This document shows positions 1 to 57,427 of a DNA stretch of 57,427 bases, one piece after another. Within the stretch, counting starts at the first letter, position 1, and each line of letters opens with the position of its first letter. The notes beneath the pieces were generated by a model. The model was not told the DNA's origin. It saw nothing but the letters and a program-made list of their open reading frames with translations, and did no database searches. Source of the stretch: Candidatus Pacearchaeota archaeon (lineage in GTDB: Archaea > Nanobdellota > Nanobdellia > Pacearchaeales > GW2011-AR1); contig JAFCEJ010000001.1 in assembly GCA_017609175.1 (NCBI GenBank), forward strand, positions 1 to 57,427, in the 5' to 3' direction. The translations under genes were made by a program, and so were the position numbers.

Positions 1-597
1 GGAATTTGTGGAGCAGATGAAAACTGTTCAACTTGTGAAACTGATTGCGGTGTTTGTTTGAAAACTCTTGGAGAAGTTTGTAGTTCAGGCAGTGAATGTG
101 AGAGCGGGTATTGTGTCGATGGGGTTTGTTGTGATACTTCTTGTGATGGAGTTTGCAAGGCATGTAATATTGCTGGAAGTGTAGGAAGTTGTTCAAATAT
201 TGTTGCTGGAACAGATCCTGATGATGATTGTGGAGCATGTGCTGTTTGTGATGGTTTTGGGAACTGCCAAAATTTAGCACAAGATACAGAAGATGTTGAT
301 AACCTTTATAATTGCGGTTTTGGAAGTTATGGTTGGTGTGATGGTTCTGGTAATTGCCAGCAATTTTATTGGGAGGTTATAGGAGAAGAAACCTCAACAA
401 CAGATTATTGCCCTTTTGAAGATGCCATTAGATGTAATTTTGAAAATTATTATCATTATGGCTGGGATGATCAACCTGCTTGGTGGTCTAAACGTTGGAA
501 AAGTCCTATATCTTGTAGACCTTGGGGAGGTACTTTAAATCCGATTGGAAGTGTAGTGTATAAACATCGTTGTGTTATGGGCACTCCGCCTACCTAA
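1..597 (+). CDS. Cys-rich secreted/surface protein, C-terminal part (5' truncated by window edge)
   Basis: Frame 1 is open from base 1 (GICGADENCSTCETDCGVCLKTLGEVCSSGSECESGYCVDGVCCDTSCDGVCKAC...). Repeated Cys motifs. The listed start at 58 is an internal TTG. Confidence 0.8.
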   Translation, partial: GICGADENCSTCETDCGVCLKTLGEVCSSGSECESGYCVDGVCCDTSCDGVCKACNIAGSVGSCSNIVAGTDPDDDCGACAVCDGFGNCQNLAQDTEDVDNLYNCGFGSYGWCDGSGNCQQFYWEVIGEETSTTDYCPFEDAIRCNFENYYHYGWDDQPAWWSKRWKSPISCRPWGGTLNPIGSVVYKHRCVMGTPPT

Positions 598-3141
598 TTA
601 AAAAATATCTAATGTTTCTTCTTTTTCTGAAACTTCATTCTCTTTTTGATATTTAATTTCTTCTTGTGGGGGTTCTTCTATTTGTTCAGGATGTTGTTCT
701 GGTTCTTTAATTGCCTCGCTTTCACCAGAGACTGTTTCTTTAATCAATTCATCATCTTTTTTGTTTTCTTTTTCGTTATTAATTATTTCTTCTTTATCTG
801 GTTTATTTTCACTTTGTTCTATTTCCTTTTTAATTTCTTCTTGTTTTTCTTCTGTATCTTGTTTAACATCTTCCTTGTTTTCTTCATTAGTTTGGCTTTC
901 GAGTTCAGCGACATATTTTGAAATTTCGTGTGCAGCATCTGCATTCACACTTATGCTATCGATTCCTTGTTGTACTAAGAATTTTACCATTTCTTTTCTA
1001 CTTCCAGCCTGACCACAAATACTTGTTTCAACTTTAAATTCTTTGCATGTTTTTATGACATGTTTTAATTGATTTAAAATTGCCGGATGCATTTCGTTAT
1101 AAATATACTGGACTTCTTCATTTCCTCTATCAACTGCTAAAGTATATTGTGTTAAATCGTTTGTTCCAAATGAGATGAAATCAATTCCTTCTTCGCATAA
1201 TTCTTTTATTATTTGAACCGAAGCAGGTGTTTCAATCATTACACCCAGTTTTGCATTTGTGAAATTTATTTCTTGTAAAATTTTTTTTACTTGTTTTATT
1301 TCATCAACAGAAATTATTTGTGGCATTAAAATTCCTATTTTCTTTTCTTGCTCTGAAATTCTTTTTAATGCGTTTAATTCTGCCTTTAAAATTTCACGGT
1401 TTTTTAATCCATATCTTATTCCATGCATACCCAACATTGGATTGGCTTCTTTTTCTTGTGGTGCTCCTTCTAAATTTACATATTCATCGCTTCTTATGTC
1501 TGATGTTCTAACCCATATTTCTTCAAAATATTTTGCAATTCCTTCAACGCCTTTGAAGATTATTTCTTCGTAATCTTGTATCTGGTTATTTTTTAAAAAG
1601 TAATTTGGATGTTTTCCTGATTCTGCGATTATTCCTTCAATTCTTGTTAGGCCTACTGAATTAACTTTTGATTTTGATGCACGTTCTGCGTAAGTTGGTA
1701 AATCAACAATCACTTTTATTTTTGTTTTTGTCTCGACGACAGGTAATACTTCTTTTTGAACAGTTTCTGCAACTTTTCCCTTGTAGATTTTTCCATTGAA
1801 TCCATCGACGGTTATTATTTCTCCTTCTTTTAGTTTTGTTGTTGCTTCTTGTGTTCCGACAACACAGGGAATTCCCATCTCCCGAGATACAATTGCTGCA
1901 TGTGCGGTCATTCCTCCCTCATTTGTTACAATTGCTGCTGATTTCTGCATTGTGACGACCATATCAGGGTTTGTCATAGTCGTGACAAGAATATCTCCTG
2001 ACTTTATTTTTTCTAAGTCTTCCATTTTGTGTATAATTTTTATCTTTCCAGACGCTATTCCAGGAGATGCAGCAATTCCTGAAAGTATTACTTCTCCTTT
2101 AATTTCTTTTGCTGTTTCAAATCTTTTTTCAATTGTTGTGACTGGACGTGTTTGGAGAATATAAATTTCTTCACCTTCAATTGCGAATTCAATATCTTGC
2201 GGTTTTTTATAATGCGATTCTAATTTTAATCCATATTCTGTTAATTTTATTATTTCATAGTCTTTTAAAACAGGTGATTTTGATTTTTCATCTTTTAATT
2301 TTATGATTTCTTTTTTTCCTGCAGAATCTCGGGTTATCGCAATTTTTTTTATCGCAATTTTTTTGTCTAATATTTTCAATTCCTTTGAAATAATGTATTT
2401 ATCTGGGCTTATTTTTCCAGAAACAATCCCTTCTCCTAATCCAAAAACTGCTTCGATAATAGTGTTTTCATTTTTGTGTGAAGGATCTTTTGTGAACATA
2501 ACTCCGGATTTGTCAGCATCAATCATTTTTTGGACAATTACTGCTAAACTTACTTCTTCATGTTTGAATTTCTTTTTATGTCTATAATACGTCGCTCTTG
2601 CAGTGAATAAAGATGCAAAACATTTTTTTACACTTTCCAATAACTCTGAATTTCCTTTTATATTAAGATAAGTGTCTTGTTGTCCTGCAAAACTTGCTGT
2701 TGCTAAATCTTCTGCTGTTGCAGAGCTTCTTACAGCGACGAAAATTGGTTCTGAAGATGCATTAAGGATATTGAGGGGAGTTCCGTTTATTTTTGATTTA
2801 TCAACATTTAAATTTTCATAAGATTCTATAATCTCTTCTTCCATTTCTTTTGGCAGGTTTGATTTTATGATTAATTCTCTTATTTCTTTTGTTTTCTCTT
2901 CTAATTGTTTTGTATTTTCATAATCTATCTCATTTAGAATTCTCTTTATTTCGTCTTTTATTCCTGCTTTTTCAATAAAATAATCATATGCTTGAGCAGT
3001 TATAACAAAACCAGGGGGGACTGGTAATTTTAAATTATAAATTTCTCCAAGATTTGCTCCTTTGCCTCCAGCAACATTTCCAGAATCTTTATTTAATTCA
3101 GAGAACCATTTCACAAAATCAACTCTTTTTTCTTCAGGCAT
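598..3141 (-). CDS. ppsA: Phosphoenolpyruvate synthase with Lys/Glu-rich C-terminal tail
   Basis: VRSSATAEDLATASFAGQQDTYLN, GGMTAHAAIVSREMGIPCVVGT (phospho-His domain), and a C-terminal PEP-utilising barrel (SFGTNDLTQYTLAVDRGN, SICGQAGS). Confidence 0.95.
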   Translation of the reverse strand: MPEEKRVDFVKWFSELNKDSGNVAGGKGANLGEIYNLKLPVPPGFVITAQAYDYFIEKAGIKDEIKRILNEIDYENTKQLEEKTKEIRELIIKSNLPKEMEEEIIESYENLNVDKSKINGTPLNILNASSEPIFVAVRSSATAEDLATASFAGQQDTYLNIKGNSELLESVKKCFASLFTARATYYRHKKKFKHEEVSLAVIVQKMIDADKSGVMFTKDPSHKNENTIIEAVFGLGEGIVSGKISPDKYIISKELKILDKKIAIKKIAITRDSAGKKEIIKLKDEKSKSPVLKDYEIIKLTEYGLKLESHYKKPQDIEFAIEGEEIYILQTRPVTTIEKRFETAKEIKGEVILSGIAASPGIASGKIKIIHKMEDLEKIKSGDILVTTMTNPDMVVTMQKSAAIVTNEGGMTAHAAIVSREMGIPCVVGTQEATTKLKEGEIITVDGFNGKIYKGKVAETVQKEVLPVVETKTKIKVIVDLPTYAERASKSKVNSVGLTRIEGIIAESGKHPNYFLKNNQIQDYEEIIFKGVEGIAKYFEEIWVRTSDIRSDEYVNLEGAPQEKEANPMLGMHGIRYGLKNREILKAELNALKRISEQEKKIGILMPQIISVDEIKQVKKILQEINFTNAKLGVMIETPASVQIIKELCEEGIDFISFGTNDLTQYTLAVDRGNEEVQYIYNEMHPAILNQLKHVIKTCKEFKVETSICGQAGSRKEMVKFLVQQGIDSISVNADAAHEISKYVAELESQTNEENKEDVKQDTEEKQEEIKKEIEQSENKPDKEEIINNEKENKKDDELIKETVSGESEAIKEPEQHPEQIEEPPQEEIKYQKENEVSEKEETLDIF

Positions 3142-3428
3142 AATTCAAAAAATAAAGCTGGGTTAATAAATATTTTTATTGCTTAATTCCTTAATTTTAT
3201 TGGATATTTCTTTTAATTTTTCATCTATTTTAAAATATGCTGTATATATCAATCCCCCAATTACTAATGATGTTATAGAATATCTAAATTAATTTTCTGG
3301 ATTAAATATTATGCCGATTAAAAGTGGAATTATTGAGCCAATACCTATTGTTAATATAAAATTAAAAAACATAATTGTCTTTGATATGCTAAATCCAATC
3401 TATTTTTTTCAATATTCATTTTAGAGAA

Positions 3429-3575
3429 TTATTTTGATGCTATTATTCCGATTCCTATTGAGATACAAAATATTCCTCCAATAACAGATACATTATCATT
3501 AGGGAATTTGTTTATTAAATAAAGCCCTAAACCTATAAAAAATATTCCAATACCTATTTTAATTTCTTTTCCCAT
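3429..3575 (-). CDS. Small membrane protein (48 aa)
   Basis: Manual translation MGKEIKIGIGIFFIGLGLYLINKFPNDNVSVIGGIFCISIGIGIIASK*; two hydrophobic segments. Below the ORF track size cutoff. Confidence 0.45.
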   Translation of the reverse strand: MGKEIKIGIGIFFIGLGLYLINKFPNDNVSVIGGIFCISIGIGIIASK

Positions 3576-3604
3576 ATTATTTTTAGTTGCTATTTTCTTT
3601 AAAT

Positions 3605-3775
3605 TTATTCACTTATTGCTTGAACAGGGCAGTTTTCAACAGCTTCTTTAACACAAGGTATTTTCTTCTGTGCTTTGACTTGCGCTTTCATGTCATCACC
3701 CATTTCAAAAACCTCTTCACATATGCTTGTGCACAATCCACAACCAATACATTTTGTTTTATCTACACTTACCAT
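3605..3775 (-). CDS. 4Fe-4S ferredoxin (56 aa)
   Basis: Manual translation MVSVDKTKCIGCGLCTSICEEVFEMGDDMKAQVKAQKKIPCVKEAVENCPVQAISE*; CxxCxxxC...CP motif. Not in the ORF track; the plus-strand ORF 3587..3787 is its shadow. Confidence 0.92.
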   Translation of the reverse strand: MVSVDKTKCIGCGLCTSICEEVFEMGDDMKAQVKAQKKIPCVKEAVENCPVQAISE

Positions 3776-3825
3776 TCTGTTAATTAGTTCGTTAAGTTTA
3801 TAAATTTAATCTGTCTTTGTCTATT

Positions 3826-4602
3826 ATGGGATTTATAAGAGGTGGTTTGTTATTTATTGTTTGTATCTTATTGCTTTTATCACTTTTAATTGGAAATGCC
3901 TTCTTGGTTTTATCTTCGTCTTTGGAATATGAAAATGTTCAGGAAAAACTTAACCCTGTTATAAAAGAGATAATTTATGGAGAGGTTGATGTTTCAAAAA
4001 TGCAAGATAGTTTTGATGTTATGAAGAAATATTGCGCTGAGGGAAATACACAGGTTATTATAAAAGAAGAAGATTATGATTTGACAATTCCTTGCGAGGA
4101 TATTTTAACTGGGACGCCTGAAAGTGTTTTGGATTCTCAGGTAGATAAATTTATACAAGAAAATTATTATAAAAATTATAATTGTACTTTTATTCAATGT
4201 TTTAAGGAGAATTCTGTCCCATTTTTTTTGATTTCTGAAATGACTAAAAATTATATTAAATCCAAATTCTATTATATTATGGTTGTTTCGTTTGTTTTAT
4301 TGTTTTTAATGTTTTTTTTAATTGAAGATAAAAGGAATGTTTTGATTATTCTTGGGATTTTATTAGTTTTATCTTCATTACCTCTTATGAAACTTAGCGC
4401 TTTTTCTTCTATTGGCCCTAATGAATTTTCCTCGCAAATTTTTTCTTTGTTTTTTGAACAAGCCCACAAAATATTTTTATGGGTATTTGTAATCGGGCTT
4501 TTAATTTTTGGGCTTGGTATTGGTTTGAGGTTTTGGAATCCTGAAAAAGCAAGAAAGATTTTTGAAAGAAAAACATTTAATAAAAAAAAGAAAACCTCTT
4601 AA
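3826..4602 (+). CDS. Integral membrane protein, unknown function
   Basis: N-terminal TM segment plus three C-terminal hydrophobic segments around an extracytoplasmic region. ATG at 3826 is likelier than the TTG at 3817. Confidence 0.75.
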   Translation: MGFIRGGLLFIVCILLLLSLLIGNAFLVLSSSLEYENVQEKLNPVIKEIIYGEVDVSKMQDSFDVMKKYCAEGNTQVIIKEEDYDLTIPCEDILTGTPESVLDSQVDKFIQENYYKNYNCTFIQCFKENSVPFFLISEMTKNYIKSKFYYIMVVSFVLLFLMFFLIEDKRNVLIILGILLVLSSLPLMKLSAFSSIGPNEFSSQIFSLFFEQAHKIFLWVFVIGLLIFGLGIGLRFWNPEKARKIFERKTFNKKKKTS

Positions 4603-4794
4603 ATTTTCTAATAAATTTTTGAAGAAATTGTTTATGATTTAATTCAAATTTTTGGGAGACTGCATTCAAATATTTTTCAATTTTTCTTTTAGAAGCAAAG
4701 CAGTTCTAGGGAGTTCCTGTAACAAGCTCAAAATAATATTAGAAAATTTTTATATTACCATATTTTTATATATCTTTGATATTTGTAAATATTC

Positions 4795-5631
4795 ATGAAA
4801 CAAAAAGCAATTGTTATGTTGTCAGGAGGTTTGGATAGTCGGCTTGCTGTTAAATTGATGCAAGAAAGAGGGTTTGAAGTTATAGCTCTGCATTTTAAAC
4901 TGCCTTTTGGAACAGGATGCTGTGATGAGAATTATTCATTTAATTTTTCGCAGTTGGTTGGGATTAAATTAAAAATATTTGACTGTACAAAAGGGGATTT
5001 ATTGAAAGAATATTTGGATATTATTAGAAAACCAAAGTATGGAAGGGGGGCCTGTATGAATCCATGTATTGATTGCAGAATTTTTATGCTGAAAAAAGCA
5101 AGAGAATTTGCTGACAGGCACAATATCAAATATATTGCTACAGGGGAGGTTTTGGATGAGAGGCCTATGTCGCAAAATGCAAAAGCGATGAAAATTGTTG
5201 AGAAAGAATCCGGATTAAATGAGCGATTAATGAGACCCTTATGTGATATTGGAATTAGAGGTAGGAGTAGAAAAAAACAAATTGCTCTTGCCAAAAAATT
5301 TAAGATTTCTTACCCTAATCCTGGTGGGGGCTGTTTGCTTTGTGAGAAAGAATTAAAAGAGAGAATTAAATCTTTGCTAGAAAAAAAGAATGTTGATGAA
5401 CAAGATGTTAGATTGATTAATATAGGAAGGCATTTTGAAAAAAGTAAGATTATTCTCGGTAAAAATAAAAAAGAAAATGAAATTCTTGAAAAAATGAAAG
5501 GTATTAAGATTATTCCTAAACAACCAGGACCTACCGCGCTTATCGAAGATAAAAAATTTATAGAAAAAGCTAAAAAATTAATTCAAAAATATTCAAAACA
5601 TAAAATTACTGAGTTTGAAATTAAAGATTAA
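4795..5631 (+). CDS. PP-loop ATPase, MnmA/ThiI-like tRNA thiolation-type enzyme
   Basis: N-terminal PP-loop SGGLDS; NPCIDCRIFMLKKAREFADRHNIKYIATGEVLDERPMSQ; GGGCLLCEKEL. Confidence 0.8.
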   Translation: MKQKAIVMLSGGLDSRLAVKLMQERGFEVIALHFKLPFGTGCCDENYSFNFSQLVGIKLKIFDCTKGDLLKEYLDIIRKPKYGRGACMNPCIDCRIFMLKKAREFADRHNIKYIATGEVLDERPMSQNAKAMKIVEKESGLNERLMRPLCDIGIRGRSRKKQIALAKKFKISYPNPGGGCLLCEKELKERIKSLLEKKNVDEQDVRLINIGRHFEKSKIILGKNKKENEILEKMKGIKIIPKQPGPTALIEDKKFIEKAKKLIQKYSKHKITEFEIKD

Positions 5632-5632
5632 A

Positions 5633-6217
5633 ATGTGCCGTTTATGTGAAACAAAACCCGTGTATGAATTTACTAATAAAAGAAAATTATGTAAGAATTG
5701 TTTTATAAAATATTTTCAGAAAAAAGTTTTTTTTATTGTGAGAAAATTTGGAATGATTAAACATGGGGATGTTGTTGCCTGTGAGAATAAAATGATTTTA
5801 AAAGATAAACAAGAAGTTTTAGATTTTAGAATAGCTGTTTTAAAATATGTTTTGAAAATGTTTGAGGAAAAAGGAATTATTGAATTGACAAAAGAGAAGG
5901 CAAATAAAATTGCAATACCTTCAACAATTGATTTGGAAGCGAGTGAAATCGTTAAGATTTTAATTAAAAGAAAAGAAGCAGATTTGAAAAAATTAAAACC
6001 TGTTGAAAAAATTAAAGGAAAAACAATAATAAAGCCTCTTTATTTGTTTCTTGATGAAGAAGTTTTACTTTATGCAAAATTGAAGGGGTTGAAATGGCAG
6101 AAACAAAAAGACGAGACAAACAAAATTAAAGGTTTTCTCGACGAACTTGAGAAAAGACATCCTGAAGTAAAAAGGGCAGTTGTTAATAGTTATCTTAATT
6201 TGTATGGAGAAAAATAA
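5633..6217 (+). CDS. Ncs6/TtuA-like protein lacking the PP-loop (Ncs2/Ctu2-like degenerate homologue)
   Basis: N-terminus MCRLCETKPVYEFTNKRKLCKNCFIKYFQKKVFFIVRKFGMIKHGDVVA matches the Ncs6/TtuA zinc-ribbon region; IKPLYLFLDEEVLLYAKLKGLKWQ matches the IKPL...E.E..LYA C-terminal block. No SGGKDS motif. Confidence 0.65.
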   Translation: MCRLCETKPVYEFTNKRKLCKNCFIKYFQKKVFFIVRKFGMIKHGDVVACENKMILKDKQEVLDFRIAVLKYVLKMFEEKGIIELTKEKANKIAIPSTIDLEASEIVKILIKRKEADLKKLKPVEKIKGKTIIKPLYLFLDEEVLLYAKLKGLKWQKQKDETNKIKGFLDELEKRHPEVKRAVVNSYLNLYGEK

Positions 6218-6218
6218 A

Positions 6219-6398
6219 ATGCTTGAAAAGATTTTTGAATATGGGGCTGATTGGATTCCAGGATATGGAATTTACCATCTCTTTTTTAATGATGAAAGGT
6301 TAAATGGAGATACAAATGACTTATATTTACTTGCTAATGGGTTATATCATTCGCTTTATGTTATTGTTCCTATGACATATATTCTGATTAAGAAATAA
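6219..6398 (+). CDS. Small hypothetical protein
   Basis: ATG one nt after the upstream stop (TAAAATG); MLEKIFEYGADWIPGYGIYHLFF... Confidence 0.5.
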   Translation: MLEKIFEYGADWIPGYGIYHLFFNDERLNGDTNDLYLLANGLYHSLYVIVPMTYILIKK

Positions 6399-6496
6399 TA
6401 AATCATATTTTAAACTATAAAAATCTTTATTAAGGGAATTTAATTTTTTAAATATTGAAAAGGGGTATAGAGATTAAGAATCTCTGGTGTTTGATT

Positions 6497-6703
6497 ATGG
6501 ATTCAAATCATATGGAAGAAGAAATTTGTTTTTATCGAATTTATGCCGAAGAGAATAATGAAGATTCTTTTAATTTTCTTAAGGAGTATGGGGATTGTTT
6601 AAAATGTTCTGGCAATGACTCTTCTTGTTCTTGGTATCTTCCCTTCAAATTAGAAAGGGCTAAAAAACTGGAGGAGGTTTCTGATGACTCACAGAAAATT
6701 TAA
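6497..6703 (+). CDS. Hypothetical Cys-containing protein
   Basis: ORF MDSNHMEEEICFYRIYAEENNEDSFNFLKEYGDCLKCSGNDSSCSWYLPF... Confidence 0.5.
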   Translation: MDSNHMEEEICFYRIYAEENNEDSFNFLKEYGDCLKCSGNDSSCSWYLPFKLERAKKLEEVSDDSQKI

Positions 6704-6950
6704 GAAGGATATTATTAATAATCTCTTATCCCCTTATTATGATGATGATCTTATTGGATATTATGATGACTCTATTCCTATTTTAACTACTTCGCAAGTT
6801 GAAAACCTTTTATCTAGAGCTTTAAAAGAATATAGAAAACATTTTATTTCAGAAATGGGGCAACTTTTTGAAAAATATTCTAAAAACGGATTTTCAAAAG
6901 AATCTATTGATACCTTGAGGGATTTTTGTTCTAAATTAGAAAAAATTTAA
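6684..6950 (+). CDS. Hypothetical protein (88 aa)
   Basis: ORF overlaps the upstream gene end by 20 nt; GGAGGAGGT precedes the ATG. Confidence 0.6.
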   Translation: MTHRKFKKDIINNLLSPYYDDDLIGYYDDSIPILTTSQVENLLSRALKEYRKHFISEMGQLFEKYSKNGFSKESIDTLRDFCSKLEKI

Positions 6951-8974
6951 TCTTTTTTGTTTTCTTTTTCTAATCTTTTTATAAAATTTCCAATAAATTT
7001 TGAATCTTTATCAGGGTCTCTTATTTGCTTTATAACATATGCTGTTGTGCCGTGTTTATTTGTTTTTTCTGTTTTTATTCCTCCAAGAGTTCTTAATCTT
7101 TCGCTTATATCATCTGTTAATAAGATTTCTTGGTCTGAAACTGTTGCAATTTTTTTTGATTTTGGTATAAAAGTTTTTAAGCTCATAAATTTTAAAATTT
7201 CTCCTTCTTTTTTTGCGACTATTGTCCCATAATTTATTGAAATTCCAAACTCTATTTTTTGTTGGGCTAGTCTATTATATTTAATTAATTCGTTTTTTAT
7301 TTCTTTTGCAAGAATTATTGCTATTTTCTCATTTTTGAAAGTTTTTGTGACTGCAGGTGCTAAAATAAAGAACAAATATTCTCCATTTTCATAAGTTCTG
7401 GCTTTTTTATCTTCTGCCAAATCAATTATTTCATTTATTTTTTCTTGTGCAGTTCCTTTTTGTGATTTGATTTCATCAAAGTTTTTTATTTTTAGACAAA
7501 CGACACTTGCGTCCTGTTTGTCTCCTTTAATCGATAAAGAAAGAGTTGCTGTACTTTTTGGATTAGATGATTCTTTCCTTAATTCATTGGTTTTGTCTTT
7601 TTTTTTACTTTTCCAAGAACTTTTTTTGGATTTGATATATCCAATAAAACTTTTTTTATACCCTTTTTTGAAAAATATAAATGCGACAAATCCACAAATT
7701 GCTACAATAAAAATCCAGACAAAGGGGTTGAATACTTTTGATATTATTTCTCTTGCTTCTTTTATCTCAATAGCTTTTCCAGTTAACATCGTTTTTCCGA
7801 TTACTTCACTTCCTTCTTCATTTACGACTTCTATCTCATATACACCGTCTGGTGCACTTAATGTATATTTTTTACTCTCGTCGATTCCCAAAAATGTTGG
7901 GATGTTTAGCATTTCTTCTCCGATTTTTATAAATACTGTATCGTTATAAGGGACATTTCCAACATTTGAAATTACTAATGTTTTATTTATCAATTCATAT
8001 TTTACTTCTTTCTTTTCTTTAATTATGACTTTTGCTTCGCCTGTTAATTGATTTGAAACAGCAAAGATAGTCCAGTTTGCAGGTGGCTCATTATATGCTA
8101 TTGGAAATTCTAAGAATTCATTTGTAGTTTTTTGTTCTTGTTTTAGAATTTTGTCTGCTGAATCTTTTATTGTTATTACTGCTGTTGTTCCCTCGATATT
8201 TTCTCCTGTTTGGTCATGTAAAACTGCTTTTACTTTTAGATTTGTTCCTGGTTCTATTTCTGGATTTTCAAGAACAACCTCTAAGCTTGTTGGAACTTGC
8301 TTTACTTTAATAGTATAATCAAAGAAACCTTTATTTGTTACTTCCCCACTTAAATCTTTTTCATATGCATTTAAGCTTATCAAATATGGTCCTGCTGCTG
8401 TTTCTGCTGGCAATGTGAATTTTATTGAGAAGAACCCATTATTTACTGTTTCTATATAGGTATTTTGAGATTTATTCCCAGATAAGATTTCTAAATCTAT
8501 AAATCCATTTACTAATTCTCCATTTTCTTTTGTTACTTCTCCTTCTACGATTATTTCATCTCCTGGTTCAAATTCCCCTTCGCCTGATTTTAGATTGATT
8601 GTTAAAACATCTGAAATTTTGAAATCATTTGTTAAGACATATTGCTCTCCAAATGTTGTTTTTATTTTACATGTTCCTTTTGTAAATCCAATATTTTCTT
8701 TTGTTAGAACAAGAACAGGATTCATTCGTTGCTCTTCGCCAGCAGAGAGTTTAACACCGTTTTTATAAAATGTTGTTGATTTGCCCCCACAGATTAAAGA
8801 CATTTCTAAATTTCCTGTGATTTCACTCAGGCTTTTTAGGGTTAGGGGAATTGAAAATGAGTCTCCGAGATTATAAACAGCATCTGGTTGCTTATTTATG
8901 ATTATATCCACTTCTGCTGATACTAATGAACTTAACAGAATTACAAAACATAATACTAAAATTATTCTCCTCAT
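6947..8974 (-). CDS. Membrane protein: signal peptide, beta-sandwich-like ectodomain, TM helix, cytoplasmic degenerate class III nucleotide-cyclase-like domain
   Basis: N-terminal signal; FEPGDEIIVEGEVTKENGELVNGFIDLEI-type Ig-like repeats; TM PFVWIFIVAICGFVAFIFF; C-terminal ASVVCLKIKNFDEI...IEFGISINYGTIVAKKEGE.... Confidence 0.7.
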   Translation of the reverse strand: MRRIILVLCFVILLSSLVSAEVDIIINKQPDAVYNLGDSFSIPLTLKSLSEITGNLEMSLICGGKSTTFYKNGVKLSAGEEQRMNPVLVLTKENIGFTKGTCKIKTTFGEQYVLTNDFKISDVLTINLKSGEGEFEPGDEIIVEGEVTKENGELVNGFIDLEILSGNKSQNTYIETVNNGFFSIKFTLPAETAAGPYLISLNAYEKDLSGEVTNKGFFDYTIKVKQVPTSLEVVLENPEIEPGTNLKVKAVLHDQTGENIEGTTAVITIKDSADKILKQEQKTTNEFLEFPIAYNEPPANWTIFAVSNQLTGEAKVIIKEKKEVKYELINKTLVISNVGNVPYNDTVFIKIGEEMLNIPTFLGIDESKKYTLSAPDGVYEIEVVNEEGSEVIGKTMLTGKAIEIKEAREIISKVFNPFVWIFIVAICGFVAFIFFKKGYKKSFIGYIKSKKSSWKSKKKDKTNELRKESSNPKSTATLSLSIKGDKQDASVVCLKIKNFDEIKSQKGTAQEKINEIIDLAEDKKARTYENGEYLFFILAPAVTKTFKNEKIAIILAKEIKNELIKYNRLAQQKIEFGISINYGTIVAKKEGEILKFMSLKTFIPKSKKIATVSDQEILLTDDISERLRTLGGIKTEKTNKHGTTAYVIKQIRDPDKDSKFIGNFIKRLEKENKKD

Positions 8975-9112
8975 TTTTATTAATACTATCTTTAATTAAA
9001 TCTTATTTATAAATATTTTGACGGGGGAAAGGATAGGTGGAAAGGTAAAAATTTAATCTGGGGAAATTTATTCTAACACTAACTTTATAAAATCCCTTAA
9101 CTTCTTTCAATT

Positions 9113-10231
9113 ATGAAAAAAGGAGTGAAAGTTACGCCATGGGAGGTTTCTGGAGAAGTTAATTATGAAAAACTGATAAAGGAATTTGGGATTTCTAAAT
9201 TAAATGATAAGATTCTTGAAAGGATAAGGAAGCATACAGGAGAATTACATTTTATGTTAAGGAGAAGAGTTTTTTTTGCCCACAGAGATTTAAATTGGTT
9301 GCTTGATGAATATGAAAGAGGAAATAAATTTTTTCTTTACACTGGATGCGGACCATCAGGACCCTTGCATTTGGGGCATTTACAGACATGGATTTTTACA
9401 AAGTGGTTGCAAGATAAATTTAATACTGAATTATGGTTCCAGTTTACAGATGATGAGAAATTTTTGTTTAAAAATAAATCTTATGATGAGATACAAAAGT
9501 GGACTTATGAGAATATGCTAGATGTGATTGCTATTGGATTAAGTCCTAAAAAAACCCATTTTTTAATTGACACAAAAAATATTGATGTGATGTACCCAGA
9601 AGCAATTAAAATTGCTAAGAAAATCACTTTTTCAACTGTTAAGGCATCTTTTGGGCTTACAAATGAGAGTAATATCGGACAGATTTTTTATACTTCAATG
9701 CAGGCAGTTCCAGCAATATTGCCAAGTGTTTTGAAAAAGAAAAATATTCCGTGCTTAATACCTCTTGGCGTGGACCAAGATCCTCATTTTAGAGTTGCGA
9801 GAGATGTTTATCCTAAATTGGGATTTTATAAGCCAGCAATTCTTCATGGTATGTTCTTGCCCCCATTGCAGGGGATTGAAGGGAAGATGAGTAGTAGTCT
9901 TACAACTTCTGCAATTCTTACCACTGATTCCCCAAAAGAAGTTGAGAAAAAAATAAAAAAATATGCTTTTTCAGGGGGACAGCCAACAGTTGCTGAACAT
10001 AGAAAAAAAGGAGGGAATCCAGATATAGATGTTTCATTTCAATACTTTAGAATGTTTTTTGAGCCTGACGACGAGAAATTACAACAAATTTATGACGATT
10101 ACAAATCTGGAAAATTATTAACAAGCGAGTTAAAAGAAATTTTAATTGATAAGATAAATTCTTTTTTAAGAGAGCATCAGAAAAAGAGAGAGCAAGCAAA
10201 AAAAAGGATTGATGAATTTTTGTTGAAGTAA
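9113..10231 (+). CDS. trpS: Tryptophanyl-tRNA synthetase
   Basis: FLYTGCGPSGPLHLGHLQTWIFTKWLQDKF, GVDQDPHFRVARDVYPKLG, GKMSSS. Confidence 0.95.
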   Translation: MKKGVKVTPWEVSGEVNYEKLIKEFGISKLNDKILERIRKHTGELHFMLRRRVFFAHRDLNWLLDEYERGNKFFLYTGCGPSGPLHLGHLQTWIFTKWLQDKFNTELWFQFTDDEKFLFKNKSYDEIQKWTYENMLDVIAIGLSPKKTHFLIDTKNIDVMYPEAIKIAKKITFSTVKASFGLTNESNIGQIFYTSMQAVPAILPSVLKKKNIPCLIPLGVDQDPHFRVARDVYPKLGFYKPAILHGMFLPPLQGIEGKMSSSLTTSAILTTDSPKEVEKKIKKYAFSGGQPTVAEHRKKGGNPDIDVSFQYFRMFFEPDDEKLQQIYDDYKSGKLLTSELKEILIDKINSFLREHQKKREQAKKRIDEFLLK

Positions 10232-10236
10232 ATAAA

Positions 10237-10245
10237 TTTATAAAA
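10237..10245 (+). promoter_or_regulatory. Candidate TATA box (box A) for thrS; leaderless spacing
   Basis: TTTATAAAA about 21-29 nt upstream of the ThrS ATG at 10266. Confidence 0.4.
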
Positions 10246-10265
10246 TCCTTTTGGTTTTTTGTTTT

Positions 10266-11951
10266 ATGAAAATATTAGCTTTACATTGTGATTATATCAG
10301 TTTTAAACCATTGAAAAAAGCGTTGAAGAATACTGGTAGTTTATCTGAAAAAGAAAAAAAGGGGAAGAAAGTTGAAGAGCCTTTGGTTGTTTTGACGGCT
10401 GTTGAAAAAGGTGATGATGTTGAATATTCTGTGCAAGAGCTTGTTAGAAATATTAAAGATATTGCGAAACAGGTTAATGCAAAAAATATTGTTCTTTATC
10501 CTTATGCTCATTTGTCATCGAATTTAGCAAAACCAGATGTTGCTGTTGATGTTTTGGAAACTGCTGAAAAAGAATTAAAGAAAAATTTTAAGGTTACAAA
10601 AGCACCTTTTGGTTATTATAAAGAATTTGAATTAAAGGTGAAAGGGCATCCTTTAAGCGAGTTAAGTAGAGAAATAAATGTGAATAAGAAAGAAGCAGAA
10701 GAGGAGATTGATTATAAGAATTTATTAAGAGGGATTTCAAAATCAAAACTCGATACTAGGAAATTAAAATCTAATGACCATAGAATTCTTGGGCAACAGA
10801 TGGATTTGTTTAGTTTTAATGAAGTGGCTCCAGGAATGGTTTTTTGGCATAATAATGGTTTGATTATTTATAATGAACTTATAAAATTTTGGAGAGAAGA
10901 GCATAGAAAGGCGGGTTATTTAGAAGTAAAAACACCAGAAATTCTTGATGAGAAATTATGGAAAATCTCTGGGCATTGGCAAAAATATAAGGACAATATT
11001 TTTTTAACCGAATATGAGAAAAGGAATTTTGCAGTTAAACCAATGAATTGCCCCGGAGTAATGTTAATTTATCGAACCAAAACAAAATCTTATAAAGACC
11101 TGCCTTTGAGGATAGGAGAGCTTGGAACTGTTCATCGGCAAGAACTTTCAGGGGTTTTGGGAGGACTTTTTAGAGTAATTCAATTTACACAAGATGATGC
11201 TCATATTTTTTGTACTGAAAAACAATTAGAGGATGAAATTATTGGGGTGATAAATTTAATTGACAAATTTTATAAGAAATTTGGGTTCAAATATCATGTT
11301 GAACTTTCTACTCGTCCTGATTTGAGAATTGGAGATGAGCGGATTTGGGATAAAGCGGAAAAAGCTTTAGAAAATGTTTTGAAAAAGAATAAAATAAAAT
11401 ATAAAATTAATAAAGGGGATGGGGCATTTTATGGACCAAAAATTGATTTTCATATTAAAGATTCTTTGGGAAGGACTTGGCAATGTGCAACAATTCAGCT
11501 GGATTTTTCAATGCCAGAAAGATTTGATTTAACCTATACTGATAAGGATGATAAGAAAAAAAGGCCTATTATGTTGCATAGAGTTATTTATGGAAGTTTA
11601 GAAAGATTTATTGGAGTTTTGCTTGAGCATACAGGGGGCAGACTTCCAATATGGCTTGCACCGATACAGGTAAAAGTTATTGATTTTACAGATAGAAACT
11701 TAAAATCTTGTAAAAAATTTGTTGAGAAATTGAAAGAACAAAATATCCGGGTGGAGACTGATTTTCGTTCAATTCCTCTTGCTGGAAAGATTAAGGAAGC
11801 AGAAATTCAAAAAATTCCTTATATCGTTGTAATAGGCGATAAAGAAGAAAAATCAGATAGTGTTGCGGTGAGAAAGGATAGTAAGATGAAAGTGATTAAA
11901 CAAGATGTTTTTATTAAGAATTTAAAAAAAGAAATTGAAGAAAGAAAATGA
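10266..11951 (+). CDS. thrS: Threonyl-tRNA synthetase, archaeal type
   Basis: MKILALHCDYISFKPLKKAL archaeal editing domain; class II core NFAVKPMNCPGVMLIYRTKTKSYKDLPLRIGELGTVHRQELSG; HRVIYGSLERFIGVLLEHTGGRLPIWLAPIQ. Confidence 0.96.
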   Translation: MKILALHCDYISFKPLKKALKNTGSLSEKEKKGKKVEEPLVVLTAVEKGDDVEYSVQELVRNIKDIAKQVNAKNIVLYPYAHLSSNLAKPDVAVDVLETAEKELKKNFKVTKAPFGYYKEFELKVKGHPLSELSREINVNKKEAEEEIDYKNLLRGISKSKLDTRKLKSNDHRILGQQMDLFSFNEVAPGMVFWHNNGLIIYNELIKFWREEHRKAGYLEVKTPEILDEKLWKISGHWQKYKDNIFLTEYEKRNFAVKPMNCPGVMLIYRTKTKSYKDLPLRIGELGTVHRQELSGVLGGLFRVIQFTQDDAHIFCTEKQLEDEIIGVINLIDKFYKKFGFKYHVELSTRPDLRIGDERIWDKAEKALENVLKKNKIKYKINKGDGAFYGPKIDFHIKDSLGRTWQCATIQLDFSMPERFDLTYTDKDDKKKRPIMLHRVIYGSLERFIGVLLEHTGGRLPIWLAPIQVKVIDFTDRNLKSCKKFVEKLKEQNIRVETDFRSIPLAGKIKEAEIQKIPYIVVIGDKEEKSDSVAVRKDSKMKVIKQDVFIKNLKKEIEERK

Positions 11952-12020
11952 TTTTTTTGAATAAAAAAATTTATAAAGATAATTTTTTAATTACCCTCAT
12001 TAAATTTTTATAGATTTCAA

Positions 12021-12569
12021 ATGGGAATGATTTATGAATATCCTCTTTCAAGAGAATTAAGAAAAAAATGTGGGAATAGGGGTTTTGGTGTAGATGGTCC
12101 TAACACTAATGTAGCTCCCCCTCTTTGTAGATTAATGGGCGGAAATAGTTGTACTGACCCAAAAAATACTATTACAAGATATAGTTTTTTTATGGATAAA
12201 GAGCCTTTTTTTATAAACTTGGAAGGTCTTTTAAAGAAAGGAGAATTAATTGTAAAAACAGAGAGAAAAGGAAAGATTAAAAGAAAATATGTTGCTTTAG
12301 ATGGGAGATTAGAACCTCGACTTGTATGGGGTGGACATCCTCTGGCAATGATTCTTGATGATTATATTTCTCATCAAATTGAATCATGTATTGAGAGGGG
12401 TTTTGGATTTTTTTATACTCTTAATTTTACACCTGTTGATTACAGAGATATTTTAGGAGTAGCTGAAGAAGATAAGGAGTTCGCATTGGCTTTGGGTGGT
12501 TTATATAACAAAAGTTTAGATGAAAATATGAGATTTCTTTTAAAAAAAACCAGAGAATTTTCTAATTAA
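12021..12569 (+). CDS. Hypothetical protein
   Basis: 182-aa ORF, no family recognised. Confidence 0.6.
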   Translation: MGMIYEYPLSRELRKKCGNRGFGVDGPNTNVAPPLCRLMGGNSCTDPKNTITRYSFFMDKEPFFINLEGLLKKGELIVKTERKGKIKRKYVALDGRLEPRLVWGGHPLAMILDDYISHQIESCIERGFGFFYTLNFTPVDYRDILGVAEEDKEFALALGGLYNKSLDENMRFLLKKTREFSN

Positions 12570-12599
12570 TTGTTATCTTATTTATCTGCTAGGAGAGAT

Positions 12600-13193
12600 T
12601 TATTTTTCAACAATAAAAGTAATGTTAACTTCTGATTCTAATTTCTTTTTTATTTTAAATCCATATTTTTTAAATAAATCATGAATTTCCTTCTCCTCAA
12701 AAAGATAATAATATCTTTTCCCTTTATCTCTCCATGCAATATATTTTTCTTTTGGTGCATTTTTGAATCGTTTTGAATTTTTATTCCAAACAGCGATAAG
12801 TGCTTGTGCCTTTGGTTTTAAGACTCTAAATAATTCTTTAATTGCTTTTTCTCTTTTTGTTTTTGTGGTTATGCAATGAAAAGTTGCGATTGAGATTGCA
12901 GAATCAAAATAATTGTCTTTAAACGGGAGTTTTGTTGCATCAGCCACAAAAAATTCTGCATTAATTTTTTCTTTTTTTGCTTTCTTTTTTGCGAATTTAA
13001 TCATTTCTTCTGAAAAGTCTACAAGGTATAGTTTTGCCTTTACTTTTAACAAATGTCTTCCTGCTCCACTTCCAAGGTCTAGCACTTTTCCTTTTTGTTT
13101 TTTGAGAAAATCTTCAACACCTCTGCCAGGATTTTTTTTGAATCTATACCATTCTGGAGCAATATTGTTCCAAACTTGTTTTTGAGAGTTCAT
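12600..13193 (-). CDS. SAM-dependent methyltransferase, Trm9/ALKBH8-like
   Basis: VWNNIAPEWYRFKKNP, VLDLGSGAGRHLL, DATKLPFKDNYFDSAISIATFHCI, ELFRVLKPKAQALIAVW. Confidence 0.8.
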   Translation of the reverse strand: MNSQKQVWNNIAPEWYRFKKNPGRGVEDFLKKQKGKVLDLGSGAGRHLLKVKAKLYLVDFSEEMIKFAKKKAKKEKINAEFFVADATKLPFKDNYFDSAISIATFHCITTKTKREKAIKELFRVLKPKAQALIAVWNKNSKRFKNAPKEKYIAWRDKGKRYYYLFEEKEIHDLFKKYGFKIKKKLESEVNITFIVEK

Positions 13194-13220
13194 ATATTTT
13201 AGAATTAGAATGGGTTTTTA

Positions 13221-13460
13221 TTATTTTTTGAAATCTTCTCTTAATTTTTGTTCTTGTTCTTTTAAATAGTCTCTTAATCTTTTACCAGGCCCTTTTTCTA
13301 ATTCTTCATTTAGAATATATTCTGCGACCGCTTTTGTCCCTCTTTTGAATGATTGAACAACAAGTTCTTCAGTAATTTTTAATAGTTTTGATTTATCTTC
13401 CTCTGTTGAGATTTTTTCATATAGTTTTTTTAATTCTCTTTTGAGTTCTTTATATTCCAT
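13221..13460 (-). CDS. Hypothetical charged helical protein
   Basis: 79-aa ORF in a gap between same-strand genes; high K/E content. Confidence 0.55.
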   Translation of the reverse strand: MEYKELKRELKKLYEKISTEEDKSKLLKITEELVVQSFKRGTKAVAEYILNEELEKGPGKRLRDYLKEQEQKLREDFKK

Positions 13461-13509
13461 TTTAATATTTTTTATTTGGACTATTTAAATTTATCTTTAA
13501 TTATAATTT

Positions 13510-14787
13510 TTATTCTCCTTCAAATTCAACAATACTGAAGACCGGCCATTTTGTTAATTTTTCTCTGCCTTTTAATTCAGGTAATTCTATAATAAAAGCA
13601 CACTCAATGATTTGTCCTCCGAGTTTTTCAATTAATTTACAAGATGCTTGTGCTGTTCCGCCTGTTGCGATTAGATCATCAATTAAAAGAACCCTATGTC
13701 CTGGTTGAATTGCATCTTTGTGAATTTCGATTATGTCTGTTCCATATTCAAGAGAATATTCTTGTTGTTCTTTTTCTCCGGGAAGTTTCCCTTTTTTTCT
13801 TATTGGAACAAAACCAACATTTAATTTTTCAGCGAGAGAGCCACCAATGATAAAACCTCTTGATTCAATTCCTGCAACAATATCTATCTGCTTATCTTTA
13901 TATCGGTTATGCAAAATCTCTATAACTTTTTTTATTCCTTGGGGGTCTTTTAATAAGGTTGTTATGTCTCTGAACATAATCCCGGGTTTTGGAAAGTTTG
14001 GGATTGTTCTTATTTTATTTTTTATCTCTTCATATTCTGCTTCTTTGGAAAATGATTCAATTGTTTTGATTAAAACTTGTTTTACTCTTTCTGCATTTTT
14101 GTTGAATATTTCTAGAATCTGCTCCCAGCTTACTGGTTCTTCATCCTGTTTCCAGCAGTCATAATCAGTGGACATTGCTATTGTTGCGTATTCAATTTCT
14201 GCCTCATTTGCTAAAATACATTCTGGTGCAATAGACATATTTATTACATCTGCTCCAAATAAACGAAACATTTTGCTTTCTGCAATCGTGGAAAATCTTG
14301 GGCCCTCGATTGTTATGACGGTTCCTTTTTCGTGATAAGAGAAATTTAATTCTCTGCAAGATTGGATTAATTTTTTTCTCAAATTTTCTGAAAAAGGATG
14401 TGCCATTTGTGTATGAACCGGACCTGATTCAAATCTTTCATAGAATGATAAGCGTCTGTGTTTTGTAAAATCTATGAACTGGTCAAGTATGACAAAATCT
14501 CCCCTTTTTATTTCTTCTCTTAGACTTCCTACTGCGGTTGTTGAAATTATTTTTTTGCAATCCTGTTTTTTTAGAGCATAAATATTTGCTCTGTTGTTTA
14601 TTTGTGTTGGGGGGATTTCATGTTTTCTTCCGTGTCTTGATAAAATAACTACCTCGATTCCTTTTATTTTTCCGAGAATTAATGGGCTTGAAGGTTTTCC
14701 AAAGGGAGTCTCTATTTCAATTTCTTTGTAATCTTTAAGGAATTGTGGATTATCTAGTCCTGAACCTCCAATGATTCCTATTTTCAT
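13510..14787 (-). CDS. Fusion: S-methyl-5'-thioadenosine phosphorylase (N) - adenine phosphoribosyltransferase (C)
   Basis: [143 protein letters not shown]. Confidence 0.93.
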
Positions 14788-15028
14788 CTTGAAAATTTTC
14801 TAGTTTTTTTACTAAAGACTTGTCTGCATCTTTTCCTATGAGTAGTTTTCCGTTTTGTCTTATTACAGATTTGCGATAAAAAGCTTTTACAAAACTATTT
14901 CTATCAACATATAAAGCATAATCTTCTTTTATTTGGTTTATTGGACGAATAAATACTGTATTGCAGATTATTGTTGCGAAGAAATCTCCTTTTTTTACAT
15001 TGTTTTTGTTTGGTTCTTCATATATCAT
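14750..15028 (-). CDS. Hypothetical protein upstream of the MTAP-APRT gene
   Basis: 92-aa ORF overlapping the start of the downstream gene by 38 nt. Confidence 0.55.
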
Positions 15029-15150
15029 ACTTTTTGATAAAAAATTAAATTTATAAAAATATGTTGGACTGAAAATATATTTTATTGTCTGTGGGGGCTG
15101 GGTGTTAGTAAGATGATAAATATAAAAAGTCTTATTCTAAATCTATTTTT

Positions 15151-16527
15151 ATGTTAATGCCTTCGTCTGATGAAGTCCGAAAACCTGTGAAAACAATTTC
15201 AGGAATTGCTCCTGTAGCTGTAATGTTGCCGCCACGAAAGTGTGAGCATGGAACCTGTATTTATTGTCCATCATTGAATGTGCCTCAGAGTTATACGCCT
15301 AAGAGTCCTGCTGTTATGAGGGCTATGATGTTTGAGTATGATGCTTATGAACAAGTAAAGGCGAGGATTAAATCTTATAATGCAATGAATCATCCGACAG
15401 ACAAAATTGAGTTGATTATTATGGGAGGGACTTTTTTAGAATATCCTAAAACATTTCAATATCAGTTTGTGAAAGCATGTTATGATGCGTTAAATGGGCA
15501 TAAGAGCAAGAGTTTGTCAGAAGCGCAAAAGAGAAATGAGACAGCGAAACATAGGTGTATTGCACTTTGTATTGAAACGCGTCCAGATGTTTGTTCTGAT
15601 TTGCACATTAAAAGAATGAGGGAATTCGGAGCGACACGAGTAGAGTTGGGGGTTCAGATTATTGATGATAAAATTTACAAAAAAGTTTGTAGAGGGCACA
15701 AAGTTAAAGATGTTATTGACGCGACTAAAAGATTGAGAAATGCTGGATTTAAAATTGGTTATCATATTATGCCTGGTTTGCCTGGAAGTAATCTTGAAAA
15801 AGATTTGAAATTATTTAAGAAGATTTTTTCTGATGAGAAATTTAAACCAGACCAATTAAAAATTTATCCGTGTCAGGTTATGCCTGGTTCTGAATTGGAA
15901 AATTGGTATTGGAAAAAGAAATATAAACCTTACACCAAAGATGAGATTAAAAAACTTTTAATTAAAATGTTGAAAACTGTTCCGCGTTATTGTAGAGTTA
16001 TGAGAGTAATGAGAGAAATTCCGCCAGATTATATAGTGGCCGGCACAATTAGAATTGATTTAAGAAAAGATATTGAAGAAGAGCTTAGGCAGAAAAATAT
16101 AAAATTAAAGGAAATTAGATATAGGGAGATTGGATTTGCTATGGGAAGAGGAGAGAAGATTAATCAAAATTTGGGATTGAAAATTACAAAATATAGGGCA
16201 TCACAAGGAGATGAATATTTTTTAGAAATTATAAATGAAGATGATATATTATTTGGGCTTTTGAGATTGAGAATTGTTGATAATAAGGCGATTATTAGGG
16301 AACTTCATATTTATGGACAGGCTCTAAAGATTGGGGAAAAGAATAACCAAGTTGCACAGCATAAGGGGTTTGGGAAATGGTTAATGAATAAAGCAGAGGA
16401 AATTGCAAGAAAAAATAAATGCAATAAAATTTCTATAATCTCTGGTGTGGGTGTTAGGAATTATTATAAGAAATTAGGTTATGAATTAGAAAAAACTTAT
16501 ATGGTGAAATATTTAAATAATTCATAA
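15151..16527 (+). CDS. elp3: Elp3-type tRNA U34 carboxymethyltransferase (radical SAM + GNAT), short N-terminus
   Basis: KPVKTISGIAPVAVMLPPRKCEHGTCIYCPS, KIELIIMGGTFLEYP, CIETRPDVCSDLHIKRMREFGATRVELGVQ, VMREIPPDYIVAGTIRIDLR; GNAT HKGFGKWLMNKAEEIARKN. Confidence 0.93.
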   Translation: MLMPSSDEVRKPVKTISGIAPVAVMLPPRKCEHGTCIYCPSLNVPQSYTPKSPAVMRAMMFEYDAYEQVKARIKSYNAMNHPTDKIELIIMGGTFLEYPKTFQYQFVKACYDALNGHKSKSLSEAQKRNETAKHRCIALCIETRPDVCSDLHIKRMREFGATRVELGVQIIDDKIYKKVCRGHKVKDVIDATKRLRNAGFKIGYHIMPGLPGSNLEKDLKLFKKIFSDEKFKPDQLKIYPCQVMPGSELENWYWKKKYKPYTKDEIKKLLIKMLKTVPRYCRVMRVMREIPPDYIVAGTIRIDLRKDIEEELRQKNIKLKEIRYREIGFAMGRGEKINQNLGLKITKYRASQGDEYFLEIINEDDILFGLLRLRIVDNKAIIRELHIYGQALKIGEKNNQVAQHKGFGKWLMNKAEEIARKNKCNKISIISGVGVRNYYKKLGYELEKTYMVKYLNNS

Positions 16528-16609
16528 TTCTTATTTTATTATGGATAAATTGTCTCAACAATTTTGGTTTTATTTTTTTAGTTGAGACTCTAATATTTCT
16601 ATTGGAGTT

Positions 16610-16807
16610 ATGATGGCTTTTGATTTATATTCATTTGTTGATGGAATGGATTATAATATTTGTGAGTATTATGATAATGGGAAATGTTATGCTAATTCTG
16701 AAAAACCATGTTTCTGTGAAAAAAATAAAATTAGTTATGAACGATGTTCTTTGAGGAGAACTAATCTTAATATGATAAAAATTTTAGCTGAGAGGTTTTG
16801 CAATTAA
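16610..16807 (+). CDS. Small Cys-rich hypothetical protein
   Basis: MMAFDLYSFVDGMDYNICEYYDNGKCYANSEKPCFCEKNKISYERCSLRRTNLNMIKILAERFCN. Confidence 0.45.
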   Translation: MMAFDLYSFVDGMDYNICEYYDNGKCYANSEKPCFCEKNKISYERCSLRRTNLNMIKILAERFCN

Positions 16808-16821
16808 TTTATAAAGTTTGA

Positions 16822-17442
16822 TTGGTTTTTTTTAGAATTGAGATGGTATTTAGATATTTTTTAGCAGGATTTTTAGTGAAGTTAATTACTGGTTTTGATG
16901 ATACTTTGACTCATGTTCCATTGATTTCTTATTTGACTCGGACAAAAAAAGGCAAAATAGCTTTTGGTATTGGGATTTTTCTCGCGATTTGTTTTGCGAT
17001 TATTATTGCAGTATTTTTTTCGTCATTGATTAAGAATATTCCTTATTATAGATATATTGTTAGCGGGTTGATTTTTACTCTTGCAATTGTGATTTATTTT
17101 GATATTTTTAGAAAAGATAAAGTGAGGAAAACAGAAATTAAAATGCGGAAAGTTCAGAGAGTTAAACCAATTTCTCAAAAGAGGTTTTTGAGATTAATTG
17201 TTGTTGGATTTGTTGCTGCATTTGCTACTGTGCTTGACGATATGATTGCTTATTCTTCCCTGCTTTTAGGGCAGGGTGGAGAAAAGATTAGTGGTATTGG
17301 GGGAATTTTATCTGCAAGTTTGCTTGAAATTTTTATAATTGTTTATTTTTCAAGGAAATTGGTGGGATTTAAGTTTAGGAAAGAAATTGCTTCAATAGGG
17401 CTTTTGATTCTTGGGATTTTAGTTATGAAGGGAATTATATAA
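16822..17442 (+). CDS. Polytopic membrane protein, LysE/CadD-like transporter candidate
   Basis: About six hydrophobic segments in two halves, each with an acidic pair in a comparable context (TGFDDTLTHVPL and TVLDDMIAYSSL). Confidence 0.6.
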   Translation: MVFFRIEMVFRYFLAGFLVKLITGFDDTLTHVPLISYLTRTKKGKIAFGIGIFLAICFAIIIAVFFSSLIKNIPYYRYIVSGLIFTLAIVIYFDIFRKDKVRKTEIKMRKVQRVKPISQKRFLRLIVVGFVAAFATVLDDMIAYSSLLLGQGGEKISGIGGILSASLLEIFIIVYFSRKLVGFKFRKEIASIGLLILGILVMKGII

Positions 17443-17482
17443 TTGAAAAAATTTAAAAGAGAGACAGTAGTTAGAAATATAT

Positions 17483-17603
17483 GAGCCTGTAGCTCAGTCA
17501 GGTTAGAGCACTGGTCTTATATGACGATGATTCACTGGAATCATTGCACTCTAGATTCGTCTAAGAGAGCCAGGGGTCCTCAGTTCAAATCTGAGCAGGC
17601 TCA
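17483..17603 (+). tRNA. tRNA-Ile(UAU) with 46-nt intron (17522..17567) at 37/38
   Basis: Acceptor GAGCCTG/CAGGCTC, D-stem GCTC/GAGC, anticodon stem CTGGT/GCCAG, loop C-T-TAT-A-A, T-arm CTCAG-TTCAAAT-CTGAG. BHB: CTTA/TAAG central helix, 3-nt bulges, GACGA/TCGTC intron helix. Confidence 0.9.
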
Positions 17604-17608
17604 TTTTT
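17592..17608 (+). repeat. Direct repeat copy 1 (tRNA-Ile 3' end + T-tract)
   Basis: TGAGCAGGCTCATTTTT, identical to 17707..17723. Confidence 0.9.
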
Positions 17609-17633
17609 ATTTATCGCTCAGATTTTTCAAATC

Positions 17634-17706
17634 CACAGAAAATAAATTTTCTGTGCCACGAAATCAGGCCACGCCTACGCGTGGCTAAGTAACAGGATTT
17701 CGTTGG
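17634..17706 (+). other. Structured element: two abutting hairpins between the tRNA-Ile end and the repeat copy; candidate ncRNA or remnant insertion
   Basis: 17634-17655 CACAGAAAA-TAAA-TTTTCTGTG (9 bp). 17656-17706 outer stem CCACGAAATC/GATTTCG(T)TGG enclosing GGCCACGC-CTAC-GCGTGGCT (8 bp with one G-U). Confidence 0.5.
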
Positions 17707-17723
17707 TGAGCAGGCTCATTTTT
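17707..17723 (+). repeat. Direct repeat copy 2 of the tRNA-Ile 3' end
   Basis: TGAGCAGGCTCATTTTT, 115 bp downstream of copy 1. Confidence 0.9.
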
Positions 17724-17767
17724 TTGATTAGTTACTTTTAAAAATGAATTTTTTCTCTAATGATTAT

Positions 17768-17910
17768 GCCCCGATAGTTCAGAGGCCAAGAATGCAGCCC
17801 TTTCAAGATGCAGAACCTACTGATGGTTCTTTACTCTTTGACTCTCTTGAGGTTGTCTCAGGGATGATTGAAGAAAGGCTGTGACCCGAGTTCGAATCTC
17901 GGTCGGGGCA
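17768..17910 (+). tRNA. tRNA-Glu(UUC) with 70-nt intron (17806..17875) at 37/38
   Basis: Acceptor GCCCCGA/TCGGGGC, D-stem GTTC/GAAT, anticodon stem CAGCC/GGCTG, loop C-T-TTC-A, T-arm CCGAG-TTCGAAT-CTCGG; relaxed BHB CTTT/GAAG. Confidence 0.88.
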
Positions 17911-17950
17911 TATTCTAAATATTTATAATGTGTTTTTTCTTTTTTTATTT

Positions 17951-18781
17951 ATGGAAGTTATAAAATATTCTGGAGGGATAGAACCATTTAATCCTGAAAA
18001 AATTAAATATACTATTCTTGATGCAGGAGGCTCAAAAAAACTAGCTGAAGAAGCTGTACAAAAAGTAACAAAAGAATACCATAAAGGAATGACCACGAAG
18101 GAAATTTTGAATATTCTTTTAAAATTTTTAAAAAAAGAACCCGGAGTTTCAGAAAGGTATGATTTAAAAAGAGCAATAATGTCCTTAGGTCCAAGCGGAT
18201 TTCCTTTTGAAACTTTTTTTGCTAATCTATTGAATTATTATGATTACACTACAAAGGTTGGAGAAAAATTAATTGGAAATGGTAGGGTATACGAGATAGA
18301 TATAATTGCAGAAAAAAATATTAATTCTCAAAGAAAAAAATTTATGATTGAATGCAAATATCATAACAAATTAGGTATTAGGACTAAAATACATCACGCG
18401 AAACATACCTATCAAAAATTTCTCAAATTGCAAAAATATAATTTTAACCAACCATGGCTTACAACAAATACAAAATGTTCTTTGGATACTTTAAATTATG
18501 CAAAGAAAGTAAATTTGAAAATAACAAGTTGGAAATATCCTAAAAATGAATCTTTAAAAGATTTAATTAAAAATAAAAAACTTTATCCAATAACTATTTT
18601 AAAATTTCTTCCTAAGGAGATAAAAGAAAAATTATATAATTCTAAAATTTTAATCTTAAAAGATTTGTTTAAATATAATAAAACAGATTTAATTAGAATT
18701 ACAGGCCTTACAAAAAAAGAAATTGAAATGGTTACTAGAGAAGCGAGAGATATTCTTGGAAATACTTCACAATCTTTATAA
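17951..18781 (+). CDS. ATP-cone domain + PD-(D/E)XK (Mrr-like) nuclease + C-terminal helix-hairpin-helix-like region
   Basis: N: EVIKYSGGIEPFNPEKIKYTILDAGGSKKLAEEAVQKV (ATP-cone). Middle: GNGRVYEIDIIAE...FMIECKYHNKLG. C: LILKDLFKYNKTDLIRITGLTKKEIEMVTREA. Confidence 0.8.
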   Translation: MEVIKYSGGIEPFNPEKIKYTILDAGGSKKLAEEAVQKVTKEYHKGMTTKEILNILLKFLKKEPGVSERYDLKRAIMSLGPSGFPFETFFANLLNYYDYTTKVGEKLIGNGRVYEIDIIAEKNINSQRKKFMIECKYHNKLGIRTKIHHAKHTYQKFLKLQKYNFNQPWLTTNTKCSLDTLNYAKKVNLKITSWKYPKNESLKDLIKNKKLYPITILKFLPKEIKEKLYNSKILILKDLFKYNKTDLIRITGLTKKEIEMVTREARDILGNTSQSL

Positions 18782-18803
18782 AATACATCCTTTTTGATTG
18801 GTT

Positions 18804-19988
18804 ATGTTAATTGGGTTGGTTGGAAAGCCGTCGTGTGGGAAAAGTACATTTTTTAAAGCAGCGACCTTGGCAGAAGTTGAAATTGCTTCATATCCTTTTA
18901 CTACAATTAAACCTAATCATGGAGTTGGGTATGTTAAAGTTGATTGCATTGATAAAGAATTCAATGTGCAATGTCAGCCTAAACATGGTTTTTGTGTTGA
19001 TGGTTGGAGATTTGTTCCAGTTGAGTTAATGGATGTAGCAGGATTAGTTCCTGGTGCTTCAGAAGGAAAAGGACTTGGGAATCAATTTTTAGATGATTTG
19101 AGACAGGCAGATGTTTTTATTCATATTGTTGATGTGTCTGGGACAACTGATGCAGAAGGAAAACCTACGAAAGATTATGACCCTTGTAGTGATATTCAGT
19201 TTTTAGAAGATGAATTAAATAACTGGTATTATAATATTTTGAAAAAAGTTTGGAGAACATTTTCTAGAAAAGCAGAGATAGAAGATATAAATTTCTCAGA
19301 GGCGGTTGCAAAACAATTTTCTGGTTTGAAAGTTGTTGAGGATGATGTTAAAGATGTTTTGAGGAAATTAGATTTTTCTGAGAAGCCAAGTCAATGGAAA
19401 GACGAACAGATTAAAAAATTTGCATCAGAATTGAGGAAGTTAAGTAAACCAATGATAATTGCAGCAAATAAAGTTGATACTGAAAAAGGAAAAGAAAATT
19501 ATCAGAAGCTTAAAACCAAATTTCCAAATTTAATTGTTATGCCATGTTCTGCAGATTCTGAACTTGCTTTGAGAGAAGCTGCTAAGGCTAATTTAATCAA
19601 ATATATTCCAGGAGAAAGAAATTTTGAAATAAAAGGTGAATTGAACGAAAAACAACGAGAAGCATTAGAAAAAATAAAGAAAGATGTTCTTGATAAATTT
19701 CCTGAAGGAACTGGTGTTCAGGCTATTTTAAATTCTGCTGTTTTTGATTTGTTAAAGTATATTGCAATTTTTCCGGCTGGCGCGACAAAATTGGCAGATA
19801 GCAAAGGAAATATTTTGCCCGATTGTTTTTTGTTGCCAGAAGGAAGCACAGCTCTAGATTTTGCTTATTTTTTGCATACAGATTTTGGAAAAAATTTTAT
19901 TAAAGCTATTGACGCAAGAACGAAAAAAGCTCTTGGCAAGGATTATAAATTAAAACATCGTGATGCATTGGAGATTGTTACGAGATGA
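18804..19988 (+). CDS. ychF: YchF/Obg-family GTPase
   Basis: IGLVGKPSCGKSTFFKAATLAEVEIASYPFTTIKPNHGVGYV, DVAGLVPGASEGKGLGNQFLDDLRQAD, C-terminal TGS-like region. Confidence 0.94.
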   Translation: MLIGLVGKPSCGKSTFFKAATLAEVEIASYPFTTIKPNHGVGYVKVDCIDKEFNVQCQPKHGFCVDGWRFVPVELMDVAGLVPGASEGKGLGNQFLDDLRQADVFIHIVDVSGTTDAEGKPTKDYDPCSDIQFLEDELNNWYYNILKKVWRTFSRKAEIEDINFSEAVAKQFSGLKVVEDDVKDVLRKLDFSEKPSQWKDEQIKKFASELRKLSKPMIIAANKVDTEKGKENYQKLKTKFPNLIVMPCSADSELALREAAKANLIKYIPGERNFEIKGELNEKQREALEKIKKDVLDKFPEGTGVQAILNSAVFDLLKYIAIFPAGATKLADSKGNILPDCFLLPEGSTALDFAYFLHTDFGKNFIKAIDARTKKALGKDYKLKHRDALEIVTR

Positions 19989-20194
19989 TAATAAAAATAA
20001 AGGTAAAACCAAATTCTGGTGAGCAGGATATTGAAAAGAAAGAAGATTTTTATCTTGTGAAGTTAAAGTCGGTTCCTGAAAATAATAAAGCGAATTTAGA
20101 GTTGTTGAAAATTTTAAAAAGATATTTTGGGAAAGAAGTTAAAATTAAATCTGGTTTTACTTCAAGAAATAAGATTATTGAAGTTAATGATTAA
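19985..20194 (+). CDS. DUF167 (YggU-like) protein
   Basis: IIKIKVKPNSGEQDIEK...YLVKLKSVPENNKANLELLKILKRYFGKEVKIKSGFTSRNKIIEV; ATGA overlap with ychF. Confidence 0.85.
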   Translation: MIIKIKVKPNSGEQDIEKKEDFYLVKLKSVPENNKANLELLKILKRYFGKEVKIKSGFTSRNKIIEVND

Positions 20195-20227
20195 TGAGAA
20201 AAACAAGTTTTTAAGGAATTATTATTT

Positions 20228-20638
20228 TTATTGAGATATCTGGTTTATTTCATTTAAAACATCCTTTATACAGCCAATATAACCTTCTCTTTTTTGCATA
20301 GTATTCATAGAATTCTCCCCACTTAATAGATGTTGTTGGGTGTTTAATTTTCTTTCTAAATAATTTGTTATATCTTTTCTTTTTTCTATTTCTAATTGAT
20401 ACAAATCAGCATATTTATTTACTAATGCCAAAAGATTATTAGTTAAATATATTAATTGATCTTTGTTTAATCTTCTGATTTCTTTTTTTACTTCTAATTC
20501 ATGTTCTATGTTGCTCCTATCTTCATGACTTTTTCTATTTCTTATTATTTCTTCTAGGTTATTTCTTATTTTTTCAATTGGGGTTATATCAATTTCTTTC
20601 ACTAATTTGCCCTTTTTATATTCTTTAATCTTTGTCAT
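20228..20638 (-). CDS. Hypothetical coiled-coil protein
   Basis: 136-aa charged ORF. Confidence 0.6.
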   Translation of the reverse strand: MTKIKEYKKGKLVKEIDITPIEKIRNNLEEIIRNRKSHEDRSNIEHELEVKKEIRRLNKDQLIYLTNNLLALVNKYADLYQLEIEKRKDITNYLERKLNTQQHLLSGENSMNTMQKREGYIGCIKDVLNEINQISQ

Positions 20639-20687
20639 AATTATTCTGCAGGTTTAATCTTTAAATAAATTTATATTATTTGAAATA

Positions 20688-21177
20688 TTAATCAATGTGT
20701 CCTGGGCATAAAATTTTATATTTGATTTTTGAAATTTTTTTGAGGGATTCTCGCATTTTTTCATGGTCGCTTTCAGGAAAGTCTGTTCTTCCAATATACC
20801 CATGATGGAAAATTACATCACCTGAAAATAGAATATCTTTGTAAATTATGCAAATGTCTTCTTGTGTATGGCCAGGTGTTTTTATTATTTTTAATTCAGG
20901 GATTTTTAGTTTGTTTATATTTTTTGACGAATAGATTTTTGCATTCTTAAAAACCTCTAAATTTCCTATGGTCAAAATGTTTGTGTGTTAAGATTATTAT
21001 ATTTACCTTCTCTTTTTGGATTCCTATTTCTTTTAAATCTCTTATTAGAGCATTTCTATTTTGCAAAGAGCTTGTGTCAATTAAAATATTGTTTTTGTTC
21101 AATTTAATTAGATAAACACAGGAGCCAAATGATTCAAATGATAATTGCCAAACATTCTTTTTTATTCTATTTATCAT
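20688..21177 (-). pseudogene. Metallo-beta-lactamase-fold hydrolase interrupted by a frameshift near 20965
   Basis: First frame MINRIKKNVWQLSFESFGSCVYLIKLNKNNILIDTSSLQNR...IIILTHKHFDH then RKFRGF*; second frame IGNLEVFKNAKIYSS...IIKTPGHTQEDICIIYKDILFSGDVIFHHGYIGRTDFP...ILCPGHID. The two join at HxHxDH|(I)GN. Confidence 0.8.
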
Positions 21178-21210
21178 ATTTTTCTCTTGCAAAATTAATA
21201 TAAAGGTTTT

Positions 21211-21600
21211 TTGTTTTTGAAGAATATGAGATATGAGTTTGCTCCAGATATACAGAAAAAAGCGGAAGAGATTTGTAGAGTTTTGTTTCCTCATGTGAAA
21301 ATATGGCGTATGAAATGCTTTCGGAGTTTTGGAACATCTTCTCGCCGAACAATTGCAAGATGTCATACAATTGGGAAGCTTATGCAAAAGGCAATTGGAG
21401 TAAAAGCACATTATGCTTTGGAATTTTTGTCTGAGAGATTTGATAAATTGAGTGAAGAAGAAAAAACAAAAGTGATTATTCACGAATTAATGCATATTCC
21501 AAAAACTTTTGGTGGTGGGTTTAAACATCATAACTGGGTTACTGAAAAGAATGTGAACCAATTATATAAGAGGCTGAAAGAAAATGAAAATAAAGATTAA
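21211..21600 (+). CDS. Putative zinc metallopeptidase
   Basis: MRYEFAPDIQKKAEEICRVLFPHV...KVIIHELMHIPKTFGGGFKHHNW; HExxH-like HELMH. Confidence 0.75.
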   Translation: MFLKNMRYEFAPDIQKKAEEICRVLFPHVKIWRMKCFRSFGTSSRRTIARCHTIGKLMQKAIGVKAHYALEFLSERFDKLSEEEKTKVIIHELMHIPKTFGGGFKHHNWVTEKNVNQLYKRLKENENKD

Positions 21601-21928
21601 CACCCATATTATTGATGTTAAGAAAGTTTCTGGATTTGGGAAATTTTTGGGTTTGATGTTTAAGCAAAAAAATAATGCTGATGCTCTCCTGTTTGAATTT
21701 AACAAACCAACACATTTAAAGATTCATTCTTTTTTTGTATTTTTTCCTTTTATAGCTGTTTGGCTGGATGAGGATAATAAACTTATTGAAATAAAAAAAA
21801 TTGAACCTTTTAGATTATCTATTGGACCAAACAGAAAATTTTCAAAGTTGATTGAGATTCCTATTAATAAAAAATATAAAAACTTATGTAAGTTCGTCGC
21901 TGATGCGAAACATTTAAATAGTTTTTAA
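21584..21928 (+). CDS. DUF192-family protein
   Basis: FGKFLGLMFKQKNNADALLFEFNKPTHLKIHSFFVFFPFIAVWLDEDNKLIEIKKIEPF; overlaps the previous gene by 17 nt. Confidence 0.75.
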   Translation: MKIKINTHIIDVKKVSGFGKFLGLMFKQKNNADALLFEFNKPTHLKIHSFFVFFPFIAVWLDEDNKLIEIKKIEPFRLSIGPNRKFSKLIEIPINKKYKNLCKFVADAKHLNSF

Positions 21929-21966
21929 TGTTGATTTACTTATATTCAATAAAAAAGGAGGTAAAA

Positions 21967-22140
21967 ATGGGAAAAATAATTGCTAAGAATGTTGTTAAGA
22001 GGAAACAAGGATATCTTTACTATGTCGATGGTAAGGGAAATGTCTGCGAAGCTAAAATGGCTCGTGGTGGAAAAAAGAAGAAAAAGAAAGTAACTAAGAA
22101 AAAAACAAAAAAGAAAACAACAAAGAAAAAGAGGAGATAA
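21967..22140 (+). CDS. Small Lys-rich basic protein with globular N-terminus
   Basis: MGKIIAKNVVKRKQGYLYYVDGKGNVCEAKMARGGKKKKKKVTKKKTKKKTTKKKRR; GGAGGT upstream of ATG. Confidence 0.8.
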   Translation: MGKIIAKNVVKRKQGYLYYVDGKGNVCEAKMARGGKKKKKKVTKKKTKKKTTKKKRR

Positions 22141-22178
22141 GTTAAATTTCTTTTTTATTTTATTTTTTAATTATCTTT

Positions 22179-22586
22179 TTATCTTGCATTTAAATAGCCT
22201 TGTTTTATTAGGATTTTTCCAAGTTCTTGTATATCAAGATGTTCTATTCCAGACCAAGTGAATAATTCAAGTGCTTTTTCTAAATCTCCATCAATTTTTT
22301 TAAATCTGTCTTGGACAGAACTGGTTAATTTTATGTTTAATGAATTATCTTTTATAGTCATTTCTTTTTTCATTGATAAAATGTTTGGCATAATTATATT
22401 TATATCATAAGAAGAACCTATTCTATTTGTTTCAATTTGTATTTTGGTTAATGGTTCTGATTTAAATTTTCCATGAGCTTCGTGATATACTCTTAATGCA
22501 ACACAGAATTCTTTCATATTTTCTTTGGTTATTATTATATCGCAAAAATTTTCATCACCTTTTCTTGCTAAAATGTAATATTTCAT
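22179..22586 (-). CDS. Hypothetical protein
   Basis: 135-aa ORF. Confidence 0.6.
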   Translation of the reverse strand: MKYYILARKGDENFCDIIITKENMKEFCVALRVYHEAHGKFKSEPLTKIQIETNRIGSSYDINIIMPNILSMKKEMTIKDNSLNIKLTSSVQDRFKKIDGDLEKALELFTWSGIEHLDIQELGKILIKQGYLNAR

Positions 22587-22641
22587 TTTAGATATTTTAC
22601 TTTATCAAAAGTTATTTATAATAATTATTGTAGTTTAAGAT

Positions 22642-23631
22642 ATGGTAATTGTTTTGGGAATTGAATCAACAGCACATACTTTTGGCGTTGCGGTTGTGAG
22701 TGGTGGGAGGATTTTAAGCAATGTTAAAAGAGTTTTTACAACCGAACAAGGAGGGATGATTCCGATTGAAGTTGCGGGATTTCATGCGAATAATAAAAAT
22801 GAAATTTATTTTGAAGCACTAAACGAAGCTGAAATTGATGAAAATAAAATTGATGTAATTGCTTTTTCCCAAGGACCAGGATTAGCACCCTGTTTGATTG
22901 AGGGAATGAAATTTACAAAAGAGCTTGCCGAAAGATTGAAAATTCCGATTGTTCCTGTGAATCATTGTATTGCTCATTTAGAAATTGGCCAATTAACTGG
23001 TGCAAAAGACCCTGTAATGCTTTATTGTTCTGGGGCAAATACTCAGATAATTGCTTATGCGTCTGGTAAATATAGAATTTTTGGAGAGACTTTGGATATT
23101 GGTGTTGGGAATTTTATTGATACTTTTGCACGTTATGCAGGTATTGGTTTTCCTGGAGGACCTGCAATTCAGAAATTAGCAGAGAGTGGGAAGAGATATA
23201 TTGAACTCCCTTATAAAGTTAAGGGAATGGATATTGCACTTTCTGGGATTTTAACAAATTTGAAACAGAAGCTTGAATCGGGGAAATGTAAATTAGAGGA
23301 TTTGGCCTATTCTCTTCAGGAAACTGTTTTTGCAATGTTGGTTGAAACTGCTGAAAGGGCGTTGGCCCATACAGGCAAGAAAGAACTTTTGCTTGGAGGG
23401 GGTGTTGCGTGTAATAAAAGATTGCAAGAAATGTGTAAGATAATGTGCAGAGAAAGGAAAGCAAAATTTTTCTGTCCTGAACCGTCGCTGTTAGTGGATA
23501 ATGCTGCTATGATTGCTTATCTTGGAGAGATAATGTTCAAGAACGGAATAAAATTTAAAGGAAAACAAATCGAAAAAGTTGATATAAAACCAAAACAAAG
23601 GACTGATGAAGTTGAAGTAAAGTGGAAATAA
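22642..23631 (+). CDS. kae1: tRNA N6-adenosine threonylcarbamoyltransferase (Kae1)
   Basis: VLGIESTAHTFGVAVV, GPGLAPCLIEGM, VNHCIAHLEIG, ELLLGGGVACNKRLQEM. Confidence 0.95.
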   Translation: MVIVLGIESTAHTFGVAVVSGGRILSNVKRVFTTEQGGMIPIEVAGFHANNKNEIYFEALNEAEIDENKIDVIAFSQGPGLAPCLIEGMKFTKELAERLKIPIVPVNHCIAHLEIGQLTGAKDPVMLYCSGANTQIIAYASGKYRIFGETLDIGVGNFIDTFARYAGIGFPGGPAIQKLAESGKRYIELPYKVKGMDIALSGILTNLKQKLESGKCKLEDLAYSLQETVFAMLVETAERALAHTGKKELLLGGGVACNKRLQEMCKIMCRERKAKFFCPEPSLLVDNAAMIAYLGEIMFKNGIKFKGKQIEKVDIKPKQRTDEVEVKWK

Positions 23632-23741
23632 AATTTCAAAACTTATATGGTTGTTGTGTTAGAAACTTTTATAAACTCATTTTTCAAATTATCTTTATCC
23701 GATGAACGAATCTCGTGAGGATTTGTTCTGGGGTATATAAA

Positions 23742-24044
23742 ATGGCAGACATATATGATATAATTGAAAAAGCTCGTAAAACAGGAAAGATTGAAAAAGG
23801 TACTAACGAAGTTACTAAAGCGATTGAGCGAGAAACTGCGAAATTGGTAGTTTATGCTTCTGATGTGGAGCCAAAGGAGATTGTTCAGCATATTCCTCTT
23901 TTGTGCAAGGAGAAAAAAATTAAATGTGTAGAAGCTGATAATAAAAAGAAACTTGGGATTGCTGCCGGAATTCCTGTTGCATGTTCTTCTGTTGCTGTGA
24001 TTGAACCTGGCGATGCTGACAAAGATATTGCTTCTTTGAAGTAA
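23742..24044 (+). CDS. Ribosomal protein L7Ae
   Basis: [47 protein letters not shown]. Confidence 0.95.
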
Positions 24045-24045
24045 A

Positions 24046-24336
24046 ATGGCAAAGACACAAAAAGTTCAGGAAAAAAAGCAGGGGGGCTCTAAAGGAAGCG
24101 ATAAAATTTTAGGTGAAGCTGTTCCTGCACGGGTTGAGGAAATTATTGGTAGAACTGGTTTTCGTGGAGAAATTACTCAAGTTAAATGTCATGTTCTTGA
24201 AGGACGAGATAAAGGGCGTAGGATGAGAAGAAATGTTAAGGGCCCTGTTAGTATTGGTGATATTTTGATTTTAAGAGAAACTGAAATTGAAGCACGAAGA
24301 ATTAAATCAAAAGTTACAAAAGGAGCTTATACTTAA
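24046..24336 (+). CDS. Ribosomal protein S28e
   Basis: [60 protein letters not shown]. Confidence 0.95.
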
Positions 24337-24337
24337 A

Positions 24338-24520
24338 ATGCCTAAATGTACTTATTGCGGGAAAGAGTATGATATTCATAAGGGTATGACTATTGTAATG
24401 AATGATGGGCGAATTCTTCATTTTTGTTCTGCAAAATGCCGAAAAAATAAGAGTATGAAAAGACGAAAAGTGAGATGGGTTTCTAAGAAGAAATCTAAAA
24501 AAGAAGACGAGAAGAAATAA
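24338..24520 (+). CDS. Ribosomal protein L24e
   Basis: MPKCTYCGKEYDIHKGMTIVMNDGRILHFCSAKCRKNKSMKRRKVRWV; start placed at the TAAAATG junction. Confidence 0.94.
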   Translation: MPKCTYCGKEYDIHKGMTIVMNDGRILHFCSAKCRKNKSMKRRKVRWVSKKKSKKEDEKK

Positions 24521-24611
24521 TTAAATCTTTTGATATTTTTACATATTAATATATTGAAGAAATTTAGAAAATTTTATATACTTTCACTTTTTGTAGATAT
24601 TAATAAAAGGG

Positions 24612-25622
24612 ATGATGGTAAATCTTTTTAAAAATAAAAGTTTGTCAAGAAATGCAATAAGATATCCAATTATTTTTATTTATTTTGTTATTTTTGGTAT
24701 TCTTTTAGTTAGAGGAGCAAATCTTCCAACAGTGGGAGGGGATTCAGACGTATGGGGGACTATTTTGAATAATTATCTTTTGACAGAGCATGATGTTAAT
24801 GGAAGTCATACAAATATTACTGCTACTGGTATTAATGTAACTGGAACTTTTTTGATAAATAATGCTTCTGGTTATGAGGCAATGAGTATGGATGATGAGG
24901 GAAATCTTAATCTTAATCGTGGCATTATACTGGGGAATTTTTCTGCAAAGCCTTCTTGCACTTCAGATCGTTTAGGGATGATGGTATTTGATACTGTTAA
25001 TAATAAGCCCTATGTTTGTGCGAATTCAAATACTTGGAAACCATTAGATTCTGATTATGATTCTGATGGGCTTATTGATTGGTTTGATAGTAATGATACC
25101 TCTCCTGCTGTTCTTAATGCTACTTCTGCAGATGTTAGAAAGGGATATGTTTTTGTTAATAATAGTGGAGAAATAAATGGGACAATGGATGATTGTGCAT
25201 CAGAGGGATCACAAAATTGTTATGTGACTGGCAGTTATTTTGCAGGCACATCTCAAACAGTGAGTAATACGACAACTACACAATCTGCAGGATATTATGC
25301 TGCCTTTGATTTAGCTACTATTGATGGAAATTTAGTTAATGGAAATATTGTTTCTGGAAAGACAATTTTTGGGGTTTCTGGAAATGTAACTCCTGCAGGA
25401 CCAAGTGTATGTGACAGATTTACAAATTATAAGGTGTGTACAGGTACAAAACACGACGGTTTTGATGCAGATAGTTATGAAAAATGCCATAAATGGTGTG
25501 AGCAAAAATCAACTATTGGTTGTTGTAGATATAACAATATTGGTGGTTGGTGTTATTGGTATACTGGTACTGAGTGGGGAGATAGTAGCGATACACGAGC
25601 AGCAATATGTTCCCAATGGTAA
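24612..25622 (+). CDS. Surface/secreted protein with phage tail-fibre-like motifs
   Basis: N-terminal hydrophobic signal; LPTVGGDSDVWGTILNNYLLTEHDVNGSHTNI; GNIVSGKTIFGVSGNV; Cys-rich C-terminus. Confidence 0.7.
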   Translation: MMVNLFKNKSLSRNAIRYPIIFIYFVIFGILLVRGANLPTVGGDSDVWGTILNNYLLTEHDVNGSHTNITATGINVTGTFLINNASGYEAMSMDDEGNLNLNRGIILGNFSAKPSCTSDRLGMMVFDTVNNKPYVCANSNTWKPLDSDYDSDGLIDWFDSNDTSPAVLNATSADVRKGYVFVNNSGEINGTMDDCASEGSQNCYVTGSYFAGTSQTVSNTTTTQSAGYYAAFDLATIDGNLVNGNIVSGKTIFGVSGNVTPAGPSVCDRFTNYKVCTGTKHDGFDADSYEKCHKWCEQKSTIGCCRYNNIGGWCYWYTGTEWGDSSDTRAAICSQW

Positions 25623-25630
25623 TAATTAAA

Positions 25631-26542
25631 ATGTTAAAATTCATTATATCTCTCTTTATTGTCTTTCTTTTTTTAATAGAGTTTTCTGTGGCGATTTCTT
25701 ATGGGGGGAATATTTATGGGAAAGGTCCTTATGGTATTGGTTATAGTGAGCCTGCAGTTTCTGGAGGGAGCGGAGGAGGCTCTTCTGGTGGGGGAGGAGG
25801 GATAATTTCTCAATTTAGTTTAGATAAAGATTTAATTCATGTTGTTGTAAAACAAAAAGAAACAGAAAGAGAAGTACTTACAATTAAGAATACTGGTAGC
25901 GATAATCTAAGTATTGAGATTAATTATTCAGAACTATCAGATTTTATGATTGTTAGTGAAGATTCTTTTACGCTAGCTCCTGGAGAATCAAAAATTGTTA
26001 ATATTGATTTTTTTGCTAGGGAAAAAGAAAAACCTGAAATTTATACTGGAAGGATTATTGTTAAAGGAGGATTTACAAAAAAAATTATAAATACAATTAT
26101 AGAAATAAAAGAAAGAGTGCCTTTGTTTGATTTGAGAGTTGATATTTTGAATAAAAAAGTAATTCCTGGAAGTGATTTAAAGTTTGATATCTTGGCTTTG
26201 AATCAGGGTGATTTAAGAGGTTTTGATATTTTATTGCATTATTCTATCAGGGATTTTAATGGCACTATATATGAGGTTAAAGAAGAATCTATAAAAATTG
26301 ATGGAGAATTAAAATTAAAGAGGGATTTGAAGGTTCCAAGTGATCTTTCTTTTGGAGAATATATTTTATATTCTAAAATAAGTTATGGTAATATAACTGC
26401 AAGCGGTATTGATATGTTTGAAGTTATGAGCAAGAAAGGTTTGATGATGTATAAGTTGTTTTTGTTAATTATCGCGCTTATAATAATTGTAATTGCTGCG
26501 ATTTTATCTTGGATTATAATTAAAACTAAGAAAGATTTTTAG
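25631..26542 (+). CDS. Membrane-anchored surface protein with Gly-rich linker and CARDB/NEW3-like domain
   Basis: Signal peptide; GGSGGGSSGGGGG linker; beta-rich ectodomain; C-terminal TM LFLLIIALIIIVIAAILSWIII. Confidence 0.7.
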   Translation: MLKFIISLFIVFLFLIEFSVAISYGGNIYGKGPYGIGYSEPAVSGGSGGGSSGGGGGIISQFSLDKDLIHVVVKQKETEREVLTIKNTGSDNLSIEINYSELSDFMIVSEDSFTLAPGESKIVNIDFFAREKEKPEIYTGRIIVKGGFTKKIINTIIEIKERVPLFDLRVDILNKKVIPGSDLKFDILALNQGDLRGFDILLHYSIRDFNGTIYEVKEESIKIDGELKLKRDLKVPSDLSFGEYILYSKISYGNITASGIDMFEVMSKKGLMMYKLFLLIIALIIIVIAAILSWIIIKTKKDF

Positions 26543-26855
26543 CGCTTTGGTTGCATAAATTGTTCATATTTCTTTCTGATTCTGGTCGTGGGTCTTTCCA
26601 GTTCTCAGGGTTTTGTACTGATGCTCCTGTGATTGGATTCATTTGTTCAAGCTCCCCATTTTTACAGACGATTTCATAATCTTGGCAATAATTACTTTCA
26701 TTACAGATTGCTTTTGTATATGTATAATAATCTTCTACTACTTTTCCTGTGATTGTTTGTTTATATATTGAAAATGATAAAATTCCAATTAAAGCAAATG
26801 AAATTATCATTAATATCTTTATTATTTTTCTCATTTGTTTAATATTTGATATCAT
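26526..26855 (-). CDS. Small secreted or membrane-anchored protein
   Basis: N-terminal hydrophobic helix then ITGKVVEDYYTYTKAICNESNYCQDYEIVCKNGE. Confidence 0.5.
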   Translation of the reverse strand: MISNIKQMRKIIKILMIISFALIGILSFSIYKQTITGKVVEDYYTYTKAICNESNYCQDYEIVCKNGELEQMNPITGASVQNPENWKDPRPESERNMNNLCNQSAKNLS

Positions 26856-27042
26856 GTTTTTAAAAATAAAAAAAGTCTTAAAAATCTTTGGGAGGTTCAA
26901 AATTCCCGACAGATTCTCAAATTAAAATCTAAATTTATAGAGATTAGCCCCTAATTCCTTTAAATTTTATAGGCAAGGTTTTTAAACTAGATTGAATTTA
27001 TATGATTAGAAATTAAAAATTTCTACGGAATTTTATGATAAA

Positions 27043-28929
27043 ATGGCGCCGAGTAAGGACTATACTGCAGAGTCAATCAAAGTTTTAGAAGGGCTTGAGG
27101 GAGTTCGGAAAAGACCGGCGATGTATATTGGTTCTACAGGTAAGGATGGACTACACCATTTAATTTATGAAGCTGTTGATAATTCTGTTGATGAAGCACT
27201 TGCTGGTTATTGTAATGAGATTAGAATTATAATTCATAAAGCTGGTTCTGTTACAATTGAAGATAATGGACGGGGAATTCCTGTTGATATTCATCCTCAG
27301 TTGAAAATTCCTGCTGTTCAGGTTGCTTTGACAAAGTTACATGCTGGTGGGAAATTTGATAAAAAATCTTATATGATTTCTGGAGGTCTACATGGTGTTG
27401 GTATTTCATGTGTAAACGCTTTGTCTAAAAAATTAATTGTTGAGATAAAACGGGACGGAAATGTTTATCAGCAAGAATATTCTCGTGGAAAGGCTAAAAC
27501 TAAATTAAAAGTTATTGGTAAATGTTCTCCTAATATATCAGGAACAAAAATAACTTTTTTTCCAGATGAAGAAATTTTTTCGACAATAAAATTTGATGAG
27601 AAAGTTTTAGAAACTAGGTTTAGAGAGATAGCCTTTTTGAATGCAGGGTTAAAAATAATTTTAATTAATGAAAATAAGGGCAGGAAAGAGGAATTTTTTT
27701 ATTCTGGCGGATTAGTTGAATTTGTAAAATGGATAAATAAATCAAAAGAAGTTATGCATAAACCAATTTATTTTAAGAGGGAACAGAATAATGTGATTGT
27801 TGAGATTGCTATACAATATAATACGGGTTATAAGGAAAATATATTTGGTTTTGTAAATACAATTAATACTGTTGAAGGAGGGACACATGTTTCTGGTTTT
27901 AAAACAGCTTTGACAAGAGTTATTAATGATTATGCAAAGAAAAAAGGGATGCTAAAAAATGGTAGTCTTTCAGGAGATGATGTTCGAGAAGGTTTGACTG
28001 TTGTTATTAATATAAAAATCCCAAATCCCCAATTTGAAGGACAGACAAAAACAAAGTTGGGTAATTCAGAGATTAAGGGTTTTGTTGATTCTATTGTGAG
28101 TTCTGCGTTGTCAGAATTTTTTGAAGAGAATCCAGCAATTGCAAAAAAAATTGCGAGTAAAGCATTAGAATCTGCAAGAGCGAGATTAGCAGCTAAGAAA
28201 GCAAAGGACCTTGTTAGACGGAAAAATGCATTTTCATTGTCTGGTTTGCCTGGTAAATTGGCGGATTGTTCTAGAAAGAAATCTAATGATACTGAATTAT
28301 ATATCGTTGAAGGTGAATCTGCTGGAGGGTCTGCAAAACAGGCACGGAATAAAGAAATTCAGGCGATACTTCCATTAAAAGGAAAAATTTTAAATGTTGA
28401 AAAAGCTAATCCTGCCCGTGCTTTATCAAGCGAAGAGATTGGAAATTTAGTTACTGTTATTGGAACGGGGGTTGGAGAGCAGTTTAATTTGGATAAATTG
28501 AGATATAACAAAATTATAATTATGACTGATGCAGATGTTGATGGAGAACATATTAAGACGCTTCTCTTAACTTTCTTTTTTAGGTTTATGCCCCAATTAA
28601 TTGAAAATGGGAATGTTTATGTTGCTGTTCCCCCATTGTATAAAATTCGGAAAAAGAAAGATTATTATGTTTATTCAGATGCCGAATTAAAGAAAGCTGT
28701 TGAAAAAATTGGGCCTGCAAATATTACTCGTTTTAAAGGGTTGGGAGAAATGAATGTTTCACAATTATGGGAAACTACTATGAATCCCAAAACAAGAAAA
28801 TTAAAAAAAGTTTATATTGAGGACGCTGTTGAAGCGGATAGGGTTTTTTCAATGTTAATGGGTGATGATGTTCAGGCAAGGAAAGAATTTATTTCAGAAA
28901 ACGCAAAGGAGGCTGTTGTTGATATTTAA
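27043..28929 (+). CDS. gyrB: DNA gyrase subunit B
   Basis: VLEGLEGVRKRPAMYIGSTGKDGLHHLIYEAVDNSVDEA, LYIVEGESAGGSAKQARN, ILPLKGKILNVEKA, MTDADVDGEHIKTLLLTFFFRFMP. Confidence 0.97.
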   Translation: MAPSKDYTAESIKVLEGLEGVRKRPAMYIGSTGKDGLHHLIYEAVDNSVDEALAGYCNEIRIIIHKAGSVTIEDNGRGIPVDIHPQLKIPAVQVALTKLHAGGKFDKKSYMISGGLHGVGISCVNALSKKLIVEIKRDGNVYQQEYSRGKAKTKLKVIGKCSPNISGTKITFFPDEEIFSTIKFDEKVLETRFREIAFLNAGLKIILINENKGRKEEFFYSGGLVEFVKWINKSKEVMHKPIYFKREQNNVIVEIAIQYNTGYKENIFGFVNTINTVEGGTHVSGFKTALTRVINDYAKKKGMLKNGSLSGDDVREGLTVVINIKIPNPQFEGQTKTKLGNSEIKGFVDSIVSSALSEFFEENPAIAKKIASKALESARARLAAKKAKDLVRRKNAFSLSGLPGKLADCSRKKSNDTELYIVEGESAGGSAKQARNKEIQAILPLKGKILNVEKANPARALSSEEIGNLVTVIGTGVGEQFNLDKLRYNKIIIMTDADVDGEHIKTLLLTFFFRFMPQLIENGNVYVAVPPLYKIRKKKDYYVYSDAELKKAVEKIGPANITRFKGLGEMNVSQLWETTMNPKTRKLKKVYIEDAVEADRVFSMLMGDDVQARKEFISENAKEAVVDI

Positions 28930-28930
28930 A

Positions 28931-29314
28931 ATGGAAATAAAAAAAGGATGGGGCAAAGAAATTCTAATGACAAATACTGAAAAGTATTGTGGAAAACTTT
29001 TGTATGTTGAAAAAGGAAAAAGGAGTGATATGCATTTTCATAGGAAGAAGGATAAAACTTTTTATGTTTTGTCAGGTAAGATATTAATGGAAATTTGGAA
29101 AGAAAATGAAGATATTGAAAAAATGATGGGGGAGGGGGATTCAGTAAGAATAAAACCTAAACAAACTCATAGGTTTAATGGGTTAGAGGATTCAGTAATG
29201 ATTGAAATTTCTACACCTGATGGATGCAATGATTATTATAAAATAGATGGGATGTTTGAAGGTAATATTCCAAAATTTTTAATTGAAGAATATTTGGAGG
29301 GTTGTAAAAATTAA
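28931..29314 (+). CDS. Cupin-domain protein
   Basis: GWGKEILMTNTEKYCGKLLYVEKGKRSDMHFHRKKDKTFYVLSGKILMEI...KPKQTHRFNGLED; TAAAATG junction with gyrB. Confidence 0.85.
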   Translation: MEIKKGWGKEILMTNTEKYCGKLLYVEKGKRSDMHFHRKKDKTFYVLSGKILMEIWKENEDIEKMMGEGDSVRIKPKQTHRFNGLEDSVMIEISTPDGCNDYYKIDGMFEGNIPKFLIEEYLEGCKN

Positions 29315-29315
29315 A

Positions 29316-29591
29316 ATGGGTAAAGTTAAAACACCTGATTGGATTTTAGAAGGCTTTGATTCGTTAGAGGCTTATAATAAGGCTAAAGGCAAAAAGGCAG
29401 AAAAGAAATCAAGCAAGACTTTTAAGATTAAAAAATGTCCTGCATGTGCAAGTACAAATGTTGGTGTGGTTCTTGGAGAGGTTGGAATGTGGAGATGCAA
29501 TGATTGTGGTTTTAAAGGAACAGAAATTATAGAAGAAGAAGTTAGCGAGGAAGAATTTTTGAATTATTTAGATAAACAAGAGAAAAAATGA
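29316..29591 (+). CDS. Zinc-ribbon protein
   Basis: [37 protein letters not shown]. Confidence 0.8.
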
Positions 29592-32014
29592 AAATGGATG
29601 AAAAAAATTTGAAATTAGGAGAGAAGGGAATTATTAATTCAGAAATATCTGGAGAAATGCAAAAGGCTTACATAGATTATGCTATGTCTGTTATTGTTGC
29701 TCGGGCTTTGCCTGCTGTTGAAGATGGTTTGAAACCAGTTCATAGAAGAATTCTTTATGCAATGAATTCGCTTGGTTTGCAACATAATAAACAAACAAAA
29801 AAATCAGCAAGAATTGTTGGGGATGTTTTAGGTAAATTGCACCCTCATGGTGATACTTCTGTTTATGATGCTTTAGTAAGGATGGCCCAGGATTTTTCAT
29901 TGAGATATCCTTTAGTTTATGGCCAGGGGAATTTTGGAAGTATTGATGGCGACCCTCCTGCTGCGATGAGATATACTGAAGCAAAACTTTCTGCTATTTC
30001 ATCAGAACTTTTAGAAGATATTGATAAAGAGACTGTAGAATTTATTCCTAATTTTGATAACTCCTTGAAAGAACCGGAGTTACTCCCAGGAAAACTTCCT
30101 GCTTTGATTTTAAATGGTGCTTCTGGAATTGCTGTGGGTATGGCTACAAATATTCCCCCTCATAATCTCAATGAGATTTGTGATGCAATTATTGCTTATA
30201 TCAAAAATCCGGATATAACAATTGATGAATTATGTAAAATTGTTACAGGTCCTGATTTCCCAACAGGAGGGTATGTTACCGGAGATATGAAAGAATTATA
30301 TTCTACTGGTAAAGGCCGGTTGATTATGCGCGGGAAAGTAACAACAGAACAAATTAAAAATAAGGAATTGGTTGTGATTACAGAAATTCCTTATATGTTA
30401 AATAAGTCTGATTTAATCACCCAAATCGCGAAACTGATTCAGGAAAAGAAACTTCAAAATATTTCTGATTTAAGAGATGAGTCTGCAAAAGGAAAAATAA
30501 GAATTGTTATTGAGTTAAGAAAAGGAGTTAATCCTAAGTTTGTGATAAATAAGTTATACAAATATACTCGGTTGCAGGATTCTTTTAATGCGAATATTCT
30601 TGCACTTGTTGATGGACAACCAAGAGTCCTGAATTTAAAAGATATTCTTGCGGAGTATGTTAAACACAGAAAAATAATTATTACAAATCGCTCTAAGTAT
30701 TTATTAAGGAAAGCAAAAGAACGACAGGAAATTGTTGAGGGTTTATTAGTTGCTTTAAAAAATATTGATGGGGTTATTAAAATAATTCGGCATAGTAAAA
30801 CTCCTGCAGAAGAACTTAAGAAAAAATTTAATTTTTCTAAACGGCAAGTTGAAGCAATTTTAGAAACAAAGTTGAAACAATTAACTTCTATGGAAGTTGA
30901 TAAATTAAAAAAAGAAGCAGAAGAACTTAAAAAAACAATTGCAGAACTTGAAAAGATTTTAGGAGATATTAAAGAAGTTTTGAAAATAATTGTTAAGGAA
31001 GTTAATGAATTGAAAAAGAAATATGGGGATAATAGAAGAACTTATGTATTGCAGAAAATTTCTGAGATTTCTGAAAAAGATATGGTGCAGAAGAAGGAGG
31101 TTGTTATTACAATAACTGAGAAAGGTTACTGTAAGAGAATGGATGTTAAATTATATAAGGAGCAGAGAAGGGGGGGTAGAGGGGTTATTGGGAGTAATTT
31201 GGCAACAGGGGATTTTGTTAAACAATTAATTACTTGCTCGACACACGATTATCTGATGTTCTTTACGACAAAAGGAAAAGTTTATTGGTTAAAGGCTTAT
31301 GAAGTTCCAGAATCAGAAAGATATAGCAAAGGTAAGGCGATAATTAATTTATTAAACTTGAAAGATGAGGAAATTACAAATGTTATTTCTGTGAATAAGT
31401 TTGAGGGAGATTTATTTATGGCGACTAAAAAGGGAATTGTAAAAAAGATTTCTCTAAAGCATTTTTCAAAGCCACGGGCTTCTGGAATAAGAGCACTTAA
31501 TTTGCCTGCAGATAATTCTGATGTTCTGATTGGTGTTGAGATTGTGTCTCCTGGCCAGGAAGTTTTTTTGGCTACTCTAAAAGGATTGGCTATTAGATTT
31601 AATTCAGAGGATGTTCGTGAAATGGGGCGGGCATCTTATGGTGTGACAGGGATAAAATTGAATAAAGGGGACGAAGTCGTGAGTTTAGAAATCTTAAATA
31701 CTGACTGTATTATTACTATAACAAAAAAAGGTTATGGAAAAAGGACTGCTGTTAAGGATTATAGAAAAACAGCACGAGCAGGAAAAGGCGTGATTAACGT
31801 AAAAGTTTCTGAAAAAACTGGCGATGTTGTTACAACTGTTTCTGTAAATGATAAAGATAGTATTATAATTACAACTGCGAAGGGGATGGTTATTAGAACC
31901 TCTTTGGATAATATTAGAGTAATGGGAAGGGCCGCACAGGGTGTTAAAATCGTTAAACTTCAGCAAGGGGATTTTGTAACAGATTTAATTAAAGTTGTTG
32001 ATAATGGTGATTAA
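29588..32014 (+). CDS. gyrA: DNA gyrase subunit A
   Basis: [83 protein letters not shown]; beta-propeller repeats including GRGVIGSNL. Confidence 0.97.
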
Positions 32015-32253
32015 AATTTCATAAAATTAAGTTTTAATTTTAATTCACTTTCTTTAAGATAAGGAGAATTGCCTGGCTCTATTGTAAATAAAGAATCGCA
32101 TTTTTCAAAATAATTTTTTAATCTTTGTTTAGCATTTATTTTTTCTTCTGGAAAAACCGTTCTAAATGTTGTAGATTTGTATCCAACATAAGAGCACGAA
32201 GGAATTGTCATTAAAACTGTTGTAAGCAGAATTGTTTTTAGTGATTTATTCAT
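32011..32253 (-). CDS. Small putative lipoprotein
   Basis: N-terminal hydrophobic stretch ending [12 protein letters not shown]. Confidence 0.45.
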
Positions 32254-32277
32254 ATTTTAATTACTGGTTTAATATAT

Positions 32278-33045
32278 TTAAGGTTTATTGTTAAAGACAG
32301 GACAATTTTCTTTAAACTCGCACCAGTTACACAGAATTGTTTTGTTATAAGGAAAGAATTTTGTATTTTCTATTTTTTTGATTAATTCGAGTGTTTCTTT
32401 TTTTAATTGTTGGAGTTGTTCGTTTGTTCGTTTTGAGTAAATTTTTTTATTGTATGCGAGATAATGCCAAATTAGACGTATTTTTTCTGTATTAAAATCA
32501 TTTTTTATTGCAATCGAATAAAGGGGTAATTGTTTGTCTGTTTCTATTTTTTCTAAACTTGGAAGATTATTTGCTGTTTTATAATCATGAATCTCATAAT
32601 GGTCTATCTCTTCATTGTAGACTAATCTGTCAATAATGCCGACCATTTTGTAATTTTCTGATTCATCTAATGATATTGAAACTTTTTTTTCTATGGCAAT
32701 AGTATTTTCATTAAACGGATAATTTGTTTGGTAATAATCCAATAAGAATTTTATTCCTTTTTCAAAATAATCTTTTGTTGTTAATTTTTGTCCTACAATA
32801 TAATATATTGAGGGGTCAAATTCATTTTCCCATGATTTTATGTATTTGATTATTACTTCGTCAATCGAAGGTATTTTTTCTTTTTTTATTTGTTTATAGA
32901 GCCACTCTAATGTTTCGTGAACTTTTGAACCCAGAAAGCTTTCAATTGATTTTTTTTCAATTTTTATTTTATCAATATATTTGAATTTGTATCTAAGAGG
33001 ACATTGCTTAAATGTTTCTAATCTTGAATGAGAGTAAATTGTCAT
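32278..33045 (-). CDS. PD-(D/E)XK nuclease, Cas4/RecB-AddB-like, with candidate Fe-S cysteines
   Basis: YSHSRLETFKQCPLRYKFKYI, FLGSKVHETLEWLY, GIIDRLVYNEEIDHYEIHDYKTA, CNWCEFKENCPVF. Confidence 0.85.
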   Translation of the reverse strand: MTIYSHSRLETFKQCPLRYKFKYIDKIKIEKKSIESFLGSKVHETLEWLYKQIKKEKIPSIDEVIIKYIKSWENEFDPSIYYIVGQKLTTKDYFEKGIKFLLDYYQTNYPFNENTIAIEKKVSISLDESENYKMVGIIDRLVYNEEIDHYEIHDYKTANNLPSLEKIETDKQLPLYSIAIKNDFNTEKIRLIWHYLAYNKKIYSKRTNEQLQQLKKETLELIKKIENTKFFPYNKTILCNWCEFKENCPVFNNKP

Positions 33046-33143
33046 GAGTTATTAAAAAGAAAAATGGTTATAAATTTAATTGTATTGTTTATTCTAATAA
33101 AACTTATAAGGAAGTTATTTTTATAAAATAAAGGTTATTTGAA

Positions 33144-33887
33144 ATGCAAGAGCCGAATCGCTTATCTAAGGCACGAGAAGAATATAATTCTAAAAAAGAT
33201 TATTTGGATAAGAAAATTCTTCAGACAAAAGATAGTTTAAGCATCTTTAATCACCTAATCAAAACTTATAAATTGGAAATTTATGGGATTAAACCTGTTT
33301 ATGATAGTTTTTCTGTGATAAATGTTTATTTTTTGGATAATTTTAGAAGAACCGATAAGTTTTTATCTTATTGTCCAGGTTCTTCTTATGGTGTTTTTTT
33401 GGAGGTTGATTCTGAAGGATATCTTGGAGAGAGTTGGGATGATGGAGGGGGTTTGAGCGGATTTAATTCTTTTAAACCAAAAACACAAATTATTCATAGA
33501 AAATCTTTAGATGAAAAAATAAACCAGACTAGAAATAAGTTAGATTGGGAAATTAAGATTAGTAAAGAAAATCCTGAATGGGATAATAAACTTATCATAG
33601 AATCTTTAAGGAATGAACTTCGTTATTTAAAGGATAAATTTGATTTTCTTTTTGATGGGTCTAACAGGAATTATATTTTTAATATGCTTCTTGAAGTTAA
33701 TATTTCTCAAGATGAGCTTATTAATAATTTAAAGAAATTTCATAGTTATGTTATTGGCCATGCCAAACGCCATATTAAATATTTAGAAGAAAATCTTTCT
33801 AAACTAACTGAAAAAAGAAATAGTTTAGAAAAAACTCTTATAGATATAAATGATTTGGATAGTTTTAAGGGAAAAATAATTTCTTAA
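33144..33887 (+). CDS. Hypothetical coiled-coil protein
   Basis: 247-aa ORF with N- and C-terminal charged helices. Confidence 0.65.
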   Translation: MQEPNRLSKAREEYNSKKDYLDKKILQTKDSLSIFNHLIKTYKLEIYGIKPVYDSFSVINVYFLDNFRRTDKFLSYCPGSSYGVFLEVDSEGYLGESWDDGGGLSGFNSFKPKTQIIHRKSLDEKINQTRNKLDWEIKISKENPEWDNKLIIESLRNELRYLKDKFDFLFDGSNRNYIFNMLLEVNISQDELINNLKKFHSYVIGHAKRHIKYLEENLSKLTEKRNSLEKTLIDINDLDSFKGKIIS

Positions 33888-33899
33888 TATTCTTTTTAA

Positions 33900-34766
33900 T
33901 TATTCAACAAAAATACATTCTCCTTTTTCTGAATCAAATGCATCGTATCCTTTATTCTGGCAACATTCATCTCTGCTATCTGGTGAAACTGTTCCACAAT
34001 TTCCGCCCACTAAAATTTCTTCATCAATTTCGTCTTTTGCCAGAAACCCCCACCAAGAAGCCTTTGTTTTGATTACTTCTCCTGTTTCAGCATCAACTTC
34101 TATTTTTACTCTTTCTCTTACTGGAAATAATCCAAATAATCTTGCTCTTTTTTTTGCTTGAATCCTATAAACTCCATCTTCATTTAATTCAATTTTTTCA
34201 CAATCACATTCTTTTTGTCTTAATCTTTGTTGTATTTTTTCTTTAATCTGGTCTGGCATTATTCTAATTCTTTTTGTTTTATTATTCTTAAAAACCCCAT
34301 AGATTTTTCCGTCTGATTGATACAATTCAACTTTTGTTTCTGTGCTTACCCCTTTTACTTGGAAAATTACATTTCCTGATTTTCCTGCTCTTATTGTCAT
34401 TTCTCTTTGACCATTTTGTAATCTGCATTTTATTACAGAGCCAGTACAAGTGCAATTTTCAGGACATTCTCCTGATTGGTTTCTTATTCTTAATCTTTTT
34501 CTTTCTTGGATTATGTTTTTTATTTCTTCTTTGTCTAATTCTCTTATTCTTTTTTGTTCTTGTTTTTGAATTTGTTTTGCATTATCTGGGATGTTTTTTT
34601 CTTTAATTTGATTTTTAGATTCTTGGTTGTTGGTATTTGTTTGAATATTTTCTTCTATATTGTTTTTTACAGAATTATCTTTAGTTATATGGCTTGTTAT
34701 TGGTACTGCGAAAATAGAATTAATTAAAATAACTGTAAGGAAGATGAATATTATGCCCTTTTTCAT
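33900..34766 (-). CDS. Secreted protein, unknown function
   Basis: Signal peptide MKKGIIFIFLTVILINSIFA; Gln/Lys/Arg-rich segment; Cys pairs. Confidence 0.7.
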   Translation of the reverse strand: MKKGIIFIFLTVILINSIFAVPITSHITKDNSVKNNIEENIQTNTNNQESKNQIKEKNIPDNAKQIQKQEQKRIRELDKEEIKNIIQERKRLRIRNQSGECPENCTCTGSVIKCRLQNGQREMTIRAGKSGNVIFQVKGVSTETKVELYQSDGKIYGVFKNNKTKRIRIMPDQIKEKIQQRLRQKECDCEKIELNEDGVYRIQAKKRARLFGLFPVRERVKIEVDAETGEVIKTKASWWGFLAKDEIDEEILVGGNCGTVSPDSRDECCQNKGYDAFDSEKGECIFVE

Positions 34767-34788
34767 AATGATAACAGAAAGAAATGGT

Positions 34789-35976
34789 TTATAAAATTTT
34801 TCCCCAACCGATTAACCGCCAATGGTTATTAATATTACGAGCGATTCCAACATTGTCCCCCTCTAATGCAACTATTGGGATATTTAATGACAATTCAATT
34901 TCATTATCTTTTATTTTTTCAACGATTCCAACAGTGATTGTTGTATTTGCATTGAGCATTAACATTTCTTTTGTTTTGATTGGCTCGACTGATTTGTGTC
35001 CTTCAATTCCTAAGACTTCTTTGAAGAGTTCTATTCTAATTTTTATGTTGTTTGTTATTTCTGGAAGATTGCCTTTTGTTGAAACTATGCAACCAGTTAG
35101 TGAATCTGTTTTTGTTAAAAATGGGTCGAGTTCTGTTTCAATTGAAATACTTGCGCCAGGAACGATTTCTTTGACTGAATTTTTTCCTTTATGTAACGAA
35201 AGAATTTTTGTTGTTAAAGTTTGATATTCTTTTTGGTGTGCTTTTTCGATATTTAGTCCTGGTTTGATTTCAATTTCATCACCCACTTTTAATTTTCCTT
35301 TTTTGAGAATTCCTCCTAGAACACCCCCTTTAAGATTTTTTATTTCTGTTCCAGGTTTGTTAATATCAAAGCTTCTTGCAATTAAGAAAATTGGTTTTGA
35401 TGTTGTATCCCTTTCTGGAATTTCAAGTTTGCAAAGTTCTTCTAGGATTTTTTCTATGTTGATTCCTTGTTGAGCTGAAACAGGGATTATTGGAGCGTTT
35501 TCTGCAATTGTTCCTTTGACAAATTCTTTTATTTCTTTATAATTCTTTAATGCTTGTTCTTTTGTAACAAGGTCAATTTTATTTTGAACTATGATTATGT
35601 TTTTGATTTTTTTTGCCTGAAGTGCTATGAAATGTTCTCGTGTTTGTGGTTTGATTCCTTCGTTTGCAGCAATTACAATTATTGCAGCATCTACAATTGA
35701 TGTTCCAGAAAGCATCGTTGCCATAAGCATTTCATGTCCTGGAGCGTCAATAAAACTAACATATCTTATAGGTTTTCCTTTTCCTTCTGTGTTGAAGTTC
35801 TCTTTGTCCTTAAAAATTGTTATATCTGCATATCCTAGTTTAATTGTAATCCCTCGTTTAAGTTCTTCAGAATGAGTGTCTGTAAATTTTCCAGTTAATC
35901 TGCTAAGTAAAGTTGTTTTGCCATGGTCAATATGTCCGACAACTTCAACATTCAATTCTGGGAGATTTTTATCCAT
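34789..35976 (-). CDS. Translation initiation factor aIF2, gamma subunit
   Basis: LNVEVVGHIDHGKTTLLSRLTGKFTDTHSEELKRGITIKLGYADI, DAPGHEMLMATMLSG, VQNKIDLV. Confidence 0.96.
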   Translation of the reverse strand: MDKNLPELNVEVVGHIDHGKTTLLSRLTGKFTDTHSEELKRGITIKLGYADITIFKDKENFNTEGKGKPIRYVSFIDAPGHEMLMATMLSGTSIVDAAIIVIAANEGIKPQTREHFIALQAKKIKNIIIVQNKIDLVTKEQALKNYKEIKEFVKGTIAENAPIIPVSAQQGINIEKILEELCKLEIPERDTTSKPIFLIARSFDINKPGTEIKNLKGGVLGGILKKGKLKVGDEIEIKPGLNIEKAHQKEYQTLTTKILSLHKGKNSVKEIVPGASISIETELDPFLTKTDSLTGCIVSTKGNLPEITNNIKIRIELFKEVLGIEGHKSVEPIKTKEMLMLNANTTITVGIVEKIKDNEIELSLNIPIVALEGDNVGIARNINNHWRLIGWGKIL

Positions 35977-36018
35977 AAAATTAAATTGAGAATGAGGTTT
36001 TTAAGGTTTGTTAAAATT

Positions 36019-36204
36019 TTAGTAATTGTAATTTGTTTTTGTTGAGTCTTCTAAACTTCTTATGCTATTATAGGTCTTTCCTTGGGTTATTGATGTGTGT
36101 TTTAACATATATTCTTGTTTTGGAAATTGAGATTGTAATATGTCCAAACCTTTGATGAGCATTCCTGTGAAAATGACTATTTTTATTTTATTTGAAAGAT
36201 TCAT
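36019..36204 (-). CDS. Hypothetical small protein
   Basis: ORF with ATGA overlap to the upstream ORF 36201..36530. Confidence 0.4.
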   Translation of the reverse strand: MNLSNKIKIVIFTGMLIKGLDILQSQFPKQEYMLKHTSITQGKTYNSIRSLEDSTKTNYNY

Positions 36205-36512
36205 TTTCCTATTTTTCCGTTATTATCTAAATCTGGTAAAAAAATATCTCCTTCTAGTTTTCCATTATTTCTCTTTTTTACTTCAGTTTCATAAGCATAC
36301 CAATTTATTTGGGTATGGGGGATATCTTCTTTCATATAATAGCTCCATATTCTTCCATTGGGATTGTAGGCCCTGAACCATTTCGCTTTTTGAAAATTTT
36401 CTGGTTTTAATGTAGATTTTATTAGTTGGGTAGTTCCTAATGAGATAGTCCCTATGGTTATCCCTGCTAACAAAGAATTTTTTAGGAAGCTTTTTGTTTT
36501 CATTTTATTCAT
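36201..36512 (-). CDS. Hypothetical small secreted/membrane protein
   Basis: Internal ATGs MNKMKTKSFLKNSLLAGITIGTISLG; signal-like hydrophobic segment; DLDNNGKIGK C-terminus. Confidence 0.45.
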   Translation of the reverse strand: MNKMKTKSFLKNSLLAGITIGTISLGTTQLIKSTLKPENFQKAKWFRAYNPNGRIWSYYMKEDIPHTQINWYAYETEVKKRNNGKLEGDIFLPDLDNNGKIGK

Positions 36513-36714
36513 ATCTTCGTTTAATTCCAAATGCTCCTAGGTTTGCCCAATATTCTGCAGCAGAGATTTCTTCTTGATTTTCTCTTCTTTTATTTATTTC
36601 ACGCAAACTGTATGTCCAGCTAACATCGTCTAATCCATTTCCTATGTCAGTTCTCGCTACTGTTTTGGGTATATGTTTTATTCCTGTTTGTATTTTTTTA
36701 CCTTTAATTTTCAT
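36505..36714 (-). CDS. Hypothetical small protein
   Basis: 69-aa ORF abutting 36201..36512. Confidence 0.45.
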   Translation of the reverse strand: MKIKGKKIQTGIKHIPKTVARTDIGNGLDDVSWTYSLREINKRRENQEEISAAEYWANLGAFGIKRRYE

Positions 36715-36778
36715 AACATATTAAGAATTCTATAATTTATAAATCTTTCTATTTGTTACTTTTCTATAGTAAGAACAA

Positions 36779-37339
36779 TTATTTTTTATTTTCTTCTGGA
36801 GGGGTTTGTGAGGGTGTTTCTGTTGGTTGTTCTTCTACGGGTTTTTGTTCTGTTTCTTTTGTTTTTTCGGCTTCAGTTCTTGCTTTTGCTCTTTTTGTTT
36901 TCCTGTTTTCTTTTTCTTTTGGTTTGCATTGATCTGGAAAGATTTCTGAAAGTTTTTTTGGACCTTCTTTAATTGTTTTTAAATTAATTTGAATAATATC
37001 TTGAGAGATTACTCTTCCTCGAACTGTTTTTCTTAATCTTAATCCTTTTGGCCTATTTTTTGGACGTTTCTTTTTTCCTTCGTATTTTGGTCTTTTTTTC
37101 ATCCCTGTTTCATAAGACAATAATACTCTTTTTAATCCAGTTCCTTCTATTTTTTCTAGTGCTGGAAATCCTGCTTTATCACTTGCTCCGGTTATTTCAA
37201 ATTCATATCCTTCAAGGTCTGCGAGTAAATCCTTTCCAGGAATTTTATCATGAAGCTGTTTTCCAATTAAATCTTCACTTTCTAACTCTAACTTGTATGT
37301 CTTTCCTGAGCTTTCTGATATGTTTATTTTAAACGGCAT
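36779..37339 (-). CDS. Ribosomal protein S6e with extended C-terminal tail
   Basis: MPFKINISESSGKTYKLELESEDLIGKQLHDKIPGKDL...FEITGASDKAGFPA; GLRLRKTVRGRVISQDIIQINLKTIKEGPKKLSEIF; then a charged/Pro-rich tail. Confidence 0.93.
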   Translation of the reverse strand: MPFKINISESSGKTYKLELESEDLIGKQLHDKIPGKDLLADLEGYEFEITGASDKAGFPALEKIEGTGLKRVLLSYETGMKKRPKYEGKKKRPKNRPKGLRLRKTVRGRVISQDIIQINLKTIKEGPKKLSEIFPDQCKPKEKENRKTKRAKARTEAEKTKETEQKPVEEQPTETPSQTPPEENKK

Positions 37340-37384
37340 TTTAGAATAATAATTTATTGAGAAATTGGTTTATAAGCGTTTTGA

Positions 37385-39121
37385 TTATTGTCCCCAATCT
37401 TCTTTTTGTTTTTTCTTGATTTCTGCTATTTCACTTAATGTTTTTATTTCATCTGGACTTAAGAGGTCTTTATTTTTCTTGAATGTTTTGAATTGGGATT
37501 CGCTAATGTCTGAATAAAGGAAAGTTTTGTCTTTGAGTTTTCTTTCAAAATTTATTCCTGGAATTGAAATGGCGACCTCCATCCCATGTGTTGCTTGTTC
37601 AACCGGTTTGTTTTCAGATTGGATATTCTTTGTTCTCCCTACTTTTTCGTTTGTGTCATCTATTAAATTTAGGTTTGTAATTAATTTTCCTGTTTCTACT
37701 TTTACTCCAAAGATTGCAGGATTTGAATTTCTGAAAACATATTGGTGAAGGATTTTTAATTTGCAAATTGTTGCGAGTTGCATTAATCTTGCCTTTTCAA
37801 TTTCTTGTGCTTTTTCTTTTCTAAATTCTACTAAATCTTCTATTAGTTTATAAACAACATCATTTGTTAGAACTTTTATTTTTCCTTGCATTTCTTTTGC
37901 GTCTTCATCAATAGAAGTATTGAATCCTATAACGATTGCATCGAGTTCATTTATATCAAGATTTGCTTTTGCAGAGATTATATCTGATTTATTTATTGTT
38001 CCGATTCCAGCTTTTACTACAGGTATATTTTGTTGTTTTAGGAGAGTTAGTAAAGCTTCCAGACTTCCTAAGGAATCTGCTTTTACAATTATCCCTTGTT
38101 TATTTGTTTTGATGTTTTCAGAAATTTCTTTTTTGAAATCTTTTTCAATTTCTTTTTTATTATTTTTATAAATTAAGAATGGCATGCCCGGAAGAATTTC
38201 TTCTTTTGTTACTAGTTGTAATCTTAATCCTGTTGATGCCTGAACTTTGTCTTTTGGTTTGAATCTTGCACAGAGTGGTTGAATTTCCTCAAGTATTCTT
38301 ATCTTTGTAATAATGGGTTCACCAAAACTTGCGATTGCAATTTCATCGTTCTTTGAGAGTTCTCCATCATGCAGAATTGCTTCAGCATAATTGATTGCTT
38401 TTTCCTTTTTTATTTCTAAGATTATCCCTCTTGCTTCTTTGCCTAATTTTAATCTGTTTGTTAAATATTTTTGACTTAAACCACATAACATCATGATTAA
38501 TTCTTGTAAGCCTTCTTTTGTTTTTGCTGAACAAGGAATTAGGGCAATTTTTTTTGTGAAATCTGAGATATTGTAGAATAAATCTGCTTCAAATCCATGA
38601 GCATTTAATGCGCCGATTATTGTGAAAAGTTTTTCTTGGAAGTTTTGTTTTACATTTGTTGCTTGCGATTCTATGTTTTCTTTTAAGTTTTCGTTTAGTT
38701 TTCTCCATCCTGAAATATTGTCAATTTTGTTTAGTGCAATTATAAAAGGTGTTTTATTATGTTTTAGAATCTGGATAACTTCTGCTGTTTGTGGCTTGAT
38801 TCCTTCGTTGATATCTATGACAAGGATAGCTAAATCTGCGAGCGAACCCCCTCTTTTTCTTAAATTTGTAAATGCAGCATGACCTGGCGTATCTATAAAT
38901 AGAAATCCTGGGATATTTAGCTTAATTCCTGATTTTTCGATTAATGGGCAGGTTTTTTTTATTTGTTCTATTGGATACAACGTGAATGAGATTTTTTGAG
39001 TGATTCCCCCTGCTTCGCTTTCTTGAACACAGCTTTGTCTGAGACTATCCAGTATAGATGTTTTTCCGTGGTCCACATGCCCGCAGACTGTAACAATTGG
39101 CTGACGTATTTTCGTTTCCAT
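37385..39121 (-). CDS. infB: Translation initiation factor aIF5B
   Basis: RQPIVTVCGHVDHGKTSILDSLRQSCVQESEAGGITQKISFTLYP, FIDTPGHAAFTNLRKRGGSLADLAILVIDINEGIKPQT, ALNKID. Confidence 0.96.
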   Translation of the reverse strand: METKIRQPIVTVCGHVDHGKTSILDSLRQSCVQESEAGGITQKISFTLYPIEQIKKTCPLIEKSGIKLNIPGFLFIDTPGHAAFTNLRKRGGSLADLAILVIDINEGIKPQTAEVIQILKHNKTPFIIALNKIDNISGWRKLNENLKENIESQATNVKQNFQEKLFTIIGALNAHGFEADLFYNISDFTKKIALIPCSAKTKEGLQELIMMLCGLSQKYLTNRLKLGKEARGIILEIKKEKAINYAEAILHDGELSKNDEIAIASFGEPIITKIRILEEIQPLCARFKPKDKVQASTGLRLQLVTKEEILPGMPFLIYKNNKKEIEKDFKKEISENIKTNKQGIIVKADSLGSLEALLTLLKQQNIPVVKAGIGTINKSDIISAKANLDINELDAIVIGFNTSIDEDAKEMQGKIKVLTNDVVYKLIEDLVEFRKEKAQEIEKARLMQLATICKLKILHQYVFRNSNPAIFGVKVETGKLITNLNLIDDTNEKVGRTKNIQSENKPVEQATHGMEVAISIPGINFERKLKDKTFLYSDISESQFKTFKKNKDLLSPDEIKTLSEIAEIKKKQKEDWGQ

Positions 39122-39174
39122 AATATATTTTTTAGAATAGATTTGTTTTTAAAGATTGGTGTTTGAGGAGGTTT

Positions 39175-39516
39175 ATGAAAGAACAATTTAGAATTGAATA
39201 TTCTGATGATTTCCATTTTGTAGAAAGACATACCAGATTTATCTATGATGAATCAGTTGGAAGAGTAAATGAACAAATTCATGATAGTAAAGAATGGATT
39301 TATGGTGATTTTTCATATGATGGTTGCAGGACAGATTATTATTGTAATACTGTTGGGGTTTTTGCAAAAACAATTTGTGAAACAGCTGGCAGAAAAACTC
39401 CTGCAAATAGATTAACATTAGTGGCTCTTGAAGAATCTCGGCTTGAAAGAACAGCAGAATCACTTGGACTCCAATTTGATAAAAATAAGATTATTAAAGA
39501 AACCATTAAAGAATAA
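39175..39516 (+). CDS. Hypothetical protein
   Basis: ORF MKEQFRIEYSDDFHFVERHTRFIYDESVG.... Confidence 0.5.
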   Translation: MKEQFRIEYSDDFHFVERHTRFIYDESVGRVNEQIHDSKEWIYGDFSYDGCRTDYYCNTVGVFAKTICETAGRKTPANRLTLVALEESRLERTAESLGLQFDKNKIIKETIKE

Positions 39517-39560
39517 TTTTTTCTGTATTATTATATATGAAGATTTTAAAAAATATAGCA

Positions 39561-39602
39561 GGTCAAGACCGAAGTCTTAACCCAGCCCAACCGAAGTTAG
39601 GC
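39561..39602 (-). terminator. Tandem cUUCGg-capped hairpins; candidate terminator or small structured RNA
   Basis: Minus strand GCCTAAC-TTCG-GTTGGGC (7 bp) then GGTTAAGAC-TTCG-GTCTTGACC (9 bp), followed by TGCTATATTTTTT; lies between convergent genes. Confidence 0.55.
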
Positions 39603-39651
39603 AATATTATAATGGAAATTCATTATTTAAGTCTTTTGTGTCATTGGGGGA

Positions 39652-40020
39652 TTAATAATTTTCTTTTTTATTTTTAATAATTTTATTAAACATTTCTTCT
39701 GTATAAATCGTGACTAATGCCAGTTGCTCTAAATCTTTTTTGTCTTCTTGAATTAAAAAATAAAAATATCTTTCTTTTCCTCTATCTAATTTTGTTTTAA
39801 GAAACCATGTTTTATTATAACACTCTAAACTGCTTAAATCATTAACTCTTCTTAGAATACTCTTTGCTTTTTCTTTGATATTTCTATGGGTGTTTTTTGT
39901 TGGACTATATCCTTTGGCTCTTTGTTGATATTTTCGAATAAAATGATGAGTTATTTTTACCTTCTTTTCTAACATTTTTTTATGTTGAAAAATTCTTTTA
40001 AAAGGATTATAGTTTTTCAA
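39652..40020 (-). CDS. Hypothetical basic protein
   Basis: 122-aa ORF containing ITHHFIRKYQQRAKG. Confidence 0.5.
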   Translation of the reverse strand: MKNYNPFKRIFQHKKMLEKKVKITHHFIRKYQQRAKGYSPTKNTHRNIKEKAKSILRRVNDLSSLECYNKTWFLKTKLDRGKERYFYFLIQEDKKDLEQLALVTIYTEEMFNKIIKNKKENY

Positions 40021-40053
40021 AACATATAAAAAAGTAAAACGTCTGCTTTTTTT

Positions 40054-40350
40054 ATGGAAAAAACAATTGAGGAGTTAGAGAAAGATTATGATTTAGAATT
40101 AGAAAAAATTGTGAGAAAAATAAAAGAGCATAAGGCGAAATTGGTTTTATTGCAGTTTCCCGATGGTTTGAAGCCTTATGCAACAGTTATTGTTGATTAT
40201 CTTGAAGAAAAAACTAAAGATGTGGAATTCTTAATTTGGCTTGATAGCTGTTTTGGAGCTTGTGATATTCCTGTTGGGTTAGATGGGCTAAAACCAAAAA
40301 TTGATTTGATTGTGCAATTTGGGCACAATGAATTAATGCCGAGTTATTAA
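40054..40350 (+). pseudogene. Truncated diphthamide synthase (Dph2/Dph1) N-terminal domain
   Basis: YDLELEKIVRKIKEHKAKLVLLQFPDGLKPYATVIVDYLEE...FLIWLDSCFGACDIPVGLDGLKPKIDLIVQFGHNELMPSY*; the ORF stops about a third of the way through the expected fold. Confidence 0.75.
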
Positions 40351-40477
40351 TACAAAATTTAGAATTTTAGTATAATCTTCAGCGAAGAAAATTTTTAGAG
40401 CAAGAGTTAATTAAATTACCATTGAAGCGTTACAATAAATAAAAAGGTTTATAAATTGTTAAATTTCTCTATTTTTT

Positions 40478-41581
40478 ATGACAAATGAAATCCATTATGG
40501 TGTAATATCTGATGTTCATCAAGATCCAAGGGTAGTTCCGGCAACTATCGAAGTTTTGAAAAAACTAGGTGCAGAAAAACTTCTAATAAATGGAGATATC
40601 GGTAATCAACAAAGAACTCTTGAAGATAGTCAGAATTATGTTGCGTTTATTCTTGATTCTATTGGTAAAAGTGGTTTAGAGTCTTATGTTCAACCAGGAA
40701 GTCATGAAACTTTACTTGCTTTTGGTCCAGTAATTGATTATTTCGCTGATAAATATGATAATTTATTTACTATAAGCAAACCATTAAAAGTATCTGGAAA
40801 AAATCATGATTTGATTTTTTTGCCAGGGTCAGATTGGAATGCAGGTGGAGAATATCATATTGGAAATGATGAAAGAATCCCAAGCGGAAGATACATTCAA
40901 ACAGAAAAAGGTTTGATACCTTTTGATGATTTTGACCAATATATTAGTGCTATTCAGCAAGGAATTGCACAGGGTGCAATGCAATATGCTAACATGAATG
41001 ATTTAAGAAAATTAGTAAATGATCCTGATAAGAGCATCGTAATTTGTCATGTTCCAAGAAAATTTGATAGTCTTGATACTGCCGTTGATGTTGCTCACTT
41101 TTGGCAAGGAAGAGTTTACCACAGAGATTTTACAAAAGATCCTGTCAAAGATTGGACTTATACAGAACTTGATGTTATGCCAGGGAGCATACCTAAGGAA
41201 AGAATTGAATTACAAAGATCATGCAGAGCTTATTCTTTTGGAGAGAAATCTGAAGAAGAGATATTGGCAGAAGCAATTGAATTTACCAAGAAAGAAAACC
41301 TAGAAAGATGTTTATTTGTTGTTGAAATGAAAGAAAATAGAGGAAATAAAGATTTAAAATCGCTTTATCAAGAGGTAGGAATTACTAAAGCAGTAAGTGG
41401 TCATTTCCATGAAAGCGGGCATAAGGCAAATGATAATTATGGAAATCATGTTCCTGAAGGAAAATTTGTGACTGATTTATTTTGGAATTCTGGATGGTTA
41501 GATACTGGACAAACAGGAATTTTGACAGTTAGAGATGGAAAAGTTAGTTATAAAAATATTTGCCTTGAAGAATATTTATAA
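40478..41581 (+). CDS. Calcineurin-like metallophosphoesterase
   Basis: HYGVISDVHQDPRVVPATIEVLKKLGAEKLLINGDIGNQ, GSHE, CHVPRKFD, SGHFHESG. Confidence 0.85.
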   Translation: MTNEIHYGVISDVHQDPRVVPATIEVLKKLGAEKLLINGDIGNQQRTLEDSQNYVAFILDSIGKSGLESYVQPGSHETLLAFGPVIDYFADKYDNLFTISKPLKVSGKNHDLIFLPGSDWNAGGEYHIGNDERIPSGRYIQTEKGLIPFDDFDQYISAIQQGIAQGAMQYANMNDLRKLVNDPDKSIVICHVPRKFDSLDTAVDVAHFWQGRVYHRDFTKDPVKDWTYTELDVMPGSIPKERIELQRSCRAYSFGEKSEEEILAEAIEFTKKENLERCLFVVEMKENRGNKDLKSLYQEVGITKAVSGHFHESGHKANDNYGNHVPEGKFVTDLFWNSGWLDTGQTGILTVRDGKVSYKNICLEEYL

Positions 41582-41624
41582 TCAAAATCTTCTCATTTAT
41601 TTAATGAACTTATTAGATTTATGA

Positions 41625-42335
41625 TTACAGCCAACCCATTAACAGACTTAATCCTACTAAGAATAATAACAATCCTGCAATGAGGTGAAGATATCTAATG
41701 TTTCGTTCTTTCCACCCCGAAACTTCTTCAACTTTTGCAAATCCTCTGTAAACTAAAAATACAATAATTAACATAGGAATAATGAATAAAATATTATAAT
41801 AAAGCAACCAAGGTAATGCACCGACTAAACCTTTTTGAAATAATAATCCTGATGCTACTATATATGGTCCTATTGTACAGGGTAATAAGAAAAGAGTAAC
41901 GAAGATTCCTATCACAAATGCACCTTTTGGCGAGGTAATTTTTTTTATAAGCTGTTTCATTCGTGGTCTTAAGGGCATCGGCATTTCTGTAAAAATACCC
42001 CCTGGTTTATATATGAAATAATCTTTAATATTTAATGCTCCAATAATCATGGCAAAAATCGCTAATCCATTATATAAATAATATGCAAAAGAACTCTCCC
42101 TTATTGCGTCGTCGAGTGTTTTGAAAAATTGCATTATTATAACCCCATAAAAAAGATATCCAACATAAACCGCTGCTATAAAAGATAGGCCCCCATAAAG
42201 AACTCTTTTTTTCTTTTCAGGATTTTGAATTAAGATGGTTATTAAAACGATTGACAAAACAGCGATTGCACAGGGGTTTACTGAATCTGCCAAAGCAAGT
42301 GCAGTTATTCTTGTAAAACTTAATGCATCATTCAT
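41625..42335 (-). CDS. CcdA/DsbD-like membrane protein (thiol redox transporter)
   Basis: ALADSVNPCAIAVLSIVLITIL; LFLLPCTIGPYIVASGLL; six or so TM segments. Confidence 0.85.
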   Translation of the reverse strand: MNDALSFTRITALALADSVNPCAIAVLSIVLITILIQNPEKKKRVLYGGLSFIAAVYVGYLFYGVIIMQFFKTLDDAIRESSFAYYLYNGLAIFAMIIGALNIKDYFIYKPGGIFTEMPMPLRPRMKQLIKKITSPKGAFVIGIFVTLFLLPCTIGPYIVASGLLFQKGLVGALPWLLYYNILFIIPMLIIVFLVYRGFAKVEEVSGWKERNIRYLHLIAGLLLFLVGLSLLMGWL

Positions 42336-42336
42336 T

Positions 42337-42708
42337 TTATTTTTTTGTTTCCTCCTTCAACGGACAACCTGTTAATTCGCTTAATTCTTTTAAAGTTTTA
42401 TATCCGATATATTTGTTATAATCAATAATCCATGTTGGCGTTGCTCTTATTTTGTTTTTTACAAAACATTCATTATAATTTTCTTCTTCTGCGCAATTAA
42501 CAATTTTTAAATATTTATAGCTTTCTCCAAATAAGTCTTCTTGTTTTTTGCATGCAAAACATCCTGTTTGCATATATAATATTGCTTTTTCTGAAACGCA
42601 TTTTGCAAACTCATCGTTTGGATTTGTTTCATTTTTGCTTAAAGCATAATAAGATATTGCAATTACTCCTAAAACTATTATTATTGTTATCCGAAATCCT
42701 TTATTCAT
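42337..42708 (-). CDS. Membrane-anchored thioredoxin-fold protein
   Basis: N-terminal TM; AILYMQTGCFACKKQEDLFGESYKYLKIVNC...KIRATPTWIID; TAAAATG junction to the CcdA-like gene. Confidence 0.82.
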   Translation of the reverse strand: MNKGFRITIIIVLGVIAISYYALSKNETNPNDEFAKCVSEKAILYMQTGCFACKKQEDLFGESYKYLKIVNCAEEENYNECFVKNKIRATPTWIIDYNKYIGYKTLKELSELTGCPLKEETKK

Positions 42709-42780
42709 TTTAAGAGCCTCTCGTTTTTAGAATAAATATAAATAGAAAATGTTTTTTTAAATCTTTTGGGGAAACTGATT

Positions 42781-43068
42781 TCAGTAATCGTCAAGCCCTT
42801 GTTGGTCGACAGATTCTTCTTTTGGTTCTTGTGAGGCTTGTTCTTCTTCAATTTCTTTCATGTCTTCTTCGGTGATTGAATTTATCATTTCCTTGAATTT
42901 AGGAAAATCTTGAGCAAGAATTCTCACACCTTGTTTTGTGAATCCAGTGTATCTATCAGTTGTTATAAATTCTCTTATTGTCAATCCTTTTCGTCCACCA
43001 AAGTCATCTACCCTGATTATGATATCACTTGTATCATTTTTCTTTATTTTCCCAATGTCTTTTTCCAT
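42781..43068 (-). CDS. PC4/Sub1-like transcriptional coactivator (ssDNA-binding)
   Basis: DIIIRVDDFGGRKGLTIREFITTDRYTGFTKQGVRILAQDFPKFKEMI, with acidic C-terminus. Confidence 0.75.
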   Translation of the reverse strand: MEKDIGKIKKNDTSDIIIRVDDFGGRKGLTIREFITTDRYTGFTKQGVRILAQDFPKFKEMINSITEEDMKEIEEEQASQEPKEESVDQQGLDDY

Positions 43069-43151
43069 TATCAAAATTAATAAAATGGTTATTTAAATGT
43101 TTGTATGGTTGATACAGATATATTTATAAGATATATTTAATCTTGCAATTT

Positions 43152-43700
43152 ATGAATTTGATTGATATTATTGAAACTAGTTTTGAGAATGTGATGCAAC
43201 AATATATAGAAGACAATGGTTCAAAAAATGATTGTTGGGAAGTAAGAAACTTGGAAAGAGCAAATGATAAATTTGGGAAATGGATTATGGCAAAGATAAA
43301 ATCTTCTGAGATTGGAGAAATTGTTTTGCCATATTATTCTTATGGGGGCATACCAATAACCCCCAAAGAAGGAGCATTTCTTTCAGATGCTTATGATAAT
43401 TTTAAAAAAAATAAAGAAAGATTTAGATTAGGAAATAAACAGTTTTGTGATAGAATTGATGCTCAAAAGAGATTGATTTCCTTAAGTGGTATTCGAAGTA
43501 TTTTTCTTAGTCAAGAACCTCTTTTTATTGGAGATTCTTATTCTGGGCTTGAAAAATATAAAAATAAAATTACCCACCTAGATGGTTTTCATAGACTTAT
43601 GGCTTTAATGGATATGGAACAAAAACCAGAGTTTATCCAGAGCTATATAGCAGTTTATTCAACATTTCTAGATTCCCTCAATTATGGAAATCCATTCTGA
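43152..43700 (+). CDS. Hypothetical protein with ParB/DGQHR-like motif
   Basis: ITHLDGFHRLMALMDMEQKPEFIQSYIAVY near the C-terminus. Confidence 0.55.
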   Translation: MNLIDIIETSFENVMQQYIEDNGSKNDCWEVRNLERANDKFGKWIMAKIKSSEIGEIVLPYYSYGGIPITPKEGAFLSDAYDNFKKNKERFRLGNKQFCDRIDAQKRLISLSGIRSIFLSQEPLFIGDSYSGLEKYKNKITHLDGFHRLMALMDMEQKPEFIQSYIAVYSTFLDSLNYGNPF

Positions 43701-44639
43701 TTTGAATTTTTCTGGATTGTGAAATTCTCTAAAATAATCTAACGCTTCTTTTGAATATTTTGTTCTATCATTTGTTATTAGCATATATTTTGCTAACCAT
43801 TCATTTATATTATTAATATCTGCTACAAAATTTGGTATAATTTCTTTAATATCATATCCATATCCGACAGCAGTTGTAAGGATAGGACACCCACAAGCCA
43901 TTGCTTCAAGTGTTATTAGGCTTCCTCCTTCAAACCGGGTAGGTTGTAATAAAAGTTGTGATTGATTATATTCTTTATTGAGCTTTTTATTATCTTTTAG
44001 TCCCATATACTGTATGTTTGGAGATTCTATTTTTTTATCACTAAATAATTTTATTTTTATCCCTGCTTCTGCTAATTTTTCTAAAATATCAAAACCCTTT
44101 TCATAGTATCTTCCTCTTATTGGCGCAATAGCTAAATCCGATACATTGGAATTTTTGGGATAAAAGATTTTAGTATCTACCGAATTATTAATTATTTTAT
44201 CAACATGGATTCCGATATCTTTTAATCCTTGTGTCGCAAATCTAGAAACCGTAACGACATATTTTCCTTTTGCAGAAATTTTTTGCATTTTGGCTTTTTC
44301 TAATCTATTTTTAGTAACTTCTTCTGGGACTAAATTTTCAACTGCTTTAGCATAACCATAATAATTTCCATGAAAAACATTTATAGCTTTTGGATGGTCT
44401 ACGGCATATCCCATTTCTCCATTACATAAGACTACATCATAATTATTCTTTTTGTGGAGATAGTTGAAATATTCTCCAATAGCTTCTTCTAAATTCTTTT
44501 GGGGTTTTTTGGGCAAAGACTCTTCCCCGATTATTGTAACTCTATGTTTTCTTTCGCGCAAAATTTTAGAGATGTCTCTAGTAAAAATTTGAACCCCCCC
44601 TACCGAGTTAATCTTATTTGTAACAATTGCTATTTTCAT
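43668..44639 (-). CDS. Glycosyltransferase, GT-B fold (GT4-like)
   Basis: MKIAIVTNKINSVGGVQIFTRDISKILRERKHRVTIIGE; LLLQPTRFEGGSLITLEAMACGCPILTTAVGYG. Confidence 0.9.
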   Translation of the reverse strand: MKIAIVTNKINSVGGVQIFTRDISKILRERKHRVTIIGEESLPKKPQKNLEEAIGEYFNYLHKKNNYDVVLCNGEMGYAVDHPKAINVFHGNYYGYAKAVENLVPEEVTKNRLEKAKMQKISAKGKYVVTVSRFATQGLKDIGIHVDKIINNSVDTKIFYPKNSNVSDLAIAPIRGRYYEKGFDILEKLAEAGIKIKLFSDKKIESPNIQYMGLKDNKKLNKEYNQSQLLLQPTRFEGGSLITLEAMACGCPILTTAVGYGYDIKEIIPNFVADINNINEWLAKYMLITNDRTKYSKEALDYFREFHNPEKFKSEWISIIEGI

Positions 44640-45808
44640 TTTAATTCAGAGATTAATTTATTTCCCTCATTTATTGCTTCTCTAAAGATTTCTTTTCTTT
44701 TTCTAGGATCTTTTATTTTAGCGTCAATGCCCGATACACTTAATTCATTCTTTAAGACAAAATTGAGATATATTTTTTTAATATATCTTTTAATAGCAGT
44801 TCTATCCCCCCCCATAAGTGTAACATAATCGCTTATTATCCTATCAAAAAACCATTCCTCAATACCAACCCTATTCCCGGTATTAACTCTTGGTATATTG
44901 CTTTGTTCTATTAAAAATTCTAGTCCCATAGATTTTTCTTTTTTGGCTATATTTCCTTGTGCCCCATACTTCAAATGGACACAATGAAATTTGGGGTCTG
45001 GTGTGAAAAACATCTTATATCCCTTGTTTGTTAATTTTAAAGCAACATTTGTTTCTTCTCGATATCCATTCCTCCAAGTGAAGAATTCTGGAAAGCCCCC
45101 AATTTCTTTAAACATCTCTTTTTTGATTAAGAAAACTCCTGCTAAGTTTTTTATTTGAATTGGTTTTAAGATTTTTAATTCTTGATTTAGGAAATTATCC
45201 TTAAGGCTTTCTATATATTCTATTGGAAACCCGTCATAATTTCCTGTCATAATCCCTTTTTTTAAATCCAATATACCAATATCATTTAGATTGACCAGAT
45301 TAGGTATTGTTTTTCTATGATATACTGGCAAATGTAATGCTGCAACATTTTCGTCTAACTGATTTAAGGTATAGTTTGCTCCAAAAAGCATATATCTACT
45401 AAAAACACAATCGTCATCTAAAAACATAATCAAGTTATTTTTACTCTCTCGGACTCCAATGTTTCTGCTTATTGATGAACCGAGATTTTGCGAATTTCTT
45501 AAATAAACTATTGGAATGTCTGATTTATCTGAAAAATCACTAACTATTTCTTCTGTATAATCTGTTGAAGCATCATCCACTATTATGATTTCATCTAATC
45601 CGCTATGTTTTTGTGTTAATAATGATTCAAGGCACCACCCTAATGGATTAGAATCTTGTTCTGCTGGGTGAGGAGCTCGGTTATAGGTAGGTATGACAAC
45701 ACTAATTTTTGATAAATTAAATTGCCCATTAATAGAAAAATTATCTAGATATGATGGATTAAAATAGTTCCTTTTTAAGATTTCCCTATATTTCTCATTA
45801 TCTATCAT
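44636..45808 (-). CDS. Glycosyltransferase family 2
   Basis: ISVVIPTYNRAP...EIIIVDDASTDYTEEIV...NLGSSISRNIGVRESKNNLIMFLDDDC. Confidence 0.92.
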   Translation of the reverse strand: MIDNEKYREILKRNYFNPSYLDNFSINGQFNLSKISVVIPTYNRAPHPAEQDSNPLGWCLESLLTQKHSGLDEIIIVDDASTDYTEEIVSDFSDKSDIPIVYLRNSQNLGSSISRNIGVRESKNNLIMFLDDDCVFSRYMLFGANYTLNQLDENVAALHLPVYHRKTIPNLVNLNDIGILDLKKGIMTGNYDGFPIEYIESLKDNFLNQELKILKPIQIKNLAGVFLIKKEMFKEIGGFPEFFTWRNGYREETNVALKLTNKGYKMFFTPDPKFHCVHLKYGAQGNIAKKEKSMGLEFLIEQSNIPRVNTGNRVGIEEWFFDRIISDYVTLMGGDRTAIKRYIKKIYLNFVLKNELSVSGIDAKIKDPRKRKEIFREAINEGNKLISELK

Positions 45809-45965
45809 TTTTTATATGCGAATTTTTAATTTATTTATAAATATTGTGTATTTATTATTGAATTACAAAAATTAGAACTAAAAATAGGCATTTCTTTATA
45901 TATTTTTCTCTAATTTAGTGGATATTTTAAGGAAATCTGAGAAATTTTAATATTGAAAGAATTGT

Positions 45966-46274
45966 TTAATCTTTCATTTCGATTTTAATATTTACACTTT
46001 TTGGAATTTTAAGACGCATAATGTGGTGAAGAACTTTTTCATTTGCAGGTAAATCTATTAATCTTTTATGGATTCGCATTTCATATCTGTCGAACGTGGC
46101 AGTACCATCACCACAAGGAGATTTTCTTGTTGTAATCTTGAGTTTTTTAGTGGGGAGGGGGACTGGACCGCTGATTGCTATTCCTGCTTTTTTGGCAATT
46201 TCTTTGATAGAATCACAGATATTATTGAGCATTTCTATATCAACACTGTTTAATTTTACTCTAACTTTTGGCAT
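45966..46274 (-). CDS. rpsJ: Ribosomal protein S10 (uS10)
   Basis: MPKVRVKLNSVDIEMLNNICDSIKEIAKKAGIAISGPVPLPTKKLKITTRKSPCGDGTATFDRYEMRIHKRLIDL. Confidence 0.96.
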   Translation of the reverse strand: MPKVRVKLNSVDIEMLNNICDSIKEIAKKAGIAISGPVPLPTKKLKITTRKSPCGDGTATFDRYEMRIHKRLIDLPANEKVLHHIMRLKIPKSVNIKIEMKD

Positions 46275-46364
46275 TGTAATATCAATAGAAAAAATCGGTT
46301 TAAAAAGTTTTTTAATGAAAGATTTTTATACTATATCTCATTAATATTTTTATTAAAAAGAGGA

Positions 46365-48080
46365 TTGAACATGGAAGAGATATTTATTCATTTAGCAATA
46401 ATTCTTTTGGCGGCATTTTTGGTTTCGTATGTAATTAGATTATTTAAGCAACCTATTATTATCGGATATATTATTGCAGGAATGATTATAAGTCCTTTTA
46501 TTATAAGGTTTGGAGCATCAACAGAGATGATTGAAACATTTTCTCATTTGGGGATTGCATTTTTGTTGTTTATTGTTGGTCTTCATTTGAACCCGAATAT
46601 TGTGAAAAGAATTGGAGCGACTTCTTTGATTGTTGGATTAGGGCAAATGGCTCTGACTTTTGCTGTGGGTTTTGTAATATCTTATTATTTGCTAAGTTTT
46701 AGTTATGTTGCTTCTTTGTATATTGCTGCTGCATTGATGTTTAGCAGTACAATTATTGTTACGAAATTACTTTCAGATAAAAGAGAGTTAGATTCTCTTT
46801 ATGGCAAGATTTCTTTGGGGGTTTTAATTATACAAGATTTAGTTGCTGTAGGTGTTTTGATGTTTATTTCTTCTTTGAATGGAGAGGTTACATTGGGTTC
46901 TTTTATGGCAAGAAGCCTGATTGGTGGAGGGGGACTTTTGATTGGATTATTTGTCGTTGGTTATTTTGTTTTGCCAAAAGTTATTTATAATATTGCAAAA
47001 TCACAGGAGTTATTATTTTTATTTTCAATCTGTTGGTGTTTTTTGATAGCATCACTTTTTTCTTATTTTGGGTTTTCAATTGAAATTGGGGCTTTGGTTG
47101 CAGGAGTTGTTTTATCAATTTCTCCTTATAGTACTGAGATTAGTTCAAAAGTTCGTCCATTAAGGGACTTCTTTCTAATAATTTTCTTTATTATCTTGGG
47201 ATTGAATATTCAAATTTCAAATATTGGTTCAATTATTTTAAGTGCTGTTGTTTTTGCTTTGATTGCTTTGTTGTTTAAACCGATTATTCTAATGACTTTA
47301 ATGGCAATTTCAGGGCATACTAAGAGAAATAATTTTTTAGTTGGGACAATTCTTGCACAAATATCTGAATTTTCTCTGATTATTTTAGCTTTGGGTGTTT
47401 CTATGGGACATATTTCTGACAAAATTTTATCAACTTTGACCTTGACAGGAATTATCACGATTGCTGTTTCAACATATTTTATAATTTACTCTAATCGGTT
47501 TTATGAAAAAGTTTCAGGGATGATTTCTATTTTTGAGAGAAAAGGTGTTAAAGATGAAAAAGAGTATTTCAGAAAATATGATGCGATTTTGTTTGGTTAT
47601 AATCGGATTGGTTATGGTATTTTGAGGAGCCTGAAAAGAATAAAAAAAGATTATCTTGTTGTGGATTTTAATCCTGACACTGTTGCTGATTTGAAAAAAT
47701 TAAGAATTCCCACATTGTATGGAGATGTTTCTGACGCAGAATTTTTAAGAGAACTCCCTCTTGAGAAATTGCAACTGGCTGTTTCAACAATTCCTGATTT
47801 TGAAACTAATTTAATTTTAATAGAAACAATAAAACTTGCTAACCCAGATGCAATTATTATAGTGAGAGCTCATCAGGTAAAAGATGCACTTACATTATAT
47901 AAAAAAGGAGCGGATTATGTCTTAACACCTCATTTTTTAGGAGGAGAGTATGTTTCAAAGATGATTTCAAAATTAAAGACAAAATCAAGCGGTTATGAAT
48001 CTGAAAAAGAGAAACATATGAAGATGCTTAAGGATATTATGAGAAAAGGATATAAACACCCAGATATAGAAAAAAATTAA
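46365..48080 (+). CDS. Kef-type cation/proton antiporter with C-terminal TrkA-N (RCK) domain
   Basis: PIIIGYIIAGMIISPFII; ALMFSSTIIVTKLL; GALVAGVVLS; C-terminal YDAILFGYNRIGYGILRSLKRIKKDYLVVDFNPDTV...YGDVSD. Confidence 0.93.
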   Translation: MNMEEIFIHLAIILLAAFLVSYVIRLFKQPIIIGYIIAGMIISPFIIRFGASTEMIETFSHLGIAFLLFIVGLHLNPNIVKRIGATSLIVGLGQMALTFAVGFVISYYLLSFSYVASLYIAAALMFSSTIIVTKLLSDKRELDSLYGKISLGVLIIQDLVAVGVLMFISSLNGEVTLGSFMARSLIGGGGLLIGLFVVGYFVLPKVIYNIAKSQELLFLFSICWCFLIASLFSYFGFSIEIGALVAGVVLSISPYSTEISSKVRPLRDFFLIIFFIILGLNIQISNIGSIILSAVVFALIALLFKPIILMTLMAISGHTKRNNFLVGTILAQISEFSLIILALGVSMGHISDKILSTLTLTGIITIAVSTYFIIYSNRFYEKVSGMISIFERKGVKDEKEYFRKYDAILFGYNRIGYGILRSLKRIKKDYLVVDFNPDTVADLKKLRIPTLYGDVSDAEFLRELPLEKLQLAVSTIPDFETNLILIETIKLANPDAIIIVRAHQVKDALTLYKKGADYVLTPHFLGGEYVSKMISKLKTKSSGYESEKEKHMKMLKDIMRKGYKHPDIEKN

Positions 48081-48706
48081 TTTCCAACATCTTCTTCTAA
48101 ATCGAATAAGGTAAAAATAAATCCAAAAAATCTTAAAATCGCTTCCAAAATGATTATAAATAACAGATAAAAGAACATCTCATTGAAAATTAATGGGAGG
48201 AGGTCAAGCCGTCTTAATACCCTTTCAATATTGAAGAATGTTGGATTAATTATTGAAATTGCTAACATTGTAAATGGCAATATTTTTGCAATTTCTCTGG
48301 CTAACTCTTCGTTGTAATAGGAACTCATCCTTGTTGTTGCTATAACGATTGTTGATATTATTAGAATGACTTTTATTTCCTGGATTTCAGTTAATAAAAT
48401 TAGGAAACTGCTGAATATTAAAAACCAAAAGAAAATTAGAAAAGGTGAGATTATTAGGTATTCTATAAGATAGATTAATTTAGTTGTGAATTCATTGCTT
48501 GATTGAGTAATTTTTTCAAAATATTTCCCAAGGAAATTTTTTGTTGCTACAAATCTGTGGAGCTTCCAGATAAATAAGGCATACAGAAAACCAAGTAAAA
48601 TTAATAACATTAAATCAATGAAGATACCTACTTCTTGGAATTGTGATAGGAAATTCTCATGCATTTCTATAAAACCCGAGATTAGGCTACTCACCTCTTC
48701 TACCAT
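48077..48706 (-). CDS. Polytopic membrane protein
   Basis: Several hydrophobic segments; converges with the upstream antiporter by 4 nt. Confidence 0.7.
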   Translation of the reverse strand: MVEEVSSLISGFIEMHENFLSQFQEVGIFIDLMLLILLGFLYALFIWKLHRFVATKNFLGKYFEKITQSSNEFTTKLIYLIEYLIISPFLIFFWFLIFSSFLILLTEIQEIKVILIISTIVIATTRMSSYYNEELAREIAKILPFTMLAISIINPTFFNIERVLRRLDLLPLIFNEMFFYLLFIIILEAILRFFGFIFTLFDLEEDVGN

Positions 48707-48758
48707 ACTTAATTATAGACATCGTTACTTTTAAATATATTCCTTATTTGTTTTTTTT

Positions 48759-50036
48759 ATGATTGATATAAGATTAATAAGAGAAAATCCTGAATTGGTT
48801 AAAGAGAATATTAAGAAGAAATTTCAAGAAGAGAAACTTCCATTAGTTGATAAAGTTAGAAAGTTGGACGAAGAATGGAGGAAACTGAAGTATGAAGAAG
48901 ATAAGTTGAGGCATGATAGGAACAGGATTTCTAAAAAAATTAATGAATTTAAAAAAGCGAAAAAAGATGTTTCTACTTTGATTAAAAAAGCCAAAGGAAT
49001 TCCGAAGAAAATTGCTAAGCTTGAAGAGAAAGAAAAGAAACTTCAAGGAGAGATTAAAGAAATTATGTATAAAATTCCAAATATAATTCATCATACTGTT
49101 CCAATCGGGAAATCTGATAAAGAAAATGTTGAAATAAAGAAATTTGGGAAACCGAGAAAGTTCAATTTTCCTGTAAAAAGCCATGTTGAGTTGGGGGAAG
49201 AATTGGGAATGTTGGATTTTGATACTTCTGCAAAAACTTCTGGAAAAGGATTTTATTATATGAAGGGCGATTTAGCTTTGTTAAATATGGCATTAATAAA
49301 TTTTGCAAGAGATTATATGGTCAAGCAAGGATTTGAATACATTGAACCTCCTTTGATGATACGGAAAAAAATTTTGACAGGAGTTTATTCTAATGAGGAA
49401 ATTGAACAAATGGCTTATAAAATTGATGGTGAGGATTTATATCTAATTGCGACTTCAGAACATCCTTTAATTGGCCAGTTTATTAATCAGACTATTAACA
49501 AGAAGGATTTGCCTATTAAACAAACTGGTTATTCAATGTGTTTTCGAAAAGAGATTGGAAGCCATGGAATTGATGAGAAAGGAATTTATAGGACACATCA
49601 ATTTAATAAACAAGAAATGATTGTGATTTGTGAACCAGCAGAATCTTATAAATGGTATGATAAAATGTTAAATTATTCTATTGAAATTTTTAAGGCATTG
49701 GAAATTCCGTTTCGGGTTTTGGAATGTTGTTCGGGTGATTTGGCTGATTTAAAAGCAAAATCATGCGATTTAGAAGCATGGAGTCCACGTCAGAAAAAAT
49801 ATTTTGAAGTAACTTCTCTAACAAATATGGAAGAAGCACAGGCGAGGAGATTGAATATCCGAATTGAAGATAAAGGGAAGAGATATTTTGCTCATACCTT
49901 GAATAATACGGTTATTGCAACTTCTAGGGCTTTGGTTGCAATTATGGAAAATCACCAACAAAGAGACGGTTCAATAAAAATTCCAAAGGCATTATGGAAA
50001 TATATGGGCAGGAAGAAAATTATAAAAAGAAAATGA
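48759..50036 (+). CDS. serS: Seryl-tRNA synthetase
   Basis: MIDIRLIRENPELVKENIKKKF; YLIATSEHPLIGQF; FRKEIGSHGIDEKGIYRTHQFNKQEM; HTLNNTVIATSRALVAIMENHQQRDGSIKIPKAL. Confidence 0.96.
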   Translation: MIDIRLIRENPELVKENIKKKFQEEKLPLVDKVRKLDEEWRKLKYEEDKLRHDRNRISKKINEFKKAKKDVSTLIKKAKGIPKKIAKLEEKEKKLQGEIKEIMYKIPNIIHHTVPIGKSDKENVEIKKFGKPRKFNFPVKSHVELGEELGMLDFDTSAKTSGKGFYYMKGDLALLNMALINFARDYMVKQGFEYIEPPLMIRKKILTGVYSNEEIEQMAYKIDGEDLYLIATSEHPLIGQFINQTINKKDLPIKQTGYSMCFRKEIGSHGIDEKGIYRTHQFNKQEMIVICEPAESYKWYDKMLNYSIEIFKALEIPFRVLECCSGDLADLKAKSCDLEAWSPRQKKYFEVTSLTNMEEAQARRLNIRIEDKGKRYFAHTLNNTVIATSRALVAIMENHQQRDGSIKIPKALWKYMGRKKIIKRK

Positions 50037-50272
50037 GGCGAAAAGCAAAATCAAAATTTGATAAATATTTTTTATTGGATTTTAAAAAGTTCTTGATAAT
50101 AATTGTGATAGGATTTGTTTCAGTTATTTTGCATAATGCAGTTTATGCTTTATTTGGGATTGAAGAAGCCATATTTTTTATTACTGCTGTTATTTTAATT
50201 CCCTTATATCTGATAATTTCTGTTATTTATACTTTGATTAAAAAGTTTTTAGTAGATGCTAAGAAAACCTAG
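50033..50272 (+). CDS. Small membrane protein
   Basis: ATGA overlap with serS; two TM segments. Confidence 0.6.
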   Translation: MRRKAKSKFDKYFLLDFKKFLIIIVIGFVSVILHNAVYALFGIEEAIFFITAVILIPLYLIISVIYTLIKKFLVDAKKT

Positions 50273-50354
50273 TCGATATTTTTCGCAGAAAGCTTTAAAA
50301 ATTAATTCTAACATGAATAATTAACCTAACTTATTGTTTGAGTAGGTGAATAAT

Positions 50355-50426
50355 GCCTCGGTAGTTTAGTGGCTAGAACACAAGCCTGTCGCGCTTGAGA
50401 TCCGGGTTCGATTCCCGGTCGGGGCG
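50355..50426 (+). tRNA. tRNA-Asp(GUC), no intron
   Basis: Acceptor GCCTCGG/TCGGGGC (two G-U), anticodon arm CAAGC-CTGTCGC-GCTTG, T-arm CCGGG-TTCGATT-CCCGG. Confidence 0.93.
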
Positions 50427-50478
50427 TTCTCTAAAAATTGCTTATTCGTATTAAATATCAATTTCTGCTTGAAATAGG

Positions 50479-50688
50479 TTAAAAGAACTTTAATACATCT
50501 TTTATCTGTTCTTCAAGCCTATTTGCTAAGTTTGGAAATAATCTTCTAAATACAAAATAAAGAGGAATAAGTATAAAAATAATTTGAAAGAATAGTGTCC
50601 AAAAAATCCCTGTTTCTTTAAAAAGAATGTGAATGAATTCTTTCCCGAGAATACTCTTAACTTTATTTAAGAGGATTTCTCTAACCAT
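50479..50688 (-). CDS. Small membrane protein
   Basis: 69-aa ORF with one TM. Confidence 0.5.
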   Translation of the reverse strand: MVREILLNKVKSILGKEFIHILFKETGIFWTLFFQIIFILIPLYFVFRRLFPNLANRLEEQIKDVLKFF

Positions 50689-51026
50689 TTTTTAAAAGGT
50701 AAATGAGGCAATACAAATAAAGGAAAAACCATAATAGCTAATAATACTCCTAAATAAACAAATAAGGTATTTCCTTGATATTTATTTATATTTATGAAAG
50801 CATAAAAAGCAACACTCCCCATATAAATACAATAAATTATAAAAGGTAACATTTCGGGAGCGGTCCTTTCAAATAAAATTCTCATTTTTAATTGAGATTC
50901 TTTTGAGGCTTCTGCCTGTTCCATTTTTGTAATTGCTTCATTTACTCTTTCTATTTTCTGTATATCTTGTTCGTTAAGGCAAAGTATTTCTTCTTCTGAG
51001 AGTTTTTTCCTATAATGTCCTTCCAT
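50667..51026 (-). CDS. Membrane protein with N-terminal coiled coil
   Basis: 119-aa ORF with two TM segments; overlaps the next gene. Confidence 0.6.
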   Translation of the reverse strand: MEGHYRKKLSEEEILCLNEQDIQKIERVNEAITKMEQAEASKESQLKMRILFERTAPEMLPFIIYCIYMGSVAFYAFININKYQGNTLFVYLGVLLAIMVFPLFVLPHLPFKKWLEKSS

Positions 51027-51190
51027 TTTTATTTAAATAAAGATGGTTTACTTGCTTTAAAAAATCTCTTTTTTAAATTCACAAAAGAAAATAGAGCCTC
51101 TATAGCGTTTTTTCATAACTTTTGAGTGGAATTATTAATCCAAAAGCTTTAAAAGACATCTTTGAGTTTTAATTAAACGAGGTTATTAAA

Positions 51191-51385
51191 ATGGATGAGG
51201 AAATGAATCAACAAGCTCCTGAGGAGGTTGCTGGAGAAACTCAAGAAGAAACATCTGAGACTCCAGAAGAATCAGCAGAAGAAGCTGGAGAGGCTACTGC
51301 TGAGCAACCTGAGGAGACTACAGAACCTTCTGAAGCAACTGAAGCTCCAGGAGAAGAATCTGTTGCTGAAGAAGCAGCTGAATAA
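51191..51385 (+). CDS. Very acidic low-complexity protein (64 aa)
   Basis: MDEEMNQQAPEEVAGETQEETSETPEESAEEAGEATAEQPEETTEPSEATEAPGEESVAEEAAE; no Lys/Arg; CGAGGTT upstream of ATG. Confidence 0.6.
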   Translation: MDEEMNQQAPEEVAGETQEETSETPEESAEEAGEATAEQPEETTEPSEATEAPGEESVAEEAAE

Positions 51386-51456
51386 TTCTAAATTTATTTT
51401 TTTATTTTTTTATTTTTTTTCAATATCTTTATATATTATAATAAATAATATTTTTT

Positions 51457-52368
51457 ATGGGGTGGAGAATATTTTTTAGTCTGCTTTTTATAATTGTTGT
51501 AATTGGCTTACTTGTTTTTTATTGGTTTATTCCTACAAGAACAACTGAATTTATTCCAAGAGGTCCAATAAACTCTAATTTTAGTTTGAGCAACTCTGTA
51601 GCCATAGATATGCAATTTTATCCAAATATGAGATACCCAAGCAGAATTATAACATATAAGATTTATAATTGCTCCTTGCAAAAGAAAAATGATATGGAAA
51701 GAGCATTTGAAATACTTTCTAATAAAACGATATTAAAATTTAATCCTGCTGAGAATGAAGAGATTTCTGTAACTTGTGATAACAAAGTCAAAATGGAAGA
51801 GGGATTGTTTATTGCTGGTGAAGGCGGCCCGACAAAAATTGTCCAAACAGATTTATTTAATGTTATTCTAAAAGGAAAAGTATTGTTAATAAGAGATTCT
51901 TCATGCCCTAATCCGAATATTGCAATACATGAACTTTTACATGCATTAGGTTTTGACCATTCAGAAAACAAAAATAATATAATGTATCCTGTGAGCAAAT
52001 GTGAGCAAACAATTGGCGATGATACTATTGCTTTGATAAATGAGTTATATAAAACTCCGACTTACCCAGACCTGTCTTTTGAGAATGTTTCTGCAGTCCT
52101 TAATGGTAGATATTTAAAAGCTGAAATTAGTGTGAAAAATGACGGGCTTATTGTTTCTAAAGAAGGAAAGATATTTATTTATGCTGACGATGATTTGGAA
52201 AATACTTTTGACCTGAAACCGTTAGATATTGGAGCAGGATTAAAAATGACTTTGGAAAATGTTTGGATATCAAGGAGAAATCCAGAAAAATTAAAATTTG
52301 TTATTGATTATGATTTTGAGGAGTTGGATAAGAACAATAATGAAATTATCTTAGAAGTAAGTCATTAA
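51457..52368 (+). CDS. Membrane-anchored zincin (matrixin-like metalloprotease)
   Basis: N-terminal TM; IAIHELLHALGFDHSENKNNIMYPVSKCEQTIGDDTI (HExxHxxGxxH plus Met-turn-like NIMYPV). Confidence 0.82.
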   Translation: MGWRIFFSLLFIIVVIGLLVFYWFIPTRTTEFIPRGPINSNFSLSNSVAIDMQFYPNMRYPSRIITYKIYNCSLQKKNDMERAFEILSNKTILKFNPAENEEISVTCDNKVKMEEGLFIAGEGGPTKIVQTDLFNVILKGKVLLIRDSSCPNPNIAIHELLHALGFDHSENKNNIMYPVSKCEQTIGDDTIALINELYKTPTYPDLSFENVSAVLNGRYLKAEISVKNDGLIVSKEGKIFIYADDDLENTFDLKPLDIGAGLKMTLENVWISRRNPEKLKFVIDYDFEELDKNNNEIILEVSH

Positions 52369-52404
52369 AAAATAAAAAAGAAAGAAGAAAAGTGTTATGA
52401 AAAA

Positions 52405-52479
52405 TTAAAAATCATCATCAAGATTTAGATCATCTTCGAAGTTATCTTCTTCGAAATCTTCATCAGGGTATTCGTCCAT
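52405..52479 (-). CDS. Acidic microprotein (24 aa)
   Basis: Manual translation MDEYPDEDFEEDNFEDDLNLDDDF*; leader AAACGAGGTTTAAAATGGA resembles that of 51191. Confidence 0.4.
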   Translation of the reverse strand: MDEYPDEDFEEDNFEDDLNLDDDF

Positions 52480-52594
52480 TTTAAACCTCGTTTTTTTGTA
52501 ATTCTGATAAAATATTTTTATTTATAAAGGTTATGGTAATGAAAAATAAAATCTAAGAATCAAAAAATAGGATATAAAATATTTTAATAAAAAA

Positions 52595-52733
52595 TCCCTC
52601 CACCAGGATTCGAACCTGGGATCTCTCGGGTGCTGCTTCTTGACTTTTGGGGTTTCATAGAATTTCATGAAAATGAATCTCCACCTTAAGTAAAACCTAC
52701 AGCCAAGCGCTCTAACCACTGAGCTATGGAGGG
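52595..52733 (-). tRNA. tRNA-Tyr(GUA) with 66-nt intron (52631..52696) at 37/38
   Basis: Minus strand: acceptor CCCTCCA/TGGAGGG (C1-G72), anticodon stem CTTGG/CCGAG, loop C-T-GTA-G, BHB CTGT/GCAG, T-arm CCAGG-TTCGAAT-CCTGG. Confidence 0.9.
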
Positions 52734-52772
52734 ATAAAATAAAAAGATTTGAATTGTTTTTAAAGATTATGA

Positions 52773-54164
52773 TTAATAGTCTTCTTCAATTTCTCCTTTG
52801 TGTTGTTCTGAAACAAAAAAGGCTCTGTTTGAAGTTGTTTCTTTAATTTTTCCATTAACTTCATAGAAAATTCTTGCTGCAGGCAACGCAAACTTTCCAA
52901 GAACACCGAGTTTAGAATAAATAATATAAGACATGATTCTTATTTCCCCTTTTTCTAATTTTTCAATATCCCATTCTATTCTTTTATTTTTCTCGTCGAT
53001 TCTTGAGGGCTTTTCTGCACCGAATTTATCATAAACTTTTACTAATGGGGGTAATTTGTCGATGATGTTAATTCTTTCTACATATTTTTTTGCATTTGCT
53101 ATTAAGGAAACCTTGAGTGCAAATTCTCCTCCTTTTGTTTTAACAAACGAAACTTTTTTTCTTACAATCAAATCCTCCTCTGAAGTTTTTTTTGCAAAAA
53201 TTACAATTACTATTACAAAAAAGATTATTAAAAATGGGAATAACCAATTTGTTTTTACAATGATATTCAATGTTTCCCCTGGTTTTACTATTCTATTCCA
53301 AGTGTAATAAACAGTCATACCATGCCTTTCAATAACATCTGGTTCTGGTTCAAAGGTTGTAAATAATCTTGAAACAATATTTTTTTTAATTGCAGTATCT
53401 GAATTTACTTCAACATTACCTTCATTCTTTTTTGAAATTATTTTTGTTGTGATTAAAAATCCATATTCTTTTTTTTCTGAAACTACTAATTTTTTTTCAG
53501 CGAATTTAATAGTTCCTTCTAAAGTTGTATTTGTTCTACCAGCTTCTATTTCTGCTTTTAGTGTATAAAACCCTGCAGTTAGTTCTTTAAAGTCCTCTTT
53601 ATTAAGATTTATTGTGAATTCTTTTTTCTCATATGGTTTTAGAGAAAATTCCTTTTCTAATTCAAAGAAAGGTGAAGAAAATTTTGCTTTTATCTTTTCA
53701 AAGTTAAAGTTTTCCTTATTTTTCAGATAAATTGTGATGGAATCGGATTCAGGATTTATTTCTGATGCTTCAATCTTAAGAGCATTTTTTAAATCGATTA
53801 TTTTTACTGTTAATTCTTCTTTTTGAGGAATATTATCTTTTCCTTTGATTTCGTATTGCAATGTATAAAAAAATTTAGGATATTCAAAATCTTCTCTGGC
53901 ATGAACTTTTAATTGTATTGTTTTTAATTCATTTTGTTCTAATTTTATTTCTTTTGATTCCATGATAAAATATCCTGGTATGCTGTCAAATCTAAAAGTA
54001 TCATCTTCCCCCAAGTTTGTTACATTTAATTCAAAAATTGCTGGTTGATTTATTCCTTTTATGAGAACTTCATTTGAACTTTGTTTTTCAATTTTGAGAT
54101 TTGCGGCTAAAATACATGGCAGAATTAATAATATTAATAAGAGGGAAAGGATCTTTTTTTTCAT
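52773..54164 (-). CDS. Membrane-anchored surface protein with beta-sandwich ectodomain
   Basis: Signal peptide; NEW3/CARDB-like repeats; TM WLFPFLIIFFVIVIVIFA; cytoplasmic beta-rich region. Confidence 0.75.
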   Translation of the reverse strand: MKKKILSLLLILLILPCILAANLKIEKQSSNEVLIKGINQPAIFELNVTNLGEDDTFRFDSIPGYFIMESKEIKLEQNELKTIQLKVHAREDFEYPKFFYTLQYEIKGKDNIPQKEELTVKIIDLKNALKIEASEINPESDSITIYLKNKENFNFEKIKAKFSSPFFELEKEFSLKPYEKKEFTINLNKEDFKELTAGFYTLKAEIEAGRTNTTLEGTIKFAEKKLVVSEKKEYGFLITTKIISKKNEGNVEVNSDTAIKKNIVSRLFTTFEPEPDVIERHGMTVYYTWNRIVKPGETLNIIVKTNWLFPFLIIFFVIVIVIFAKKTSEEDLIVRKKVSFVKTKGGEFALKVSLIANAKKYVERINIIDKLPPLVKVYDKFGAEKPSRIDEKNKRIEWDIEKLEKGEIRIMSYIIYSKLGVLGKFALPAARIFYEVNGKIKETTSNRAFFVSEQHKGEIEEDY

Positions 54165-54208
54165 TAGAGAATTAAATCTGGGCTATATTTAAATATTTTT
54201 GTGGTGAA

Positions 54209-54715
54209 TTATTTCTTTCCTTCAAGGTCGAGCCATGCTTTGGCTTGATTTAAGAATTCGTCGCAGTCACTCGCAAGTTTGTTTTCAAATTGTTCGACTC
54301 TGGAAGCAATTACCCATTTTTCATAAATTCCTCTTAAAAATTTGTGAAATGCGTTTTTTTCAAATTTGCCGTCATAATCTCTTACTAAAATTCCTTTTAC
54401 ACTTATTTCAACGGCTCCTTTGTTAGTTTTTATTTTCGCACCATTTGGCTGTTGTACTTCAACATCTACTAACTTTTCAATTTTAAATGTAACTTTAACT
54501 TGAAACTGAAAATAATCTGTTACTTTATTTTCTCCAGTCCATTCAATTTCTAAGTCTTTTGAGTTTCCACTTAATTTTTCTTTATATTTATCTTCTATTA
54601 CTTTAAGCCCTGTTTCATCTGTAAGCCAATCATAACAGAATTTATAGAAATCTTTAAATGAAAAAATTCCGGTATATTTTATTTTGCTACTGAAAATTGT
54701 TTCTTTTTCTGACAT
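54209..54715 (-). CDS. Hypothetical protein
   Basis: 168-aa ORF, no family recognised. Confidence 0.7.
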   Translation of the reverse strand: MSEKETIFSSKIKYTGIFSFKDFYKFCYDWLTDETGLKVIEDKYKEKLSGNSKDLEIEWTGENKVTDYFQFQVKVTFKIEKLVDVEVQQPNGAKIKTNKGAVEISVKGILVRDYDGKFEKNAFHKFLRGIYEKWVIASRVEQFENKLASDCDEFLNQAKAWLDLEGKK

Positions 54716-54786
54716 AGAGTAATAAAATTAATTTGATTTAAATATTTAACTAATAAGGAAATGTTTTTCTTTTTTGAGATTATTGA

Positions 54787-55350
54787 TTACATTGATGCTG
54801 CACAGGTATTACAGAGAAGTCTTCCATCAATTTTTTGGAGAATGTCTGTAGCACCACATTCTTCACAAACCCCCTCATGCATATATTCTCTGTTTTTTGC
54901 TTTTCTAACTCTTTTTAATTTTTCAGCCTCTTCTCTTATTTGTTTAAGTTCTTCTAATTCAGGATAAATTTCTGGATGGAATGTTAATATATCTCTTATT
55001 GTTAATATTCCTACAATTTCTTTTCCTTGGACAACAGGAAGTCGCCGGAATTTTAATTTTTTCATTTTTCTTAAAGCTTCTTCTAATGTTGCAGTGGGTT
55101 TTATCGTCGCGATTTTTTTTCTAGAAATATCAATTACTCTAATTTTTGCTAAATCTTTTCTTGATTTTTTTATTAGCGCCCATAAAATATCTCGTTGAGA
55201 AATAAAACCGACTAGTCTTTTTTTATCAAGAACAACAAGACTGCCAACCCTCTTTTTTACAAATATTTTGGCACAATCCAATAAACTTGTATCTGGTTTG
55301 ACAAAGATTATGTCCCTTGTCATTACATCTGCAACAATAATATCTCTCAT
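54787..55350 (-). CDS. Tandem CBS-domain protein with C-terminal zinc ribbon
   Basis: VADVMTRDIIFVKPDTSLLDCAKIFVKKRVGSLVVLD..., second CBS FRRLPVVQGKEIVGILTIRDIL, CEECGATDILQKIDGRLLCNTC. Confidence 0.92.
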   Translation of the reverse strand: MRDIIVADVMTRDIIFVKPDTSLLDCAKIFVKKRVGSLVVLDKKRLVGFISQRDILWALIKKSRKDLAKIRVIDISRKKIATIKPTATLEEALRKMKKLKFRRLPVVQGKEIVGILTIRDILTFHPEIYPELEELKQIREEAEKLKRVRKAKNREYMHEGVCEECGATDILQKIDGRLLCNTCAASM

Positions 55351-55421
55351 ATATTTACCAAAATGTTTTCGCTTTTAAAAGTTGTTTACCACTATAAAAT
55401 ATGTTCTCTAATGAGATAAAA

Positions 55422-55429
55422 TTTATAAG
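55422..55429 (+). promoter_or_regulatory. Candidate TATA box upstream of the thermosome gene
   Basis: TTTATAAG about 22-29 nt upstream of ATG 55451. Confidence 0.4.
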
Positions 55430-55450
55430 GGGTTTTTTTGAGATTAATAT

Positions 55451-57058
55451 ATGGCAGAAAAACCAGTTGTTCTAATGCCAGAGGATGTTCAGAGAATTCT
55501 TGGAAAGGACGCTCAAAGAAACAATATTCTCGCTGCTAAAATGGTAGCTGAGATGGTAAAGACAACTCTGGGTCCTAAGGGGATGGATAAAATGCTCGTT
55601 TCTCCTACAAATGATATTATTATTACTAATGATGGTGTGACGATTTTAGAAGAAATGCAAATTGAGCATCCTGCTGCGAAAATGATGGTTGAAATCGCAA
55701 AGACACAAGAGACAGAAGTTGGTGACGGGACAACAACCGCAGTTATGGTTGCTGGAAAATTATTAGAAAATGCTGAGAAGCTTCTTGACAAAAAAATTCA
55801 TCCGACTGTTATTACAAAAGGCTATAGGCTGGCTGCTGAAAAGTGTCAGGAAATTTTAAGTGATATTGCTTTAAGAATTACTCCTGAAGACGAAGATATT
55901 TTGAAACAGATTGCAATGACTGCAATGACTGGTAAGGGTGCTGAAGATGCGAAAGAAACTTTTGCAGAAATTATTGTGCAGGCAGTTAAACAGGTTCAGA
56001 CTGAAAAAGGAATTGATTTGGATGATATTAAGATTGAAAAATCCAAAGGAAATGGAATTAAAGACACTGAGCTTATTGCAGGAATTGTTTTAGATAAAGA
56101 GAAAGTTTCGCAAGACATGCCAAAGATTGTTGAAAATGCTAAGATAGCTTTGATTGATTTTTCATTAGAAATTAAAAATCCTGAGATTGATACAAAGATT
56201 TCAATTTCTTCTCCAGAACAACTAAAGAATTTTCTTGATCAAGAGGAAAGGACAATTAAGGAGATGATTGAAAAAGTTAAAGATTCTGGTGCAAATGTTA
56301 TTTTCTGTCAAAAAGGTATTGATGATTTTGCCCAATATTTATTGGCGAAAGCAGGAATTTATGCTTGTAGGCGTGTTGCAAGGTCTGATATGGAAAAATT
56401 AGCAAAATCTACTGGAGGAAAAATTGTTAGTAATTTGAATGAACTAAGCTCTTTAGAATTAGGTAGTGCTGAAATGGTTGAAGAAGTTAAACATGGTGAT
56501 GATACTATGACATATGTTCGTGGATGTCAAAATCCAAAAGCATTGACAATTTTAATTCATGGTGGTACAGAACATGTTATTGATGAAATTGAAAGAGCAA
56601 TTAAAGATGGGTTAGGCGATGTTATCGCTTCATTAAAATCGGGTTTAATTGTTCCTGGTGGAGGTGCGATTGAAATTGAGCTTGCTCGTAGATTGAGAGA
56701 GTTTGGACATTCTCTTAGTGGAAGGGAGCAATTGGCTGTTGAAGAATTTGCAAATGCTTTAGAATATATCCCTGCGACTCTGGCTGAAAATGCAGGTATG
56801 GACCCTATTGATGTTTTGACTGAATTAAAATCACGACATGATGCGGGCGAAAAGAATGCTGGATTAAATCTGTTTAAGAATAAGATTGAAAATGTTTTGG
56901 AAGCCAGAATTCTTGAGCCGTTGAAAATTAAGACACAGGTGATAAATTCTGCAACAGAAGTTGCTATTATGATTTTGAGAATTGATGATGTTATTGCATC
57001 TTCTGGGGATAAAGATGGTAAAGGAATGAGAATGCCTTCTATGGGAGGATATGAATAA
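55451..57058 (+). CDS. Thermosome (group II chaperonin) subunit
   Basis: [81 protein letters not shown]. Confidence 0.97.
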
Positions 57059-57333
57059 TGGGAATAGAAGATATGGCAAATAATACTAATGAGGATATGA
57101 AATATCTTTCAAAATTACAAGGAGGGGATTATTGTGTTATTGAAACCCTTGAGGGAAGATATAAGACTTATAAGCAATCTGAATTTGCAAGGCTGGTTGC
57201 TGAAAATGAAATTGAGTTTAATGATATTGTAAAATCAAATATTCCTAAGAAAGAAGCTGAAAAAATATGTATTAAATATAATAAAAAGAATAGAAAAAGT
57301 GTTTGGCCTGGTTTTAATGAAGATAAAATTTAA
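57058..57333 (+). CDS. Hypothetical protein
   Basis: 91-aa ORF overlapping the thermosome stop by 1 nt (TAATG). Confidence 0.55.
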   Translation: MGIEDMANNTNEDMKYLSKLQGGDYCVIETLEGRYKTYKQSEFARLVAENEIEFNDIVKSNIPKKEAEKICIKYNKKNRKSVWPGFNEDKI

Positions 57334-57334
57334 A

Positions 57335-57427
57335 TTATAAAAACCAGAAAATTTTGTAGAATAAATTTTTCAGCCATCTGATAAATTTTTGCCATAAAGA
57401 TTGTTTCTCAATTATAATTTTTTCTTC
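57335..57427 (-). CDS. C-terminal end of a minus-strand gene truncated by the window edge
   Basis: Open frame ...EEKIIIEKQSLWQKFIRWLKNLFYKIFWFL*. Confidence 0.5.
   Translation of the reverse strand, partial: EEKIIIEKQSLWQKFIRWLKNLFYKIFWFL

Follow-up and report, generated by a model that had tools for sequence, protein, structure and literature searches.

The short gene deg, which lies in a 57,427-nucleotide stretch of a Candidatus Pacearchaeota genome (assembly GCA_017609175.1, contig JAFCEJ010000001.1; herein referred to as the window), encodes a degenerate protein of NcsA/TtuA type, and its product is likely to be the non-catalytic subunit of a heterodimeric NcsA/TtuA-type tRNA 2-thiolase whose catalytic partner, cat, is encoded in trans. 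A sequence-only reading of the locus had proposed a two-component thiolase in which a degenerate Ncs6-like scaffold serves the product of the adjacent PP-loop gene, thio. The degenerate Ncs6-like protein and an Ncs2-like arrangement remain the best reading; however, thio is probably not the catalytic subunit, given eight genomes that encode deg and no thio, and gene adjacency probably led to the wrong partner being named. The features concerned are as follows:

4795..5631, + strand: thio, 278 aa, with SGGLDS at residues 10-15 and a ThiI/MnmA-like core; neighbour of deg, not regarded as its obligate partner.
5633..6217, + strand: deg, 194 aa, a degenerate NcsA/TtuA-family protein and proposed non-catalytic (Ncs2-like) subunit.
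5636..5701, + strand: N-terminal CxxC...CxxC zinc-finger arm of deg (Cys 2, 5, 20, 23), missing from cat.
5765..5800, + strand: position expected for SGGKDS in deg, approximate and taken from the alignment; the PP-loop is absent.
6029..6082, + strand: the IKPLYLFLDEEVLLYAKL block of deg, conserved with NcsA/TtuA in the alignment.
6146..6202, + strand: the C-terminal helix LEKRHPEVKRAVVNSYLNL of deg, conserved with NcsA/TtuA in the alignment.
G000:C2:83644-84462: cat (L073), on the contig of the window, outside the window and ~77 kb from deg.

The two open reading frames are as first described, with the SGGLDS of thio intact and a single base between its TAA and the ATG of deg (5633). Translation likewise confirmed a deg protein of 194 residues with the N-terminal CxxC...CxxC region and the IKPL block (beginning at residue 133; LEKRHPEV begins at residue 172) and no SGGKDS. 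The losses in deg go beyond the PP-loop to the Fe-S site (both the CxxC and the third cysteine), the histidine of GHNxDDE and the C-terminal zinc finger, short of which the protein ends. Indeed, the features of an active enzyme (the SGGKDS PP-loop, three Fe-S cysteines and GHNxDDE) are absent from all deg sequences aligned. Some homologues (L013, L016, L020, L022, L024, L025) have lost the cysteines of the arm and retained the arm itself. Several class-level deg proteins (L212, L215, L219 and others) carry a recurring DDGT/DDGS motif at the PP-loop position and IPWNLDDE where TGHNLDDE would stand, a pattern which suggests that the remnant of the loop serves a conserved function.

The assignment of deg to the NcsA/TtuA family follows from its profile matches together with the PDB matches of its structure model, and the likeness is beyond chance. 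Against TtuA models, deg alone scored E 9.5e-8 (NF049949) and about 4e-5 (PDB 3vrh/5mko), and a profile of 29 deg homologues matched TtuA at 1.2e-23 and NcsA at 2.1e-19. The AlphaFold2 model of deg (pLDDT 93.5, pTM 0.89) found TtuA or NcsA in all of its 17 best Foldseek matches in the PDB (such as 5mkq, E 2.2e-11, TM 0.77, and 6scy, E 4.6e-10), in keeping with the Ncs6/TtuA relationship read from the sequence; the next match was the lysidine synthetase TilS. What deg shares with NcsA, TtuA and Ncs6 is the fold, the N-terminal finger arm, the KPL block and the C-terminal helix, and its relationship to thio is confined to the PP-loop fold. No Pfam or NCBIfam model names the deg family at the model cut-offs, and no CTU2 model appeared among the Pfam matches of deg (up to E 1) or of the 29 homologues (E 0.01).

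The deg family is more widespread than the window, taken from a 497-kb, 88% complete assembly, would suggest. Short homologues occur in 25 of the 56 genomes sampled from the family of the window, a broader profile added short deg-like proteins from many further families of the class, and the close named homologues stand in records labelled Pacearchaeota, Nanoarchaeota and, once, Woesearchaeota. The deg proteins form one clade relative to NcsA (96 SH-aLRT), a grouping to be read with caution on account of several long branches. That deg is a pseudogene or an assembly artefact, as its shortness relative to NcsA might imply, has next to no probability: the homologues are open frames of 165-237 aa with conserved residues in dozens of genera, and the fold is predicted with confidence. 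In one 387-aa frame (L253:4174-5334, genome G211) a deg-like domain is followed by a C-terminal domain that, judged by eye, resembles an M23-type peptidase; whether a fusion or an artefact of the frame, the arrangement is uninformative as a pointer to a partner of deg.

A genome search with the TtuA family model identified cat, which has the hallmarks of an active enzyme, namely SGGKDS, CAICG, GHHLDDE, CPC and a C-terminal finger. It has no N-terminal zinc-finger arm, as only 27 residues precede SGGKDS, compared with about 50 in full-length NcsA. The losses in deg and cat are complementary, to judge from their aligned sequences: deg has kept the arm, and cat the active site and C-terminal finger. 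In a column-by-column comparison of 35 arm-less cat proteins with 27 deg proteins, the conserved arm columns (window residues 2, 10, 20 and 24) were retained at 0.78-1.0 in deg and at 0-0.31 in cat, whereas the SGGKDS, Fe-S Cys, GH and C-terminal Cys columns were retained at 0.94-1.0 in cat and at 0-0.2 in deg, with the exception of one lysine column (0.48 in deg). Repeated independent loss of the arm was considered as evidence and dropped: arm-less proteins fall essentially into a single clade of the NcsA tree (3 changes, about one main loss), an independent-pairs test had no power, and the complementarity is therefore not replicated by independent losses. Full-length NcsA proteins of family f4 (L257, L260-L263) have kept the arm and lost its zinc-binding cysteines, as have some deg proteins.

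The genes deg and cat are unlinked and occur together. Among the 56 genomes sampled from the family of the window, 24 encode both, 2 encode one alone and 30 encode neither (agreement 54/56); the corresponding figures for deg and thio are 22, 8 and 26 (agreement 48/56), all tallied by hand, an E below 1e-20 being required for thio. The p-values computed from this tally take no account of shared ancestry and are given no weight here. Across the class, an intact NcsA is present in 28 of the 30 genomes that have a short deg. The association is not without exceptions, such as three genomes with an arm-less cat in which deg was not detected (G009, G059, a single-contig assembly, and G080). In about 19 sampled genomes deg accompanies an arm-bearing NcsA, and the order includes lineages with an arm-bearing NcsA and no deg, so that deg is not universally needed. 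Some of the 30 genomes of the window's family (f1) that have neither deg nor cat are 90-95% complete, and such genomes may have lost this thiolation altogether.

The proximity of thio accounts for the alternative in which deg is the scaffold of an MnmA/ThiI-like enzyme and the thiolase is built from two PP-loop families, which we regard as improbable. In about 24 distinct loci the two genes share a strand and lie no more than about 1 kb apart, the family tally of 22 genomes with both and 8 with a single gene is in its favour, and the PP-loop of thio is intact and accompanied by two invariant CxxC pairs (91-94 and 180-183). The pair is conserved in many relatives but not in others: at nine named loci thio is absent and deg lies between the same flanking genes. 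Other flanking genes, such as a membrane protein gene and a gene for a tryptophanyl-tRNA synthetase-like protein, are conserved as well, and the adjacency is therefore part of a general synteny. Ten deg genomes that have no adjacent thio, a set that partly overlaps the genomes sampled earlier, were searched: eight had no thio match anywhere (E 1e-10), and a catalytic NcsA/TtuA-like protein (cat) was found in all ten. The eight genomes, all with cat, rule out thio as an obligate partner, and class-level deg genomes (G076, G079, G085, G086, G087, G088, G092) similarly encode an NcsA-family enzyme and no close thio. Moreover, thio carries its own predicted RNA-binding domain, a C-terminal NFACT-R_2. 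The best matches of its structure model are the [4Fe-4S] LarE and TrmU, and it shares the fold of the MnmA/TrmU, ThiI and LarE PP-loop sulfurtransferases; it differs from them in this added domain and belongs to another subclass. No paper describing the NFACT-R_2 and CxxC architecture was found in the open-access literature. Probably thio acts alone, thiolating another RNA site or substrate.

It is also unlikely, if a little less so, that deg is an NcsA-derived zinc-finger protein that binds RNA or has a regulatory role on its own, outside the thiolase, or a tRNA-presenting factor shared by thio and cat. Such a role would suit a protein that has lost every catalytic residue, has kept its zinc arm and is found beside arm-bearing NcsA in many genomes of the class. 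A structural partner nonetheless accounts better for the near-perfect co-occurrence with NcsA and for the C-terminal helices and IKPL block that deg has kept, and a heterodimeric archaeal NcsA/TtuA-type enzyme, a variant of the known thiolases, is in our judgement the probable reading.

Thiolation of U34 is described as the task of a two-protein complex in eukaryotes and of a single NcsA in archaea (PMC10067955). The known NcsA is a stand-alone homodimer, each chain of which comprises an N-terminal arm, a PP-loop/[4Fe-4S] core and a C-terminal finger, and an AlphaFold model of Ctu1/Ctu2 superposes on this homodimer (PMC10067955). Ctu2 lacks the cluster cysteines and has kept its N- and C-terminal zinc sites, and the movable terminal zinc domains have been proposed to act as a clamp on the anticodon loop (PMC10067955). 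The archaeal proteins resemble eukaryotic Ncs6/Ncs2 (CTU1/CTU2) in pairing an active PP-loop/[4Fe-4S] subunit with a homologue that has no active site and a preserved zinc-finger site; indeed, deg is an Ncs6 homologue without PP-loop or Fe-S cysteines in a genome that also encodes an active NcsA. They differ in that the putative catalytic partner in this clade has no N-terminal arm, that no E1/Urm1-type carrier was detected in the genome of the window, and that deg (about 165-225 aa) is much smaller than Ctu2 and has lost the C-terminal finger that Ctu2 keeps. Because this finger is missing and no CTU2 model matches, we do not class deg as an Ncs2; the likeness proposed here is functional and implies no descent.

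Relative to archaeal NcsA (such as that of Methanococcus maripaludis, PDB 6scy), deg and cat share fold and homology, and cat keeps the PP-loop, three Fe-S cysteines and C-terminal finger; the known enzyme, however, has all of these parts in each chain, whereas here they are split between two. TtuA (tRNA m5U54 2-sulfurtransferase; PDB 5mkq, 3vrh, 5b4e) is the best structural and profile match for both proteins and is complete in a single chain, unlike deg, which has no active site, and cat, which has no N-terminal LIM-like arm. A description of an archaeal Ncs2-like protein or of a DPANN NcsA was not found in the open-access literature.

If the pairing of deg and cat is correct, the division into active and dead subunits occurs in archaea too and is not a feature of eukaryotes alone. 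We lean, with some reserve, towards a broader proposal: that in a class-wide DPANN lineage (Nanoarchaeota/Pacearchaeota and relatives) NcsA is an obligate heterodimer with a miniature pseudo-enzyme as one of its subunits, that the split of the homodimer arose in archaea independently of or before eukaryotic Ncs6/Ncs2, and that one clade went on to an arm-less catalytic chain dependent on the N-terminal finger of its partner. With chains of about 270 and 190 residues, such a small archaeal pair could also be a tractable model for the role of the dead subunit; recombinant human Ctu1/Ctu2 resisted purification (PMC10067955).

We hypothesize that deg replaces the second NcsA protomer and that labour is divided between the chains, with cat contributing the PP-loop, the three Fe-S cysteines and the C-terminal finger, and deg the arm and the C-terminal helices. 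The arm of deg would help to hold the tRNA, most likely by its anticodon loop at U34, at the single active site of cat, which would adenylate the uridine and then transfer sulfur from its own [4Fe-4S] cluster. With somewhat better than even confidence we take U34 to be the target nucleoside, a choice preferred to U54 because thiolation there is known from thermophiles; a tRNA-Lys(UUU) gene lies about 5 kb from cat. The target may be another nucleoside, since cat is closer to the U54 enzyme TtuA (198 bits against the TtuA model and 138 bits against the NcsA model) and no longer carries the NcsA motif DEGIxGYR. The two arm-bearing NcsA proteins of relatives that were scanned had the NcsA model as their best match. 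In the arm-less cat proteins (L066-L090, L223-L237) and near relatives, DLxxGxYS or DAxIGxYT stands in place of DEGIxGYR, a replacement hinting at altered substrate contacts, and a DLGIGxFS-like form occupies the same position in L061/L062.

In the 88% complete assembly from which the window derives, ThiF (E1) had no match and a ThiS/Urm1-type carrier no significant one, apart from a sub-threshold ThiS match within a 762-aa frame. Urm1/SAMP-type sulfur delivery was set aside on these grounds, and direct supply by a desulfurase, or by free sulfide, is therefore the likelier route. The source would probably be the NifS/IscU pair of the cat operon, which encodes an ArsR-type regulator, a NifS/IscS-type cysteine desulfurase and a NifU/IscU scaffold. 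The grouping of cat with NifS/IscU is seen in other genomes as well, and in one of them (L109:3303-4877, genome G028) the NifU/IscU scaffold of the cat operon is interrupted by an intein with Intein_splicing and LAGLIDADG_3 domains.
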